In this document: positions 1-43,451 of the stretch, piece by piece
Position numbering within the stretch: position 1 is the stretch's first letter
Layout of the letters: each line of letters starts with the position of its first letter
Made by a program: the position numbers and the translations under genes
Source: a virus
DNA: 43,451 bases
Direction: 5' to 3' (one strand)
IMG/VR virus record: IMGVR_UViG_3300038428_000168
Coordinates: 1 to 43,451 of that record
Notes under the pieces: generated by a model
Databases searched by the model: none
Seen by the model: only the letters and a program-made list of their open reading frames with translations
What the model was told of the DNA's origin: nothing

Positions 1-197
1 GCGTAGTAGTTCACAGGTTGATACTGCGCTGTCGTTAACTCCTGCGTCAGCATCGTTGCCGTCACAAGGATACCGCCATCATTCGTCTGGGTCTCTACCT
101 TAATTGCCCCTCGCAGCCATAGGCCGTCGACGATCACCCCGCAGATTTGTGCGCCTTTCAGTATCAATTCGATACGCGGTAAGTGATCGTTCACCAT
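1..197 (-). CDS. Partial late protein downstream of terminase
   Basis: This is an open frame that starts at ATG 197 and runs off the left window edge, with 65 residues visible (MVNDHLPRIELILKGAQICG...). A GGAGG ribosome site lies 4 nt before the ATG. It begins 19 bp after the terminase stop on the same strand, so it belongs to the late operon. I do not recognise the family. In many phages the gene after the large terminase is a portal or a small head-associated protein, but this N-terminus does not look like a portal. Function is unknown. Confidence 0.6.
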   Translation of the reverse strand, partial: MVNDHLPRIELILKGAQICGVIVDGLWLRGAIKVETQTNDGGILVTATMLTQELTTAQYQPVNYY

Positions 198-216
198 CGA
201 ACCTCCATTGGGTGTG

Positions 217-1797
217 CTAGAACCCCTCAAGATTTCCGCACGCCAGCGATATGGCGTACGTCGTCGCGTCGAGCAGGTCGACCGGATCGTTATCCTTAGA
301 CTCCATCGTGAAATACAAAATCTGCGACATCAGGTGATTCTTAGTCGAGCCCTTGTACGTCACGACCTTGCGATAGGCATGCTCGGAAATCTTCACATCG
401 CCGGCCGCGACATAGGGGGAAGCATTGAAGGCCCGCCCCTTTTTGCCCAACGCAGTCAGTTTGCTGTTGATCGGCGTTGCCGGCCAGCGTTTGTTCTTCG
501 CCTGCTGCAGCAGGATGACGCCTGAGTCCTTATCCTCAATGAGCGCACCCTTACTACCCAGCCGAGCTTTACACAGCCTGGCGAGCTCCTCACCGCGCGT
601 GAACACGGTCGGCAGCCACAATTCTAAGGAAGCACCCTGAATCTGGTGATAGTCCCAGTCGAGGATGACCAGCTTCGGCACCGGGCCGTTCGGGCCGCCG
701 TTCTTGGTGTAGGCACACCAGACCACGGCAGTGCCGTCGTGCTCGTTGTTCGTCTTGCTGGCCGAATCGACGATGCTGAATACTGCATCGCAAAAAGGCG
801 GATACTGGACCGGCTTACTGTTCTCGAGCAGCGAGGCTTCGAGGAAGAACGCGCCTTCGGGGGGCCGGGGCCGCTGCTGGAATAGTGAGTTCCAGGTTGC
901 CGGTACACTCTCGAACTGCGCCCAATGCGGCGAGTCGAACCATTCCGGCCACAGATACTCACCGAGCTTTCTGCCCAATGGATCGGTATGCGTCTCGCAA
1001 CGCGCCTGCAAACATACGACGTTCCAGACCATACCGTCGCGGCACTTAATCATGCCAGACTCGCCGGCCCAGTCTTCGGGCAAAATCTTACCTGCAGGGT
1101 CTTCTTCCGACCAATGGGTGAGAATCATCGCCAGCCAACCGCCAGGGATCAAGCGGGTGAGCAAATCGTCCTGGTAGGCTTCCCACGTCTTGTCACGGAT
1201 CGCCACGCTATTGGCCGCCTCGCGCCCTGCAAGGGGGTCGTCGAGTACTGCACCCGTGGCGCGATTGCCAGTAATTCCAGCCAGTAAGCCAGAGGCCATG
1301 TACTCGCTGCCATTCGACAGCATGAACTGATCGGCCGCGCCTGAGTCCTGCGATAAGGAGACGCCGGTGATCCGTTTATATCGCTCCTGGCGAATGATTG
1401 ACCGAGTGCGCCGGCCCATCTTGCGGGCAAGGTCGGACCCGTAACTCGTGAGGATCAGCCTACGGCCCGGCTCATCGGCCAGATACTTACTCGGGAATAC
1501 CACGGAGCCGTATGCCGACTTCCCTGATCCCGGAGGGCAGAGCAGCATAGCTCGCCCATATCGAGTCTTGCTGGTCACGTCCAACGTGTTGAGGATCAAC
1601 TTATGGTGAGCGGCGAGATTCGTTTCAACCGGGTGAAACAATTCGCAATTCTCATCCTCGTTCACTGGCCTGCCAGGTACTTCGATGTACCCCGCATAAT
1701 CGACAATGTTACGTCGCGCCCGCCTCCGGTTCAGTAGGTGCTGCGCGGCCTGCGCGGGCGATAGACTGGAGTTCGATGTCGCTAAGTGCGTCGGCAT
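217..1797 (-). CDS. terL: Terminase large subunit (TerL)
   Basis: This is the ATP-driven DNA packaging motor with a headful or cohesive-end nuclease. From ATG 1797 it is 526 aa, within the usual range. The ATPase domain has Walker A CPPGSGKS at about residues 87-94 and a Walker B-like AVLDDPL at about 183-189. The C-terminal RNase H-like nuclease half shows acidic motifs VDSASK, ALIEDKDSG and DLLDATTYAI. The reading frame is also open upstream to a GTG at 1830. Neither start has a clear ribosome site, so the exact start is uncertain. It overlaps the 3' end of the small terminase gene by about 90 bp, which suggests coupled translation. Confidence 0.95.
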   Translation of the reverse strand: MPTHLATSNSSLSPAQAAQHLLNRRRARRNIVDYAGYIEVPGRPVNEDENCELFHPVETNLAAHHKLILNTLDVTSKTRYGRAMLLCPPGSGKSAYGSVVFPSKYLADEPGRRLILTSYGSDLARKMGRRTRSIIRQERYKRITGVSLSQDSGAADQFMLSNGSEYMASGLLAGITGNRATGAVLDDPLAGREAANSVAIRDKTWEAYQDDLLTRLIPGGWLAMILTHWSEEDPAGKILPEDWAGESGMIKCRDGMVWNVVCLQARCETHTDPLGRKLGEYLWPEWFDSPHWAQFESVPATWNSLFQQRPRPPEGAFFLEASLLENSKPVQYPPFCDAVFSIVDSASKTNNEHDGTAVVWCAYTKNGGPNGPVPKLVILDWDYHQIQGASLELWLPTVFTRGEELARLCKARLGSKGALIEDKDSGVILLQQAKNKRWPATPINSKLTALGKKGRAFNASPYVAAGDVKISEHAYRKVVTYKGSTKNHLMSQILYFTMESKDNDPVDLLDATTYAISLACGNLEGF

Positions 1798-2113
1798 TTT
1801 TTGTTTCGATGGGACCACCATCAGGTCCACTCAATTCTTGTCGCTGTACATCCTTCCATCCGAGTTGCTTCAAACTGAAGATCGCCATAGTGCAATTGAC
1901 TTCACCCGCCAAGCCTTTGCGTTCAAGACTAGCTTCCTTCTTCGAGGTGCATTGCTTTATAGCGTCAGATAATTCATCAATTTCATAGAGTTGCTGGCGA
2001 TACAACCCCTGCGAAACCGCGAACTCGGCGACGATAGGAATATCATTCCGATCAATGTATTGCAAGAATCTCTCAAGCAATTGCTCTCGGTCTATTTCGC
2101 GCGGTCTGGCCAT
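1709..2113 (-). CDS. terS: Terminase small subunit-like protein
   Basis: This is a 134-aa protein immediately upstream of and overlapping terL on the same strand. The N-terminal half holds a helix-turn-helix-like segment (IPIVAEFAVSQGLYRQQLYEI, about residues 26-46). The C-terminal half contains GWKDVQRQELSGPDGGPIE, a sentence commonly seen in phage DNA-packaging small subunits. The small subunit recognises the packaging site and recruits the large subunit to viral DNA. The assignment rests on position, size and this C-terminal motif. Confidence 0.8.
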   Translation of the reverse strand: MARPREIDREQLLERFLQYIDRNDIPIVAEFAVSQGLYRQQLYEIDELSDAIKQCTSKKEASLERKGLAGEVNCTMAIFSLKQLGWKDVQRQELSGPDGGPIETKNADALSDIELQSIARAGRAAPTEPEAGAT

Positions 2114-2116
2114 AAA

Positions 2117-2311
2117 TCACGGTTCATTCAATTCAAAAGGGAAATCTCCGGTGCCCATGACGTCGCTCGATTCGGTCTGGTCCCTGCCTCGCAACGGCAG
2201 GTGCCTGGTTCGGCTAACCGAAACGAGCTTAGCCTCGTTCCCGCAAATGGACGTAGTCACCTCTACGCGAGCCCTAGCTTGGCTCTTACAACTCACGATG
2301 CGAGCCGTCAT
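2117..2311 (-). CDS. Small hypothetical protein, tail resembling neighbour
   Basis: This is a 64-aa frame from ATG 2311 that stops 3 bp before the small terminase start. Its C-terminus GDFPFELNEP resembles the C-terminus DEFPWELNDLW of the small zinc protein at 4590-4736. The two genes would be adjacent if the IS1595 element were removed. The element begins only 16 bp upstream of this start codon, so the gene probably has lost or changed its normal upstream context. Function is unknown, and it may be a decayed duplicate. Confidence 0.45.
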   Translation of the reverse strand: MTARIVSCKSQARARVEVTTSICGNEAKLVSVSRTRHLPLRGRDQTESSDVMGTGDFPFELNEP

Positions 2312-2327
2312 GAGCGTTCATGTAATT

Positions 2328-2353
2328 GGCGATTATATACTTGACAAAAGTGG
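2328..2353 (+). repeat. Left terminal inverted repeat of IS1595 element
   Basis: This 26-bp repeat pairs with the complement of 4557-4582, with mismatches at positions 18 and 25. It includes TTGACA, which may serve as the -35 box of the inward promoter. Confidence 0.9.
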
Positions 2354-2369
2354 CGAATAAGCCCAGAAT
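2341..2369 (+). promoter_or_regulatory. Candidate promoter in IS1595 left end
   Basis: TTGACA at 2341-2346 is followed after 17 bp by CAGAAT at 2364-2369 (4 of 6 to TATAAT). This lies just ahead of the first gene of the element at 2376, so the transcript would be nearly leaderless or initiate very close to the ATG. It would drive the short gene, the transposase and the HEPN-motif gene. Confidence 0.4.
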
Positions 2370-2375
2370 TCGGGC

Positions 2376-2666
2376 ATGCCTACTTCAAAGAACGACCTAC
2401 AGATTTTGCGGCTGATGATACGGGCCGACATTTTGCAGTCGATTGTCTTTCAGCTAGTAATTGCTTCGCCCGTCGCGCTGATATCCCCAGCTCAAAAACG
2501 TCGGGAAGAGTTGCTAAAACGGCTTGAGGAAGTTGCTCAAAAAGGCGAGCAGTTCTTTTTGCAGCATGAGCTGCGGACTGAGGAAGAGCGCGCTTTGTAC
2601 GCCGATGAGACCCGCGAAATTGTCGAGAAGATGAAGAAGTCATTGAAGTCCTACAAATTGGATTAG
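2376..2666 (+). CDS. IS1595 cargo protein, unknown
   Basis: This is a 96-aa protein from ATG 2376, ending 5 bp before the transposase start. It has a hydrophobic stretch at about residues 20-38 (DILQSIVFQLVIASPVALI) followed by a charged helical region rich in E, K and R that could form a coiled coil. It is inside the inverted repeats and in line with the transposase, so it moves with the element. No family is recognised. Confidence 0.6.
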   Translation: MPTSKNDLQILRLMIRADILQSIVFQLVIASPVALISPAQKRREELLKRLEEVAQKGEQFFLQHELRTEEERALYADETREIVEKMKKSLKSYKLD

Positions 2667-2671
2667 GAAAT

Positions 2672-3586
2672 ATGTCCATGTTCAAACATCCGATGTTCAC
2701 CGACGAAAACGCCGCTCGCGAGGCGCTTGAGGCAATCCGCTGGCCCAATGGCCCGGTCTGCGTTCACTGTGGCGGTACTGAGCAGATTTCGCGCGTGGCT
2801 GGCGAGAAACAGTCTCATCGTCCAGGGTTGCTGTACTGCAATGACTGCAAGGGTCAGTTCACCGTTACGGTCGGAACGGTATTTGAACGTTCCAAGATTT
2901 CGCTGACGAAATGGTGGATGGCTACGCACCTGCTGTGCTCGTCCAAGAAAGGCATTAGCTCCCACCAGATCCACCGAACGCTTGGCGTGACCTACAAGAC
3001 TGCGTGGTTCATGACCCATCGTATCCGCGAAGCCATGAAGGATGGCTTCCTAACGCCTGTCGGCGGCTCTGGTAAGACGGTTGAGGCCGATGAGACGTAT
3101 CTGTCGAAGTCTCCCAAGACCCGTAAACCGGCTGGCGTGCCGTTGAATGCCAAGCCTGCGCCGATGGTTTTTAGCTTGGTCGAGCGCGGCGGAAACATCC
3201 GCTCCATGTATCTGGATCACCGCAATGTCCGCAGCGCCCTGAATGCCCATCTGCACCAGGATAGCCGCTTGGTCACCGACGGCGCGCAGGCGTACAAGTT
3301 CATGATGCCGACTAATGCGCAGCACGAATCGGTCGATCACTCTAAGCATGAATGGGTGCGCGGCGACGTTCACACCAACACGCTTGAAGGTTTCTTTTCA
3401 ATTTTCAAACGTGGACTCGTTGGAACTTATCAGCACATGGATAACAAACATTTGCACCGCTACTTGGCGGAATTCGATTTCCGCATGAATACCCGCGCGA
3501 AACTTGGCATTTCTGACGGTGAGCGTACCCGCATTGCGATGAAGGGCATCGAGGGCAAGCGATTAACGTATCGGCAAGCTGATTAG
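2672..3586 (+). CDS. IS1595-family (ISXO2-like) transposase
   Basis: This 304-aa transposase moves the element at 2328-4582. The N-terminal zinc ribbon uses C30, C33, C56 and C59 (CVHCGG ... YCNDCK). A helix-turn-helix follows at about 85-118. The ISXO2-like catalytic domain shows VEADETYLS (D140), LVTDGAQAY (D203) and HTNTLEGFFSIFKRG (N236, E239), the DDE/N pattern of this family. The C-terminus YLAEFDFRMNTR is also characteristic. Length is normal and no frameshift is seen, so the enzyme looks functional. Confidence 0.95.
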   Translation: MSMFKHPMFTDENAAREALEAIRWPNGPVCVHCGGTEQISRVAGEKQSHRPGLLYCNDCKGQFTVTVGTVFERSKISLTKWWMATHLLCSSKKGISSHQIHRTLGVTYKTAWFMTHRIREAMKDGFLTPVGGSGKTVEADETYLSKSPKTRKPAGVPLNAKPAPMVFSLVERGGNIRSMYLDHRNVRSALNAHLHQDSRLVTDGAQAYKFMMPTNAQHESVDHSKHEWVRGDVHTNTLEGFFSIFKRGLVGTYQHMDNKHLHRYLAEFDFRMNTRAKLGISDGERTRIAMKGIEGKRLTYRQAD

Positions 3587-3601
3587 CGGCAGTTTAAAAC
3601 G

Positions 3602-4264
3602 ATGTCCCCCAGAGCGATCAACGAGGACAAAAAGAAAGACCTAAAGCCGTGGGATGTACGGCCTTGGCCCTCTGTCGGAGATGGCGATATTGAGAAGCTA
3701 TACGCCGCTGTCGGTCGCGCCCTTTCCATGTGGGAGCGCAGCGAATACGGTTTGTCGTATCTGTTCTCGACATTCTGCGGGGCTGGAACACCTATACAGG
3801 CGAGACCTGCCCAAAATGCGTACAACGCTATCCGCACTTTCGAGGGGAGAACGGAAATGTTAGCGGCTGCGTCGAAAACATTTTTCTACGGGTATGGAGA
3901 CCTCGGCACTTGCTGCAAAAGATTTAAAACAATCTTTTCGGTGGCAAAGGCGCTTGGTCCAAGACGAAACGAAATCGCTCATGGAGTGGTTGATGCTTAC
4001 ATAAGCGAACCAAAAACCCTGCGGCCTCAAATTATTGAGGCTTGGGCGCTATATCCAGGCCCAGTGAATTTCAAGGGCAGAACTTTGGAATACCAGCCGA
4101 ATTATTGCTACACATCAGTTGAAATAGATCACTACGTGCAGGAATTTTCTAAGCTTCGAGATCCATCTATCGAATTGGCAATGGATATTGTGACGGAGGT
4201 TAAGAAGCAATCCGCATCGCTGAATAAATCTCTGAAACGACCATCTCAACGTATGGATCGATGA
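3602..4264 (+). CDS. HEPN-motif cargo protein of IS1595 element
   Basis: This 220-aa protein starts 15 bp after the transposase. It is predicted mostly helical and contains RNEIAH at about residues 122-127. That matches the R-x4-H signature of HEPN nucleases, including a polar N after the arginine. HEPN proteins act as RNases in toxin-antitoxin, abortive infection and CRISPR systems. Here only the motif is seen and no antitoxin partner is obvious. Its 3' end overlaps the convergent minus-strand gene at 4200-4310. It could instead be an uncharacterised DUF with a chance motif. Confidence 0.7.
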   Translation: MSPRAINEDKKKDLKPWDVRPWPSVGDGDIEKLYAAVGRALSMWERSEYGLSYLFSTFCGAGTPIQARPAQNAYNAIRTFEGRTEMLAAASKTFFYGYGDLGTCCKRFKTIFSVAKALGPRRNEIAHGVVDAYISEPKTLRPQIIEAWALYPGPVNFKGRTLEYQPNYCYTSVEIDHYVQEFSKLRDPSIELAMDIVTEVKKQSASLNKSLKRPSQRMDR

Positions 4265-4310
4265 ACATCTCAAAGCGGTCCGCCAGGACCGTTGCGCCCG
4301 CCTTAATCAT
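4200..4310 (-). CDS. Small IS1595 cargo protein with AG-rich helix
   Basis: The C-terminal 36 codons (MIKAGATVLADRFEMFIDPY...) start at an ATG that overlaps the TGA of the gene at 4307-4456 as AATGA. The frame is open much further upstream (to 4550), and the sequence before the ATG reads EIEVTPEM, a phrase typical of small phage and mobile-element proteins (TPEMIxAG). The true N-terminus may therefore be longer. It overlaps the end of the HEPN-motif gene on the other strand. Function is unknown. Confidence 0.45.
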   Translation of the reverse strand: MIKAGATVLADRFEMFIDPYVEMVVSEIYSAMRIAS

Positions 4311-4456
4311 TTCCGGGGTGACTTCGATTTCTTCTTCGCCCGTTTCTTCGGCACGTCCTCGTGCGGCTTCGGCGGGGTCGCCAGCATCCGGCGCATGACT
4401 TCCTGAGCCATCTGCGCGGTTTCCGCTGGCGTTCGTTTCTCCGGGTCGTCTGGCAT
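4307..4456 (-). CDS. Small basic IS1595 cargo protein
   Basis: This 49-aa protein starts at ATG 4456 with a perfect AAGGAG six bases upstream. The sequence MPDDPEKRTPAETAQMAQEV leads to LATPPKPHEDVPKK and a lysine-rich end (RAKKKSKSPRK). Short proteins with a TPPKPH motif recur beside transposases and in phages, but I know no function. It is transcribed toward the HEPN-motif gene. Confidence 0.6.
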   Translation of the reverse strand: MPDDPEKRTPAETAQMAQEVMRRMLATPPKPHEDVPKKRAKKKSKSPRK

Positions 4457-4556
4457 CTGAGGCTCCTTCGGTTTTGGCCTCAGAAGTCTGCGCGTTAGCG
4501 CGCCCAGATTCAAAATTCCTATCAGAATCATCATTCGCGAAGTTTTTCATACTGGC

Positions 4557-4582
4557 CTACTTTTCTCAAGTATATAATCGCC
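4557..4582 (-). repeat. Right terminal inverted repeat of IS1595 element
   Basis: The complement of this segment begins GGCGATTATATACTTGA, identical to the left end for 17 bases and matching at 24 of 26. It is followed directly by the target duplicate ATGTAATT at 4583-4590. Confidence 0.9.
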
Positions 4583-4589
4583 ATGTAAT

Positions 4590-4736
4590 TTACCACAGAT
4601 CGTTCAATTCCCAAGGAAACTCGTCCTTCGATCTAGGCTTCTCATGCTCTATCGCAGCGCACAATTTACAATTAGGGATTTCGCATATCGGCCATCGACA
4701 CTTAGGCGGCTCACAAGGCTCTTGGGGCTGGTCCAT
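4590..4736 (-). CDS. Small cysteine-rich (zinc) protein
   Basis: This 48-aa protein starts at ATG 4736. It has cysteines at residues 8, 13, 18, 23 and 26 (CEPPKCRWPICEIPNCKLC), suggesting metal binding, and ends DEFPWELNDLW. Its start overlaps the 3' end of the HTH gene at 4711 by 26 bp. Its TAA shares one base with the IS1595 target duplication. The same C-terminal motif occurs in the gene at 2117-2311. It lies in the late operon upstream of the terminase. Confidence 0.6.
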   Translation of the reverse strand: MDQPQEPCEPPKCRWPICEIPNCKLCAAIEHEKPRSKDEFPWELNDLW

Positions 4737-5121
4737 AGAGGAACTGCCGCGCTATGGGGCTCACGTAGTCCTCACAATTCACTCGCGACCGGCTAGTCCG
4801 TATATCCAACTTTCCATGATTGCTGGCGGCATAGATGTGCTGAGCGCGCTGCAAACTTATTCCAAAGGCGAGTCCCACCAGCCGCCAACTCGCGCCGGTA
4901 TTGCGCATAGCAATGAGATTGGTATTGCGCTCTGTAAGTTCTCCGGTGGGGCAGCGCTTTCGATCGGTTTTCACCGGATTCTTGGCGCGATGCACAATGC
5001 GATACGCTTGGTAACGGCTAAATCCCGTCTCTACGCAGATTCTCGCATAGGAGAATCGTTGCTTGCGCAAGGCGATAACCTTAGCACGTCGCTCGGCGTG
5101 CGTTACTTGCGCTCGAACAAC
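4711..5121 (-). CDS. Helix-turn-helix protein, late operon
   Basis: This 136-aa protein starts from ATG 5121, with an alternative GTG at 5190. The N-terminal segment ERRAKVIALRKQRFSYARIC followed by VETGFSRYQAYRIVHRAK fits a homeodomain-like helix-turn-helix. A second similar unit (ERNTNLIAMRNTGASWRLVG then LAFGISLQRAQHIY) follows, so the protein seems to hold two tandem DNA-binding motifs. Position ahead of the terminase genes suggests a packaging-associated or late regulatory role. It overlaps the gene upstream by 19 bp. Confidence 0.6.
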   Translation of the reverse strand, partial: VVRAQVTHAERRAKVIALRKQRFSYARICVETGFSRYQAYRIVHRAKNPVKTDRKRCPTGELTERNTNLIAMRNTGASWRLVGLAFGISLQRAQHIYAASNHGKLDIRTSRSRVNCEDYVSPIARQFLYGPAPRAL

Positions 5122-5279
5122 CATGCGATCCCGAACCCGACGAGAATCAGCAAGCAAGCCCCGAAGCGCACCCAATTGGTGTAGTACCACAGCACATCTT
5201 CCGGTGCCGGTCGATCATCGATCTCGTGCGCCCGCAGCCGCTCAAACTTTCGATCGTCCAACGGTTCGTCGGGTAGCAT
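5103..5279 (-). CDS. Small single-pass membrane protein
   Basis: This 58-aa protein from ATG 5279 has a GAGAGG ribosome site 5 nt upstream. A charged N-terminal half (LPDEPLDDRKFERLRAHEID) precedes a hydrophobic segment of about 17 residues (ACLLILVGFGIAWLF), and the protein ends in ERK. It is the first gene after the terminator at 5307-5335, so it would be the first gene reached by late transcription. Function is unknown. Confidence 0.65.
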   Translation of the reverse strand: MLPDEPLDDRKFERLRAHEIDDRPAPEDVLWYYTNWVRFGACLLILVGFGIAWLFERK

Positions 5280-5555
5280 GGAACCTCTCGGGGCACCAAG
5301 GCGAGAATAAAAAAAGCCGCTAGATTCAGCGGCTTGAAGGTGCGTGCGCCAGGGGGATGACGAGGCGCGCGCTAGGGAGAACGGTTTGCAATCTGCCCCT
5401 ACCCGCCGCGCAGAGATCGCGAGCCATTTGTTTCACTGTTACCAGGGAACTCGCGCTTTGCTTTCGCTCTGCGGCCCCGTTGGCACTGAATGGATCTCGA
5501 CGAGATGCGCGGCGTTGGCCCACTTGGGCCGGGCTGCTGCGGTGGTGTATAAAAT
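5280..5555 (-). other. Gene-poor stretch between Q-like gene and late genes
   Basis: There is no convincing gene here. A 77-codon minus frame (5326-5559) exists but ends inside the terminator stem and resembles nothing known. The stretch includes GGCCCAAGTGGGCC (a small dyad) and the terminator. By analogy with lambdoid phages it is where a late promoter and an antiterminator-loading site would sit. I see no clear -35/-10 pair, only a weak TTTATAC near 5546-5552 on the minus strand. Confidence 0.4.
5307..5335 (-). terminator. Rho-independent terminator before late genes
   Basis: On the minus strand the stem AAGCCGCT and AGCGGCTT encloses a GAATCT loop and is followed directly by a run of T residues (TTTTTTT). 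It is a textbook intrinsic terminator for leftward transcription. It lies between the Q-like gene and the late genes. Confidence 0.85.
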
Positions 5556-5945
5556 TCATCCCGACACGGAATCGGGTAGATTGGAGCGTGAATTTTCACG
5601 CTGGCATAAATCTACCACTTGCTCCGTAAAACCGTCAAGTCGAGAGTTTGCGTAATAATCCGCCCTTTCAACTCGCCGACGCAACTCCAGCCGATTCAAA
5701 CCGAGCGCAATCGCCTTGTCTTGAAATGTGCCAGTAGAGCCATAAAACTTAATGAGAATTATTCGTATATCTCGCGGCGAGGTACAGACGATGTGATCGA
5801 TTTCCTGAATATGTTGAGGCATTTCGGCTGAATTATACCCTCCCCTCCCCCCGAATATCGCCTTGAACATGCTACTAACCGAGGGCTCACCACCGCAAGC
5901 CCACTTCCCCCACTCCCGTAATCGATGCCGCGTTTCAACGATCAT
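5556..5945 (-). CDS. Phage antitermination protein Q-like
   Basis: This 129-aa protein begins MIVETRHRLREWGKWACGG, a pattern shared by small phage antiterminator Q and DUF1133-like late regulators (R-x-L-x-x-WG-x-W). The middle segment DIRIILIKFYGSTGTFQDKA plus IALGLNRLELRRRVERAD resembles a sigma-like helix-turn-helix. Such proteins let RNA polymerase read through a terminator into late genes. A strong terminator and the late operon lie directly downstream. The last codons contain the perfect dyad AGCGTGAA-TT-TTCACGCT at 5585-5602. Confidence 0.65.
   Translation of the reverse strand: MIVETRHRLREWGKWACGGEPSVSSMFKAIFGGRGGYNSAEMPQHIQEIDHIVCTSPRDIRIILIKFYGSTGTFQDKAIALGLNRLELRRRVERADYYANSRLDGFTEQVVDLCQRENSRSNLPDSVSG
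5585..5602. repeat. Perfect 8-bp dyad inside end of Q-like gene
   Basis: AGCGTGAA and TTCACGCT are separated by TT. It could be a protein-binding operator or a small hairpin near the late-control region. It may equally be chance within coding DNA. Confidence 0.35.
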
Positions 5946-6117
5946 GCCGGGCCTCCGTTAGACGTTCTTCGTGCAATCGGTCAATCTCGGCCAACAGCAA
6001 TCGCCGATGGCGAGAATTTTGGGATAGGGGCTTAAGGTCAGCTTCATGCATCCGTTGACGAAGGTCGTCTTCCATGTCGATGACTTTGCGGATTTCGGCG
6101 AGTTGAGCTGGTGTCAT
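5935..6117 (-). CDS. Small helical hypothetical protein
   Basis: This 60-aa charged, probably helical protein (MTPAQLAEIRKVIDMEDDLR...) overlaps the Q-like gene by 11 bp and the upstream gene by 4 bp. That is the coupling style of the whole operon. No family is recognised. Confidence 0.6.
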   Translation of the reverse strand: MTPAQLAEIRKVIDMEDDLRQRMHEADLKPLSQNSRHRRLLLAEIDRLHEERLTEARHDR

Positions 6118-6323
6118 TTCGTCTTCCTCCGAGCCATCATGCGCAAATAGCGTTCTCGGCGAATTCTTTTGCGCTGAAGCACCTTGGTCAGGCGAACTGT
6201 CTTGAGTAGGTATTCGGACAGCGCATCTGCATCTTTGGTCGTCAACTCTTTTGGCGCAGAGAAATAACGCTCAGGAATACCGCTAGCCACCGCTAAATCA
6301 TATTCGAATGTAACTTCACTCAT
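6114..6323 (-). CDS. Small basic hypothetical protein
   Basis: This 69-aa protein from ATG 6323 overlaps the upstream stop as ATGA. It begins MSEVTFEYDLAVASGIPERY and ends in a very basic helix (VLQRKRIRRERYLRMMARRKTK) that could bind nucleic acid. Function is unknown. Confidence 0.6.
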   Translation of the reverse strand: MSEVTFEYDLAVASGIPERYFSAPKELTTKDADALSEYLLKTVRLTKVLQRKRIRRERYLRMMARRKTK

Positions 6324-6508
6324 TCGATCCGTCTCCCCAGTAATCGATCCGCCAACATTAACGCATCGGAAAGCGATTGCCCTACGACTGACACTCCATG
6401 CGTATGGCGCCACGCTCGAGCCTCGCAGTGTTCACGCAAAGGCGCTACCATCGCACGACGTTGGCCGCGGATGACGCGAACAAGAAAGCATTGGCGGCCG
6501 TCGCTCAC
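6320..6508 (-). CDS. Hypothetical protein, coupled start
   Basis: This is a 62-aa protein starting at GTG 6508, which overlaps the TGA of the small membrane gene upstream as GTGA. The same frame is open further upstream with only TTG codons available. The sequence SDGRQCFLVRVIRGQRRAMV followed by APLREHCEARAW is moderately basic. No family is recognised. Confidence 0.5.
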   Translation of the reverse strand: MSDGRQCFLVRVIRGQRRAMVAPLREHCEARAWRHTHGVSVVGQSLSDALMLADRLLGRRIE

Positions 6509-6597
6509 CGCAGCATGACCCACGCGACCCAACAACAATACGCGACGGCGATTGCGTCGTAGGCTATCAGCGCGTACAGCACTCGGGTTTCGTTCAT
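6505..6597 (-). CDS. Tiny membrane protein (30 aa)
   Basis: From ATG 6597 the frame encodes MNETRVLYALIAYDAIAVAY followed by CCWVAWVMLR, essentially one transmembrane helix. It overlaps the next gene as GTGA and begins 19 bp after the nuclease stop. The ribosome site is weak. Its size makes the call uncertain, but the stop/start overlap supports it. Confidence 0.45.
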   Translation of the reverse strand: MNETRVLYALIAYDAIAVAYCCWVAWVMLR

Positions 6598-6616
6598 CGC
6601 CAACCCATATTGACCG

Positions 6617-6874
6617 TCACCGCAAAACCTCCCTCAAGGCTTCCTCTGCCGTCTTCACTACCGGGCACCCCGTCTCTGCGATGAACTCACGTTGCGCCTT
6701 ACGTTCGGTCTTGTGCTCGCTCAAACCTGGCGTTTTGACTTCCAAACAGGTAAACCTTCCGCGGTGGAATACGAGTAGGTCCACTGGCAATGCACGATAG
6801 ACCTTTGCCCCAATGCGTTCAAGGGCTTCGACGATGGATGGCTCAGCTAGATCACGTTTGGCGGCACGACGCAT
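6617..6874 (-). CDS. VRR-NUC-like nuclease
   Basis: This 85-aa protein has a PD-(D/E)xK-type core: VDLLVF (D32) then CLEVKTPG (E45, K47). An N-terminal acidic residue lies in EPSIVEALERIGAKVYR. This is the arrangement of stand-alone VRR-NUC domains found in phages, which act as structure-specific or Holliday-junction-type nucleases. It overlaps the HNH gene by one base. Its place in the replication operon fits DNA repair or recombination. Confidence 0.75.
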   Translation of the reverse strand: MRRAAKRDLAEPSIVEALERIGAKVYRALPVDLLVFHRGRFTCLEVKTPGLSEHKTERKAQREFIAETGCPVVKTAEEALREVLR

Positions 6875-7248
6875 TAGTTCGCCTCAAACATATCGATAGC
6901 CTTTCCCTTGCGCCGGCTGTGGTAGGCGCTTTGCTGATGGTGAGCCGCATCGTAACGCAAATGGCAGCGCTGGCAGGCAAACCGCAAATTCTCATCGCTA
7001 CAATTTTCGGGTTGATGGTCAAGGTGCATCATAGTGCAAACGATCTTCGTCACCTTGAGTTCATCGCAACACACCCATGTCTCGACTTGCATTAAATCCG
7101 TCGTCCATTCCTCTTGCCCACTAATGCGAATCGCGCCATTCGGTACGCCACATTCCTCGCAACGATCGCCAGCACGCTTACGGATGCGTTCACGGACCTC
7201 TTTCCAGTTCGTTGGGTAGCGCTTAGCGTTTTCTGGTTTAATCGGCAT
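6874..7248 (-). CDS. HNH endonuclease
   Basis: This 124-aa protein has the HNH zinc-nuclease signature: CEECG (C30, C33), HLDHQPENC (H75, D77, H78), N87, and CQRCHLRYD (C92, C95, H96). Phage HNH proteins of this size act in packaging, as homing nucleases or as general DNA nickases. Here it sits in the replication operon rather than beside the terminase. Confidence 0.85.
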   Translation of the reverse strand: MPIKPENAKRYPTNWKEVRERIRKRAGDRCEECGVPNGAIRISGQEEWTTDLMQVETWVCCDELKVTKIVCTMMHLDHQPENCSDENLRFACQRCHLRYDAAHHQQSAYHSRRKGKAIDMFEAN

Positions 7249-7543
7249 GTATTGTCACCCGCTCCGGCTGCAGCAAGGTGCGCCAATCCCAATCTGCGAT
7301 TTTTCGCTCATCGCCAGGGATTTTCCGCAACGCCGATTGCCCCGCGCAACATTCCTGCCCGTTGAGAATACAGCGATACCAGTGACCCCGCAGGCGATAC
7401 TGACAGCCACCATAATAGCGCAAGGTATCCTGCCCCAGATACTCTACGATCCCACCGCGAGCACCGATGTGGATGTCGCCCGATAACTCGACACTTTCGT
7501 TGTGGATCACCTCGATGAGGTCGCCTACGGAAAATTTAATCAT
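7238..7543 (-). CDS. Hypothetical beta-rich protein
   Basis: This 101-aa protein begins MIKFSVGDLIEVIHNESVEL, a pattern that suggests a small SH3/KOW-like beta barrel (VGDLIEV, GARGGIVEYLG). It contains three cysteines (CRYC-like spacing is not clear). It overlaps both neighbours by about 10 bp. Another protein of similar style (7768-8052) lies two genes upstream. Function is unknown. Confidence 0.6.
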   Translation of the reverse strand: MIKFSVGDLIEVIHNESVELSGDIHIGARGGIVEYLGQDTLRYYGGCQYRLRGHWYRCILNGQECCAGQSALRKIPGDERKIADWDWRTLLQPERVTIHAD

Positions 7544-7781
7544 GCCGCTTTACCTCCAACGGTTTCGCCGTAAACGCGTCCGCTTCCTTCAACCGCTTCC
7601 CCATTCGCTCGAGCCGCAGCGCCTTATTGTCGTTGAGCAGAACTCGACAGTCCTCGCAAAGCTTGCGCATGCGGCGGAACAGCGATTCGCGTTCACGCTC
7701 CCAATTGGCGCGATCCTTGCCCATCTGCGCCACGACTTTTTCCAGCAGCTTGAGGCGAGATTCAAGGCTAGGCTTTTTCAT
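7536..7781 (-). CDS. Coiled-coil hypothetical protein
   Basis: This 81-aa protein from ATG 7781 has a GAGGTG ribosome site upstream. It is highly charged with heptad-like leucines (SLESRLKLLEKVVAQM ... KLCEDCRVLLNDNKALRLER) and has a CEDC pair. It overlaps the gene upstream by 14 bp and the gene downstream by 8 bp. Function is unknown. Confidence 0.6.
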   Translation of the reverse strand: MKKPSLESRLKLLEKVVAQMGKDRANWERERESLFRRMRKLCEDCRVLLNDNKALRLERMGKRLKEADAFTAKPLEVKRHD

Positions 7782-8052
7782 GGAACACCTCACATTCAAC
7801 GATATTCGGCGTTTCCTCTCCAGCCTGAAGGCCGGGGTATCCACGCCGAATCTTTATGATCTGGTGCCTCCAGCAATAAACCTCGGCGGCGTTTGCTTCT
7901 GGAAAATCGACCAACCATTCCACTGCGCCGCCGTTTACGAACGGACCAATTACGGTCCCTATCGATCCTAGACGCAAACCGACCTGTGGCGCCAAAGAGG
8001 TGGGCTCGATGTGGATGAGCATCACTAGATCACCAGCCGCGAGCGGTTCCAT
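7768..8052 (-). CDS. Hypothetical SH3-like protein
   Basis: This 94-aa protein reads MEPLAAGDLVMLIHIEPTSL with LGSIGTVIGPF and VEWLVDFPEA. This is the GD-x-V ... G-x-x-G-x-V pattern of small phage SH3-like folds. It starts in a TAATG overlap with the zinc protein upstream. No specific function can be given. Confidence 0.6.
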   Translation of the reverse strand: MEPLAAGDLVMLIHIEPTSLAPQVGLRLGSIGTVIGPFVNGGAVEWLVDFPEANAAEVYCWRHQIIKIRRGYPGLQAGEETPNIVECEVFHEKA

Positions 8053-8237
8053 TACTGCTGTCTCCTGATTTCAGTTCCGAATTTTGGTTGTGGTAATCCG
8101 TAGTTAGCGACCTGATTCTTGCGACATCGCTTGCAACGTTGTTTCTCTGGCAATGCAATCCATGCCTCCAGCGGCACACTTTTGGCGTTGGCCTGTCCAC
8201 AAAGGATACGACCGGCAAAGTGTGCGTGAGTTTTCAT
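8052..8237 (-). CDS. Small zinc-binding hypothetical protein
   Basis: This 61-aa protein (MKTHAHFAGRILCGQ...) has a CKRC pair at about residues 35-38 and an upstream cysteine/histidine group (HAHF, C13). The layout resembles short phage zinc-finger proteins of unknown role. The neighbouring frame 8030-8218 is a shadow. Confidence 0.6.
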   Translation of the reverse strand: MKTHAHFAGRILCGQANAKSVPLEAWIALPEKQRCKRCRKNQVANYGLPQPKFGTEIRRQQ

Positions 8238-8250
8238 TCAACACCACTAC

Positions 8251-9213
8251 TCATTTCGCTTTCTCCCGCTTCTCGCATTCTTGCATCGCCAGTACATCAT
8301 TCCAATCCTTGACTTGCGGTATGCGTGTTTCCGTCGTTACTTTGTCCTGCATTTTCTGCGTGAGCATCAATGCGGCTTCCAATCCTGCCACGTCCCGATC
8401 CGCAAAAATAACGAGTTTCGTGATATCCGGTCCAATCTCAAACTTTGCCAATAACGTAGCATTCAGCGCGGCCCAAGTTGGAATGCCGGTTAGCTTCGTC
8501 GCTGAAAATGCCGTCTCGATTCCTTCCGCTATTCCTACTATGTCGTTTGCTGGCATCAATTGCGCTGCGCAACCACAGTGGCCAGTCAACGCGGAAAGCA
8601 TTTTACGCGGCTCAAGATTTTGGATCTTCGCGCCTTCGGATGTCAGATAGGTCACATGCGCGGTGACTAGTTCCGAATCCCCATTGCGTACCGCCGCTAA
8701 AAGCGCCGGGAATCGTCCGATGCTTTGGCGTTCATGCCAATACTCAACGCTTGGATGAGCTCGCAACTGATGTCCTTCTGGCAACGGCCACAACGATCGA
8801 CTCGCTAGATATTCTACCGCAGCATCACAATTCTCTACCAAACAACTTTCCTTGAGCAGCATTTTTACTCGGCGTGTTGGTTCCGCTATCTCGAGTGCTC
8901 TTGGTTCCCGTTTGACGGGTTCGATTTTCTGGCTTGGTGTAATGCCCTCGATTTCCAGCACGCGGTGAAATGCATCCTTGAACGTAAGTCGGCAAAATCC
9001 CATGATGAGTTTGAATCCGTCACCGGCTCTGCATTGATTACAAATAAACGTTCCCTTGCCGCGATTATCGAATCGAAACCGATCCTTGCCGCCGCAGATG
9101 GGACATGGCCCGTGCTTATCCTTGAGAAATTCTTGCGCGATTCCGCATTTCATCAACACGCGAATCCATCCGTCCGATCCTAGCCGCGCGTGAATTGAAA
9201 CCGCATCGATCAT
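8251..9213 (-). CDS. DNA primase with zinc ribbon and Toprim domain
   Basis: This 320-aa protein starts at ATG 9213, which overlaps the helicase TGA as ATGA. An N-terminal zinc ribbon (CPIC at 37-40 and CNQC at 58-61, with GGKDRFRFDNRGKG between) recognises template DNA. A Toprim domain in the C-terminal half shows AEGIETAFSATKL and FADRDVAGLEAA, holding the catalytic Glu and DxD. It makes RNA primers for phage replication. There is no fused helicase domain, and the separate helicase gene is directly upstream. Confidence 0.9.
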   Translation of the reverse strand: MIDAVSIHARLGSDGWIRVLMKCGIAQEFLKDKHGPCPICGGKDRFRFDNRGKGTFICNQCRAGDGFKLIMGFCRLTFKDAFHRVLEIEGITPSQKIEPVKREPRALEIAEPTRRVKMLLKESCLVENCDAAVEYLASRSLWPLPEGHQLRAHPSVEYWHERQSIGRFPALLAAVRNGDSELVTAHVTYLTSEGAKIQNLEPRKMLSALTGHCGCAAQLMPANDIVGIAEGIETAFSATKLTGIPTWAALNATLLAKFEIGPDITKLVIFADRDVAGLEAALMLTQKMQDKVTTETRIPQVKDWNDVLAMQECEKREKAK

Positions 9214-10880
9214 GCGGTCCTCTTTTGCGCAGCCTTCGCATAGGCAATGATTTTCGACCTGAGCCATCCTGATGTTCCAACCGAGCATGGCGTCGGGGGT
9301 AGATTCCAAAATAGCGACGGCATGCGTTCATCATCGGGCCGTTTGAATTTCTCGCGTGTCTGCATCCATGCCCACCAGCGGCCTGATTTTTCTTTTGATT
9401 GCCATCGATCTGGCCAGCGCGTCGCATACCAACTGCAGGCTTCGCGAAAGAATTGCTGTGTCGTTTCTACGGCCGGAAGCACCGAACCGATTTCCCCTAG
9501 GTGCGCTTGCACAACTTGCACGGGGTGAGGTTTCGGGACCGGTTGCCAACCGCAATTCGGGCATCGCGCACCCTCGTCGCTGATAACCCACATGCGAGAG
9601 CACTCAGGACAATGCCGCGGTTTCTCATTCCCGTTTAATCGATCTTCCGCAAACTTATCGCACGCTTGCGCATTGATGTTTTCGCCTTTTAGGGACCAAT
9701 CGCGTTCATAGGTCGGCAACCCAAGATTTTCAACCACGCGGCCGTGGTCGATCAGAATCATGGAATCTTTATCGGGCGCTGGCCGCATGCCGCGACCAAT
9801 GGCCTGGAGATACAGAACCACCGATCGTGTAGGCCGAGCCAAGACGATGCACTGGACCGAAGGGATATCAATCCCGTAGGACAACAGAAAGCAATTCACC
9901 ACGACTTGAGTCACGCCCGCCTCGAGCCGTGCAATGACTTCCTCGCGAACGTCCTCCGCATCCGCATCGGTTAATTGTTCACACGCCACGCCGGCTCGCG
10001 AAAATTCCTCGCGAATGTGCGCGCCGTGTTTTTTGTCGCATGAAAAAACAATCGTTCGCTTACCGTTGGCGATGCGTAACCAATTTTCGACGATATCGCC
10101 GACTAATTTAGGCCGCGACATGAGTGCTGAAAGTTCGCCAGTCACATAGTCGCCGGTCTTGGAATCCTTCGCGATATGTCCAAGTTCTTTTTTCGACATG
10201 ACCGGTTTGGCAAATATTCGAATTGGGCATAGAGCCCGAAGCCCGATCAGGTCATTGACCGAAGGCCCCAATACGAGTTCGTCGAATTGTTCATCCAAAG
10301 CGACGCCTGATGTCTTGGCCGGCGTTGCAGTGAATCCGACATGCCACGCCAAGGGGTAGCTGTTCATGATCGCCCTGCGGCTTTCTCCAAGCGCCAGATG
10401 TGCCTCATCGAAAATCACAAGATCCGCGAAAGGCAGTGGCATGCGCTTGTCGACCAAGCATCGGCGGTAGAGGGTGTCGACGCTCGCAATTTGAATCGTG
10501 CGTGACCAGTTCGTGAAACCGGGAAGTGCGGCAGCCATAATTCCATGCGGCAACTTGAAATCATCCAGCCGTTCGTGCAACTGCCGCACGAGCCGCGTCC
10601 GAGTTGCCAACACCAGCACCCGAAGGTCTCCGAGCATGGCCGCTGCGATCAGAGTCGCGATGCAGTGGGTTTTCCCACTTCCGGTTGGCGCTTGACAGAG
10701 CACACGTCGGAATCGGCCAAGGGCGAGCATCAACCGATTGAACAAATCTCGTTGGTAGTCTCGCAGCACATCGCCGTGCGGTGGAACCGTGGAAAGCCAG
10801 GCCGATGAAATTGGCTCAGTCGCCGGCGGTTCAGAGGGGAAGTAGATATCACCCTGTTGTGAGGTATCAGTTCTTTCCAT
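9210..10880 (-). CDS. DEAD/DEAH-box SF2 helicase
   Basis: This 556-aa protein starts at ATG 10880; a TTG at 10892 is in frame but less likely. Walker A APTGSGKT lies at about 64-71, DEAH at about 158-161, motif III as FTATPA, and motif VI as QAIGRGMRP. A C-terminal zinc ribbon (HCPECSRMW ... RCPNCGW) follows the helicase core, then a tail unique to phage replication helicases. It probably unwinds DNA for the adjacent primase. The start lies 4 bp after the DUF1376 gene stop. Confidence 0.92.
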   Translation of the reverse strand: MERTDTSQQGDIYFPSEPPATEPISSAWLSTVPPHGDVLRDYQRDLFNRLMLALGRFRRVLCQAPTGSGKTHCIATLIAAAMLGDLRVLVLATRTRLVRQLHERLDDFKLPHGIMAAALPGFTNWSRTIQIASVDTLYRRCLVDKRMPLPFADLVIFDEAHLALGESRRAIMNSYPLAWHVGFTATPAKTSGVALDEQFDELVLGPSVNDLIGLRALCPIRIFAKPVMSKKELGHIAKDSKTGDYVTGELSALMSRPKLVGDIVENWLRIANGKRTIVFSCDKKHGAHIREEFSRAGVACEQLTDADAEDVREEVIARLEAGVTQVVVNCFLLSYGIDIPSVQCIVLARPTRSVVLYLQAIGRGMRPAPDKDSMILIDHGRVVENLGLPTYERDWSLKGENINAQACDKFAEDRLNGNEKPRHCPECSRMWVISDEGARCPNCGWQPVPKPHPVQVVQAHLGEIGSVLPAVETTQQFFREACSWYATRWPDRWQSKEKSGRWWAWMQTREKFKRPDDERMPSLFWNLPPTPCSVGTSGWLRSKIIAYAKAAQKRTA

Positions 10881-10884
10881 CTTA

Positions 10885-11412
10885 CTATCCAACCTTGGCT
10901 AGGATTCTGGGATTGGATTGGATTGGATTGGATGGTGCTTTTTTGCTACCTGGTTTGCTTTGTGTTTTGCTATTTGTTTGCTGAGGCAACCCATCAAGCA
11001 ACGGATCAGCAATTGCTACATGGTTGCTACCATTTTGCTTGCCGTTTGCTTCATGGTTTGCTACTCGTTTGCTACTCGTTTGCTTGCCGCCTTTGCTGCC
11101 GACCTCGGCTCGTTTTTTTGAAATCTCGAATGCCCTCACGCGATGCGCCTCTAGTCGCTCGTTCACCAATCGGTTTCCGCGGCGGACAAACTTATGGGAT
11201 ACATCTGGCCAAAATCGATCAAATAACTCGCGATCCCATCGCACGAGCTTGCAGATGCTAGCCGGATCGGTCGGCAGCGAATTGGAATCAAGCGTCCATT
11301 GATACCCGAGCAATGTCATGTACAACGATGCGGCCTCCCCATCCCAGTCAGCAGTCGCAGCTAAAAAATCGCCTACGAATAGCGGCATGAATGGTTGCTG
11401 GCGTTTTGTCAC
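10885..11412 (-). CDS. DUF1376 phage replication-associated protein
   Basis: This 175-aa protein has an N-terminal DUF1376 signature: PFMPLFVGDFLAATADWDGE, then EAASLYMTLLGYQW and LVRWDRELF. Such proteins are common ahead of helicase genes in phages and are thought to help initiate replication. The C-terminal third is low-complexity (S, K, N, Q, A) and its DNA is built from a repeated AGCAA motif. The last codons lie in a five-base repeat (AATCC), so slippage would change the reading frame close to the helicase start. Confidence 0.8.
   Translation of the reverse strand: MTKRQQPFMPLFVGDFLAATADWDGEAASLYMTLLGYQWTLDSNSLPTDPASICKLVRWDRELFDRFWPDVSHKFVRRGNRLVNERLEAHRVRAFEISKKRAEVGSKGGKQTSSKRVANHEANGKQNGSNHVAIADPLLDGLPQQTNSKTQSKPGSKKAPSNPIQSNPRILAKVG
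10910..10933. repeat. Pentanucleotide GATTG repeat
   Basis: Plus strand reads four GATTG units followed by GAT at 10911-10933. It lies in the last codons of the DUF1376 gene. Since five is not a multiple of three, gain or loss of a unit shifts the frame. Confidence 0.85.
10943..11097 (-). repeat. Iteron-like AGCAA cluster, candidate replication origin
   Basis: Twelve copies of AGCAA (TTGCT on plus) occur in 155 bp, several in longer units such as GTAGCAAACGA (twice in tandem) and AAGCAAACG. They lie inside the 3' part of the DUF1376 gene, just upstream of the helicase and primase. Lambda-type phages put origin iterons inside an initiator gene in this way. The repeats may alternatively reflect a repetitive peptide linker. 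Confidence 0.45.
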
Positions 11413-11591
11413 GATTGCAGTCGCCGCTCGCGTTCCATTTCACGAATCCGCGCGGGAGTTCGCTGGCGAATTAACGCTGCCACCTCGCGGAAAAAAATGC
11501 GCGCTTTTTCGATATCTGGCGCGGCGAGCATCCGTTGATAAGCATCTTCGATAGACTTTTCGAGGTTGGCCGCGGATTGATCTTTCGACAT
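11409..11591 (-). CDS. Small helical hypothetical protein
   Basis: This 60-aa protein from ATG 11591 has a GGGAG ribosome site and overlaps the DUF1376 start as ATGA. It is charged and helical (MSKDQSAANLEKSIEDAYQR ... REMERERRLQS). An inverted repeat (CTCCCATGT at 11598-11606 with ACATGGGAG at 11641-11649) includes its ribosome site. Function is unknown. Confidence 0.55.
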   Translation of the reverse strand: MSKDQSAANLEKSIEDAYQRMLAAPDIEKARIFFREVAALIRQRTPARIREMERERRLQS

Positions 11592-11597
11592 TTTTCG

Positions 11598-11649
11598 CTC
11601 CCATGTACCCCTGTTTGAAAGGCGGCGCGCCCACGCGTAAACATGGGAG
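11598..11649 (-). repeat. Inverted repeat covering a ribosome site
   Basis: The 9-bp arms CTCCCATGT and ACATGGGAG are perfect complements 34 bp apart. On the transcript the distal arm contains the GGGAG ribosome site of the gene at 11409-11591, so pairing would hide it. The loop holds GGCGCGCC. Confidence 0.45.
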
Positions 11650-11682
11650 GAAAACCGCTTAACTCCGGGGATCAATCCAAAG

Positions 11683-11895
11683 TTAGGGCGCGCCGTTGGT
11701 TGATAGTATACCGACTGCTTCATACGCCGCAACCGCTTCGCATTTGCTGCACCGCTTTAGCAACCGCCGTTCAATCCCTCCGCCCTCCGCTGGATACCAA
11801 ACCGGTACGCCGGCCGCATTTCGTTCGTACGCGCATCGGCAGCCGGCGAGGCGCGCGATGGGGTAGAGTTGCGCCGCGATGGCTTGCCAATCCAC
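11683..11895 (-). CDS. CxC/CxxC zinc protein, paralogue of 16149 gene
   Basis: This 70-aa protein has CRC at 19-21 and CSKC at 49-52 around a conserved core ERNAAGVPVWYPAEGGG. The same core and cysteines occur in the plus-strand gene at 16149-16355 (ERNAAGVPIWYPSAGG). It is the second gene of the leftward operon, just after the repressor. I know no function; a metal-binding regulator or adaptor is possible. Confidence 0.65.
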   Translation of the reverse strand: MDWQAIAAQLYPIARLAGCRCAYERNAAGVPVWYPAEGGGIERRLLKRCSKCEAVAAYEAVGILSTNGAP

Positions 11896-11900
11896 CTGTT

Positions 11901-12098
11901 TTATACCAGTTCTTCCATTTTTAGGCCCGTTAGGCGAGCAATCTTTTTGAGATTGTCAATACTCGGTACGCGTTTGTTATTGATCCAAAGGCTTACCAAG
12001 CTCTGATCGACACCTACAGCCTTGGCGAAATCGCCCTGTTGAACATTGGCCGTACGCAAGTATTCATGCAATTTATTGTTGAACGGTTTTGCTTTCAT
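11901..12098 (-). CDS. Small Cro/CI-type HTH repressor
   Basis: This 65-aa XRE-family helix-turn-helix protein reads LHEYLRTANVQQGDFAKAVG followed by VDQSLVSLWINNKRVPSIDN. It has no C-terminal cleavage domain, so it is Cro-like in size. It is the first leftward gene and faces the early plus-strand operon across 98 bp. It probably controls the divergent promoters there. It may be the lytic-lysogeny switch component. Confidence 0.85.
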   Translation of the reverse strand: MKAKPFNNKLHEYLRTANVQQGDFAKAVGVDQSLVSLWINNKRVPSIDNLKKIARLTGLKMEELV

Positions 12099-12196
12099 AG
12101 TGTCATCCCATCACATTTTTGGCAGTTTGTCAAAATTTATGTAGACAGATGTCAAAACTTATGATTTCATACTCCCATGTTCAAGGAAACCCACCA
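12099..12196. promoter_or_regulatory. Divergent control region between two operons
   Basis: This 98-bp spacer separates the repressor (minus) from the early operon (plus). It holds two direct repeats (next entry), a minus-strand TTGACA (complement of 12127-12132, near 12130), and a plus-strand TATGAT at about 12160-12165. No perfect promoter can be named. Confidence 0.55.
12128..12163 (+). promoter_or_regulatory. Operator-like direct repeats
   Basis: TGTCAAAATTTATG (12128-12141) and TGTCAAAACTTATG (12150-12163) differ at one base and start 22 bp apart, about two helical turns. They lie in the divergent promoter region next to the HTH gene and are good candidates for its binding sites. Confidence 0.6.
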
Positions 12197-12382
12197 ATGA
12201 CCACCCTACGCGACCTAACCATCAGCACCCTTGGCCCGGTGTCCACTGACGGCATCACGGTGCATGAACACTACCTGCCAGCCCGCCGGGCCTGCGCACA
12301 GAGCGAAACCGACAACATACCTGCGCGCCCCTACGGCACCGGGGTTGACGGGATGGCCATTTACAAAGGCTTGCAACTGTGA
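12197..12382 (+). CDS. First gene of early operon, hypothetical
   Basis: This 61-aa protein from ATG 12197 has AAGGA upstream. Sequence MTTLRDLTISTLGPVSTDGI ... ARPYGTGVDGMAIYKGLQL matches no family I know. Its TGA overlaps the GTG of the next frame (GTGA). As the first gene after the divergent control region it is likely expressed immediately on infection. Confidence 0.6.
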   Translation: MTTLRDLTISTLGPVSTDGITVHEHYLPARRACAQSETDNIPARPYGTGVDGMAIYKGLQL

Positions 12383-12999
12383 CCAGCATGGCCTTGGCGC
12401 CCACACCGGACCACTGGCCTGGGCGGCAGTGCCAGCATCAAGAAGCTATGAAGAAACAGGACGTTTCGCCCCCGTTGGGACGGATTCACCGCAAGACCGC
12501 GAATCAGCGCAAGGACGCGCTGCATAAGTTTTCGAGAAAGATGGTCGATCAGTATCAGGAGATAGTCGTCGGCGATGTCAGCAGCACCAATCTCGTGAAA
12601 ACCAAGATGGCGAAATCCGTCTTGGATTCCGGGTGGGGCATGCTCAAGAACTTCCTGGATTACAAGAGCCAGTCGGCTGCCCGGAACTTCTCAGTCGTCA
12701 GCGAGAGAAACACATCGCGAGTTTGTTCTAGCTGTGGCAGCGCAAGCGGCCCCAGCGGTCTAAGGCAGCTCGTTGTAAGGTCTTGGATATGTAGTGAATG
12801 TGGTGACACTCACGACCGCGACGTCAACGCCGCGAAGAATATCCTGATCGGGTCCAGATGTCGGACCTCCGAGCGCGGGAACGAGTCATCGGACTCGCTG
12901 GTTCCGTCGAGCAGGCTGCAAGCGCCGTCGCGAGACAGGGACAGAAACAGCGAGGACGGCGGCATGAGCACCGGTGGATTTAACAAAGGGGAAGGTTGA
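12379..12999 (+). pseudogene. C-terminal TnpB remnant fused to a phage ORF start
   Basis: The 206-aa frame starts at a GTG coupled to the gene before it. The first 30 residues look phage-derived. From about residue 31 (GRIHRKTANQRKD) it matches the C-terminal half of TnpB: VVGDVSS (RuvC-II region), AKSVLDSGW, zinc finger CSSC ... CSEC, and DRDVNAAKNIL (RuvC-III). The N-terminal half with the RuvC-I aspartate and RNA-binding lobe is missing, so it cannot be an active nuclease. No tnpA or element ends are nearby. The frame stays open and its stop overlaps the next start (TGATG). Confidence 0.75.
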
Positions 13000-13937
13000 T
13001 GAGTGCGAAGAAAACCACGAAGGCCACTGCGGAGTCCGCCGAGATCATCACGGCATACAAGGGATTCGACGCCTCCATGCAGTGCCGAGGCTATCAGTAT
13101 AAGATTGGTGAGACCTACAAACACGCGGGTGAAGTCAAAGTGTGCGAGTCGGGTCTGCATTCGTGCGAAAACCCGCTCGATGTTTTCAGCTACTACCCGC
13201 CTGGCGTATCGGTGTTCGCCGAGGTCGAAGCAAGCGGGAAGATCGCGCGCCATAACGGTGATAGTAAGGTCGCGAGTGGCAAGCTTCACGTCAAGGCGAT
13301 GATCTCGCTGCCTGATTACATCGGCCGCGCGATTGCGTGGGCGACGGCGCATTGCGATCCATCGACATCGAAACATGCGGAGGCGGAACGCGCCGCATCG
13401 TCGGCCACCGGGGACAGTTCCGCATCGTCGGCCACCGGGGACAGTTCCGCATCGTCGGCCACCGGGGACAGTTCCGCATCGTCGGCCACCGGGTACAGGT
13501 CCGCATCGTCGGCCACCGGGTACAGGTCCGCATCGTCGGCCACCGGGTACAGTTCCGCATCGTCGGCCACCGGGTACAGTTCCGCATCGTCGGCCACCGG
13601 GGACAGGTCCGCATCGTCGGCCACCGGGGACAGGTCCGCATCGTCGGCCACCGGGGACAGGTCCGCATCGTCGGCCACCGGGTACAGGTCCGCATCGTCG
13701 GCCACCGGGTACAGTTCCGCATCGTCGGCCACCGGCATCGCGGCCGTCGCCATGAGCATTGGCCGATTTGGCCGAGCCAAAGCGAGCGAAGGCGCGGCCA
13801 TCGTTCTTTGCGAACACGATGATAAAGGCAATCTGCTGCACATCCGCGCGAGCCGCGTTGGCGACAACGGGATCGAGCCCGATGTTTTCTACATGCTGGT
13901 CGGCGGCGAGTTCGTGAAGTGGGATGTGCCGTCGTGA
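12999..13937 (+). CDS. DUF7666-like protein with 9-residue SASSATG repeats
   Basis: This 312-aa protein has a GGGGAAGG ribosome site. The N-terminal domain (TAYKGFDASMQCRGYQYKIG, then CESGLHSCENPLDVFSYYPP) is a widespread phage and bacterial domain that I know as DUF7666. Residues about 133-245 are twelve 9-residue repeats SASSATG(D/Y)(S/R) plus one partial, likely a beta-solenoid stalk. A conserved C-terminal domain (ASEGAAIVLCEHDDKGNLLH...) follows. The repeats resemble YadA-type and other head or stalk rolls in being small, polar and Gly/Ser/Ala-rich. Function is unknown. Confidence 0.75.
   Translation: MSAKKTTKATAESAEIITAYKGFDASMQCRGYQYKIGETYKHAGEVKVCESGLHSCENPLDVFSYYPPGVSVFAEVEASGKIARHNGDSKVASGKLHVKAMISLPDYIGRAIAWATAHCDPSTSKHAEAERAASSATGDSSASSATGDSSASSATGDSSASSATGYRSASSATGYRSASSATGYSSASSATGYSSASSATGDRSASSATGDRSASSATGDRSASSATGYRSASSATGYSSASSATGIAAVAMSIGRFGRAKASEGAAIVLCEHDDKGNLLHIRASRVGDNGIEPDVFYMLVGGEFVKWDVPS
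13395..13735 (+). repeat. Twelve 27-bp tandem repeats plus a partial thirteenth
   Basis: The unit begins GCATCGTCGGCCACCGGG and continues (G/T)ACAG(T/G)TCC. All 12 full copies are identical except at those two sites. In order the encoded pairs are DS, DS, DS, YR, YR, YS, YS, DR, DR, DR, YR, YS, so each of the four combinations occurs three times. The array is an in-frame part of the DUF7666-like gene and is open in all six frames. Confidence 0.95.
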
Positions 13938-14197
13938 ACCTCCGCTGCATGACCTGCCAATCCGTCTTCCGCGAGGCCGACGCCATCAGTGACCTCCATT
14001 GCCCCGAGTGCCATGGCACGCAGTTGTGGGAGACCGCCGCAAAGACGGACGATCAATTGGCCGACGAGCAGTTTGCCGCCGAGGCCGAGGAGAGCAGCGC
14101 GGAACTTGAGGCCGTAGCGCGGCGACGCATTGAAGCGCGCGGAATTGCCGATGAGCTGGTGGACGTGCTGCGGGATGTGATGGGAGGTGCGCGATGA
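13934..14197 (+). CDS. Zinc-ribbon hypothetical protein
   Basis: This 87-aa protein starts at GTG 13934, overlapping the previous TGA as GTGA. An N-terminal zinc ribbon (CMTCQSVFRE ... HCPECHG) is followed by an acidic helical tail (DDQLADEQFAAEAEESSAEL). Its role is unknown. Confidence 0.7.
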   Translation: MNLRCMTCQSVFREADAISDLHCPECHGTQLWETAAKTDDQLADEQFAAEAEESSAELEAVARRRIEARGIADELVDVLRDVMGGAR

Positions 14198-14511
14198 GCA
14201 TTGATTACCCGAATCGCGAATACTGGCTGGCCATCCGCAAGACGTTGCCGCGTCCAGTTCGATATATTCACGTCAGCGGCTTCGGTCGCATAGCACGGCG
14301 TTCTCTACCGTTCAACGTGGCCACTGGCGTTACACGCACCGTTCGCCGCGAAAAGCGTCCGGACAAGAAAGCGCGCATGGCAGCGAAGTATAAGGCGTTC
14401 TTCGCCGACCCGAAGATGCGCGCGCGCATTGAGGAATTGAGCTTGGCATGGGCTGTGCGAATGAATCCGCGTCTAGTGCGTGATACGGTTTTAGGCTCGG
14501 CAAAATCATGA
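14194..14511 (+). CDS. Basic hypothetical protein
   Basis: This 105-aa protein with an ATGA overlap is rich in Arg and Lys (RTVRREKRPDKKARMAAKYK) and may bind nucleic acid. It has no cysteines. No family is recognised. Confidence 0.6.
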   Translation: MSIDYPNREYWLAIRKTLPRPVRYIHVSGFGRIARRSLPFNVATGVTRTVRREKRPDKKARMAAKYKAFFADPKMRARIEELSLAWAVRMNPRLVRDTVLGSAKS

Positions 14512-14951
14512 TTACCGACGATCGCCTACGCCACCTATCCAGTTCAGACTACGCCAAGAGCGAGCCGGGGCAGATTGCGGCGGAATTGCTGGAGGCGCGT
14601 GAGCGCATTACCGCGCTGGAGGCGCAACTTAAGGACTACGACGCGGGCGAAACCGATAATGGAATACTGCTGCATCGAGCCGAGACGGCGGAGGATCTAG
14701 TGAAAGCGCTGGAGGCAGCATTGAAATGGGCGATAGAGAATGATGCCGCATGGACGAATGATAGCGAATTGCCTGACGAGTGCCGAACTGTCATCTGCGA
14801 GATACGCGATAAATTGTATCCCGCTGCGGAAACGTCCGTGAAGCCTGAGTCGCGCGAGTGTTGTCCATTCTGCGGATCTGCGCCACGCAATCCATGCGAC
14901 TACGCGTATCCGCATCCTCCAGCATCCGAACCGAAAACCGAGGGAAAGTGA
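14508..14951 (+). CDS. Coiled-coil and zinc-finger hypothetical protein
   Basis: This 147-aa protein begins with an ATGA overlap. Residues about 20-45 look coiled coil (IAAELLEARERITALEAQLK). The C-terminus has a zinc-binding group ECCPFCGSAPRNPC. This layout is common among small phage proteins of unknown function. Confidence 0.65.
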   Translation: MITDDRLRHLSSSDYAKSEPGQIAAELLEARERITALEAQLKDYDAGETDNGILLHRAETAEDLVKALEAALKWAIENDAAWTNDSELPDECRTVICEIRDKLYPAAETSVKPESRECCPFCGSAPRNPCDYAYPHPPASEPKTEGK

Positions 14952-15163
14952 TGTTGCTGCCGTGTCCATGGTGCGGAAAGACCCCCGAGCACATCACGCT
15001 CGCCGAGGGCAGTACATATCGGTGGGCGATAGTCTCGCCTGACTGTTGCGGCGACATTATGGGAGAGATCAGGCGCTCGCCGTATCCAGCCAAGCTAGGC
15101 ACCGATGAGGATCGACAGAGCGCAGTTGATTGGTGGAACACACGTTTCGACAGTAGCGATTGA
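14951..15163 (+). CDS. Lar-like restriction alleviation zinc protein
   Basis: This 70-aa protein starts in a TGATG overlap at ATG 14951. MLLPCPWCGKTPEH with SPDCCGD and a closing AVDWWNTRF is the layout of the Lar family (Lar_restr_allev): two cysteine pairs and a final WN-x-R. Rac-prophage Lar reduces type I restriction by modulating the host enzyme. Family membership is reasonably clear, but anti-restriction activity is not shown by sequence alone. Confidence 0.75.
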   Translation: MLLPCPWCGKTPEHITLAEGSTYRWAIVSPDCCGDIMGEIRRSPYPAKLGTDEDRQSAVDWWNTRFDSSD

Positions 15164-15178
15164 TTCAAAAGGAAAGAT

Positions 15179-15400
15179 ATGAACGTTATGAACCGTCCTC
15201 TCATCATCCGCGCGCTGCACTCGCACGCGCTGGAATGTATCGACAGGGCGCTACACGCTCGGGCGAAGGGCGACCTCGACGAAGCGGGTAAGATGGCCGA
15301 CGAGAGCAATGAAGCCCATGACTTGGCGGACGAACTGGAAACTGGCCGTCCTGGTATCGACTCCAACGGCAGATTTGCGACGGCAAAGGCGGTCGCATGA
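15179..15400 (+). CDS. Small hypothetical protein
   Basis: This 73-aa helical, acidic protein begins MNVMNRPLIIRALHSHALEC and has a tetratricopeptide-like feel (ALHARAKGDLDEAGKMADES). An AAAGGAAAG ribosome site precedes it. No family can be assigned. Confidence 0.6.
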   Translation: MNVMNRPLIIRALHSHALECIDRALHARAKGDLDEAGKMADESNEAHDLADELETGRPGIDSNGRFATAKAVA

Positions 15401-15570
15401 CCGCCTGGCTCGAGCATCTTTCTTGGTCGCACGCTTCAGCGTTGTTGATCGTCGTCGTGTTCGCGCTCGTGTGGTTAGTGCGTAAAAGCCACCAACTGAT
15501 TTTGCCGCGCGACGTATTGCCGCCGCCATGTGCCCAAACGGAACGTCCGGTGTTTCGGGAGCGACGATGA
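15397..15570 (+). CDS. Single-pass membrane protein
   Basis: This 57-aa protein overlaps the upstream stop as ATGA. Residues 14-29 (SALLIVVVFALVWLV) form one membrane helix after a short periplasmic-like N-terminus. The tail is proline- and arginine-rich. Function is unknown. Confidence 0.6.
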   Translation: MTAWLEHLSWSHASALLIVVVFALVWLVRKSHQLILPRDVLPPPCAQTERPVFRERR

Positions 15571-15761
15571 CCGAGGAAGTGACCGAGATCCGTTGCGGAA
15601 TCCGCGACGCCCAGGCCAGTAAGACTTGCGAGCCGTTCGATGATCCACGCTCGCATGATTTCCAGGGGTGGGAAGAGTTTGACGACGGACGCGGCGGCAC
15701 GACTGTATGCACTCGCTGCGGCATCTCGGCGTTCTCGCACGCTATGCGGTACGCGCCATGA
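15567..15761 (+). CDS. Zinc-binding hypothetical protein
   Basis: This 64-aa protein starts by ATGA overlap. A C-terminal CTRCGISAFSHAM and an upstream HDFQGWEEFDDGRGGTTVC resemble a small phage zinc finger in which a His and three Cys bind metal. Its role is unknown. Confidence 0.6.
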   Translation: MTEEVTEIRCGIRDAQASKTCEPFDDPRSHDFQGWEEFDDGRGGTTVCTRCGISAFSHAMRYAP

Positions 15762-15922
15762 CCCGCGAGCAGGCGATCCAACTGGCGCGGCGATTCGCCA
15801 AGGCGAAGCCGCAAAGCTATTACAGTGAGCCATTCCAGCCGCACGAGTGGGTGATCGATGCCATCGTGGCTGCGTATTTGAAGGGCTGCTACGAAAACAA
15901 ACCCGAGGTAAAGCCGAAGTGA
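15758..15922 (+). CDS. Small hypothetical protein
   Basis: This 54-aa protein starts by ATGA overlap: MTREQAIQLARRFAKAKPQS ... FQPHEWVIDAIVAAYLKG. The pattern HEWVIDAI recurs in short early-phage proteins. Function is unknown. Confidence 0.55.
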   Translation: MTREQAIQLARRFAKAKPQSYYSEPFQPHEWVIDAIVAAYLKGCYENKPEVKPK

Positions 15923-16152
15923 ACAGGCCCGAACACCAAGTTGAAATCAAACTCACCGAAGCGCTGCACGAGGCCGTCAAACTCGGAAACGAGGTCAACA
16001 GTCTGCGAGGTCGGCTGGCAGCAATCAACACGCTCGCGTGCTACGCCAGCGAAGAAGATACCGACTTGCGCGCCGAGGTCTTATTGCAAATCGGCAGGAT
16101 CGCGCGCTACGAAGTCAATCCACGTGCTGTCGTTGAATTGAAAAAACCGTGA
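15919..16152 (+). CDS. Helical hypothetical protein
   Basis: This 77-aa protein starts at GTG 15919 (GTGA overlap). It is mainly helical (VEIKLTEALHEAVKLGNEVN). No family is recognised. Confidence 0.55.
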   Translation: MNRPEHQVEIKLTEALHEAVKLGNEVNSLRGRLAAINTLACYASEEDTDLRAEVLLQIGRIARYEVNPRAVVELKKP

Positions 16153-16355
16153 CTGTCGAACCGCTCATCGCCCGCATGTATCGCGCGCTCAAAACGCGCC
16201 AGTGTACATGCTCCTTCGAAAGAAACGCTGCAGGCGTCCCGATCTGGTATCCGTCGGCCGGCGGTGCGAGCAAACGCAAACTGATTCAACAGTGCCCGCG
16301 GTGTGCGCTGTGCGCGGAATACGAGGCAATGCAAGAGGGAAACGTCAATGAATAG
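16149..16355 (+). CDS. CxC/CxxC zinc protein, paralogue of 11683 gene
   Basis: This 68-aa protein starts at GTG 16149 (GTGA overlap). It shares CxC, ERNAAGVP, WYP, GG, CxxC and AxYEA with the minus-strand gene at 11683-11895. The two copies sit in opposite operons on either side of the repressor. Function is unknown. Confidence 0.65.
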   Translation: MTVEPLIARMYRALKTRQCTCSFERNAAGVPIWYPSAGGASKRKLIQQCPRCALCAEYEAMQEGNVNE

Positions 16356-16536
16356 CTATGTGACAACTCAACGCACGAGCAAGACGATCAAGATAGCGCA
16401 AGTCATCGGCTGGCTCGCCTTCTTCGTGTCCATTTTTATGGTCTTCGGCGATGATGCTGGCGGTGGTACGCTGTTTTTCGCGAGCATCCTGTGGCTGTTA
16501 GTGACGCGGTGCGCAAAATGGTGGACCAATGGGTAA
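16348..16536 (+). CDS. Two-helix membrane protein
   Basis: This 62-aa protein has hydrophobic segments at about 17-34 (AQVIGWLAFFVSIFMVFG) and 41-53 (LFFASILWLLVT). It overlaps both neighbours by 8 bp. It may be an early inner-membrane protein; function is unknown. Confidence 0.6.
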   Translation: MNSYVTTQRTSKTIKIAQVIGWLAFFVSIFMVFGDDAGGGTLFFASILWLLVTRCAKWWTNG

Positions 16537-16684
16537 CCTTATTCTCCTACTCGCCGCCGCATTAATGATCGGCGCCGCGATCTACCTGGGTCATCAAGGG
16601 CTGCGGCTCAAGAAGATCAATCGCATGCTTGAGGCCGTCGTCAAGTCGATGCATGAGAATCCACCGTGGACGGACAAGCGATGA
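16529..16684 (+). CDS. Small membrane-anchored protein
   Basis: This 51-aa protein has one N-terminal helix (NLILLLAAALMIGAAIYLG) and a basic cytoplasmic-type tail. Its stop overlaps the next start as ATGA. Function is unknown. Confidence 0.6.
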   Translation: MGNLILLLAAALMIGAAIYLGHQGLRLKKINRMLEAVVKSMHENPPWTDKR

Positions 16685-17259
16685 ATAACGACATCCTGCC
16701 AACCTTCGACGAGTGCACCGAGATCGAACCTGCCGACCGCACGCCGCTGCAAGCGTTCGTGTGGGAGAACTCGTGCGTGAACCCGCAAAACGATGAGTTC
16801 TTTCGCAAGCAATTGCGCGCAGTGATTGAGGCGGAACGTGCTGCTATGAGCGCTACTGACAAGGCTGGCAACACCTGTGCCGAACTCGCCATTAGACTGA
16901 TATGGATGGCTCGACGTCCGGACATTGCGGGGCCGCATGCCGATGTTGCCATAGCGATCTACGAAGCCGCCAAGACCATTGATTTCACTACCTATCAGCG
17001 TATGTGCTTGCATTCCGGACCAATCATTACGCTTGCCGACATTGGCCACTACGTTGAGGAATACATTTCCGGGCTCACAGAGCGGCAAGGGCATGAAAAG
17101 TCCGTCATGCTGCATGTGGTCGACGCGCTCAAAAACCTCGACCGAGAAAATATTGGCGTGGTGATTGATCCATTTGAAAGGACGATTGGCCTCCATTGCC
17201 AAGGCTCACCTAATTTCGCGAAGTTCCGGTATTACTACCCAGGGGAAAAGCGTCCGTGA
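16681..17259 (+). CDS. Hypothetical early protein
   Basis: This 192-aa protein starts at ATG 16681. The sequence is mixed helix and strand without a recognised motif (FDECTEIEPADRTPLQAFVW ...). It has a normal codon pattern and coupled overlaps on both sides, so it is a real gene. No function is assigned. Confidence 0.65.
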   Translation: MNNDILPTFDECTEIEPADRTPLQAFVWENSCVNPQNDEFFRKQLRAVIEAERAAMSATDKAGNTCAELAIRLIWMARRPDIAGPHADVAIAIYEAAKTIDFTTYQRMCLHSGPIITLADIGHYVEEYISGLTERQGHEKSVMLHVVDALKNLDRENIGVVIDPFERTIGLHCQGSPNFAKFRYYYPGEKRP

Positions 17260-17507
17260 CTATCTACGCCGCCTTCATCTGTGCCGCTGGCTGGTGCCAT
17301 ATCGAAGGCAACCTGCGCAGCATCGGTCAGAACAGTTATGAACACGTGCCATTCGCGACACTCGCCGAATGCAAGCAATACCTCCGATCAGCCACGATGG
17401 GGCAACTCAAGCCGGGCAAGGATGGGCGCATTGTGCTGCCGAACAATCAGGGGTACTGGGAATGTCGTGGTCGACATATTGATACATGGGAGAGCGTTGC
17501 ACCATGA
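17256..17507 (+). CDS. Small hypothetical protein
   Basis: This 83-aa protein starts at GTG 17256 (GTGA overlap). It contains ECKQYLRSATMGQLKPGKDG and WECRGRHIDTWE. No family is recognised. Confidence 0.6.
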   Translation: MTIYAAFICAAGWCHIEGNLRSIGQNSYEHVPFATLAECKQYLRSATMGQLKPGKDGRIVLPNNQGYWECRGRHIDTWESVAP

Positions 17508-17731
17508 CCGATCTCACCCTCAAGATCGGGGCCGTGACGATCGCAGAGGCTGAGCGGCGGGTGATCTTGGCGACCTTGAAGCATCTGAAGGGTAATAAGC
17601 GACAGACCGCCATACGGCTTGCTATTGACGAAAGGACGCTCCATAACAAACTGAGGGAGTACGCCGGCAAGCCACGGTATCAGGATATGTATGCCAAAAG
17701 TAACTTGCAAAAAGAATGTAGGGAGCTATAA
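17504..17731 (+). CDS. Fis-type helix-turn-helix protein
   Basis: This 75-aa protein starts by ATGA overlap. The segment AERRVILATLKHLKGNKRQT followed by AIRLAIDERTLHNKLREY matches the C-terminal helix-turn-helix of Fis and NtrC-type regulators (HTH_8). It is probably a DNA-binding regulator of early or late phage genes. Confidence 0.75.
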   Translation: MTDLTLKIGAVTIAEAERRVILATLKHLKGNKRQTAIRLAIDERTLHNKLREYAGKPRYQDMYAKSNLQKECREL

Positions 17732-17765
17732 AATGCAATCGCCGGAACAAGTCCGGCGTTGCATT
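17732..17765 (+). repeat. Strong hairpin around a start codon
   Basis: AATGCAA-T-CGCCGGA pairs with TCCGGCG-TTGCATT across an ACAAG loop (14 bp with one bulged T). It holds the ATG of the frame at 17733. No U-run follows, so it is not a standard terminator. Confidence 0.75.
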
Positions 17766-18119
17766 GCCCGTTTAGCGACGGGACTTGCGATTACTGAGCG
17801 GGCAGCAATCGACCGGAATTCTACCCGTCGACCACGCCAATCTCAACTAATCGTCGGAACAGTGCCGCCAGTGCTCGTGATAGCAACGAATGGGGCCGGA
17901 ACTGACCTGCCGCACACAAACGGTTTCACGCTCGTATCTCGAGCCAAATTAGCTGCGGCCCTTCGAGCGGGGCTCCCCTCGGTCTCGGATTCATCCAGGG
18001 GCAAAACGGACGATAGTGGACCAGGGGACCGTGACCGGGTGCCAAGGATGGTTGAATTGGTGGCCGATAAATGCAGAGGTTTGTGGACCGAGATTGAGAC
18101 AGACATGACGTGCGCCTAG
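17733..18119 (+). CDS. Hypothetical protein, uncertain
   Basis: This 128-aa frame has GGGAG eight bases before ATG 17733. The start is buried in a strong hairpin. The sequence (IVGTVPPVLVIATNGAGTDL ...) matches no family, and codon usage is less uniform than in neighbours. It could be a translationally controlled gene or non-coding sequence. Confidence 0.4.
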   Translation: MQSPEQVRRCIARLATGLAITERAAIDRNSTRRPRQSQLIVGTVPPVLVIATNGAGTDLPHTNGFTLVSRAKLAAALRAGLPSVSDSSRGKTDDSGPGDRDRVPRMVELVADKCRGLWTEIETDMTCA

Positions 18120-18180
18120 ACCTGGGGGTCCATGCGCGCTCAAAGATGAGGTTGGGCGTTAATTCTTGAGGGGAAGTCAG

Positions 18181-18327
18181 ATGGATGAGAAAACGCTAGA
18201 GGCACTCAAGGGAAGCATTCGAAAGTGGGAAGCCATCGTGGATGGAACTGGCGAAGACGATGGAGCCGATAATTGCCCGCTGTGCCATATGTTCGCGCGC
18301 CCTTTTTTGGAGGCGGATGATGAGTAA
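18181..18327 (+). CDS. Short zinc-finger protein, possibly truncated
   Basis: This 48-aa protein reads MDEKTLEALKGSIRKWEAIV ... NCPLCHMFARPFLEADDE. Related phage proteins with this KW-E-x-I-V-x-GTG and NCPLC phrase usually run on to a second cysteine pair, which is absent here. The gene may be shortened. It overlaps the helicase start by 8 bp. Confidence 0.6.
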   Translation: MDEKTLEALKGSIRKWEAIVDGTGEDDGADNCPLCHMFARPFLEADDE

Positions 18328-19714
18328 TTATGCGGAGTTTTTGGAGTCAAAACGACACAGCGGCAACGACTTCGGTTTTGATCCTGGTGAGTTGCCGACG
18401 TGGTTGATTGACTTCCAATCGGACCTCGTGACGCGCGCTTTACGCCGTGGTCGGTTTGCGATTCTGGCCGATTGCGGGCTCGGGAAAGGTCCAATGGCTT
18501 TAGTGTGGTCTCACTACGTGGCGCAGCGGATGAATAAGCCGGTGCTTATTCTGACACCACTGGCGGTTGCTTTCCAGATGGTCGCGGAGGCGCATAAATT
18601 CGGCATTGATGCGGATCGATCAATAGCCGGCGAGATCACCACACAAATCATGGTGAGCAACTACGAGCGGTTGCACTTTTTCAATCCCGATGACTTCGCT
18701 GGCGTCGTATGTGATGAAAGTTCGATACTGAAAAATTTTGACGGCTCTACGCGCAAGGCAATCACCGATTTCATGCGCAAGGTTCCCTTCCGCCTCTTGT
18801 GTTCGGCCAGCGCTGCACCGAACGATTATATTGAATTGGGCACGTCGAGCGAGGCCCTGGGCTATCTCGGCTACAGCGACATGCTGACGCGGTTCTTCAA
18901 GAATGACCAGAACACGATCAAGCCGATGCGTTATCACGATAAGGGCGCGAACTTTTCAAAGCTGGATGATGCCGCCAAATGGCGATTCAAGGGACACGCG
19001 GAGATTCCATTCTGGCAATGGGTGTGCTCTTGGGCCTGTGCGATTCGCCGGCCTTCTGACTTAGGGTATAGCGACGAGGGGTTCATTCTGCCACCACTTG
19101 TCGAGCGCGATCATTTAGTGGATGTGGAATCCTTGCCCGATGGAATGTTATTCGCACTTCCTGCCGTGGGATTGAAAGAACAACGCGATGAACGCCGACG
19201 CTCGATCACCGAACGCTGCGAGAAGGTTGCGCAATTAGTCGACACTCCAGAGCAATCGCTGATCTGGTGTCACTTGAATGACGAAGGAGATTTGCTCGAG
19301 GAATTGATTCCCGGATCTATCCAAGTGAGTGGTAAGGATTCCGATGATGCAAAAGAAGAGGCGTTCATTGCCTTCTCGACTGGCATCTTATCCAAACTGA
19401 TTTGTAAACCTAAGATCGGAGCCTGGGGGATGAATTGGCAAAACTGCCACCATGTCACGGAATTCCCGACGCATAGTTACGAGCAGCATTATCAAGGGAT
19501 TCGGCGATGTTGGCGCTACGGTCAAAAATTCCCGGTAACTTTGGACATCGTGACGACCGAAGGCGAGAAAAGCGTCCTGCAGAATCTACAGAGAAAAGCT
19601 GCAGCGGCGGATCGTATGTTCAGCCAACTTGTCGCCTGCATGCACGATCCGCGCATGATCGAGAGTCAAGTGACATTCAATACTACGGAGAACTTACCCG
19701 CATGGCTTGCTTAG
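18320..19714 (+). CDS. SNF2/SF2-type phage helicase
   Basis: This 464-aa protein starts at ATG 18320 with GGAGG six bases upstream. It has the ATPase layout of phage SNF2-like helicases: DCGLGKGPMAL (residues 51-61, P-loop), CDESS (131-135, Walker B), LCSASAAPN (motif III), and a C-terminal helicase half ending near QGIRRCWRYGQKFPV (motif VI). The P-loop has Gly where Thr or Ser normally follows the Lys, which could weaken ATP binding. Next to a DNA methyltransferase, it may act in DNA replication or in DNA modification and remodelling. Confidence 0.85.
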   Translation: MSNYAEFLESKRHSGNDFGFDPGELPTWLIDFQSDLVTRALRRGRFAILADCGLGKGPMALVWSHYVAQRMNKPVLILTPLAVAFQMVAEAHKFGIDADRSIAGEITTQIMVSNYERLHFFNPDDFAGVVCDESSILKNFDGSTRKAITDFMRKVPFRLLCSASAAPNDYIELGTSSEALGYLGYSDMLTRFFKNDQNTIKPMRYHDKGANFSKLDDAAKWRFKGHAEIPFWQWVCSWACAIRRPSDLGYSDEGFILPPLVERDHLVDVESLPDGMLFALPAVGLKEQRDERRRSITERCEKVAQLVDTPEQSLIWCHLNDEGDLLEELIPGSIQVSGKDSDDAKEEAFIAFSTGILSKLICKPKIGAWGMNWQNCHHVTEFPTHSYEQHYQGIRRCWRYGQKFPVTLDIVTTEGEKSVLQNLQRKAAAADRMFSQLVACMHDPRMIESQVTFNTTENLPAWLA

Positions 19715-20703
19715 ACCAGAAAATCACGGACCTTTATGCAATATATAACGCGGATTGCATTGAGACGCTAGGGACGATGCCGGATCAATCCGTGGACCTC
19801 TCGCTATATTCGCCGCCGTTCGCGACCAGTGGGGGTACCTTATACAATTATTCGAGCAGTGATCGCGATCTATCGAACTGCAATAGTTACGAAGCTTTTT
19901 TCGCGCACTATGAATTCGTCGTGCGTGAACTCGCGCGCGTCACGAAACCGGGCCGCATGACCGCTGTGCATACGATGGATATTCCATCCGGCAACAGTGG
20001 CACGGATTACTTGATCGATTTCAGTGGCGATATCATCAAAATGCACAATCGCCTCGGTTGGAAATACGTGGCTCGTTATGCCGTTTGGAAGGAGCCACTT
20101 GGCGTTCGCAATCGTACGATGGCAAAGAACCTCGCACACAAAACCATCGTCGATGATTCGAGCCGCTGCACGGTAGCATCGGCGGATTGGTTGCTTGTGT
20201 TTCGTCGCGATGGCAAGAATCAAACGCCGATCGCACATCCCGTGGGCTTACTCGAATATGCGGGCGAGCGCCAAATGCCGGCTGAACTCTTGGCCTATCG
20301 CGGGTGGACCGGAAACCAAATAGAGAACCGCTATTCGCATTGGATATGGCGCCAGTATGCCTCTGCCTTTTGGGATGACATTCGTATTGGCCGCGTATTG
20401 CCGTTCAAGCAATCGAAGGACGAAGAGGACGAGCGCCACGTCCACGCCTTGCAACTGGATGTGATCGACCGAATCATCACGCTATGGTCGAATCCCGGCG
20501 AGGTTGTTTTGTCGCCGTTCATGGGCGTCGGTTCAGAAGTTTACGGCGCTGTGTGTAATGGCCGTCGCGGAATCGGTATTGAATTAAAGCCATCTTATTT
20601 CCGGCAGAGCGTCATGAACATGGCCGATGCGCGACCCGGCAAGAGCGATGCGCAATTGTCCTTTCTAGCCGACGAGGGGGGGGCTGGCAGTAATGTCGCC
20701 TAG
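19702..20703 (+). CDS. DNA methyltransferase (N4/N6, beta-type order)
   Basis: This 333-aa protein starts at ATG 19702, overlapping the helicase end by 13 bp. Catalytic motif IV SPPF is at 37-40 and the AdoMet-binding motif SPFMGVGS is near 271-278, so motif IV precedes motif I, as in beta-class amino-methyltransferases. It probably protects phage DNA against host restriction. No partner nuclease is adjacent. The helicase/methyltransferase pair recurs in phages. Confidence 0.88.
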   Translation: MACLDQKITDLYAIYNADCIETLGTMPDQSVDLSLYSPPFATSGGTLYNYSSSDRDLSNCNSYEAFFAHYEFVVRELARVTKPGRMTAVHTMDIPSGNSGTDYLIDFSGDIIKMHNRLGWKYVARYAVWKEPLGVRNRTMAKNLAHKTIVDDSSRCTVASADWLLVFRRDGKNQTPIAHPVGLLEYAGERQMPAELLAYRGWTGNQIENRYSHWIWRQYASAFWDDIRIGRVLPFKQSKDEEDERHVHALQLDVIDRIITLWSNPGEVVLSPFMGVGSEVYGAVCNGRRGIGIELKPSYFRQSVMNMADARPGKSDAQLSFLADEGGAGSNVA

Positions 20704-20950
20704 CTTCCCCTACCGCCGCGGCCACATTGCCGCCACGCACGGCATCCACACGTGCCCCTACGCCGGCCGCACCGCCGGCAGCCGCCGCCTGCGCGCCCAA
20801 TGGCTCGCCGGGCACTTCGATCGCAGCTTTGCGCGGCTTCCTCGGCACCGTGGACCACATGGCGGCGTGGTGTATCGCAAGCGGACGCGCGTCAGGTGGC
20901 CGAGGTCTGCGTATGCGCGGCGAAGATTACAAGAGGCGCTGAGAGCGTGA
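20693..20950 (+). CDS. RMF/CrpP-like small protein
   Basis: This 85-aa protein overlaps the methyltransferase by 11 bp. The N-terminal half has G-x-x-A-x-x-x-G...CPYAG...LRAQWLAGHFDR. This matches the pattern of ribosome modulation factor-like and CrpP-like proteins (a Gly, then CPY, then LR-x-x-W-x-x-GF/W). The Arg-rich C-terminal half is not typical. Local GC content is much higher than in its neighbours. It may act on ribosomes or nucleic acid, but the role in phage is unknown. Confidence 0.5.
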   Translation: MSPSFPYRRGHIAATHGIHTCPYAGRTAGSRRLRAQWLAGHFDRSFARLPRHRGPHGGVVYRKRTRVRWPRSAYARRRLQEALRA

Positions 20951-21108
20951 ATCTACTCACCGATCCACGCTTGTTTAATTTCGTGATTATGGCGCTTTAC
21001 AGCGTCAATGCTGGACGTTGGGCCATTTCGGGAAAATGGGTAGATTGTACGTATTGGTGCGCGGCGCTTTTGATAACATGGTGCGTCACCTTCGGATACA
21101 AGCATTGA
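20947..21108 (+). CDS. Small membrane protein ending VTFGYKH
   Basis: This 53-aa protein starts at GTG 20947 (GTGA overlap). It is hydrophobic, with Trp- and Cys-rich segments (FVIMALYSVNAGRWAIS, YWCAALLITWCVTFGYKH). The same last residues, VTWGYKH, end the HNH protein that follows. Function is unknown. Confidence 0.55.
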   Translation: MNLLTDPRLFNFVIMALYSVNAGRWAISGKWVDCTYWCAALLITWCVTFGYKH

Positions 21109-21803
21109 TTAGAGTAATTACTAGAAGATGCATTGATTGCAGCACCGTACTCAAGAATAGGAGTAAGAGCACTAAACGCTGTCGTGCGTGTCATTTCGCT
21201 AACAAAGCAAGAAATGCAAAGGGCCGCACATTGCCGAATTGTTCCTCCTGTAGCAAACAATTGACCGTCAAGAAAACGAAGACAGGAATGTGCATACCGT
21301 GTCAACGTATGCAGCCAATCTATGTGCATCCGATGACTGGGAAGCACCCAGCGGCATGGAATAAAGGGCTGACGATCTTCACGGGCCCCGAACATCGGCG
21401 GCAGCACACAAACGCGGCACGAAAAGGGCTGCGGCAGCGCATGAGCGCGCAAGAACTAATTTCCGACCGCATAAGAACGCTCATCCGGAACAGTTTGCGG
21501 CGCGTCACCGCCAAAAAGCATACTAAAACAGCGGATCTTCTCGGTTGCTCAACGGCTGATTTCGCAAAGCATTTAGAAAGCCTTTTTGTTGCCGGAATGT
21601 CATGGGAAAACTACGGCAACGGCATTGAAGAATGGAACATCGATCATAGGCAGCCGCTCATCACGTTCGATCTTTCATCGCCAGAGCAGCAATTGCTAGC
21701 CTTCCACTATTCTAACTGTCGGCCGCTTTGGGCGATTGAGAACTTCCGCAGACCTCGCAAGGCCGCGATCACGGCAACCGTAACGTGGGGATATAAACAT
21801 TAA
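21078..21803 (+). CDS. HNH homing-type endonuclease
   Basis: This 241-aa protein has two N-terminal zinc-knuckle groups (CIDC ... CRAC, then CSSC ... CIPC). A C-terminal HNH-like motif follows: WENYGNGIEEWNIDHRQPLI, then NCRPLWAIENFRR. This is typical of phage group-I-intron-like or free-standing homing nucleases that bind AP2/IENR-type DNA. It overlaps the gene before it, and its final residues repeat that gene's C-terminus. The exact start is uncertain. Confidence 0.75.
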   Translation: MVRHLRIQALIRVITRRCIDCSTVLKNRSKSTKRCRACHFANKARNAKGRTLPNCSSCSKQLTVKKTKTGMCIPCQRMQPIYVHPMTGKHPAAWNKGLTIFTGPEHRRQHTNAARKGLRQRMSAQELISDRIRTLIRNSLRRVTAKKHTKTADLLGCSTADFAKHLESLFVAGMSWENYGNGIEEWNIDHRQPLITFDLSSPEQQLLAFHYSNCRPLWAIENFRRPRKAAITATVTWGYKH

Positions 21804-21853
21804 TCCCCCAGGGGACTTGACGCGGTAAGGCATTTGGGAGTACGGTACGTCAC

Positions 21854-22012
21854 ATGGCAACCGAGAAGATACAAGCAACCACGTATTTAGACGCTCCACT
21901 CTACGATGCGATCAAACGCAAAGCAGATGCGGAGCAACGCACGCTTTCACAAGCTATGGCCATTTTGTTAGCCGAGGCCATCGCACGATCCACCAAACCC
22001 AACCGGAGATGA
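21854..22012 (+). CDS. Ribbon-helix-helix (Arc-like) regulator
   Basis: This 52-aa protein reads KIQATTYLDAPLYDAIKRKA followed by DAEQRTLSQAMAILLAEAIA. A beta strand followed by two helices is the fold of Arc/MetJ-type DNA-binding dimers. A weak TTGACG-N18-TACGGT lies upstream. It probably represses a nearby promoter, perhaps that of the recombination genes. Confidence 0.7.
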   Translation: MATEKIQATTYLDAPLYDAIKRKADAEQRTLSQAMAILLAEAIARSTKPNRR

Positions 22013-22014
22013 CT

Positions 22015-22287
22015 ATGGCAAAACAGAAAACTGCAAACACGACTGACGCATCCACGCCCGCGAAGACGCGGAATCGGAAGGCGCAATATTATCTGGCCCA
22101 TGTGAGTGGTGAGGCTGATCCAGTCGTAGTCATCGCGCGTAATTTCAAATCCGCGATCAATGCCGTGGTCACGATCACGCCAGCCACAGCGGCCGACTTG
22201 ATGCAAGCGGGTAAGTCAGGTTTTCGCGTGGTAGACACGACGGACGCCTCTTTCAGCCCGGGCACGGTTGAGAGCGCGCAGCCGTGA
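22015..22287 (+). CDS. Hypothetical protein before Erf
   Basis: This 90-aa protein starts at ATG 22015; an ATG at 22009 overlaps the previous stop, but GGAG spacing favours 22015. The core YYLAHVSGEADPVVVIARNF may form a small alpha/beta fold. Its start just ahead of erf suggests a recombination accessory. Confidence 0.6.
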   Translation: MAKQKTANTTDASTPAKTRNRKAQYYLAHVSGEADPVVVIARNFKSAINAVVTITPATAADLMQAGKSGFRVVDTTDASFSPGTVESAQP

Positions 22288-23084
22288 GTGTCGAGAAGTC
22301 CGAGCTGATTATCCCCGAATCCCGCGTCGAGCGAGCGCGACCTTATTCGCCGCCTGCGGTGCAGACCACGGTGGTACTGTCCCCACTCGATGCAATCCGC
22401 ATCAAGATCACCGAATGCGCTGACCTCGCGCTACTCAAGGAGTTGATGGATTTAGAAAGGCGCTGGCGGGAAGAACAGGCCGAGCGTGCCTACGTCGCGG
22501 CCTTTGCTCAGTTCAAAAAGAACATGCCAGATGTCGTCAAGGACATGCTCAATAAGCAGTACGGATCAGACTATTCGTCTCTCGCCAACCTGGTCAATAC
22601 GACCAATAAGGTGCTCGGCGAGTACGGGCTAAATGCTCGTTGGGACATTGACCAAACGAGCGCCATCAAAGTCACGTGCATTTTAAAGCACGTCGACGGC
22701 TATAGCGAGCGCGTTGAAATCACTGGCCCGCTGGATAATTCCGGCCAGAAGAATGCGTGGCAGCAAATCAAGTCGGCCCTCACGTATGCGGAAGGTGCGA
22801 CATTCCAAGCCATCACCGGCGTGGTAGCGCGTTCCGCGTGTGTGGACGATGACGGTAACGATACCGGTCCTTTGCCTGCCGCGGTCGAGCGGCCGAAGGA
22901 TGTTGATGATTGGATGGCCGACGCGAAGGCGCTGGCGGATGAGGGTTCCGAGCGACTTCAAGACCTATGGAAGAAAACGCCCGCCGATATTCGGCGCTTC
23001 ATCGTCACCCATGAGGAACTGTGGTGGAAGGAAACGAAGCGGAAGGCGGAAAAGGCCAGCAATATCGGAGGGACGACTCCATGA
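22284..23084 (+). CDS. erf: Erf-family single-strand annealing protein
   Basis: This 266-aa protein starts at GTG 22284. The ERF core contains ERAYVAAFAQFKKNMPDVVK, GSDYSSLANLVNTTNKVLGE and YAEGATFQAITGVVA. These proteins form rings that anneal complementary single strands and drive phage recombination together with an exonuclease. The YqaJ nuclease is directly downstream, with an ATGA overlap. The last third is helical and charged. Confidence 0.9.
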   Translation: MSVEKSELIIPESRVERARPYSPPAVQTTVVLSPLDAIRIKITECADLALLKELMDLERRWREEQAERAYVAAFAQFKKNMPDVVKDMLNKQYGSDYSSLANLVNTTNKVLGEYGLNARWDIDQTSAIKVTCILKHVDGYSERVEITGPLDNSGQKNAWQQIKSALTYAEGATFQAITGVVARSACVDDDGNDTGPLPAAVERPKDVDDWMADAKALADEGSERLQDLWKKTPADIRRFIVTHEELWWKETKRKAEKASNIGGTTP

Positions 23085-23740
23085 AATTCACGATTATCGA
23101 AGCCGAGCAGCGATCGGTCGATTGGTTCCTTGCGCGCGCCGGTCGGCTGACTGGCTCCAAAGCGGACGCGATTCTCGCTAAAGGGAGAGGTGGTGCCGAG
23201 TCTACCCAGCGGCGAGATTACCGTATTCAACTAGCATGTGAGCGCCTGACCGGCAAGCCTCAGGAGGCCGGTTACATCAATGCCGAAATGCAGCGCGGGA
23301 TCGACATGGAGCCCGCCCACCTTGCGCAGTATGAAGCCTTGACCGGCGACATCGTGCGGCGCACTGGATTCTTGCGCTGCGATGATCTTCCCGTTGGCTG
23401 TTCGCTGGACGGGGATATTGATGACTTTGCTGGTCTCTGGGAAGGCAAGGCACCAAAAACTTCCACCCATATCGGCTACCTGCGTGACCCAGCTACGTTG
23501 CTGGCCGATTACCGGGCTCAGATCACGCACAATCTTTGGACGGTGCCGCAAGCGCAATGGCTGGACCTGAGCAGCTTCGATGACCGACTGCCGCAGCCAT
23601 TGCAGATGGTGGTCGTGCGCGTGATGCGCGATCAAGTCGATATCGCCGGCTACGAAAAAGAGGCGCATCGCTTTCTGGCCGAGGTCACCGTTGAGGTGCG
23701 CGAATTGACGGATCTCATAAAATTAAGGGAGGCCGCATGA
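23081..23740 (+). CDS. YqaJ-type 5'-3' exonuclease
   Basis: This 219-aa protein starts at ATG 23081. It has the lambda-exonuclease-like YqaJ fold: RSVDWFLARAGRLTGSKADA, then RGIDMEPAHLAQYE (Glu), CSLDGDID (Asp) and LWEGKAP (E-x-K), followed by YRAQITHNLW (Gln). It resects DNA ends to give single strands for Erf. Together they form the phage recombination pair. Confidence 0.9.
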   Translation: MKFTIIEAEQRSVDWFLARAGRLTGSKADAILAKGRGGAESTQRRDYRIQLACERLTGKPQEAGYINAEMQRGIDMEPAHLAQYEALTGDIVRRTGFLRCDDLPVGCSLDGDIDDFAGLWEGKAPKTSTHIGYLRDPATLLADYRAQITHNLWTVPQAQWLDLSSFDDRLPQPLQMVVVRVMRDQVDIAGYEKEAHRFLAEVTVEVRELTDLIKLREAA

Positions 23741-25056
23741 ATATCGACGAGAGCCCGTTCGATTCCGGCGATACCTTCCAAGGCTTGCCAGTCCCAGCCA
23801 AGCCGATGAGCGTTACCGAAGAAGCCGCGCACGCATTGAACCGCGAAGAAGCGGAGGCGGAAATCAAGAAACTCGTCGGCGAATCGCGTGACATCGTGGC
23901 CGTTATCGATACGGCAAGCCGCGGAGTCTGCCACGATTCCATGATGGTGCTCAAGAACATGCGCATCACTGTGGAGAAGCGCGCGAAGGCTGGCCGCGAC
24001 CGAGCCGTGCAATACAGCAAGGCCGTGATCCAGATTGAGAAAGAATTGATCGCGATGGTCGAGCCAGAGGAAAAGCGCCTTGCTGCATTGCGCGACGCTT
24101 TCGACACGATCAAAGAACGCGAGCGACAGGCAAAGGTTGAGGCGGAATTGAAACGGCAAGCCGACATTCAGGCTCGCATCGCCGAGTTGCGGGGTTGCCA
24201 GACGCTGAGCCCGACCAATGGATCGGTATTGATCGCGGAGCATATCGCTGACCTTGAAGCGATTCCAGTCGACGAATCGTTCGATGAATTCCGCCAAAGC
24301 GCCGACGATGCGAAAACGGCTGCACTTGCTCGACTGCGAGCGATGCACGCCGCTGCGGTTGCCCATGAAGCCGAGCAGGCCAGGATCATCGCCGAGCGTG
24401 CCGAGCTGGCCGCGTTGCGCGCCGCACAAGAGGAACGGGACCGCCACGCTCGAGCCGAGCAAGCGCGCAAGGACGCCGATGCTCAAGTTGAGCGGGACCG
24501 GCTTGCCGCGATTGCCCAGGCCGAGCGGCTGGAGAATGAGCGTATAGCGCGCGAATCCTTGAGACTTGAGCGCGAGCGCATTGCAGCAGAGGAAGTGGAG
24601 GCAATACGGCTGCGGGGTATTGAGCAGGCGAAACAGGTTGAGGCCGCACGCGCGCATGCCCAGGAGCTTCGCCAAGCAAGGGAGGCATTGGAAGCTGAGG
24701 TGGCAGCAAACCGCGCCAGAGAGTCTGAGCGGGCCGCAGCGATTGAGGCTGCCGCTGAGATCGAACGCAAGAAGAACGCCGAGGAAGCGGCTGCCCTGGT
24801 CGCTCAGCGTGCCCAATTCGAGGCCGAACAGGCTGAGATTGCGCGACAGCAGGCCGAAGCGAACAAGCCGAAGCCTAGCAAGGCTCAGTCGAAAGTTCCG
24901 TCCAAGCTATGCGCCGATCTGGAATCCCACCTATACGCCATCGATGCCTACGTATTCAGCAGTGACACCTTCGAAACCGACAAAGCGCGGGCACGGCTCC
25001 GCTATTTCATGGGTCGGTGGGAGCGGGATTTTGCGGCTAAGGAGAAGGTCGCCTAG
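23737..25056 (+). CDS. Long coiled-coil phage protein
   Basis: This 439-aa protein starts by ATGA overlap. Residues about 100-385 are Ala-, Glu- and Arg-rich helix (ERERQAKVEAELKRQAD; EQARKDADAQVERDRLAAIA). The N-terminus resembles DUF1351-type proteins that precede recombination modules. The C-terminal DLESHLYAIDAYVFSSDTFE may be a globular cap. It perhaps scaffolds or modulates the exonuclease/annealing pair, but no activity can be shown. Long antisense frames over it are products of the repetitive composition. Confidence 0.75.
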   Translation: MNIDESPFDSGDTFQGLPVPAKPMSVTEEAAHALNREEAEAEIKKLVGESRDIVAVIDTASRGVCHDSMMVLKNMRITVEKRAKAGRDRAVQYSKAVIQIEKELIAMVEPEEKRLAALRDAFDTIKERERQAKVEAELKRQADIQARIAELRGCQTLSPTNGSVLIAEHIADLEAIPVDESFDEFRQSADDAKTAALARLRAMHAAAVAHEAEQARIIAERAELAALRAAQEERDRHARAEQARKDADAQVERDRLAAIAQAERLENERIARESLRLERERIAAEEVEAIRLRGIEQAKQVEAARAHAQELRQAREALEAEVAANRARESERAAAIEAAAEIERKKNAEEAAALVAQRAQFEAEQAEIARQQAEANKPKPSKAQSKVPSKLCADLESHLYAIDAYVFSSDTFETDKARARLRYFMGRWERDFAAKEKVA

Positions 25057-25058
25057 TT

Positions 25059-25238
25059 ATGGCCGGTCGCAAACCCAAACTAACCGCCGCCGATTTGCAG
25101 CGCATCGACCGATTGCGCAAGCGCCGCTGTGGACCGCTGCCGGTCAGCGCGCTCAAGCGACTGTTCAGGGTGTCGCACAACACGCTCTTGGATGCGATCC
25201 ACCGGCGGGGCGCGTATAGGGAGTGTGCGCGTGGCTAA
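25059..25238 (+). CDS. Small HTH-like protein
   Basis: This 59-aa basic protein reads MAGRKPKLTAADLQRIDRLR ... VSALKRLFRVSHNTLLDAIH. The last segment resembles a recognition helix. It overlaps the next gene by 8 bp. It may bind DNA. Confidence 0.6.
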   Translation: MAGRKPKLTAADLQRIDRLRKRRCGPLPVSALKRLFRVSHNTLLDAIHRRGAYRECARG

Positions 25239-25665
25239 GTTGCTGCTGCGCAAGACTCTTACAGGCTGGGCGAATGCCGACGATGCCTCTGTGGACGCAT
25301 CCAAGCGATTCACTGTGGGCGAGACGTTTCGCGCCGAAGTGGTCAAGCCGCGATCGAGAAAGACTCTTGGCCGCTACTGGGTGCTCTGCCAAATGATACT
25401 TGATAACTCCGAGTCCTTTCGCAGCAAGGAGCAGGTGAGTGATTTTTTGAAGCTGCGCACCGGGCACACGCTCTCAATTACCGCCAAGAGCACCGGCGAG
25501 GTCTTCGAGGTGCCGAGCAGCATCGATTTCGACACGTTGGATGAAACTCAATTCGCCGAATTGTGGCAGCGCGTGTGCGATGTGGTGGTCGCCGACATCA
25601 TGCCAGGAATCACGCAGCACGAAATCGAATACGAGATCGGGAAGATCGTGGGGATTGCGGCGTGA
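25231..25665 (+). CDS. DUF1367-like phage protein
   Basis: This 144-aa protein starts at GTG 25231. The sequence FTVGETFRAEVVKPRSRKTL followed by GRYWVLCQMILDNS resembles DUF1367 proteins, which are typical of lambdoid recombination and replication regions. The following LKLRTGHTLSITAKSTG and FAELWQRVCDVVV also fit. Biochemical role is unknown. Confidence 0.7.
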   Translation: MAKLLLRKTLTGWANADDASVDASKRFTVGETFRAEVVKPRSRKTLGRYWVLCQMILDNSESFRSKEQVSDFLKLRTGHTLSITAKSTGEVFEVPSSIDFDTLDETQFAELWQRVCDVVVADIMPGITQHEIEYEIGKIVGIAA

Positions 25666-25877
25666 GCAAAGCCAGCGATTGGTTCAAAGACGAGTACGAA
25701 TTTCGCCAATTGTGCGGGGATGCGCAATCACAAGCGCGCGGCGAAAGCTCGCAGAATTTCGCGGCTGAGATGGTTATCAAGGCCAAAGAGCACGGCCTCG
25801 AAACGTATCTCAGCTACAAGCAACTTGAATGGCTTTGCAAAATCGCGGACTGGGATATCCCAAAGCCGGCACCTTGA
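25662..25877 (+). CDS. Small helical protein before Ref
   Basis: This 71-aa protein starts at GTG 25662 (GTGA overlap): ASDWFKDEYEFRQLCGDAQS ... YLSYKQLEWLCKIADWDIPK. Its stop overlaps the TTG of the Ref-like gene. It may be a partner of that nuclease. Function is unknown. Confidence 0.6.
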   Translation: MSKASDWFKDEYEFRQLCGDAQSQARGESSQNFAAEMVIKAKEHGLETYLSYKQLEWLCKIADWDIPKPAP

Positions 25878-26215
25878 CCAGCAAGTCAGATCAACGCCGG
25901 TACGACGCACTGCACCGCTACGGCTGCGTTGCGTGCCGCATTGATGGTCGATTCTCTCAAGGCGATATCCATCACCTCGTAGACAAAGGTACGCGCAAAC
26001 TGAGCGGCGGCAACAAAAGCACAATTTTATTGTGTCTCTGGCATCACCGTGGACGGCCGCCAGAGGGCTACCAGATTGAGAAGGCGACGGAATCATTCGG
26101 GCCGTCACTCAAGCATCAATCGAAAGCGTTTCGCGAGAGATATGGCTCGCAGCGCGAATTGCTCGACAAAGTTAATTCAGAGCTGGGATTGCTGGCGATC
26201 AAGGAGCGTAATTGA
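25874..26215 (+). CDS. Ref-like RecA-dependent nuclease
   Basis: This 113-aa protein most likely starts at TTG 25874, overlapping the upstream TGA as TTGA. It carries the Ref/NinB-type HNH signature: YGCVACRIDG, DIHHLVDKG, LLCLWHHRGR, KAFRERYGSQRELL. P1 Ref cuts DNA guided by RecA filaments. The IS605-type element begins exactly at its TGA (26213-26215). Confidence 0.85.
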   Translation: MTSKSDQRRYDALHRYGCVACRIDGRFSQGDIHHLVDKGTRKLSGGNKSTILLCLWHHRGRPPEGYQIEKATESFGPSLKHQSKAFRERYGSQRELLDKVNSELGLLAIKERN

Positions 26216-26228
26216 CATGCTCCCCGCC

Positions 26229-27284
26229 CTAAAGGACGGGGATTCCCTCTACAGGCGTTCGATGTCCCGAACGGAAAAGGATATTTAGAGCAGCGTTAGT
26301 ATCACGATCATGCGAAGTACCACACTCACTGCATATCCAGTTTCTTATTCCGAGGTCTGCGACACCTTTCGGTCCCGTCTCGCATGCGCAAGACGAACAG
26401 ACTCGGGTAGAACCATATTCGCTAACCTCTGCGAACCATGCGCCGTGCTTAATAGCTTTATAGCGGAGTTGGTTGCGGAAGCTAGACCAACCTGCATCGA
26501 GAACGGATTTCGCCATGTTGGTTTTGGCGAGTCCGGCGGCATTGACGTTGCCTACCGCGATGTAATCGAACTCTCGCACGATGCGGAACGAAAGTTTGTG
26601 GTGAAAGTCAGCTCGCGCGTTGCCGATCTTGGCGTGAATGTTGCGCGCGCGGCCCTTCTTGCCCGCACGCTGCGCTACGGCAAGATCGCCCGCAAGTTTT
26701 CTCAAATGGCGCGGATTACCGATAGTTTCGCCAGTGGAAAGAGCGGCGAAGTCTTTCAATCCCAAATCAATACCAATAGCGGTAGCAACTTGGCGAGGCG
26801 TCGCATCGGCCACTTCAATCACAATGTTCAAGAACCAGCGACCGCGCGCATCGCACGAAAAGCTACTGCCATCCTTGATCTTGCCGTCCGGCAATGGACG
26901 CGAATAGAACACACGAAATGTATTGCCCGCGAAGCGGAACGCATCGCCTTCTCGCCTCAAATCTCGACCCTTGAGCGGCACCCAGCCCAAGGACTTTTTG
27001 CCGCGCCAGCGAAGAAAGGGCCTCTTTTTCTGACTGCGCGACTTGGCATATTGCTCGCACACCGAGTTGATCGTGCCCGCGTGCAAGCGCAGTTCCTTGC
27101 TAGTGCCTGCCGTGAGTTTGTTCAAGTCAAAACCGGACGGCCAGCGCTTGTTCCACTTCAACGCCGACTTTTGGGTTTCGTTGCAGTAATTCCAGACGAA
27201 GTTCACCGCTCGCGATTGAGCCTTAAGCAACCCTTCGAGGGACTTGACACGGTAGCGATACACTAGGAGCATGCAGTGCATCAT
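26229..27284 (-). CDS. tnpB: TnpB RNA-guided nuclease of IS605-type element
   Basis: This protein is about 351 aa from ATG 27284; ATG 27272 is also possible. N-terminal YRYRVKSLEGLLKAQSRAVN is the usual TnpB opening. RuvC-I is GIDLGLKDFA (Asp), the zinc finger is CSSC ... CSEC, and RuvC-III is DRDTNAALNIL (Asp). The usual RuvC-II glutamate (E-D-L) is replaced by VGNVNA, so cleavage may use another Glu, such as that in VSEYGSTRVCSSC. Its TAG is inside the end hairpin, as is normal where the guide RNA overlaps the 3' end. Confidence 0.88.
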   Translation of the reverse strand: MMHCMLLVYRYRVKSLEGLLKAQSRAVNFVWNYCNETQKSALKWNKRWPSGFDLNKLTAGTSKELRLHAGTINSVCEQYAKSRSQKKRPFLRWRGKKSLGWVPLKGRDLRREGDAFRFAGNTFRVFYSRPLPDGKIKDGSSFSCDARGRWFLNIVIEVADATPRQVATAIGIDLGLKDFAALSTGETIGNPRHLRKLAGDLAVAQRAGKKGRARNIHAKIGNARADFHHKLSFRIVREFDYIAVGNVNAAGLAKTNMAKSVLDAGWSSFRNQLRYKAIKHGAWFAEVSEYGSTRVCSSCACETGPKGVADLGIRNWICSECGTSHDRDTNAALNILFRSGHRTPVEGIPVL

Positions 27285-27303
27285 AAGTTGGTCTGTAGTC
27301 AAT

Positions 27304-27714
27304 ATGCAAGAGTTTCGCAAGGAACGGCACAGTGTGTCACGGATTATTGCTCACTTGGTCTGCGTGACGAAGTATCGGCGCGCGGTGTTCGACGATGCGG
27401 CAATCCTTTGGTTACAGGGACACTGCAAGAAAGTCTGCAAGGCGATGGGTGCGCAACTGCTGGCTCTGGACGGCGAAATCGATCACATCCATCTATTGAT
27501 CGAATATCCGCCGAAGCTTTCGGTATCCGTGCTGGTGAACGCGCTCAAGGGCACGTCGAGTCGCTTACTCCGAGCGTCACGCCCAGATATCGCCGGGAAA
27601 TACTGGCGCGGCGTGCTGTGGTCACCGTCCTATTTTGCAGTGAGCGCGGGCGGAGCGCCGCTGGCGACCATCAAGCAGTACGTCGAGGCTCAGCGCACAG
27701 CCAAAACGCCGTAG
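27304..27714 (+). CDS. tnpA: TnpA HUH transposase (IS200/IS605)
   Basis: This 136-aa Y1 transposase has HUH motif DHIHLLIEYPP (H61, H63) and a catalytic tyrosine in TIKQYVEAQ (Y126). Alongside the RFAVW-less core KGTSSRLLR and YWRGVLWSPSYF, this is a complete member. It is transcribed away from tnpB, the arrangement of IS605. It excises and inserts the element as single-stranded DNA. Confidence 0.92.
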   Translation: MQEFRKERHSVSRIIAHLVCVTKYRRAVFDDAAILWLQGHCKKVCKAMGAQLLALDGEIDHIHLLIEYPPKLSVSVLVNALKGTSSRLLRASRPDIAGKYWRGVLWSPSYFAVSAGGAPLATIKQYVEAQRTAKTP

Positions 27715-27769
27715 TCGCCGGACCCCTCTACCTCCCCGCCATGAATGGCGGGGTTTCACGGGGCTTCTG

Positions 27770-27952
27770 ATGAACCACGACTTCCATCCCTACCCCGAGA
27801 CCCCGCGCCAGTTCGTGCAGTGGGCCGTGCTCGACTGGTGCATCGTCGCGATGATCGACGGGACGCTGACGGTGTGGGATGTGGGTGTGGGATGTGGTGG
27901 CGTTGATAATCGCTTTACTTTAACTTTCTTCTGTGAGACTATATCGCTATGA
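27770..27952 (+). CDS. Small hypothetical protein after IS
   Basis: This 60-aa protein reads MNHDFHPYPETPRQFVQWAV followed by LDWCIVAMIDGTLTVWDVGV. Its ATG overlaps the TGA that would remain after IS excision (TGATG with the Ref gene). A G/T-rich repeat (GTGTGGGATGTG twice) makes up the second half, so the C-terminus may have changed. Function is unknown. Confidence 0.5.
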   Translation: MNHDFHPYPETPRQFVQWAVLDWCIVAMIDGTLTVWDVGVGCGGVDNRFTLTFFCETISL

Positions 27953-28167
27953 AGAAGAACCGATCCGCCCTAGGCTCCAGGTTGCGCCAAGTTCGTCGAG
28001 GTTTAGACCTGACGTTGCGAGACGTGTCAGCTAAGACCGGCCTATCTCAAGGTTACTTGAGCAACATAGAAGCAGGGAGTCCGAATGGCTGTAATCCGAG
28101 TCTCGAAACCATTCGCAAATTAACGACCATCTACAAACTAGATCCGTCCGTGTGGTTCTCGCTGTGA
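27949..28167 (+). CDS. XRE-family HTH regulator
   Basis: This 72-aa protein reads LGSRLRQVRRGLDLTLRDVS, AKTGLSQGYLSNIEAGSPNG and NPSLETIRKLTTIY. It is a standard Cro/CI-like DNA-binding domain with nothing else attached. A possible promoter (TTTACT-N18-ACTATA) lies upstream. It probably controls the accessory genes that follow. Confidence 0.85.
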   Translation: MKKNRSALGSRLRQVRRGLDLTLRDVSAKTGLSQGYLSNIEAGSPNGCNPSLETIRKLTTIYKLDPSVWFSL

Positions 28168-28201
28168 CCAGTAAGACCGTTATGCCGATTGGGGAACCGC
28201 C

Positions 28202-28969
28202 ATGAAAACACTGATCCTGTCTCTGCTACTCGCATCCGTCGCGCATGCGCAACAAATCGTGAGTTGTACGACGCTCGTCTATCAAGGGGCTCCAATGACG
28301 GTAACGAGCGCTCCCGCAGGTGCTCCTATTCAAACGCCCGCACCCCCGCTGACAGGAATCATGATGCAAGGGACGGACACGCCATTAGCCTTCGATTTCT
28401 CCTACACCAATCAATACTTAATCTACGCCAACGGCATGGGTCAGCCGGGTAACTGGCCGTACAATTTCGCTGCGGAACCGGTTAATTTCACGTTTACGAC
28501 GAATGCGGCGGATACGCTCGTCACCGATTGGAACGTGAGTTACGAATGGACCAACGAGAGCCCTAACACTGTCAGCGTCGTGAGTACGCAGGCGGGGGAT
28601 ACCGTAACGGTGAATGATGAATCACTGGCGCAGCAGTACGGCAGCGGCACGGTAGTCAGCTCCAATATCACGCCCGGTACGTGGGAGTGCTTGTCGGATT
28701 TCATTACCCAGTACGCGACGCTGACGGCGCAATTGGCAGCGGCCAATGCGGAGATCACTACTCTAAAGGCACAACTTGCGCAAGCACCCGCAGTAGCAAC
28801 CCCAGCCGCAGCCCCGGTAGTAGCGCAAGTGGCAGAGGCAACGCCCGCGGCTGTGGTCAGCACAAAAAGCGGAGGCGGCTCGCTATCCTGGGCAGTGCTC
28901 GTGGGGCTCGCGTTGATCATTAGACGTGCGAGTGTGGCCGCTTCGATAAAAGAAGGAAATCCAGCATGA
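28202..28969 (+). CDS. Secreted protein with GlyGly-CTERM-like tail
   Basis: This 255-aa protein has a signal peptide (MKTLILSLLLASVAHA, cleavage expected after AHA at 16). Residues 17-160 are beta-rich and Thr/Ser-rich and may form an Ig-like domain. Residues 168-193 are a short coiled coil (ITQYATLTAQLAAANAEITT), then an Ala/Pro-rich linker. The C-terminus has GGGS (224-227), a hydrophobic segment (229-240) and RR (241-242), the layout of GlyGly-CTERM/MYXO-CTERM signals processed by rhombosortase. Thirteen residues follow the RR, more than usual. It would be displayed on the infected or lysogenic cell. Confidence 0.7.
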   Translation: MKTLILSLLLASVAHAQQIVSCTTLVYQGAPMTVTSAPAGAPIQTPAPPLTGIMMQGTDTPLAFDFSYTNQYLIYANGMGQPGNWPYNFAAEPVNFTFTTNAADTLVTDWNVSYEWTNESPNTVSVVSTQAGDTVTVNDESLAQQYGSGTVVSSNITPGTWECLSDFITQYATLTAQLAAANAEITTLKAQLAQAPAVATPAAAPVVAQVAEATPAAVVSTKSGGGSLSWAVLVGLALIIRRASVAASIKEGNPA

Positions 28970-29151
28970 GTATCAAACTGACTGGCAAATGCATCGCGTG
29001 TGGGAAGCGGTTTGATATCACGCCCCGACTCATGCGAGAGGCAACCGATGTTGGCTGCGCGATCAGCCCTTGCTGCGGATTTCCGTCCACGGTCGTGAAA
29101 GCTAAAGTTGCAAGATCAAAACGTGCAAAGGGAGCAGAACATGGAATTTAA
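28966..29151 (+). CDS. Zinc-ribbon hypothetical protein
   Basis: This 61-aa protein starts by ATGA overlap. GKCIACGKRFDI and SPCCGFPS provide two cysteine pairs. The basic C-terminus (KVARSKRAKG) could contact nucleic acid. Function is unknown. Confidence 0.65.
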   Translation: MSIKLTGKCIACGKRFDITPRLMREATDVGCAISPCCGFPSTVVKAKVARSKRAKGAEHGI

Positions 29152-29698
29152 AGAGTTTCCGAAAATCTATCGTCTCAATCGTGAGGTCATTGTCTCCGAG
29201 AAAATCGATGGCACGAATGGCTGTGTTGCAATCTCTGAGATGGGTGAAGTGAGCGCGCAGAGCCGATCGCAGGCCATCACGATCGCCAACGATAATTTCG
29301 GGTTCGCCAAATGGGTACAAGAGAACGCTAAGGAACTGGTGAGGCTTGGCCCAGGTTATCACTATGGCGAATGGTGGGGCGCTGGCATCCAGCGGCGATA
29401 CGGTCAGGACCGCAAGCGGTTCAGTCTGTTCAATGTTCACCGTTGGGGCGCCAGCCGCCCGGCCTGCTGCGACGTGGTTCCGGTCATTCTGCGCGGGATG
29501 GGTTGGCAGACCGCCTATGCGGCTTTGGAATTGCTGCGGGCTAACGGCAGCTTTGCTGCACCTGGATTTAGTCAGCCCGAGGGTGTCATCGCATTCCATA
29601 CACAGGGAAACCTGATGATGAAAATGACGCTGCTTAAGGATGAGGAATACAAAGGCAAAGCGTCACAATCGCAAAGACAAGATGAACATGGTAACTAA
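29141..29698 (+). CDS. RNA ligase-domain protein (compact)
   Basis: This 185-aa protein starts at ATG 29141 with GGGAG upstream. Nucleotidyltransferase motif I is EKIDGTNG with Lys21 as nucleophile. Motif III lies in YGEWWGAGIQ and FSLFNVH, motif IV in PEGVIAFH, and motif V probably in LMMKMTLLKDE. This matches the RNA_ligase family (Rnl2-like) in a short form lacking the C-terminal domain. It could repair tRNA cut by host anticodon nucleases, but no kinase/phosphatase partner is seen here. Confidence 0.8.
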   Translation: MEFKEFPKIYRLNREVIVSEKIDGTNGCVAISEMGEVSAQSRSQAITIANDNFGFAKWVQENAKELVRLGPGYHYGEWWGAGIQRRYGQDRKRFSLFNVHRWGASRPACCDVVPVILRGMGWQTAYAALELLRANGSFAAPGFSQPEGVIAFHTQGNLMMKMTLLKDEEYKGKASQSQRQDEHGN

Positions 29699-30155
29699 AC
29701 TGTGTATCGAAGGTTACGACGTGTACTTGGCGCGGGACTACGACGCCCTCGACACCGAACTGCGGCTAGCTATCAGTGCGCGGGACTACGCCAACGATAT
29801 GCTTGATAAGGAACGCGCCCGCATCGCTACGCTCGAAAAAGCGCTGACGATGCTGTATGACAAATGGGAGAATGGCGACGGCTGCTACGAAGATCCTGAA
29901 ACCTACGGCGGGTTCCTTGGCAACGCATTCACGCAGCAAGCGCACTTTCAGCTTCTGCGAGACAAGTGTTTGTATGGCGTTCTTCCCGGCTTCAAGCTGA
30001 GCCAGGAAGAGGAAAACCAAGTGCTGGCGCTTATCTGCTCAGGACTGGAAAGCCTGACTAAGGATAGATGCCCCAATTGGCCATGTGCGCTGCCAGCCGA
30101 GCATCATGGTCCATGCTCCACATCGAAAACCGGAGCGAAGTCCGATGATGCATAA
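29682..30155 (+). CDS. Hypothetical protein with C-terminal Cys/His group
   Basis: This 157-aa protein starts at ATG 29682 (or 29688). The middle is helical (AISARDYANDMLDKERARIA). The tail CPNWPCALPAEHHGPCS is a compact metal-binding signature seen in small phage proteins. Function is unknown. Confidence 0.6.
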   Translation: MNMVTKLCIEGYDVYLARDYDALDTELRLAISARDYANDMLDKERARIATLEKALTMLYDKWENGDGCYEDPETYGGFLGNAFTQQAHFQLLRDKCLYGVLPGFKLSQEEENQVLALICSGLESLTKDRCPNWPCALPAEHHGPCSTSKTGAKSDDA

Positions 30156-30402
30156 AATCGAGCCGATTGAGGTTGAGGGCACCGTGCGAGGCGGTTTTAC
30201 AAAGCGCCCTTATATCGTCTTGGTCGACGGCGAGCGGCTGCTAAATAGCCAAGGTACGCCAGTTCGATTCAAAGATTCAATTACCGCCGCACTCGGTGGC
30301 GCGCGGGAGGTGGACCGGCGTCGGCGACTTGCCGTCACGCTGGCATCGCGCTTGCCTGCGGCATCTGATGACCGGCAAGCGAAAATCAAAGGTGTCGAAT
30401 GA
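30148..30402 (+). CDS. Small hypothetical protein
   Basis: This 84-aa protein starts at the second of two ATGs (30145, 30148). PYIVLVDGERLLNSQGTPVR may be a small beta domain, followed by a basic tail. No family is recognised. Confidence 0.55.
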   Translation: MHKIEPIEVEGTVRGGFTKRPYIVLVDGERLLNSQGTPVRFKDSITAALGGAREVDRRRRLAVTLASRLPAASDDRQAKIKGVE

Positions 30403-30566
30403 TCTGTACCAAAGAAAATCCGTGGAAGCCTGAGATGGGATTCCCGGTCCAGCACGACGCGGCACACGAAGTCGGCGAACAAGAGGATGGGTATCCGGGC
30501 GGCGATATCGTCACCATGAAGTGCGACAACTGCGGCGTTCAATGGCGCCAGGAACTACCACAATGA
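30399..30566 (+). CDS. Small zinc-binding protein
   Basis: This 55-aa protein starts by ATGA overlap. HDAAHEVGEQEDGYPGGDIV followed by MKCDNCGVQW resembles the short phage zinc proteins that have an N-terminal His group and a C-terminal CxxC. Function is unknown. Confidence 0.6.
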   Translation: MICTKENPWKPEMGFPVQHDAAHEVGEQEDGYPGGDIVTMKCDNCGVQWRQELPQ

Positions 30567-30739
30567 AAACGGTGAAATGCAGCTTTTGCGGCGCCGAGCA
30601 TACACGGGTCAAATGGGCCTATGCGCCGTTCTCCTGCGGCAAACCCGAATGCGAAGGCGAGCTGATGGAAAGGGAGCGCGAGCAGGAGGCTAACGCCGAG
30701 GAAGCCGCTCGGGCGGATAACTATGCGCGCTACTTCTGA
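30563..30739 (+). CDS. Zinc-ribbon protein, donor of 73-bp repeat
   Basis: This 58-aa protein starts by ATGA overlap. CSFCGAEH and CGKPEC give the metal site. Its tail (EREREQEANAEEAARADNYA, RYF) is encoded by the first copy of a 73-bp direct repeat. The same tail ends the chimeric gene at 31055. Confidence 0.65.
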   Translation: MKTVKCSFCGAEHTRVKWAYAPFSCGKPECEGELMEREREQEANAEEAARADNYARYF

Positions 30740-30748
30740 CCGGGCAGG
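30676..30748 (+). repeat. 73-bp direct repeat, copy 1
   Basis: Identical to 31153-31225 over 73 bp, starting GCGCGAGCAGGAGGCTAACG. It covers the 3' end of the zinc gene and 9 bp beyond its stop. The copies start 477 bp apart. Confidence 0.95.
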
Positions 30749-30751
30749 AAA

Positions 30752-31024
30752 GTGACCAAAGAGGAAATCACCATCGGTCGGCTGCGCAAACGTATCGCGA
30801 CGCTTACGAAGCAGCGCGACCACTGGCATGCGGAATACGACAGCCTGTCCTCGTTCTTCAAGATCTATCCGTACATTGACCGGCATATGGAAGATCACCG
30901 CAAGAGGCAATCCGACCGCAACAGGCTGCGTGAGTTAGAGGCGACTCAGGCGATATTGGTTCGAGAATTGGAACGCTATAAAGCGAGTGACGAAGTAGAG
31001 CATATCAGTGACAAAAAGGCGTAA
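30752..31024 (+). CDS. Coiled-coil hypothetical protein
   Basis: This 90-aa protein starts at GTG 30752 with AGGA upstream. Most of it is heptad-patterned (TIGRLRKRIATLTKQRDHWH; RLRELEATQAILVRELERY). It lies between the two copies of the 73-bp repeat, so recombination between them would delete it. Function is unknown. Confidence 0.6.
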   Translation: MTKEEITIGRLRKRIATLTKQRDHWHAEYDSLSSFFKIYPYIDRHMEDHRKRQSDRNRLRELEATQAILVRELERYKASDEVEHISDKKA

Positions 31025-31054
31025 AATGCAGCTTCCCACACATTGGAGGTTGCC

Positions 31055-31216
31055 ATGCTGATGAACGAACTTTTCGACAAGTACGAAGCCGAATATGTGC
31101 CCGAATTGGAGCCGCGCACCCAGCGCGATTACCGCGGCATTCTGGTGAAGCTGCGCGAGCAGGAGGCTAACGCCGAGGAAGCCGCTCGGGCGGATAACTA
31201 TGCGCGCTACTTCTGA
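31055..31216 (+). pseudogene. Integrase N-terminal fragment fused to zinc-protein tail
   Basis: This 53-codon frame has a strong GGAGG. The first 33 residues (MLMNELFDKYEAEYVPELEP, RTQRDYRGILVKL) match the core-binding (SAM-like) region at the start of phage tyrosine integrases. The remainder comes from copy 2 of the 73-bp repeat and reads as the tail of the zinc gene at 30563. The catalytic domain is missing, so it is a remnant or a newly formed small gene. Confidence 0.65.
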
Positions 31217-31225
31217 CCGGGCAGG
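31153..31225 (+). repeat. 73-bp direct repeat, copy 2
   Basis: Perfect copy of 30676-30748 in the same reading frame relative to each gene. Flanks differ on both sides, so only these 73 bp were duplicated. Confidence 0.95.
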
Positions 31226-31231
31226 TGTCAA

Positions 31232-31582
31232 ATGAGCAGTATGGCCTTTGAGTGGATTGCCTTTGTTGACCGGGACATGGCACCCAACGCGCCGACAATC
31301 CAGGTCATGGAAATGCGCAAAGCGTTCTATGCCGGGCTGGCGTCCGGTGTAAAGCTCGGCTTGGAACGCACACCAGAGCAGAACCTCGCCGAGATGAACG
31401 AATACATCGCGGCCGAAGATTCGCGCCGTCGTCTCGCCAGAATTGAGCAACTTATGCTCGGCGATCCAGACCCCGAATCGAAGGCTGGCGTAGAACTAAT
31501 AAAGCTTGTGACCGAACAAGAGGTCTACGAAAAGCGATTTGGATTTACGGCGAGTGAGGATTGTGAGCCAATTGGCAAATAG
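31232..31582 (+). CDS. Hypothetical protein
   Basis: This 116-aa protein starts at ATG 31232. Helical sequence MRKAFYAGLASGVKLGLERT and an acidic C-terminal half are seen without known motifs. It follows the chimeric fragment by 15 bp. Confidence 0.6.
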   Translation: MSSMAFEWIAFVDRDMAPNAPTIQVMEMRKAFYAGLASGVKLGLERTPEQNLAEMNEYIAAEDSRRRLARIEQLMLGDPDPESKAGVELIKLVTEQEVYEKRFGFTASEDCEPIGK

Positions 31583-31616
31583 GCCTTGACAGCCCACGGC
31601 CTTTATGGCCTACTAT
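31580..31616 (+). promoter_or_regulatory. Candidate promoter with flanking dyad
   Basis: TTGACA (31586-31591) and TACTAT (31611-31616) are 19 bp apart. The dyad TAGGCC (31580-31585) and GGCCTA (31607-31612) spans the spacer and could bind a repressor. It precedes the gene at 31639 and the HTH gene behind it, in one of the few gaps in the operon. Confidence 0.4.
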
Positions 31617-31638
31617 GCCTAACAAAGGAGTCCAGACC

Positions 31639-31779
31639 ATGAAATACCGCATAGCACAAATAGTCGAATGGGATCGCAGCGGACAGTCTTGCATCGCCAT
31701 CATCGAGGGCAACGAGATTGTCTCTCGGCATTTCGATTACGCCGAAGCTCGCGCGGCGCTCCGCGCCTTGACAAAGTGA
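31639..31779 (+). CDS. Small hypothetical protein (46 aa)
   Basis: MKYRIAQIVEWDRSGQSCIA and a helix EARAALRALTK, preceded by AAAGGAG. It resembles a small alpha/beta domain. Its stop overlaps the HTH gene as GTGA, so the two are probably co-translated, like a toxin-antitoxin or repressor pair, but this is not shown. Confidence 0.55.
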   Translation: MKYRIAQIVEWDRSGQSCIAIIEGNEIVSRHFDYAEARAALRALTK

Positions 31780-31955
31780 CTGGCGCTCAGTTCAAACGGC
31801 TCTTGGATAATGCCGCTGTGACGCAGCGCGCGGCTGCTCAAGCGCTTGAGATTCATGAGCGAACAGTGCGTAAGTTCGTGGCTGGCGATTCTGTGGTTCC
31901 GCGCACGGTCGAATTGGCTGCCAAGTATCTTTGGGACAAGTCGAGAGCGTCATGA
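31776..31955 (+). CDS. HTH DNA-binding protein
   Basis: This 59-aa protein starts at GTG 31776: MTGAQFKRLLDNAAVTQRAA followed by AQALEIHERTVRKFVAGDSV. This is a Cro/antitoxin-like helix-turn-helix. It likely acts on the dyad at 31580-31612. Confidence 0.7.
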   Translation: MTGAQFKRLLDNAAVTQRAAAQALEIHERTVRKFVAGDSVVPRTVELAAKYLWDKSRAS

Positions 31956-32125
31956 CTGACAGAATGATCGAAGTAACCGATAAATCCGAACTGACCGCGC
32001 TGCATGCCGATCCTGCGAGCCTCGATAGGCCGTTCCTTTTCTCGCAGCGCATCGGCAGCCGAATCCATTTCTACGCGAACGCCGACGATCTGAGGGCGTG
32101 GAGGGCGGCGCGTGAGATTCGGTAG
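31952..32125 (+). CDS. Small hypothetical protein before C5 methyltransferase
   Basis: This 57-aa protein starts by ATGA overlap: FLFSQRIGSRIHFYANADDL. Its end overlaps the methyltransferase start by 14 bp. Function is unknown. Confidence 0.55.
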   Translation: MTDRMIEVTDKSELTALHADPASLDRPFLFSQRIGSRIHFYANADDLRAWRAAREIR

Positions 32126-33350
32126 CGTGTGCAGCGGGATCGAAGCGGCAAGCGTGGCGTGGAATCCACTTGGCTGGCGAACCCAGTTCGTCTCGGAGAT
32201 TGATCGTTTCCCATGTGAGTTGCTGAAAGTGCGCCATCCGGATGTTCCTAACTTTGGAGACATGACCCAATTCCATGAGTGGCCAGATGCAAATATCGAT
32301 GTTCTCGTCGGAGGAACACCCTGCCAGTCCTTCAGCGTCGCAGGACTCAGAAAAGGACTGGATGACTCGCGTGGCAACCTCATGCTTACCTATCTTGCGA
32401 TTGCTGCACGCTATCGCCCCCAGTGGCTGGTTTGGGAGAACGTCCCCGGCGTACTGTCGTCAGACGAAGGTCGGGATTTTGGTTCCCTACTCGGGGGCAT
32501 GGCCGAACTCGGGTATGGGTTCGCCTACCGCGTTCTTGACGCTCAGTACTTCCACCTGGCCCAGCGACGCGAGCGTGTGTTCGTTGTCGGATATCTTGGA
32601 GATTGGCGACGTGCCGCAGCGGTACTTTTTGAGCGCTCGAGCTTGCGCGCGGATCCTGCGCCGGACCGCCAAGCGGGGGCGAACATTGCCGCCAGCCTTA
32701 CGGCAGGCTCTCACCCAGGTAGCAACGCGCCAGGCCGTCGCCGAGAAGACGACGTGAACTTAGTCAGCCACGCATTGTTGGCGAAGCCGAACGACGCTCA
32801 CGACGCTCACGACGCTTCGATGCAAACATATATTGCCCATACCTTGCAGGCCCATACGGGCCGCAACCAAATCGAAGCCACCTACGTCACGCACGCCCTG
32901 ACTGCGGAGGGGTTCGACGCCAGCGAGGATGGATCTGGCCGCGGCACGCCACTCACCGTCGCCTTCAACGCGCGCCAAGATCCTGATAGTTGGGTTGAGC
33001 GCACGGGACCGCTGGACACAGACGGCGGTTCCCAGGCGGTCGCATTCGTGCAGAACAGTCGTAGCGAGGTCAGGTATATGCCCGTTGCGGGCGCTCTGGC
33101 TACCGAGCATGGAGCGCAGCAACAGACCTATATCAAAGAGGGCATGGCCGTGCGTCGCCTCACTCCGCGCGAATGCGAGCGACTACAGGGCTTCCCCGAC
33201 GATTACACGCTGATCACTTACAAGCGCAAGCCCGCGACCGATGGCGTGCGTTACAAGGGATTGGGAAATTCTATGGCGCGGCCAGTGATGGAGTGGATCG
33301 GCCGCCGTATCGACCTTGCATCACAATCTACTTCATGCGAGAAGCCATGA
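32112..33350 (+). CDS. C5-cytosine DNA methyltransferase (Dcm-like)
   Basis: This 412-aa protein starts at GTG 32112. FGSVCSGIEAASVAW binds AdoMet, GGTPCQSFS (PCQ 70-72) holds the catalytic cysteine, ENV (109-111) and QRRER (151-155) complete the core, and LTPRECERLQGFP with KGLGNSMARPV closes it. The variable target region holds a short AHD repeat (NDAHDAHDA) from a repeated GACGCTCAC. It would protect phage DNA from restriction. No cognate nuclease is next to it. Confidence 0.92.
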   Translation: MRFGSVCSGIEAASVAWNPLGWRTQFVSEIDRFPCELLKVRHPDVPNFGDMTQFHEWPDANIDVLVGGTPCQSFSVAGLRKGLDDSRGNLMLTYLAIAARYRPQWLVWENVPGVLSSDEGRDFGSLLGGMAELGYGFAYRVLDAQYFHLAQRRERVFVVGYLGDWRRAAAVLFERSSLRADPAPDRQAGANIAASLTAGSHPGSNAPGRRREDDVNLVSHALLAKPNDAHDAHDASMQTYIAHTLQAHTGRNQIEATYVTHALTAEGFDASEDGSGRGTPLTVAFNARQDPDSWVERTGPLDTDGGSQAVAFVQNSRSEVRYMPVAGALATEHGAQQQTYIKEGMAVRRLTPRECERLQGFPDDYTLITYKRKPATDGVRYKGLGNSMARPVMEWIGRRIDLASQSTSCEKP

Positions 33351-33544
33351 CTTACATCAGTTCCACATCGCCCAACCTGCAATGCGAAAAGCAAACAAAG
33401 CAGGGGCATCGGTGCGGCAACATACCTAAGGGGCGCAGTCACGGGCGCTCTTTGTGCGCTCGCCATCTGCGGGAAGCTGAGAAATCGTCTGCGGACGCTG
33501 AGCAGCGGTGGAAGGATGCGGGCGAGCCAGAAGGTGACCTATGA
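33347..33544 (+). CDS. Small zinc-finger protein
   Basis: This 65-aa protein starts by ATGA overlap. CEKQTKQGHRCGN and SLCARHLREAEK form a C-x7-H-x1-C...C-x2-H arrangement typical of short phage metal-binding proteins. Function is unknown. Confidence 0.6.
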   Translation: MTYISSTSPNLQCEKQTKQGHRCGNIPKGRSHGRSLCARHLREAEKSSADAEQRWKDAGEPEGDL

Positions 33545-33876
33545 GCCTTTTCCAATGTGGGAATTGCGGCTGCTGCGAGAACACGGCGCTATCCGGGCAG
33601 GGATGCGATGGATACGCGGAGAGCTTCTACGACTGGACCGGGCTGGAGGACCGCAAGGGCAAGAAGCTATGCAGCGCATGCGCCCCAACACAGTACGAAG
33701 ACGGCACGAAAACCGAGTACGGGACTTGGCACGGCCAATTCCCGCGCGTCTTTCTGCCGATGAATAAATTCAGGACTGCTCGCAATGGGAACTTGGCGCA
33801 CATCGAAACCGGAGACGAGGATTTCCGGAAGTACGCCATCGCCTCACAATCTACATCCGCCTCGGAGCCGAAATGA
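33541..33876 (+). CDS. Cys-rich phage protein
   Basis: This 111-aa protein reads FQCGNCGCCENTALS ... SACAP with an acidic middle (YAESFYDWTGLEDRKGKKLC). Similar proteins appear in many phages, without function. It starts by ATGA overlap. Confidence 0.65.
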   Translation: MSLFQCGNCGCCENTALSGQGCDGYAESFYDWTGLEDRKGKKLCSACAPTQYEDGTKTEYGTWHGQFPRVFLPMNKFRTARNGNLAHIETGDEDFRKYAIASQSTSASEPK

Positions 33877-34244
33877 AAAAGGCCGTGTACCTGGAGCGAT
33901 ACGAATGGGGTTACGTGGCTGAAGCCATGGAGCGCGCAGCGACTGCTAACCCTTCCGACTGCACCATCACGCATGTCGGACGCCATGAGATCAGGAGAAT
34001 TGCGAAGATCCTGCGCGATGCGTCTATCGAACCAACTCCCAAATCCGCCGAGGAGCCGCGACTGGACGTTGAACTGTGTCGATACGAAACTCGGATAATG
34101 AGCCACGCCGAGTGGCGAGCATTGCATCCGACCGAACACCCGCTCTGGTGTCTACACGCTATGACAGGAAAACTTGAGCCTTGCGACTGTGATCTAGCCT
34201 ATCCAGAATCGATGCAACCACAATCCGAAACAGGAGAAGACTGA
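33873..34244 (+). CDS. Hypothetical protein
   Basis: This 123-aa protein starts by ATGA overlap. It has a helical N-terminal half (WGYVAEAMERAATA) and a Cys/His-rich end (LWCLHAMTGKLEPCDCD). No family is recognised. Confidence 0.6.
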   Translation: MKKAVYLERYEWGYVAEAMERAATANPSDCTITHVGRHEIRRIAKILRDASIEPTPKSAEEPRLDVELCRYETRIMSHAEWRALHPTEHPLWCLHAMTGKLEPCDCDLAYPESMQPQSETGED

Positions 34245-34245
34245 C

Positions 34246-34410
34246 ATGACCAAGCGAAAATCCAAACCCCAGCCGAAGACCTTCAACCCACACCACCAGG
34301 AACTGGTATCGTTGTTTCACCACCCCGGCATCAATGTCTTTCCGACACCGAATATCGGCTTAGCGTTGGCACATCTGCCGTGCACAGCGGGAGTCAAGCA
34401 TGAGCGATGA
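34246..34410 (+). CDS. Small basic hypothetical protein
   Basis: This 54-aa protein starts 1 bp after the previous stop: MTKRKSKPQPKTFNPHHQEL. It has a basic N-terminus and a Pro/His-rich middle. It overlaps the next gene by 11 bp. Function is unknown. Confidence 0.55.
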   Translation: MTKRKSKPQPKTFNPHHQELVSLFHHPGINVFPTPNIGLALAHLPCTAGVKHER

Positions 34411-34645
34411 ATTCACCGTCTGCGAGGTCTTCGGTCCCCAAGGGCAACCCGTGGCCCAACGTCGCTACGGCGAGCCCGTGGACCCGGCGACATTCCCGGC
34501 ACCAGGCAACTGGACGCACCGCTGGAGTAATGACCTATCGCGCATTCCGAAGCCGTGGAACACGCGGGACCTGTGGCGACGGTTTTTCCCAGGTGCGGCG
34601 AAGTTCATGTTTCCGTCTGTTCCCGACACAGGAGTAGTCAAATGA
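34400..34645 (+). CDS. Hypothetical protein
   Basis: This 81-aa protein reads VCEVFGPQGQPVAQRRYGEP with a Trp-rich C-terminal half (NWTHRWSNDLSRIPKPWNTR). The stop overlaps the next start. No family is recognised. Confidence 0.6.
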   Translation: MSDEFTVCEVFGPQGQPVAQRRYGEPVDPATFPAPGNWTHRWSNDLSRIPKPWNTRDLWRRFFPGAAKFMFPSVPDTGVVK

Positions 34646-34812
34646 TGGGATACGTTATCGTTGGGCACTGCCCGAAATGCGGCGCACCGATCTATGCGCA
34701 ACAAGTCTCGATGAGCATATCGCCGCCCAAGTCGATTCCATCGTGCCGATGCGCGACGAAGGAAGCCAAGCGGAATCATGCTCAGCGTAGTAATGTGCTG
34801 CCTGCCAGGTGA
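34642..34812 (+). CDS. Last early gene, small zinc protein
   Basis: This 56-aa protein starts at ATG 34642 (or 34645). VGHCPKCGAPIYAQ and SCRCATKEAK form a metal site. It is the last plus-strand gene before the convergent region. Function is unknown. Confidence 0.6.
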   Translation: MMGYVIVGHCPKCGAPIYAQQVSMSISPPKSIPSCRCATKEAKRNHAQRSNVLPAR

Positions 34813-35149
34813 CCAAATTTGATGCTTGGCCTATACAAAGATATATAAGTCAACAGCTTATACACAGCGTCCAGTTGACACAGCTTGTCCCTCAACGAGG
34901 GGCAGAACCTAAAAAGCTTTAGGCACCGCTTCTTTGCGGAACACAGATAAGAATAGCCTCCCACGCGGGTGGGGGGCTATTCGTGTTGCGCGACCCGATG
35001 ACATCCCGCACCCCAAGGCTTTCGGAAATCCGTGGAATGGTCCGAAAGACGGCAAGCGTTGGTTCGGCAAAAACTCAAAAGTGGTGCGCAAATGACAACT
35101 GCTGATGCCAGTTCTGAATCCACGCCTTGAGAGCCCGGATTGTAGAGCT
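34813..35149. other. Convergent intergenic region
   Basis: The plus early operon ends at 34812 and the minus late operon ends at 35150. Inside are the hairpin at 34951-34982 and two small dyads (CCCTC-AAC-GAGGG near 34890 and CCTAAA-AAGC-TTTAGG at 34908-34923). A plus frame from 34913 to 35095 reads plausibly (RPDDIPHPKAFGNPWNGPKD) but lacks an ATG or GTG start; a TTG at 34934 is the only candidate. It could be the tail of a decayed gene. Confidence 0.5.
34951..34982. terminator. Bidirectional terminator hairpin
   Basis: GAATAGCCTCCCAC and GTGGGGGGCTATTC form a 14-bp stem (one G-U pair) with a GCGG loop. It stands between the two convergent operons and would stop transcripts from both sides. 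U-runs are weak on both strands (TTATCTGTGT on minus). Confidence 0.7.
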
Positions 35150-35455
35150 TTAGGCGGCGGTGGTGCTTGAGGCGGGGGTCGCAGGAATCGCCGCAATGGC
35201 TGCCTGCACGGTGGCATCAAGTGCGGTGACGGCGGCCAGCGGGCCCGATAGATCAACGCCGGGATTCGAGGCTTGGAGTGCCGAAATCTGTGCGTTCAAT
35301 GCGGCCACTTCGCTCTGTACGTCGGTGGCAAACGTGGTGAAGTCAGCGGTTAGGTTGGCAATCGCGGTATTCAATTCGGTGAGGTTGGCGGACATGATAT
35401 TGACCTTTTTGTGGAGTTCGTGAAGGGACTCGAAAATTTGATCGTTGGTGACCAT
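35150..35455 (-). CDS. Coiled-coil late protein
   Basis: This 101-aa protein from ATG 35455 could alternatively use GTG 35470. Residues about 20-70 are heptad-like (MSANLTELNTAIANLTADFT; SEVAALNAQISALQASN), and the end is Ala/Pro/Thr-rich. It is the last gene of the late operon. A TATAAT sits 8 nt before the ATG, but no good -35 is seen. It may be a small structural or lysis-associated protein. Confidence 0.6.
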   Translation of the reverse strand: MVTNDQIFESLHELHKKVNIMSANLTELNTAIANLTADFTTFATDVQSEVAALNAQISALQASNPGVDLSGPLAAVTALDATVQAAIAAIPATPASSTTAA

Positions 35456-35479
35456 GGCGGAATTATACACGCAGATTTG

Positions 35480-36007
35480 TTACCGAATCTTGATGAGCTT
35501 AAATCCGATGCTTGCCACGATCCACAGGAGCGAGTTCGGCGTGCATTCACGAACGGCGAATGGCATGTCTTGCGGCAGTTCATGGACGCTCTGGAGCGAT
35601 CCTAGGCCGAGCGCCGAACACACCCAGAACCCTTCGCCATTGGTCAGCGGAATGCCGGTGATGAAGGAGAAAATATCGGCCTCGTCGTAGCCATCATTCA
35701 GATGCTGGACGAGCCAGCTTGTCCAGGCTTGATACTGCGTCAGGGAAACCGGTTTCGTCGCGCGGATGTGCTTGACGGAGTTATCGAGATAACCCGCTGG
35801 CCGACGCTGCACCCCTGATGGGATACGGACTCCCCCAACCGTCATAGCGTTGTTGCGCGCGTCGATGTAGGAGCCGTCTCGCAGTCTTGGGGCCACGTGG
35901 GCGCACCCATCGTAACCATTGCCATACCATGCGATAAATCGCGAGATCCAATCCGGACTTCGCACGAAATCAAAGGTAATGGCTGGTGGATCGAGAACTG
36001 CGCTCAC
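35480..36007 (-). CDS. Permuted NlpC/P60-like peptidase
   Basis: This 175-aa protein has HVAPRL in the N-terminal half (YGNGYDGCAHVAP) and a C-terminal CSALGLG. In permuted NlpC/P60 (YiiX-type) enzymes, the His and the Cys are in this order. A phage enzyme of this sort could cut peptidoglycan or act on another amide. It sits with holin-like and lysozyme genes, so it may be a second lytic enzyme or a virion-associated peptidase. Fold assignment is an inference. Confidence 0.6.
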   Translation of the reverse strand: MSAVLDPPAITFDFVRSPDWISRFIAWYGNGYDGCAHVAPRLRDGSYIDARNNAMTVGGVRIPSGVQRRPAGYLDNSVKHIRATKPVSLTQYQAWTSWLVQHLNDGYDEADIFSFITGIPLTNGEGFWVCSALGLGSLQSVHELPQDMPFAVRECTPNSLLWIVASIGFKLIKIR

Positions 36008-36264
36008 AGCGGTGCGCCCTGTGATCGGCTCTCCATGAAATTTCCCGGCACCGCCGCCGCCACCCTATCGGCCGCATCGTGCAGCGCGTTGGCCACGTCG
36101 GCCAGATGTTCGACTGGAACCGGCGCACTCGACGCAACGCCCTGGCCGTGGATCTTCGCCACGATGTCCTCGATCGCCTTGGCCGCGGCGGGCGACACGT
36201 TGATGAGGGCCACGCCGATACTCACGAGTTCGGCCACGGTGAGCATTCCTAGGACCGCAGCCAT
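36004..36264 (-). CDS. Small late protein, alanine-rich
   Basis: This 86-aa protein from ATG 36264 starts 1 bp after the previous stop. MAAVLGMLTVAELVSIGVAL may be a membrane-associated helix, and VEHLADVANALHDAADRVAA is an amphipathic helix. It may be a holin or antiholin component, but no family is recognised. Confidence 0.6.
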   Translation of the reverse strand: MAAVLGMLTVAELVSIGVALINVSPAAAKAIEDIVAKIHGQGVASSAPVPVEHLADVANALHDAADRVAAAVPGNFMESRSQGAPL

Positions 36265-36265
36265 G

Positions 36266-36544
36266 TCAGGCTGCCGGCGCTGCGGTCTTGGTCGCCAAGT
36301 AACCCTGCAACTTGGTGATTGCGAGACCCACCAATTGCTGCTGAATTTCCAGCAAGAATGAAATGCCTGCGGCGGGACCGGCTGCCTCGAGCTGGAGCAG
36401 TGCGGCTGCTTCGAGGCCAAGATTGCCTTTCGCGGCCTGGATTGATTCCAAGAATGTGATGAGCGGTGCGCCGCCCGTGGTGGCGAGATCGCTTGTAATC
36501 AGGGCCAGGAAGGCTTGGCCGGCAGTGGGTGCAGTGGAACTCAT
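36266..36544 (-). CDS. Small late protein, helical
   Basis: This 92-aa hydrophobic-helical protein (AFLALITSDLATTGGAPLIT; GISFLLEIQQQLVGLAITKL) overlaps the gene upstream by 4 bp. In this position, between lysozyme/holin-like genes, it may belong to the lysis cassette. Function is unknown. Confidence 0.6.
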   Translation of the reverse strand: MSSTAPTAGQAFLALITSDLATTGGAPLITFLESIQAAKGNLGLEAAALLQLEAAGPAAGISFLLEIQQQLVGLAITKLQGYLATKTAAPAA

Positions 36545-36927
36545 GATTTCGATACTCCGGGTTGTGGTTGAACTAAAGGGTCGGCCACCACTGGAGGTGA
36601 GCCGTCGGAAGGCGTCTTGGTGGATTGCGTGTTAACCGTTGTGTTGGTGGTCGACTGACGGGCAACGACTACGCCAGCGCCGTCAACATCATCGGGGCTA
36701 CTTTGATAGCGCTGCTTGGCAATCCAAAAACCAACGGCCCCCGAAGCCAGCCCAAAGATACCGACGATCAAGGGGCTGACCATGGCTAATATTTTGTCAT
36801 TGGCGTTGTACGGTAAGAAAGCCGCAATGAGCAATCCGAATATAAGAACAAGCAACGCATAGATCAATAGAAAGGTGATATGCCGTTGTGTTTGGGCGGC
36901 GAATTGCTCTTTGTCGTTCATTCCCAT
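36541..36927 (-). CDS. Two-helix membrane protein, holin-like
   Basis: This 128-aa protein has membrane helices at about 19-38 (LLIYALLVLIFGLLIAAF) and 49-70 (MVSPLIVGIFGLASGAVGFW), then a hydrophilic Thr/Ser/Pro tail. Its place next to the lysozyme, with overlapping starts, fits a class II holin that times lysis. Similar two-helix proteins are also found elsewhere, so the holin role is inferred. Confidence 0.6.
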   Translation of the reverse strand: MGMNDKEQFAAQTQRHITFLLIYALLVLIFGLLIAAFLPYNANDKILAMVSPLIVGIFGLASGAVGFWIAKQRYQSSPDDVDGAGVVVARQSTTNTTVNTQSTKTPSDGSPPVVADPLVQPQPGVSKS

Positions 36928-37355
36928 ACTCCGGTTTCCATGACTCGCGCGTAAATTACCGCTCTATTGCCTACCTCAACCGCCCATTGCGAATTGAGCA
37001 TTTGCGCAGAAACTTCTGTGTAGTCGCCTTTTTCTATGGCAGCTATACAAAGTTTGAATTCACCGAACTTTGATGGTCCCAAATTAAAGATCATGCAGGT
37101 TACGATGCGTTGCCGCGCCGCGTCGAGGTCGGCATACCACGGATAGGCGCTCGCCGCTTTGAGGGCGGCGGCATAATCGACCTCGAACCAGGCGTCACAG
37201 CATGCCTGGGTAATGGGCTCGCCGGGCCATAGATTATCGGCTGGTCGGATTCGATGCCCGATGCCGCCGGTGGCATTGCTGCGCGTGTCGACGTAGACGA
37301 TGAGTTTCTCGCCCTCATCGCGAATCAGCCGCGTCTTGACGATGGGATCGCTCAT
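36918..37355 (-). CDS. GH24 lysozyme (endolysin)
   Basis: This 145-aa protein has the T4-lysozyme signature: Glu14 (RDEGEKL), Asp23 (YVDTRSN), Thr29 (ATGGIGH), in the E-x8-D-x5-T order of GH24. It cleaves the glycan backbone of peptidoglycan at lysis. There is no signal-anchor helix, so export through a holin is expected. Start and stop overlap neighbours by 4-10 bp. Confidence 0.92.
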   Translation of the reverse strand: MSDPIVKTRLIRDEGEKLIVYVDTRSNATGGIGHRIRPADNLWPGEPITQACCDAWFEVDYAAALKAASAYPWYADLDAARQRIVTCMIFNLGPSKFGEFKLCIAAIEKGDYTEVSAQMLNSQWAVEVGNRAVIYARVMETGVWE

Positions 37356-37687
37356 CGCTTCAGCAACTCATCGACGCGCTGATTCAGTGCACGTAATTCG
37401 TGGCCCTGCTCTTTTCGCATGTCCCGGATTTCTGCTCGTGTCTCGAAAGCCTGATCCCTGTTCTCGCTGTGCATGCGTAAACGCTCCTCGTGGAGGATCT
37501 TCATTTGCTCCGCCAATTCTTCACGTGAGGCCATTTGCGCAGTCTTGATTTCGAGGGAATCTATACGATCGTGGTCTTGCCTAAAAACCCATGCACAGAC
37601 GCCCACGATCACGCTCAGTAATCCGCCAACAAGGGCAATGATCCAGTTGAAGACAATCTGCAAGGTGGGCGGATGTATATCAGTCAT
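37352..37687 (-). CDS. Membrane-anchored coiled-coil protein (possible spanin)
   Basis: This 111-aa protein has one N-terminal membrane helix (VFNWIIALVGGLLSVIVGVC, about 12-32) followed by a charged coiled coil (EIKTAQMASREELAEQMKIL; RDQAFETRAEIRDMRKEQ). Inner-membrane spanins have this topology. No overlapping outer-membrane lipoprotein gene is seen, so the role is uncertain. Confidence 0.65.
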   Translation of the reverse strand: MTDIHPPTLQIVFNWIIALVGGLLSVIVGVCAWVFRQDHDRIDSLEIKTAQMASREELAEQMKILHEERLRMHSENRDQAFETRAEIRDMRKEQGHELRALNQRVDELLKR

Positions 37688-37699
37688 CCGGTAATCCTC

Positions 37700-39334
37700 T
37701 TAGGCCACGTAGAACTGCATGTCATCGATATAGGCAAGCGGCGAGCCCGACGTGGTGCCGGTCATTGAGATTACCAATGTTGCATGAACGGTGCCTGGGG
37801 GTGCCGCTGCTCCAAGACAACCCTGCACGTGCGTCCAAGAACTGACTGTTGCAGTATCATTCACTAAGGCGGTGCTTCCTGTGAGCGCGTTACCGGCAGC
37901 GTCGGTATAGTACAGGCTGATTGAAAATGCGGTACTGTTCCCCATCGTAGGAGCCTGCCACCAGAGGTCGCATATCGCGAATTGTCCAGGGACGCATGCG
38001 CGCATTGCTACAGCTCCTGGAAAGTTCGTGCTGCTGCCTGCGAACTGCATCGAGTATGTGCCGGTGTGTGCCTGCGCGCTCGATCGAGTTGGCGGCGTCG
38101 TTCCTGAGAGAGTCCAATCTGCTGCCCATGTCGCGCTTTCCATTGAACCGTACGCGAGTAAGTTCGCTCCTGGACCTATGCTCGGATGCTGATCTCCTGC
38201 AGCTAACGTAAGCCCAGCAACGCGAGTATTTCCACCACCGCCTACTAGATAGGTTGTGAGTGCGCGACCACCGCCATTGAGTGAGCAGTTCTCTATAACT
38301 ACTCCCCCTGTGTTGCCGGATGCCGAAGTGAAAAAGTCATAGGCCGTCTTCGCGCATTGGGTCGTTAATATCGAGTTCGTGATCGACAACAGCGATGGGT
38401 TAGTCGTATAGCCCCACACGTCCACGTCGGTTACGTTCTCCATGTGACACATGTTCACGTAACACTGCCCGGCCAGCACGTTGAAGGCTCGATAGAAGGT
38501 ATCGATCGAGCAATTCTGAAACCACGTATCGGAGTTCGGGCTGAGTAAGTTGAATAAGTAGAACTTGTTGTACCAGAAACAGTCTATGAACGTGTTGCGT
38601 TCGCCAGAGGCGACGGAAGAGACCTGAAGGCTGTACGATGTGTTCGCCGGACCACTCGTCTGCGTGAATTGGCATGCATTCCATGTATTACAGAAGGCAT
38701 TGCTCCCGATAGTAATGTCCACAATCCATTCGCGAAATTGGATATTGTTAAACTTGACTCCTGCTATTTCCACTGTTGCATTGTCGACCAAAAGAGCCGT
38801 ACTATTCACCAGAGCGCCAGGGCCGATGAGCACCGCATTAGAATAAGGATGCGCGGCATTCTCCAGTGGCGAGGTATTCGGATTGGTGTCACTGGGTAGG
38901 ATCTGCCACCAATTAGCAGCCGTTGAATGCGTGGCGTCGATAATCAAGCCGCCGAAATCGATCCCATAGATCGTGGGGTTGAGGGTCATGCCCATGTCTA
39001 GGCGCATCTTCCCGGCCGACTGCGGGAATCGGATAATGACGCTGTTATATTGCGACGCAACGGCAAGCAGATTTGCAAACTGTGTGTCGGATGATGTAAC
39101 GCCAGTAAAGTCGATACCATAACGGCGCGCATCAAGCTCCGGATAATCGTAGTTGGTGGGAGTCACCCCCGCAGCCGTCTCAGCCGGCGTGATAGCGTAA
39201 AAGAGGAAATTCCCAGGGGTACCGTAGTACGTGTTGTATCCCCCGCCATTGTTCTGCGAGATCGGGAATCTCTCGGTTCCAGATATAGGATTCGGCAGCG
39301 GAGAAAGGAGCGAAATTTGTTCTGGTGCTGGCAT
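37700..39334 (-). CDS. Tail spike (beta-helix plus jelly-roll)
   Basis: This 544-aa protein starts 1 bp after the upstream stop. The N-terminal 70 residues likely attach to the tail. Residues about 70-380 have the spaced aliphatic/Asn/Gly rhythm of a right-handed beta-helix (VEIAGVKFNNIQFREWIVDI; NTFIDCFWYNKFYLF). The C-terminal 150 residues (NLLAYGSMESATWAADWTLS ... GTYSMQFAGSST) resemble a carbohydrate-binding jelly roll. It presumably binds or degrades host surface polysaccharide. Catalytic residues cannot be named. Confidence 0.8.
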   Translation of the reverse strand: MPAPEQISLLSPLPNPISGTERFPISQNNGGGYNTYYGTPGNFLFYAITPAETAAGVTPTNYDYPELDARRYGIDFTGVTSSDTQFANLLAVASQYNSVIIRFPQSAGKMRLDMGMTLNPTIYGIDFGGLIIDATHSTAANWWQILPSDTNPNTSPLENAAHPYSNAVLIGPGALVNSTALLVDNATVEIAGVKFNNIQFREWIVDITIGSNAFCNTWNACQFTQTSGPANTSYSLQVSSVASGERNTFIDCFWYNKFYLFNLLSPNSDTWFQNCSIDTFYRAFNVLAGQCYVNMCHMENVTDVDVWGYTTNPSLLSITNSILTTQCAKTAYDFFTSASGNTGGVVIENCSLNGGGRALTTYLVGGGGNTRVAGLTLAAGDQHPSIGPGANLLAYGSMESATWAADWTLSGTTPPTRSSAQAHTGTYSMQFAGSSTNFPGAVAMRACVPGQFAICDLWWQAPTMGNSTAFSISLYYTDAAGNALTGSTALVNDTATVSSWTHVQGCLGAAAPPGTVHATLVISMTGTTSGSPLAYIDDMQFYVA

Positions 39335-39335
39335 G

Positions 39336-40244
39336 CTATTTTCCTATTACCCTATACGAAACGACACCGCCGCCGAAGTTACCGGAAATATAGGTAGTCG
39401 CACCATTCGGTGTCCAAATGACTTCTTGATTCACATTGACAGGCGTGTATTGCACATTGAGCACAGCGGCCGGAAACGCCAGCGGCAAAATAATATTGTT
39501 CGCACCGCCCGCCGCACTGTACTGCCCCCACTGCTCGATCGAGCCGTCGGAATTCTTGCGCCAGCCGTTCGTCAGTAAACTAGAGCCCGGAAAGACTTGA
39601 GCGAGAGTGGCATAGTTCGCAAGGTTCGCCGAGAACTGCAATTGAAACGCCGATCCGTTCCAGACCGAGGTATACATGCCGCCCGCAACAATCGTCCCCG
39701 CGGGAACTTGTACCCCGGGAAGCAGCAGCAAAGAGGCTGATCCAAAGCCGTCGTTGAATACCGAGTTCCCGGTATTGGTGTTCGCCGCCTTCCATCGGAC
39801 CGGCATACCGACGACGTGTTGAGTCAGCGGGGGAGTCAGGACTACCGCATAGTGATTGGCTGATCCCGTGTCGATCGCATAGTTGCCGCCTTGCGCTTGC
39901 GACGCGAAAGCCTGAATGAACGCCCCTGCGGAACCCGCCGTGCAGTAGTTCGAGATGAAATCCCCGGCATTCCACGTCAATGGCGTCGTGCCTTCTTGCG
40001 CACGGACGATCGTGTACGTGATACCGCTCGTCGCAGTGACGAGAACGATCTCGAGCGAGTTCGGCGTGCTGTTCTTTTGCAGCGTGGCCACAAACGCTTG
40101 CGGCGGTGTGGAACCTGGAGTGATGGTCGGAAACAAGGCACTCGATGAAACGGTGAGCACAAGCCCCGCCGAAGTCAGCGGTGTCGCCAGCGTGACTTGC
40201 TGCGCGTTGTCGGCAAACAGTAATTGATAATTCGCGTACGACAT
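39336..40244 (-). CDS. Tail fibre-like protein
   Basis: This 302-aa protein has near its C-terminus GWRKNSDGSIEQWGQYSAAG, a phrase common to tail fibre ends of the gp53-like type. The N-terminal half reads as a baseplate-attached beta domain (YQLLFADNAQQVTLATPLTS). It is followed on the same operon by the tail spike. It probably contributes to host recognition. Confidence 0.75.
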   Translation of the reverse strand: MSYANYQLLFADNAQQVTLATPLTSAGLVLTVSSSALFPTITPGSTPPQAFVATLQKNSTPNSLEIVLVTATSGITYTIVRAQEGTTPLTWNAGDFISNYCTAGSAGAFIQAFASQAQGGNYAIDTGSANHYAVVLTPPLTQHVVGMPVRWKAANTNTGNSVFNDGFGSASLLLLPGVQVPAGTIVAGGMYTSVWNGSAFQLQFSANLANYATLAQVFPGSSLLTNGWRKNSDGSIEQWGQYSAAGGANNIILPLAFPAAVLNVQYTPVNVNQEVIWTPNGATTYISGNFGGGVVSYRVIGK

Positions 40245-40247
40245 TTG

Positions 40248-41312
40248 TCAACCTTGGAGTAAGAATCCGCCGGGGTTTCCGTTGACATCAACGATCAAGG
40301 CCCCACCCGCGGCCCCATCGACATCAGTCAAAATCTCGATCGCTAGACACGTGCAGGAAATCGACACTACTACCGTGGTCGTCGCCAAGGTCACCGTATC
40401 CGTAATCGTACATAGCGCAATCGCGGTGTAGGTATTGCCAATCGTTCCACCCGTTAAGGTGAAAGCAGTCGTGACCGCAGTCGGCGAATTACACGTGATA
40501 AAAGGCGAACTGCCCGCTAAAAACGTCCACGCATAGGTAAAGCTACCGCTGCCCGCGATTACGCTTATCGTCGTGGTTCCCGTCACTTGCCCGGATGCGG
40601 TTCCTGAGGATACGAGACTTCGCGGGGTTGCAGTGGCGATCATCGGCGCCACGATCACACAACTGTAGGTATATTGCAGAGGCAGTTCGAGCGCTTGACC
40701 TTCGAACGCGGCTTGGAACACCTGCAGTATCCCTGGAGTCAGCGTCGCATATTGCGAGAGAATCGATTCCGAAATGGTAACGATGCATGTCGATCCTGAA
40801 AACGTCACTCCAATGGCTTGCGTATTCTCGCAGCCCACTTGGAAGCCAGGATAAAACGGATTCGGATCAATGCCGTTGACCCCTAAAATGAAACGCATCA
40901 CGCGGCGCTTCAACCACGTCGGCGTAAATCGAAATCCATCAGCCTTGTAAAAATCCCACGTCAAAATACGCTGGAACATATCGTCCGTCAGCGTGTAGTA
41001 CGTCTGCGATGCCGGAGTAGAACCGTTGTAGGCCGTCGTGTTATAGGCAACGGTGTTGTAAGCACCAAAGGCGGCCGAGAGTTGGCTTTCAAGCGATGTC
41101 CGTGTCAGCCCATACAGCCCCTCCACGACCCAATCGAGTAACGGCCCCGAGAGTCCCGGATAATACGGAAGTCCCACTGTCGCGAACCAGGAAACGTAAT
41201 ACTGCGCAGCGCCGTTGAAGGCATCGAAGAACGGCGTGACATCATCGCTGCCGTCATCGTTCGCCGGCTGATACTCTTGGTAGAGGTAGGCTGGAATGAC
41301 TTCGGCGAGCAT
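40248..41312 (-). CDS. Baseplate or tail-tip protein
   Basis: This 354-aa protein begins MLAEVIPAYLYQEYQPANDD and continues FFDAFNGAAQYYVSWFATVG. A central LTWDFYKADGFRFTPTWLKR helix group is followed by a beta-rich C-terminus with an Ig-like or PKD-like segment (VIAGSGSFTYAWTFLAGSSP). Its start shares a base with the baseplate J gene stop. It fits the position of a J/I-type baseplate component, but I do not recognise a family. Confidence 0.65.
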   Translation of the reverse strand: MLAEVIPAYLYQEYQPANDDGSDDVTPFFDAFNGAAQYYVSWFATVGLPYYPGLSGPLLDWVVEGLYGLTRTSLESQLSAAFGAYNTVAYNTTAYNGSTPASQTYYTLTDDMFQRILTWDFYKADGFRFTPTWLKRRVMRFILGVNGIDPNPFYPGFQVGCENTQAIGVTFSGSTCIVTISESILSQYATLTPGILQVFQAAFEGQALELPLQYTYSCVIVAPMIATATPRSLVSSGTASGQVTGTTTISVIAGSGSFTYAWTFLAGSSPFITCNSPTAVTTAFTLTGGTIGNTYTAIALCTITDTVTLATTTVVVSISCTCLAIEILTDVDGAAGGALIVDVNGNPGGFLLQG

Positions 41313-42532
41313 CAGCCTTGCACCGCCGTGACGACTGTGGGAACGCAGGAGAAAATCGTTTCAGCGTCCACATTAGGGATGATGCCGGTTCCCGAGGTCG
41401 GCGGCGTGAGCGTGCTATTGATGTACACCGCAATCACCAGCCGTGTCAAAAGTGCGGTCGGCAATATCGAAGCGGTCGCAGCTTGAAAGATCGCATCCAG
41501 CTCGAACATATTGATCGGTTGGCCGGGGGCCAGTGAATTGATGTAGGCCGCTGTCGGACCCTGTACCAATCCTTGAAACGATCCGCCTTGCGTAAAATCC
41601 GATGCCGTCGTGTTCCAGGTGTAGGCCACCGAGGTAACCGTCGAGGTCTGAGTTGCCACGAACAAAATGTCGACCGTATTCGGGAAATCGATCAGCGATA
41701 CCGTGATATTTCTACCCGAGTTGATTGCGGAACCTTGCAGAATCGACGGGTTATCGATAGCCGTATAGATCGCATAGGCGATCGCATACACATCACCGCC
41801 GGTGGCGATGACTCGAATTCCTCCCGAGGCCGCCACCGCACTCGAATTGCTCGCCGTCACTCCAGGGACGTTGCAGAGTTGCGTCATGATGAAGCGGAAG
41901 CCACCCACACAGGCCGCAAGTCCCGCTTGCAACGTCCGGGCACGCCAGGCATAGTTTGGCTCCAGCCCCGTCCCTGGCGTGCCTGCTCCAGCATTACCAA
42001 CGGATAGCGTGACGGTCGCCGGATATCCGGTAAGTATCGTCGTGACGACATCTTCAGGCACCGGGAATGTACTTCCCGCAACCACCGAAATCGCATTGAG
42101 CGCACTCGAACTACCGCCGCTCTGAATCACCCCACCGCTTTGCAGGGCATACGTGTTGGTGCCGTCGCTGACTAAGAACCCTTGCGGGATGACGAAACCG
42201 ACGGTTCCAATGAACGTGACGAAGACCGACGTATTGGTCGGCTGTCCCTGCGGCGTGCCGTAAATCTGCGCGAGCTGCGTCAGCGTAAAGAGATTCGCGG
42301 CATTCGGCGTTAGTGAATTGATCGCCTCGACGCGGGACTGGTCACACTGTGACGTAGCAGCCGTGACCGTGCTCGACATGTCCTCGATCAAGAGCCCCGG
42401 CAGGTTGTTCGTATACCCTGGTGACTCCGCAGTCACGCTCGCGGTTAACTGCTGTTGCAATACCGCAGGCGGTGTAGGCACAGCACCGGCTGCATCGAGT
42501 TCAACGGGGAAATCGAAAGGAAATCCGCTCAT
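41312..42532 (-). CDS. Baseplate J-like protein
   Basis: This 406-aa protein has the P2 gpJ-like pattern: TESPGYTNNLPGLLIEDMSS, TAATSQCDQSRVEAINSLTP, then RARTLQAGLAACVGGFRFIM and GGDVYAIAYAIY. It is a structural wedge of contractile-tail baseplates. Length is normal. Its presence suggests a myovirus-type tail, though some siphoviruses carry J-like proteins. Confidence 0.85.
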   Translation of the reverse strand: MSGFPFDFPVELDAAGAVPTPPAVLQQQLTASVTAESPGYTNNLPGLLIEDMSSTVTAATSQCDQSRVEAINSLTPNAANLFTLTQLAQIYGTPQGQPTNTSVFVTFIGTVGFVIPQGFLVSDGTNTYALQSGGVIQSGGSSSALNAISVVAGSTFPVPEDVVTTILTGYPATVTLSVGNAGAGTPGTGLEPNYAWRARTLQAGLAACVGGFRFIMTQLCNVPGVTASNSSAVAASGGIRVIATGGDVYAIAYAIYTAIDNPSILQGSAINSGRNITVSLIDFPNTVDILFVATQTSTVTSVAYTWNTTASDFTQGGSFQGLVQGPTAAYINSLAPGQPINMFELDAIFQAATASILPTALLTRLVIAVYINSTLTPPTSGTGIIPNVDAETIFSCVPTVVTAVQG

Positions 42533-43014
42533 CAGAAAGATCCAACCACCCAGTACGAACTGACGCCATCCCAGACGAGGATCACGCCATTACCGCTGAG
42601 GCCGCCGAGACCCTCTCCAGTGCCCAGAAGCGTCCAGTTCGTATTGCCATCGACGGTATTCTGGACGGTCACGTTCATGGTCGCGCCCGTGGCCGCTTTG
42701 ACCATGTACACCTTGCCAGCGGGGATGCCCGAGGTCGGCAGGTCTACCAACTGCTGTGCCCCAGCGGCAACGGCGGCAGCGTTGAGGGTCACCTTAATAA
42801 AACCGTCCGTGGCCAGCGCGCGATAGTTATATCCATTGCCAGAAACGAAGGTGGGACAGTCCGTCGATACGAAAGTTTGTGAACCCGCAGTGACGAGCGC
42901 CGTACCGTCAGCACCCAAAATACCCACAGGCAACGCATTGATAAGCCCCGATCCATTGGGTGAGGGGAACGGTCCCATTGAATTACTAGAACCCCAACCG
43001 GCAATTTTCTTCAT
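42532..43014 (-). CDS. Hypothetical baseplate-region protein
   Basis: This 160-aa protein reads GWGSSNSMGPFPSPNGSGLI, AGKVYMVKAATGATMNVTVQ and ILVWDGVSSYWVVGSF. It is beta-rich with a repeated VxVxxT rhythm, perhaps a small tail or baseplate hub protein. It shares one base with baseplate J. No family is recognised. Confidence 0.6.
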   Translation of the reverse strand: MKKIAGWGSSNSMGPFPSPNGSGLINALPVGILGADGTALVTAGSQTFVSTDCPTFVSGNGYNYRALATDGFIKVTLNAAAVAAGAQQLVDLPTSGIPAGKVYMVKAATGATMNVTVQNTVDGNTNWTLLGTGEGLGGLSGNGVILVWDGVSSYWVVGSF

Positions 43015-43022
43015 GGATACCC

Positions 43023-43451
43023 TTAAATTGGAAGCGGAATGCTCGCGTTAAATACCGTACCCGAATGCAGCAACGCCGTGATGTTGTAGGTCGGCGGCGC
43101 TGGCGGTTTACCCGGATTACGCGATACTTGTAATGCTGCGAAGAACGGTGAATAGAGTTGCTGTGTCACGCCGACATAGTAGTCGGGGTACACTTGTTGG
43201 ATTACGGATTGCGTTTGCGGGATACCCGCAGAGCTCCAAAACGGGCTCTCGTTCAAGTTCAAAAGTAGGCACTGACACAATGCGGTCGCGTACAGAAGAT
43301 CGTTTGAACCGTTTGCGTCGGTCGAAATCGTAACCCATTTCTTGTACGGACCACCACTCGGATTATAGATAATCGAGCCATCGGGATTTGTGACGGTGAT
43401 CCGGCCGAAAATTCTCACGTTGGTATCGTGATCGAGCAACTTTCGAAGCTC
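43023..43451 (-). CDS. Partial tail/baseplate protein
   Basis: At least 138 codons are visible and the frame is open to the right window edge, so the start is probably outside; the first possible internal start is TTG at 43439. RIFGRITVTNPDGSIIYNPS and SDLLYATALCQCLLLNLNES are seen. It resembles small phage baseplate proteins upstream of gpJ (GPW/XkdS-like position), but the family is not certain. Confidence 0.6.
   Translation of the reverse strand, partial: ELRKLLDHDTNVRIFGRITVTNPDGSIIYNPSGGPYKKWVTISTDANGSNDLLYATALCQCLLLNLNESPFWSSAGIPQTQSVIQQVYPDYYVGVTQQLYSPFFAALQVSRNPGKPPAPPTYNITALLHSGTVFNASIPLPI

Follow-up and report, generated by a model that had tools for sequence, protein, structure and literature searches.

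Variation confined to two adjacent residues in the nonapeptide repeat array of a phage DUF7666 gene

A gene for a 312-residue DUF7666 protein, found in a 43,451-bp viral record of IMG/VR (the window, that is, the whole stretch of DNA that was analysed), contains a tandem array of nine-residue units that differ from one another almost only at two adjacent residues, here called x1 and x2. In its relatives, too, variation is confined to x1 and x2, the arrays turn over rapidly and the gene lies among early genes. The best explanation, to which we give a probability of about 0.55, is that the array is a variable intracellular binding module, carried on a head resembling an ADP-ribosyltransferase (ART), shuffled by recombination and kept diverse by selection.

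The features of the gene and of the reading frame before it are as follows.

12379..12999, + strand: TnpB/IS605-type transposase, C-terminal fragment; listed for context, outside the system (phrog_506)
12999..13937, + strand: DUF7666 protein gene, 312 aa; its start ATG and the stop codon of the preceding ORF overlap in TGATG
13047..13322, + strand: N-terminal DUF7666 domain, residues 17-108, predicted ADP-ribosyltransferase-like fold (Pfam, domain model, VIA)
13392..13412, + strand: partial first core, AASSATG, preceding the first full unit (read from sequence)
13413..13736, + strand: array of 12 full 27-bp units, x1-x2-SASSATG (TRF, in-frame reading, model)
13737..13934, + strand: C-terminal cap domain with family-wide conservation, weakly YdhT-like (alignment A1, NCBIfam, BLASTP)

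The sequence-only reading had called the host protein of the array a DUF7666-like phage protein, and it does belong to PF24703 (DUF7666; E 8e-35, 119.7 bits against a cut-off of 27, residues 17-108). It also matches phrog_4433, a family of unknown function, over its full length (E 1e-106). The upstream frame matches the phrog_506 transposase at profile positions 240-363 of 403. It ends one base inside the array gene's start codon, so that the two may be translationally coupled. The other neighbours in the window are helicases, a primase and methyltransferases. A second short, degenerate tandem repeat, with an 11/23/34-bp period, lies at 11013-11089 within a primosomal-protein-like ORF (10885-11412).

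Tandem Repeats Finder reported a 27-bp period with 12.7 copies at 13393-13735, with 97% matches and no indels. The variable sites are GAC/TAC at x1 (D/Y) and AGT/AGG at x2 (S/R), and the units run DS DS DS YR YR YS YS DR DR DR YR YS. The twelve repeats and the equal numbers of the four D/Y and S/R combinations (DS 3, YR 3, YS 3, DR 3) had been counted correctly from the sequence. The absence of silent change that had been claimed with them has one exception, at the border, where the final codon of the last copy is GGC and not GGG. The further suggestion, that selection may lie behind the contrast of silent and replacement changes, was weak as argued: one array in which two sites vary, each changing the amino acid, says little about selection by itself, and the strength comes from about 145 arrays in relatives. 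The 3:3:3:3 split has a probability of 0.022 under equal odds, computed after the fact, and since it does not recur in the relatives it is probably a coincidence. Like units cluster in the window array (six adjacent identical pairs, p=0.0066), and these runs are atypical, the larger of our two array samples avoiding identical neighbours. An assembly artefact is an unlikely origin of the array. The longest exact repeat inside it is 79 bp, and a second contig (L003) carries the same gene and array inside an identical 6.9-kb stretch, which makes the window assembly credible.

A scan of viral contigs yielded 71 relatives, nearly all with a like array, on differing phage backgrounds. The first sample comprised 48 arrays, one per distinct 21-nt core DNA, from a locus set that was partly recruited by the motif SASSATGY. 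Replacement polymorphism was found at x1 in 47 of the 48 arrays and at x2 in 46, and core codons contributed three cases in total, a count that would miss core changes at the fixed residues by which units were recognised (S, T and G here, and a larger number in the second sample). Silent polymorphism occurred in 12 of 432 array-codon cases. When spread replacement alleles were assigned to the bases of the unit, 45 fell on base 1, 7 on base 4, 11 on base 5 and 28 on base 6, with 3 at all other bases together; spread silent alleles numbered 8 overall. Both GAC and TAC were present in 48/48 arrays and CAC in one, while AGC stood together with AGT in a single one of the 28 S/R arrays. The alleles were one base apart at x1 in 36/36 arrays and at x2 in 29/36, where random synonymous codons would give 15.3 and 6.6, respectively. 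Over both samples the silent third base of x1 was polymorphic in 1/145 arrays and the first base in nearly all. The core reads SASSATG in 40 of the 48 arrays. SASSATG arrays differ from one another in their core DNA at a mean of 6.9 of 21 bases, and all of these differences are silent, which indicates that the protein sequence is what is kept. On these comparisons, concerted evolution homogenises each array, with selection at the protein level maintaining the core. Copy number ranged from 4 to 32 units, and the letter sets vary by lineage (S/R, Q/R/W, N/K/Y, DY/YQ/NR).

The pattern was replicated in a second sample. Two scans with Pseudomonas and ES18 homologues gave 97 distinct arrays with the cores SAASNTG or SAATNTG. 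In these, x1 varied in 97/97, x2 in 96/97 and the core in 2. Their letters include DY, YQ, NR, YR and DW. Silent variation was commoner in this sample (at most 19/97 arrays at one codon), with none at x1. A Geobacteraceae copy has the core GAASNSG and a wide x1/x2 alphabet; in all arrays, this copy included, the variable pair is the two residues after the glycine. The ES18 gene used as a query against E. coli genomes gave no match. The earlier expectation that replacement diversity is kept and silent diversity is not was thus borne out over 48 + 97 arrays.

Two regularities of codon choice accompany the variation. In SASSATG arrays x1 almost always ends in C, including in phages with AT-rich cores. 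The excess of C-ending x1 codons over the prediction from flank codon use reaches 10^-30 on the assumption of independent arrays and flank codon use, and an estimate against the cores' own preference for C is nearer 10^-4 to 10^-5; as the former figure rests on those assumptions, we treat the excess as unexplained and not as proven. At x2, the Ser/Arg codons of the 28 S/R arrays are paired as AGC/AGA in 14, AGT/AGG in 11, AGC/AGG in 2-3 and AGT/AGA in none (Fisher 6e-6), a pairing that mutation bias or shared descent may explain. A trans-phage balanced polymorphism of the x2 codons was unsupported, the x2 codon class changing 21 times as compared with 12-17 for core codons on a weakly supported tree of the N-terminal domain.

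The arrays change much faster than the DNA around them, to the point that unrelated arrays can stand beside identical flanks. Eleven pairs of loci share at least 99.9% flank identity; arrays are identical in 4 of the 11 and differ in the rest. Judging from contig names, the four identical pairs (L133/L219, L099/L211, L010/L076 and L009/L018) look like duplicate records or two copies per assembly. Three pairs (L086/L117, L040/L041 and L012/L088) have identical 1.9-kb flanks and different arrays. Pseudomonas phage 5399 (L086) and a prophage (L117), for instance, have 12 and 21 units beside 1,900 flank bases without a difference. Below 99% flank identity the edit distance between arrays equals the shuffled expectation. 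One identical array in all relatives, which the sequence-only reading had named as speaking against it, was not what we found: the nearest distinct relative of the window (L002) has 11 units in a different order and with different core codons. The proposal that arrays grow and are reordered from a small stock of variants is supported by these comparisons of flank and array and by an 8-unit duplication in L041 relative to L040. In Acinetobacter phages derived from one prophage, three variants of the 27-bp repeat in 6-13 repetitions have been described, and the authors thought that some changes in these phages arose during propagation (PMC7354433). A matching partner encoded next door is unlikely, as arrays differ beside an identical 1.2 kb on the left and 0.7 kb on the right.

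Linkage equilibrium holds between x1 and x2 in the D/Y x S/R arrays (73/63/65/51, CMH z -0.47), which requires much recombination. Recurrent mutation was considered as the cause and rejected: it would mix silent alternatives, and S/R arrays hardly ever contain such mixtures, so recombination is the better source. In the Pseudomonas type x1 and x2 are mostly linked as DY, YQ and NR, so the rate or the selection differs by lineage. The avoidance of identical neighbours in the second sample (lag-1 z -3.8) is evidence against a process driven mainly by slippage of single units; by its runs, the window array is an exception. Short-read assemblies are the source of many arrays, and many contigs are broken within the repeats, so the unit order of any one array may be in error. 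Viral contigs that end within the array include L025-L047, L051-L072 and others. Several have both ends in it (L030/L060, L034/L045, L037/L061, L042/L070, L044/L049, L028/L067 and L058/L072), as if circular genomes had been opened by the assembler at the repeat. In the public record of Vibrio phage 1.185.O (L100), a like array at 1848-2065 is annotated as four CRISPR spacers. The family carries a warning: its arrays fragment assemblies and may be taken for CRISPR spacers in annotation.

The repeat had been proposed to form a beta-solenoid, and this is what structure modelling predicts. The full-length AlphaFold model, built on alignment A1, has a pLDDT of 77.8, with about 75-80 in the array. 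Each repeat is modelled as a 7-residue strand (x2-SASSAT) and a 2-residue turn (G-x1), which puts D/Y within the turn and S/R at the start of the strand. VIA matched the array model to beta-helix and RTX folds, with Z values of 8.5 (6sus) and 10.2 (Vag8). Tyr at x1 shows a period of 2 in one sample (z 3.9, p 0.0008), and the periodicity is weaker in the 97-array sample (x1 p 0.10, x2 p 0.003); two repeats per solenoid turn would fit this placement. The DUF7666 domain modelled alone reached a pLDDT of 94.9. Nearly all of its top VIA rows are ART proteins, with Arr at Z 6.3, Tpt1 at 5.2 and PARP13/14 at 4.3-4.7, followed by values of 2-3. All the ART fold matches lie below Z 8 (best Z 6.3-6.7), the best Foldseek E is 0.03, and the domain's sequence profile matches up to E 10 included no ART protein of solved structure. 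With these middling Z values an ART fold of the N-terminal domain is likely but not certain, and its activity is putative. The label 'ADP-ribosyltransferase' carried by a homologue in Acinetobacter phages is in line with the fold matches. K4, H37, D71 and K73 (domain numbering), conserved through the DUF7666 domain, are candidates for catalytic residues.

Where the gene lies bears on where its product may act. The array gene is found among early or cargo genes, in temperate relatives adjoining cI, N, cIII and kil; in lambdoid relatives such as ES18 its place is after cI or N and ahead of cIII and kil. In SEN22 it adjoins a superinfection-exclusion gene. The lambdoid cI/N-cIII-kil region often holds host-interaction genes. 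No secretion signal was noticed on reading the sequence of the array protein. The gene lies outside the structural module. Mass spectrometry of phage YA3 identified 13 virion proteins, and the homologue there, ORF46, was not one of them (PMC7326022). The suggestion of a surface role or of a stalk is therefore unsupported, and the protein is not to be counted among virion fibres.

The array occurs in phages from a wide range of bacterial groups, and frameshifted copies indicate that loss of the gene is tolerated. In fEg-Aba01 (L089) and TC7 (L097) the frameshift lies inside the array or just before it and truncates or garbles the protein; fEg-Aba01 had no gross phenotype (PMC7354433). The copy of phage Emek is also annotated as frameshifted. 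On circular Salmonella plasmids of ~5.9 kb (L103, H123-H140), a DUF7666 gene with no more than about three repeats accompanies lambdoid early genes (antitermination, HTH, ParA). Rheinheimera phage Barba17A (L101) has at 2471-3448 a DUF7666-like head with xxNTG pentapeptide repeats, in which the xx resembles the variable pair; over 100 isolates exist.

Taken as a binding module, the protein would consist of an ART-fold head followed by a thin beta-solenoid, with the x1/x2 side-chain pair repeated along the edge of the rod. Single-base changes would create new x1/x2 letters. Repeat recombination, by unequal exchange and by duplication or deletion of blocks, would then multiply, delete and shuffle units and keep the core uniform, with exchange between related phages as a possible further part. 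Selection would hold the core small and rigid and would keep several x1/x2 letters in every array. We infer that it is binding to a variable target that keeps the array diverse, so that lineages would present ever-new combinations to that target, presumably a host or competitor factor. A bolder version would make the x1/x2 pairs a readable code, with one pair for each element of a linear ligand, either nucleic acid or peptide. The array would then direct the ART-like head to a target defined by its sequence, and repeat shuffling would re-aim a re-programmable ADP-ribosyltransferase-like weapon or counter-defence. We judge this version highly improbable.

The alternative that we take most seriously, unlikely as we hold it, is that the mix of D/Y and S/R is needed for folding or packing of the solenoid, for example through Tyr ladders on one edge or by avoiding Asp-Asp stacking, and not for recognition. 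It accounts for the period-2 placement of Tyr, at x1 in the first sample and at x2 in the second, for the avoidance of identical neighbours and for the presence of both D and Y in 48/48 arrays. These preferences are weak, however; the order is otherwise random and is not conserved between near-identical phages, the letter sets change between lineages, and the Geobacteraceae copy uses many letters. Nor do we favour the simpler view that x1 and x2, lying in exposed turns, accept any small set of residues, repeat turnover and constraint on the core being sufficient. The modelled positions, the frameshifted copies and the generally fast turnover agree with such tolerance, but it should admit silent letters too. 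The near-invariance of the third base of x1 and the constant company of GAC and TAC, with CAC in one array, leave it strongly disfavoured.

Mechanisms acting on the DNA itself are still less probable. A diversity-generating retroelement or similar system directed at both sites, in place of selection, would explain why changes fall almost only on unit bases 1 and 4-6. Such a system should also have produced silent and His alternatives, whereas AGC with AGT and CAC are each confined to one array; moreover, the 43.5-kb record, which may be a fragment, has no match to RVT_1 and thus no reverse transcriptase was found in it. We consider targeted mutagenesis very improbable. About as hard to credit is a DNA-level element, such as the in-gene iterons of the lambda O gene, to which the protein reading would be secondary. 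The uniformity of the repeat DNA within each phage and the C-ending x1 codons in excess of flank use would suit it, yet the core protein is constant between phages while its DNA differs silently, and a copy number of 4 to 32 also speaks against it.

The variable binding module that we prefer has parallels elsewhere. The WD40, ANK and TPR repeats of fungal NLRs of the HET-D/E type combine concerted evolution, a few hypervariable positions, diversifying selection and a role in recognition. They differ from the phage array in fold, repeat length, organism and effector domain. TAL effectors share with the phage arrays a row of tandem repeats that are nearly the same except at two adjacent residues; in both, copy number and order reshuffle fast and the repeats are hard to assemble. 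TALE repeats are helical and bind DNA, whereas the phage array has nine-residue repeats with predicted beta strands, in an early gene and behind an ART-like head; it is not a TAL effector by the usual definition (helical DNA-binding repeats of about 34 residues). A published length for TALE repeats is 33-35 residues (PMC4853030). RTX beta-rolls and autotransporter beta-helices are beta-solenoids, as the array model is, and RTX units also have nine residues. The array unit, GxxSASSAT, is without the calcium motif GGxGxDxUx and so is not RTX, and in contrast with both groups the array gene lies among phage early genes. It is likewise not a pentapeptide repeat (A(D/N)LXX), having a period of 9 and no Pfam match of that kind.

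Closer relatives have been met before. E. coli YdhT (PRK09946) has nonapeptide repeats and a similar C-terminus; BLASTP gives E 2e-6 over the repeats and C-terminus, and the C-terminal cap matches NCBIfam PRK09946 below the cut-off. YdhT differs in its far-diverged repeats, its N-terminal part and its place in the chromosomal ydh operon. By its sequence, ydhT (L102:6748-7560, E. coli K-12) looks like a diverged chromosomal relative of the array gene. The 'ADP-ribosyltransferase' genes of Acinetobacter phages fLi-Aba02/03 and fEg-Aba01 belong to the same family and have the same 27-bp repeats; in the part of that account available to us, the repeats are noted as a region of difference and the gene is proposed as a toxin-antitoxin pair, with the diresidue pattern, selection and a solenoid not found there (PMC7354433). 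That passing note of variants and number differences of the 27-bp repeat is the one previous description in the literature we searched, which held no paper on DUF7666 or SASSATG and nothing relevant on phage with repeat or solenoid.

With a very short and simple repeat, the array is laid out in the manner of modular recognition proteins. Should it prove not to bind, it remains an example of how strongly diversity can be kept at two positions inside a homogenised repeat. If it does bind, these phages hold a natural library of variable solenoids, which would allow a direct test of what opponent the phage early genes are racing against.
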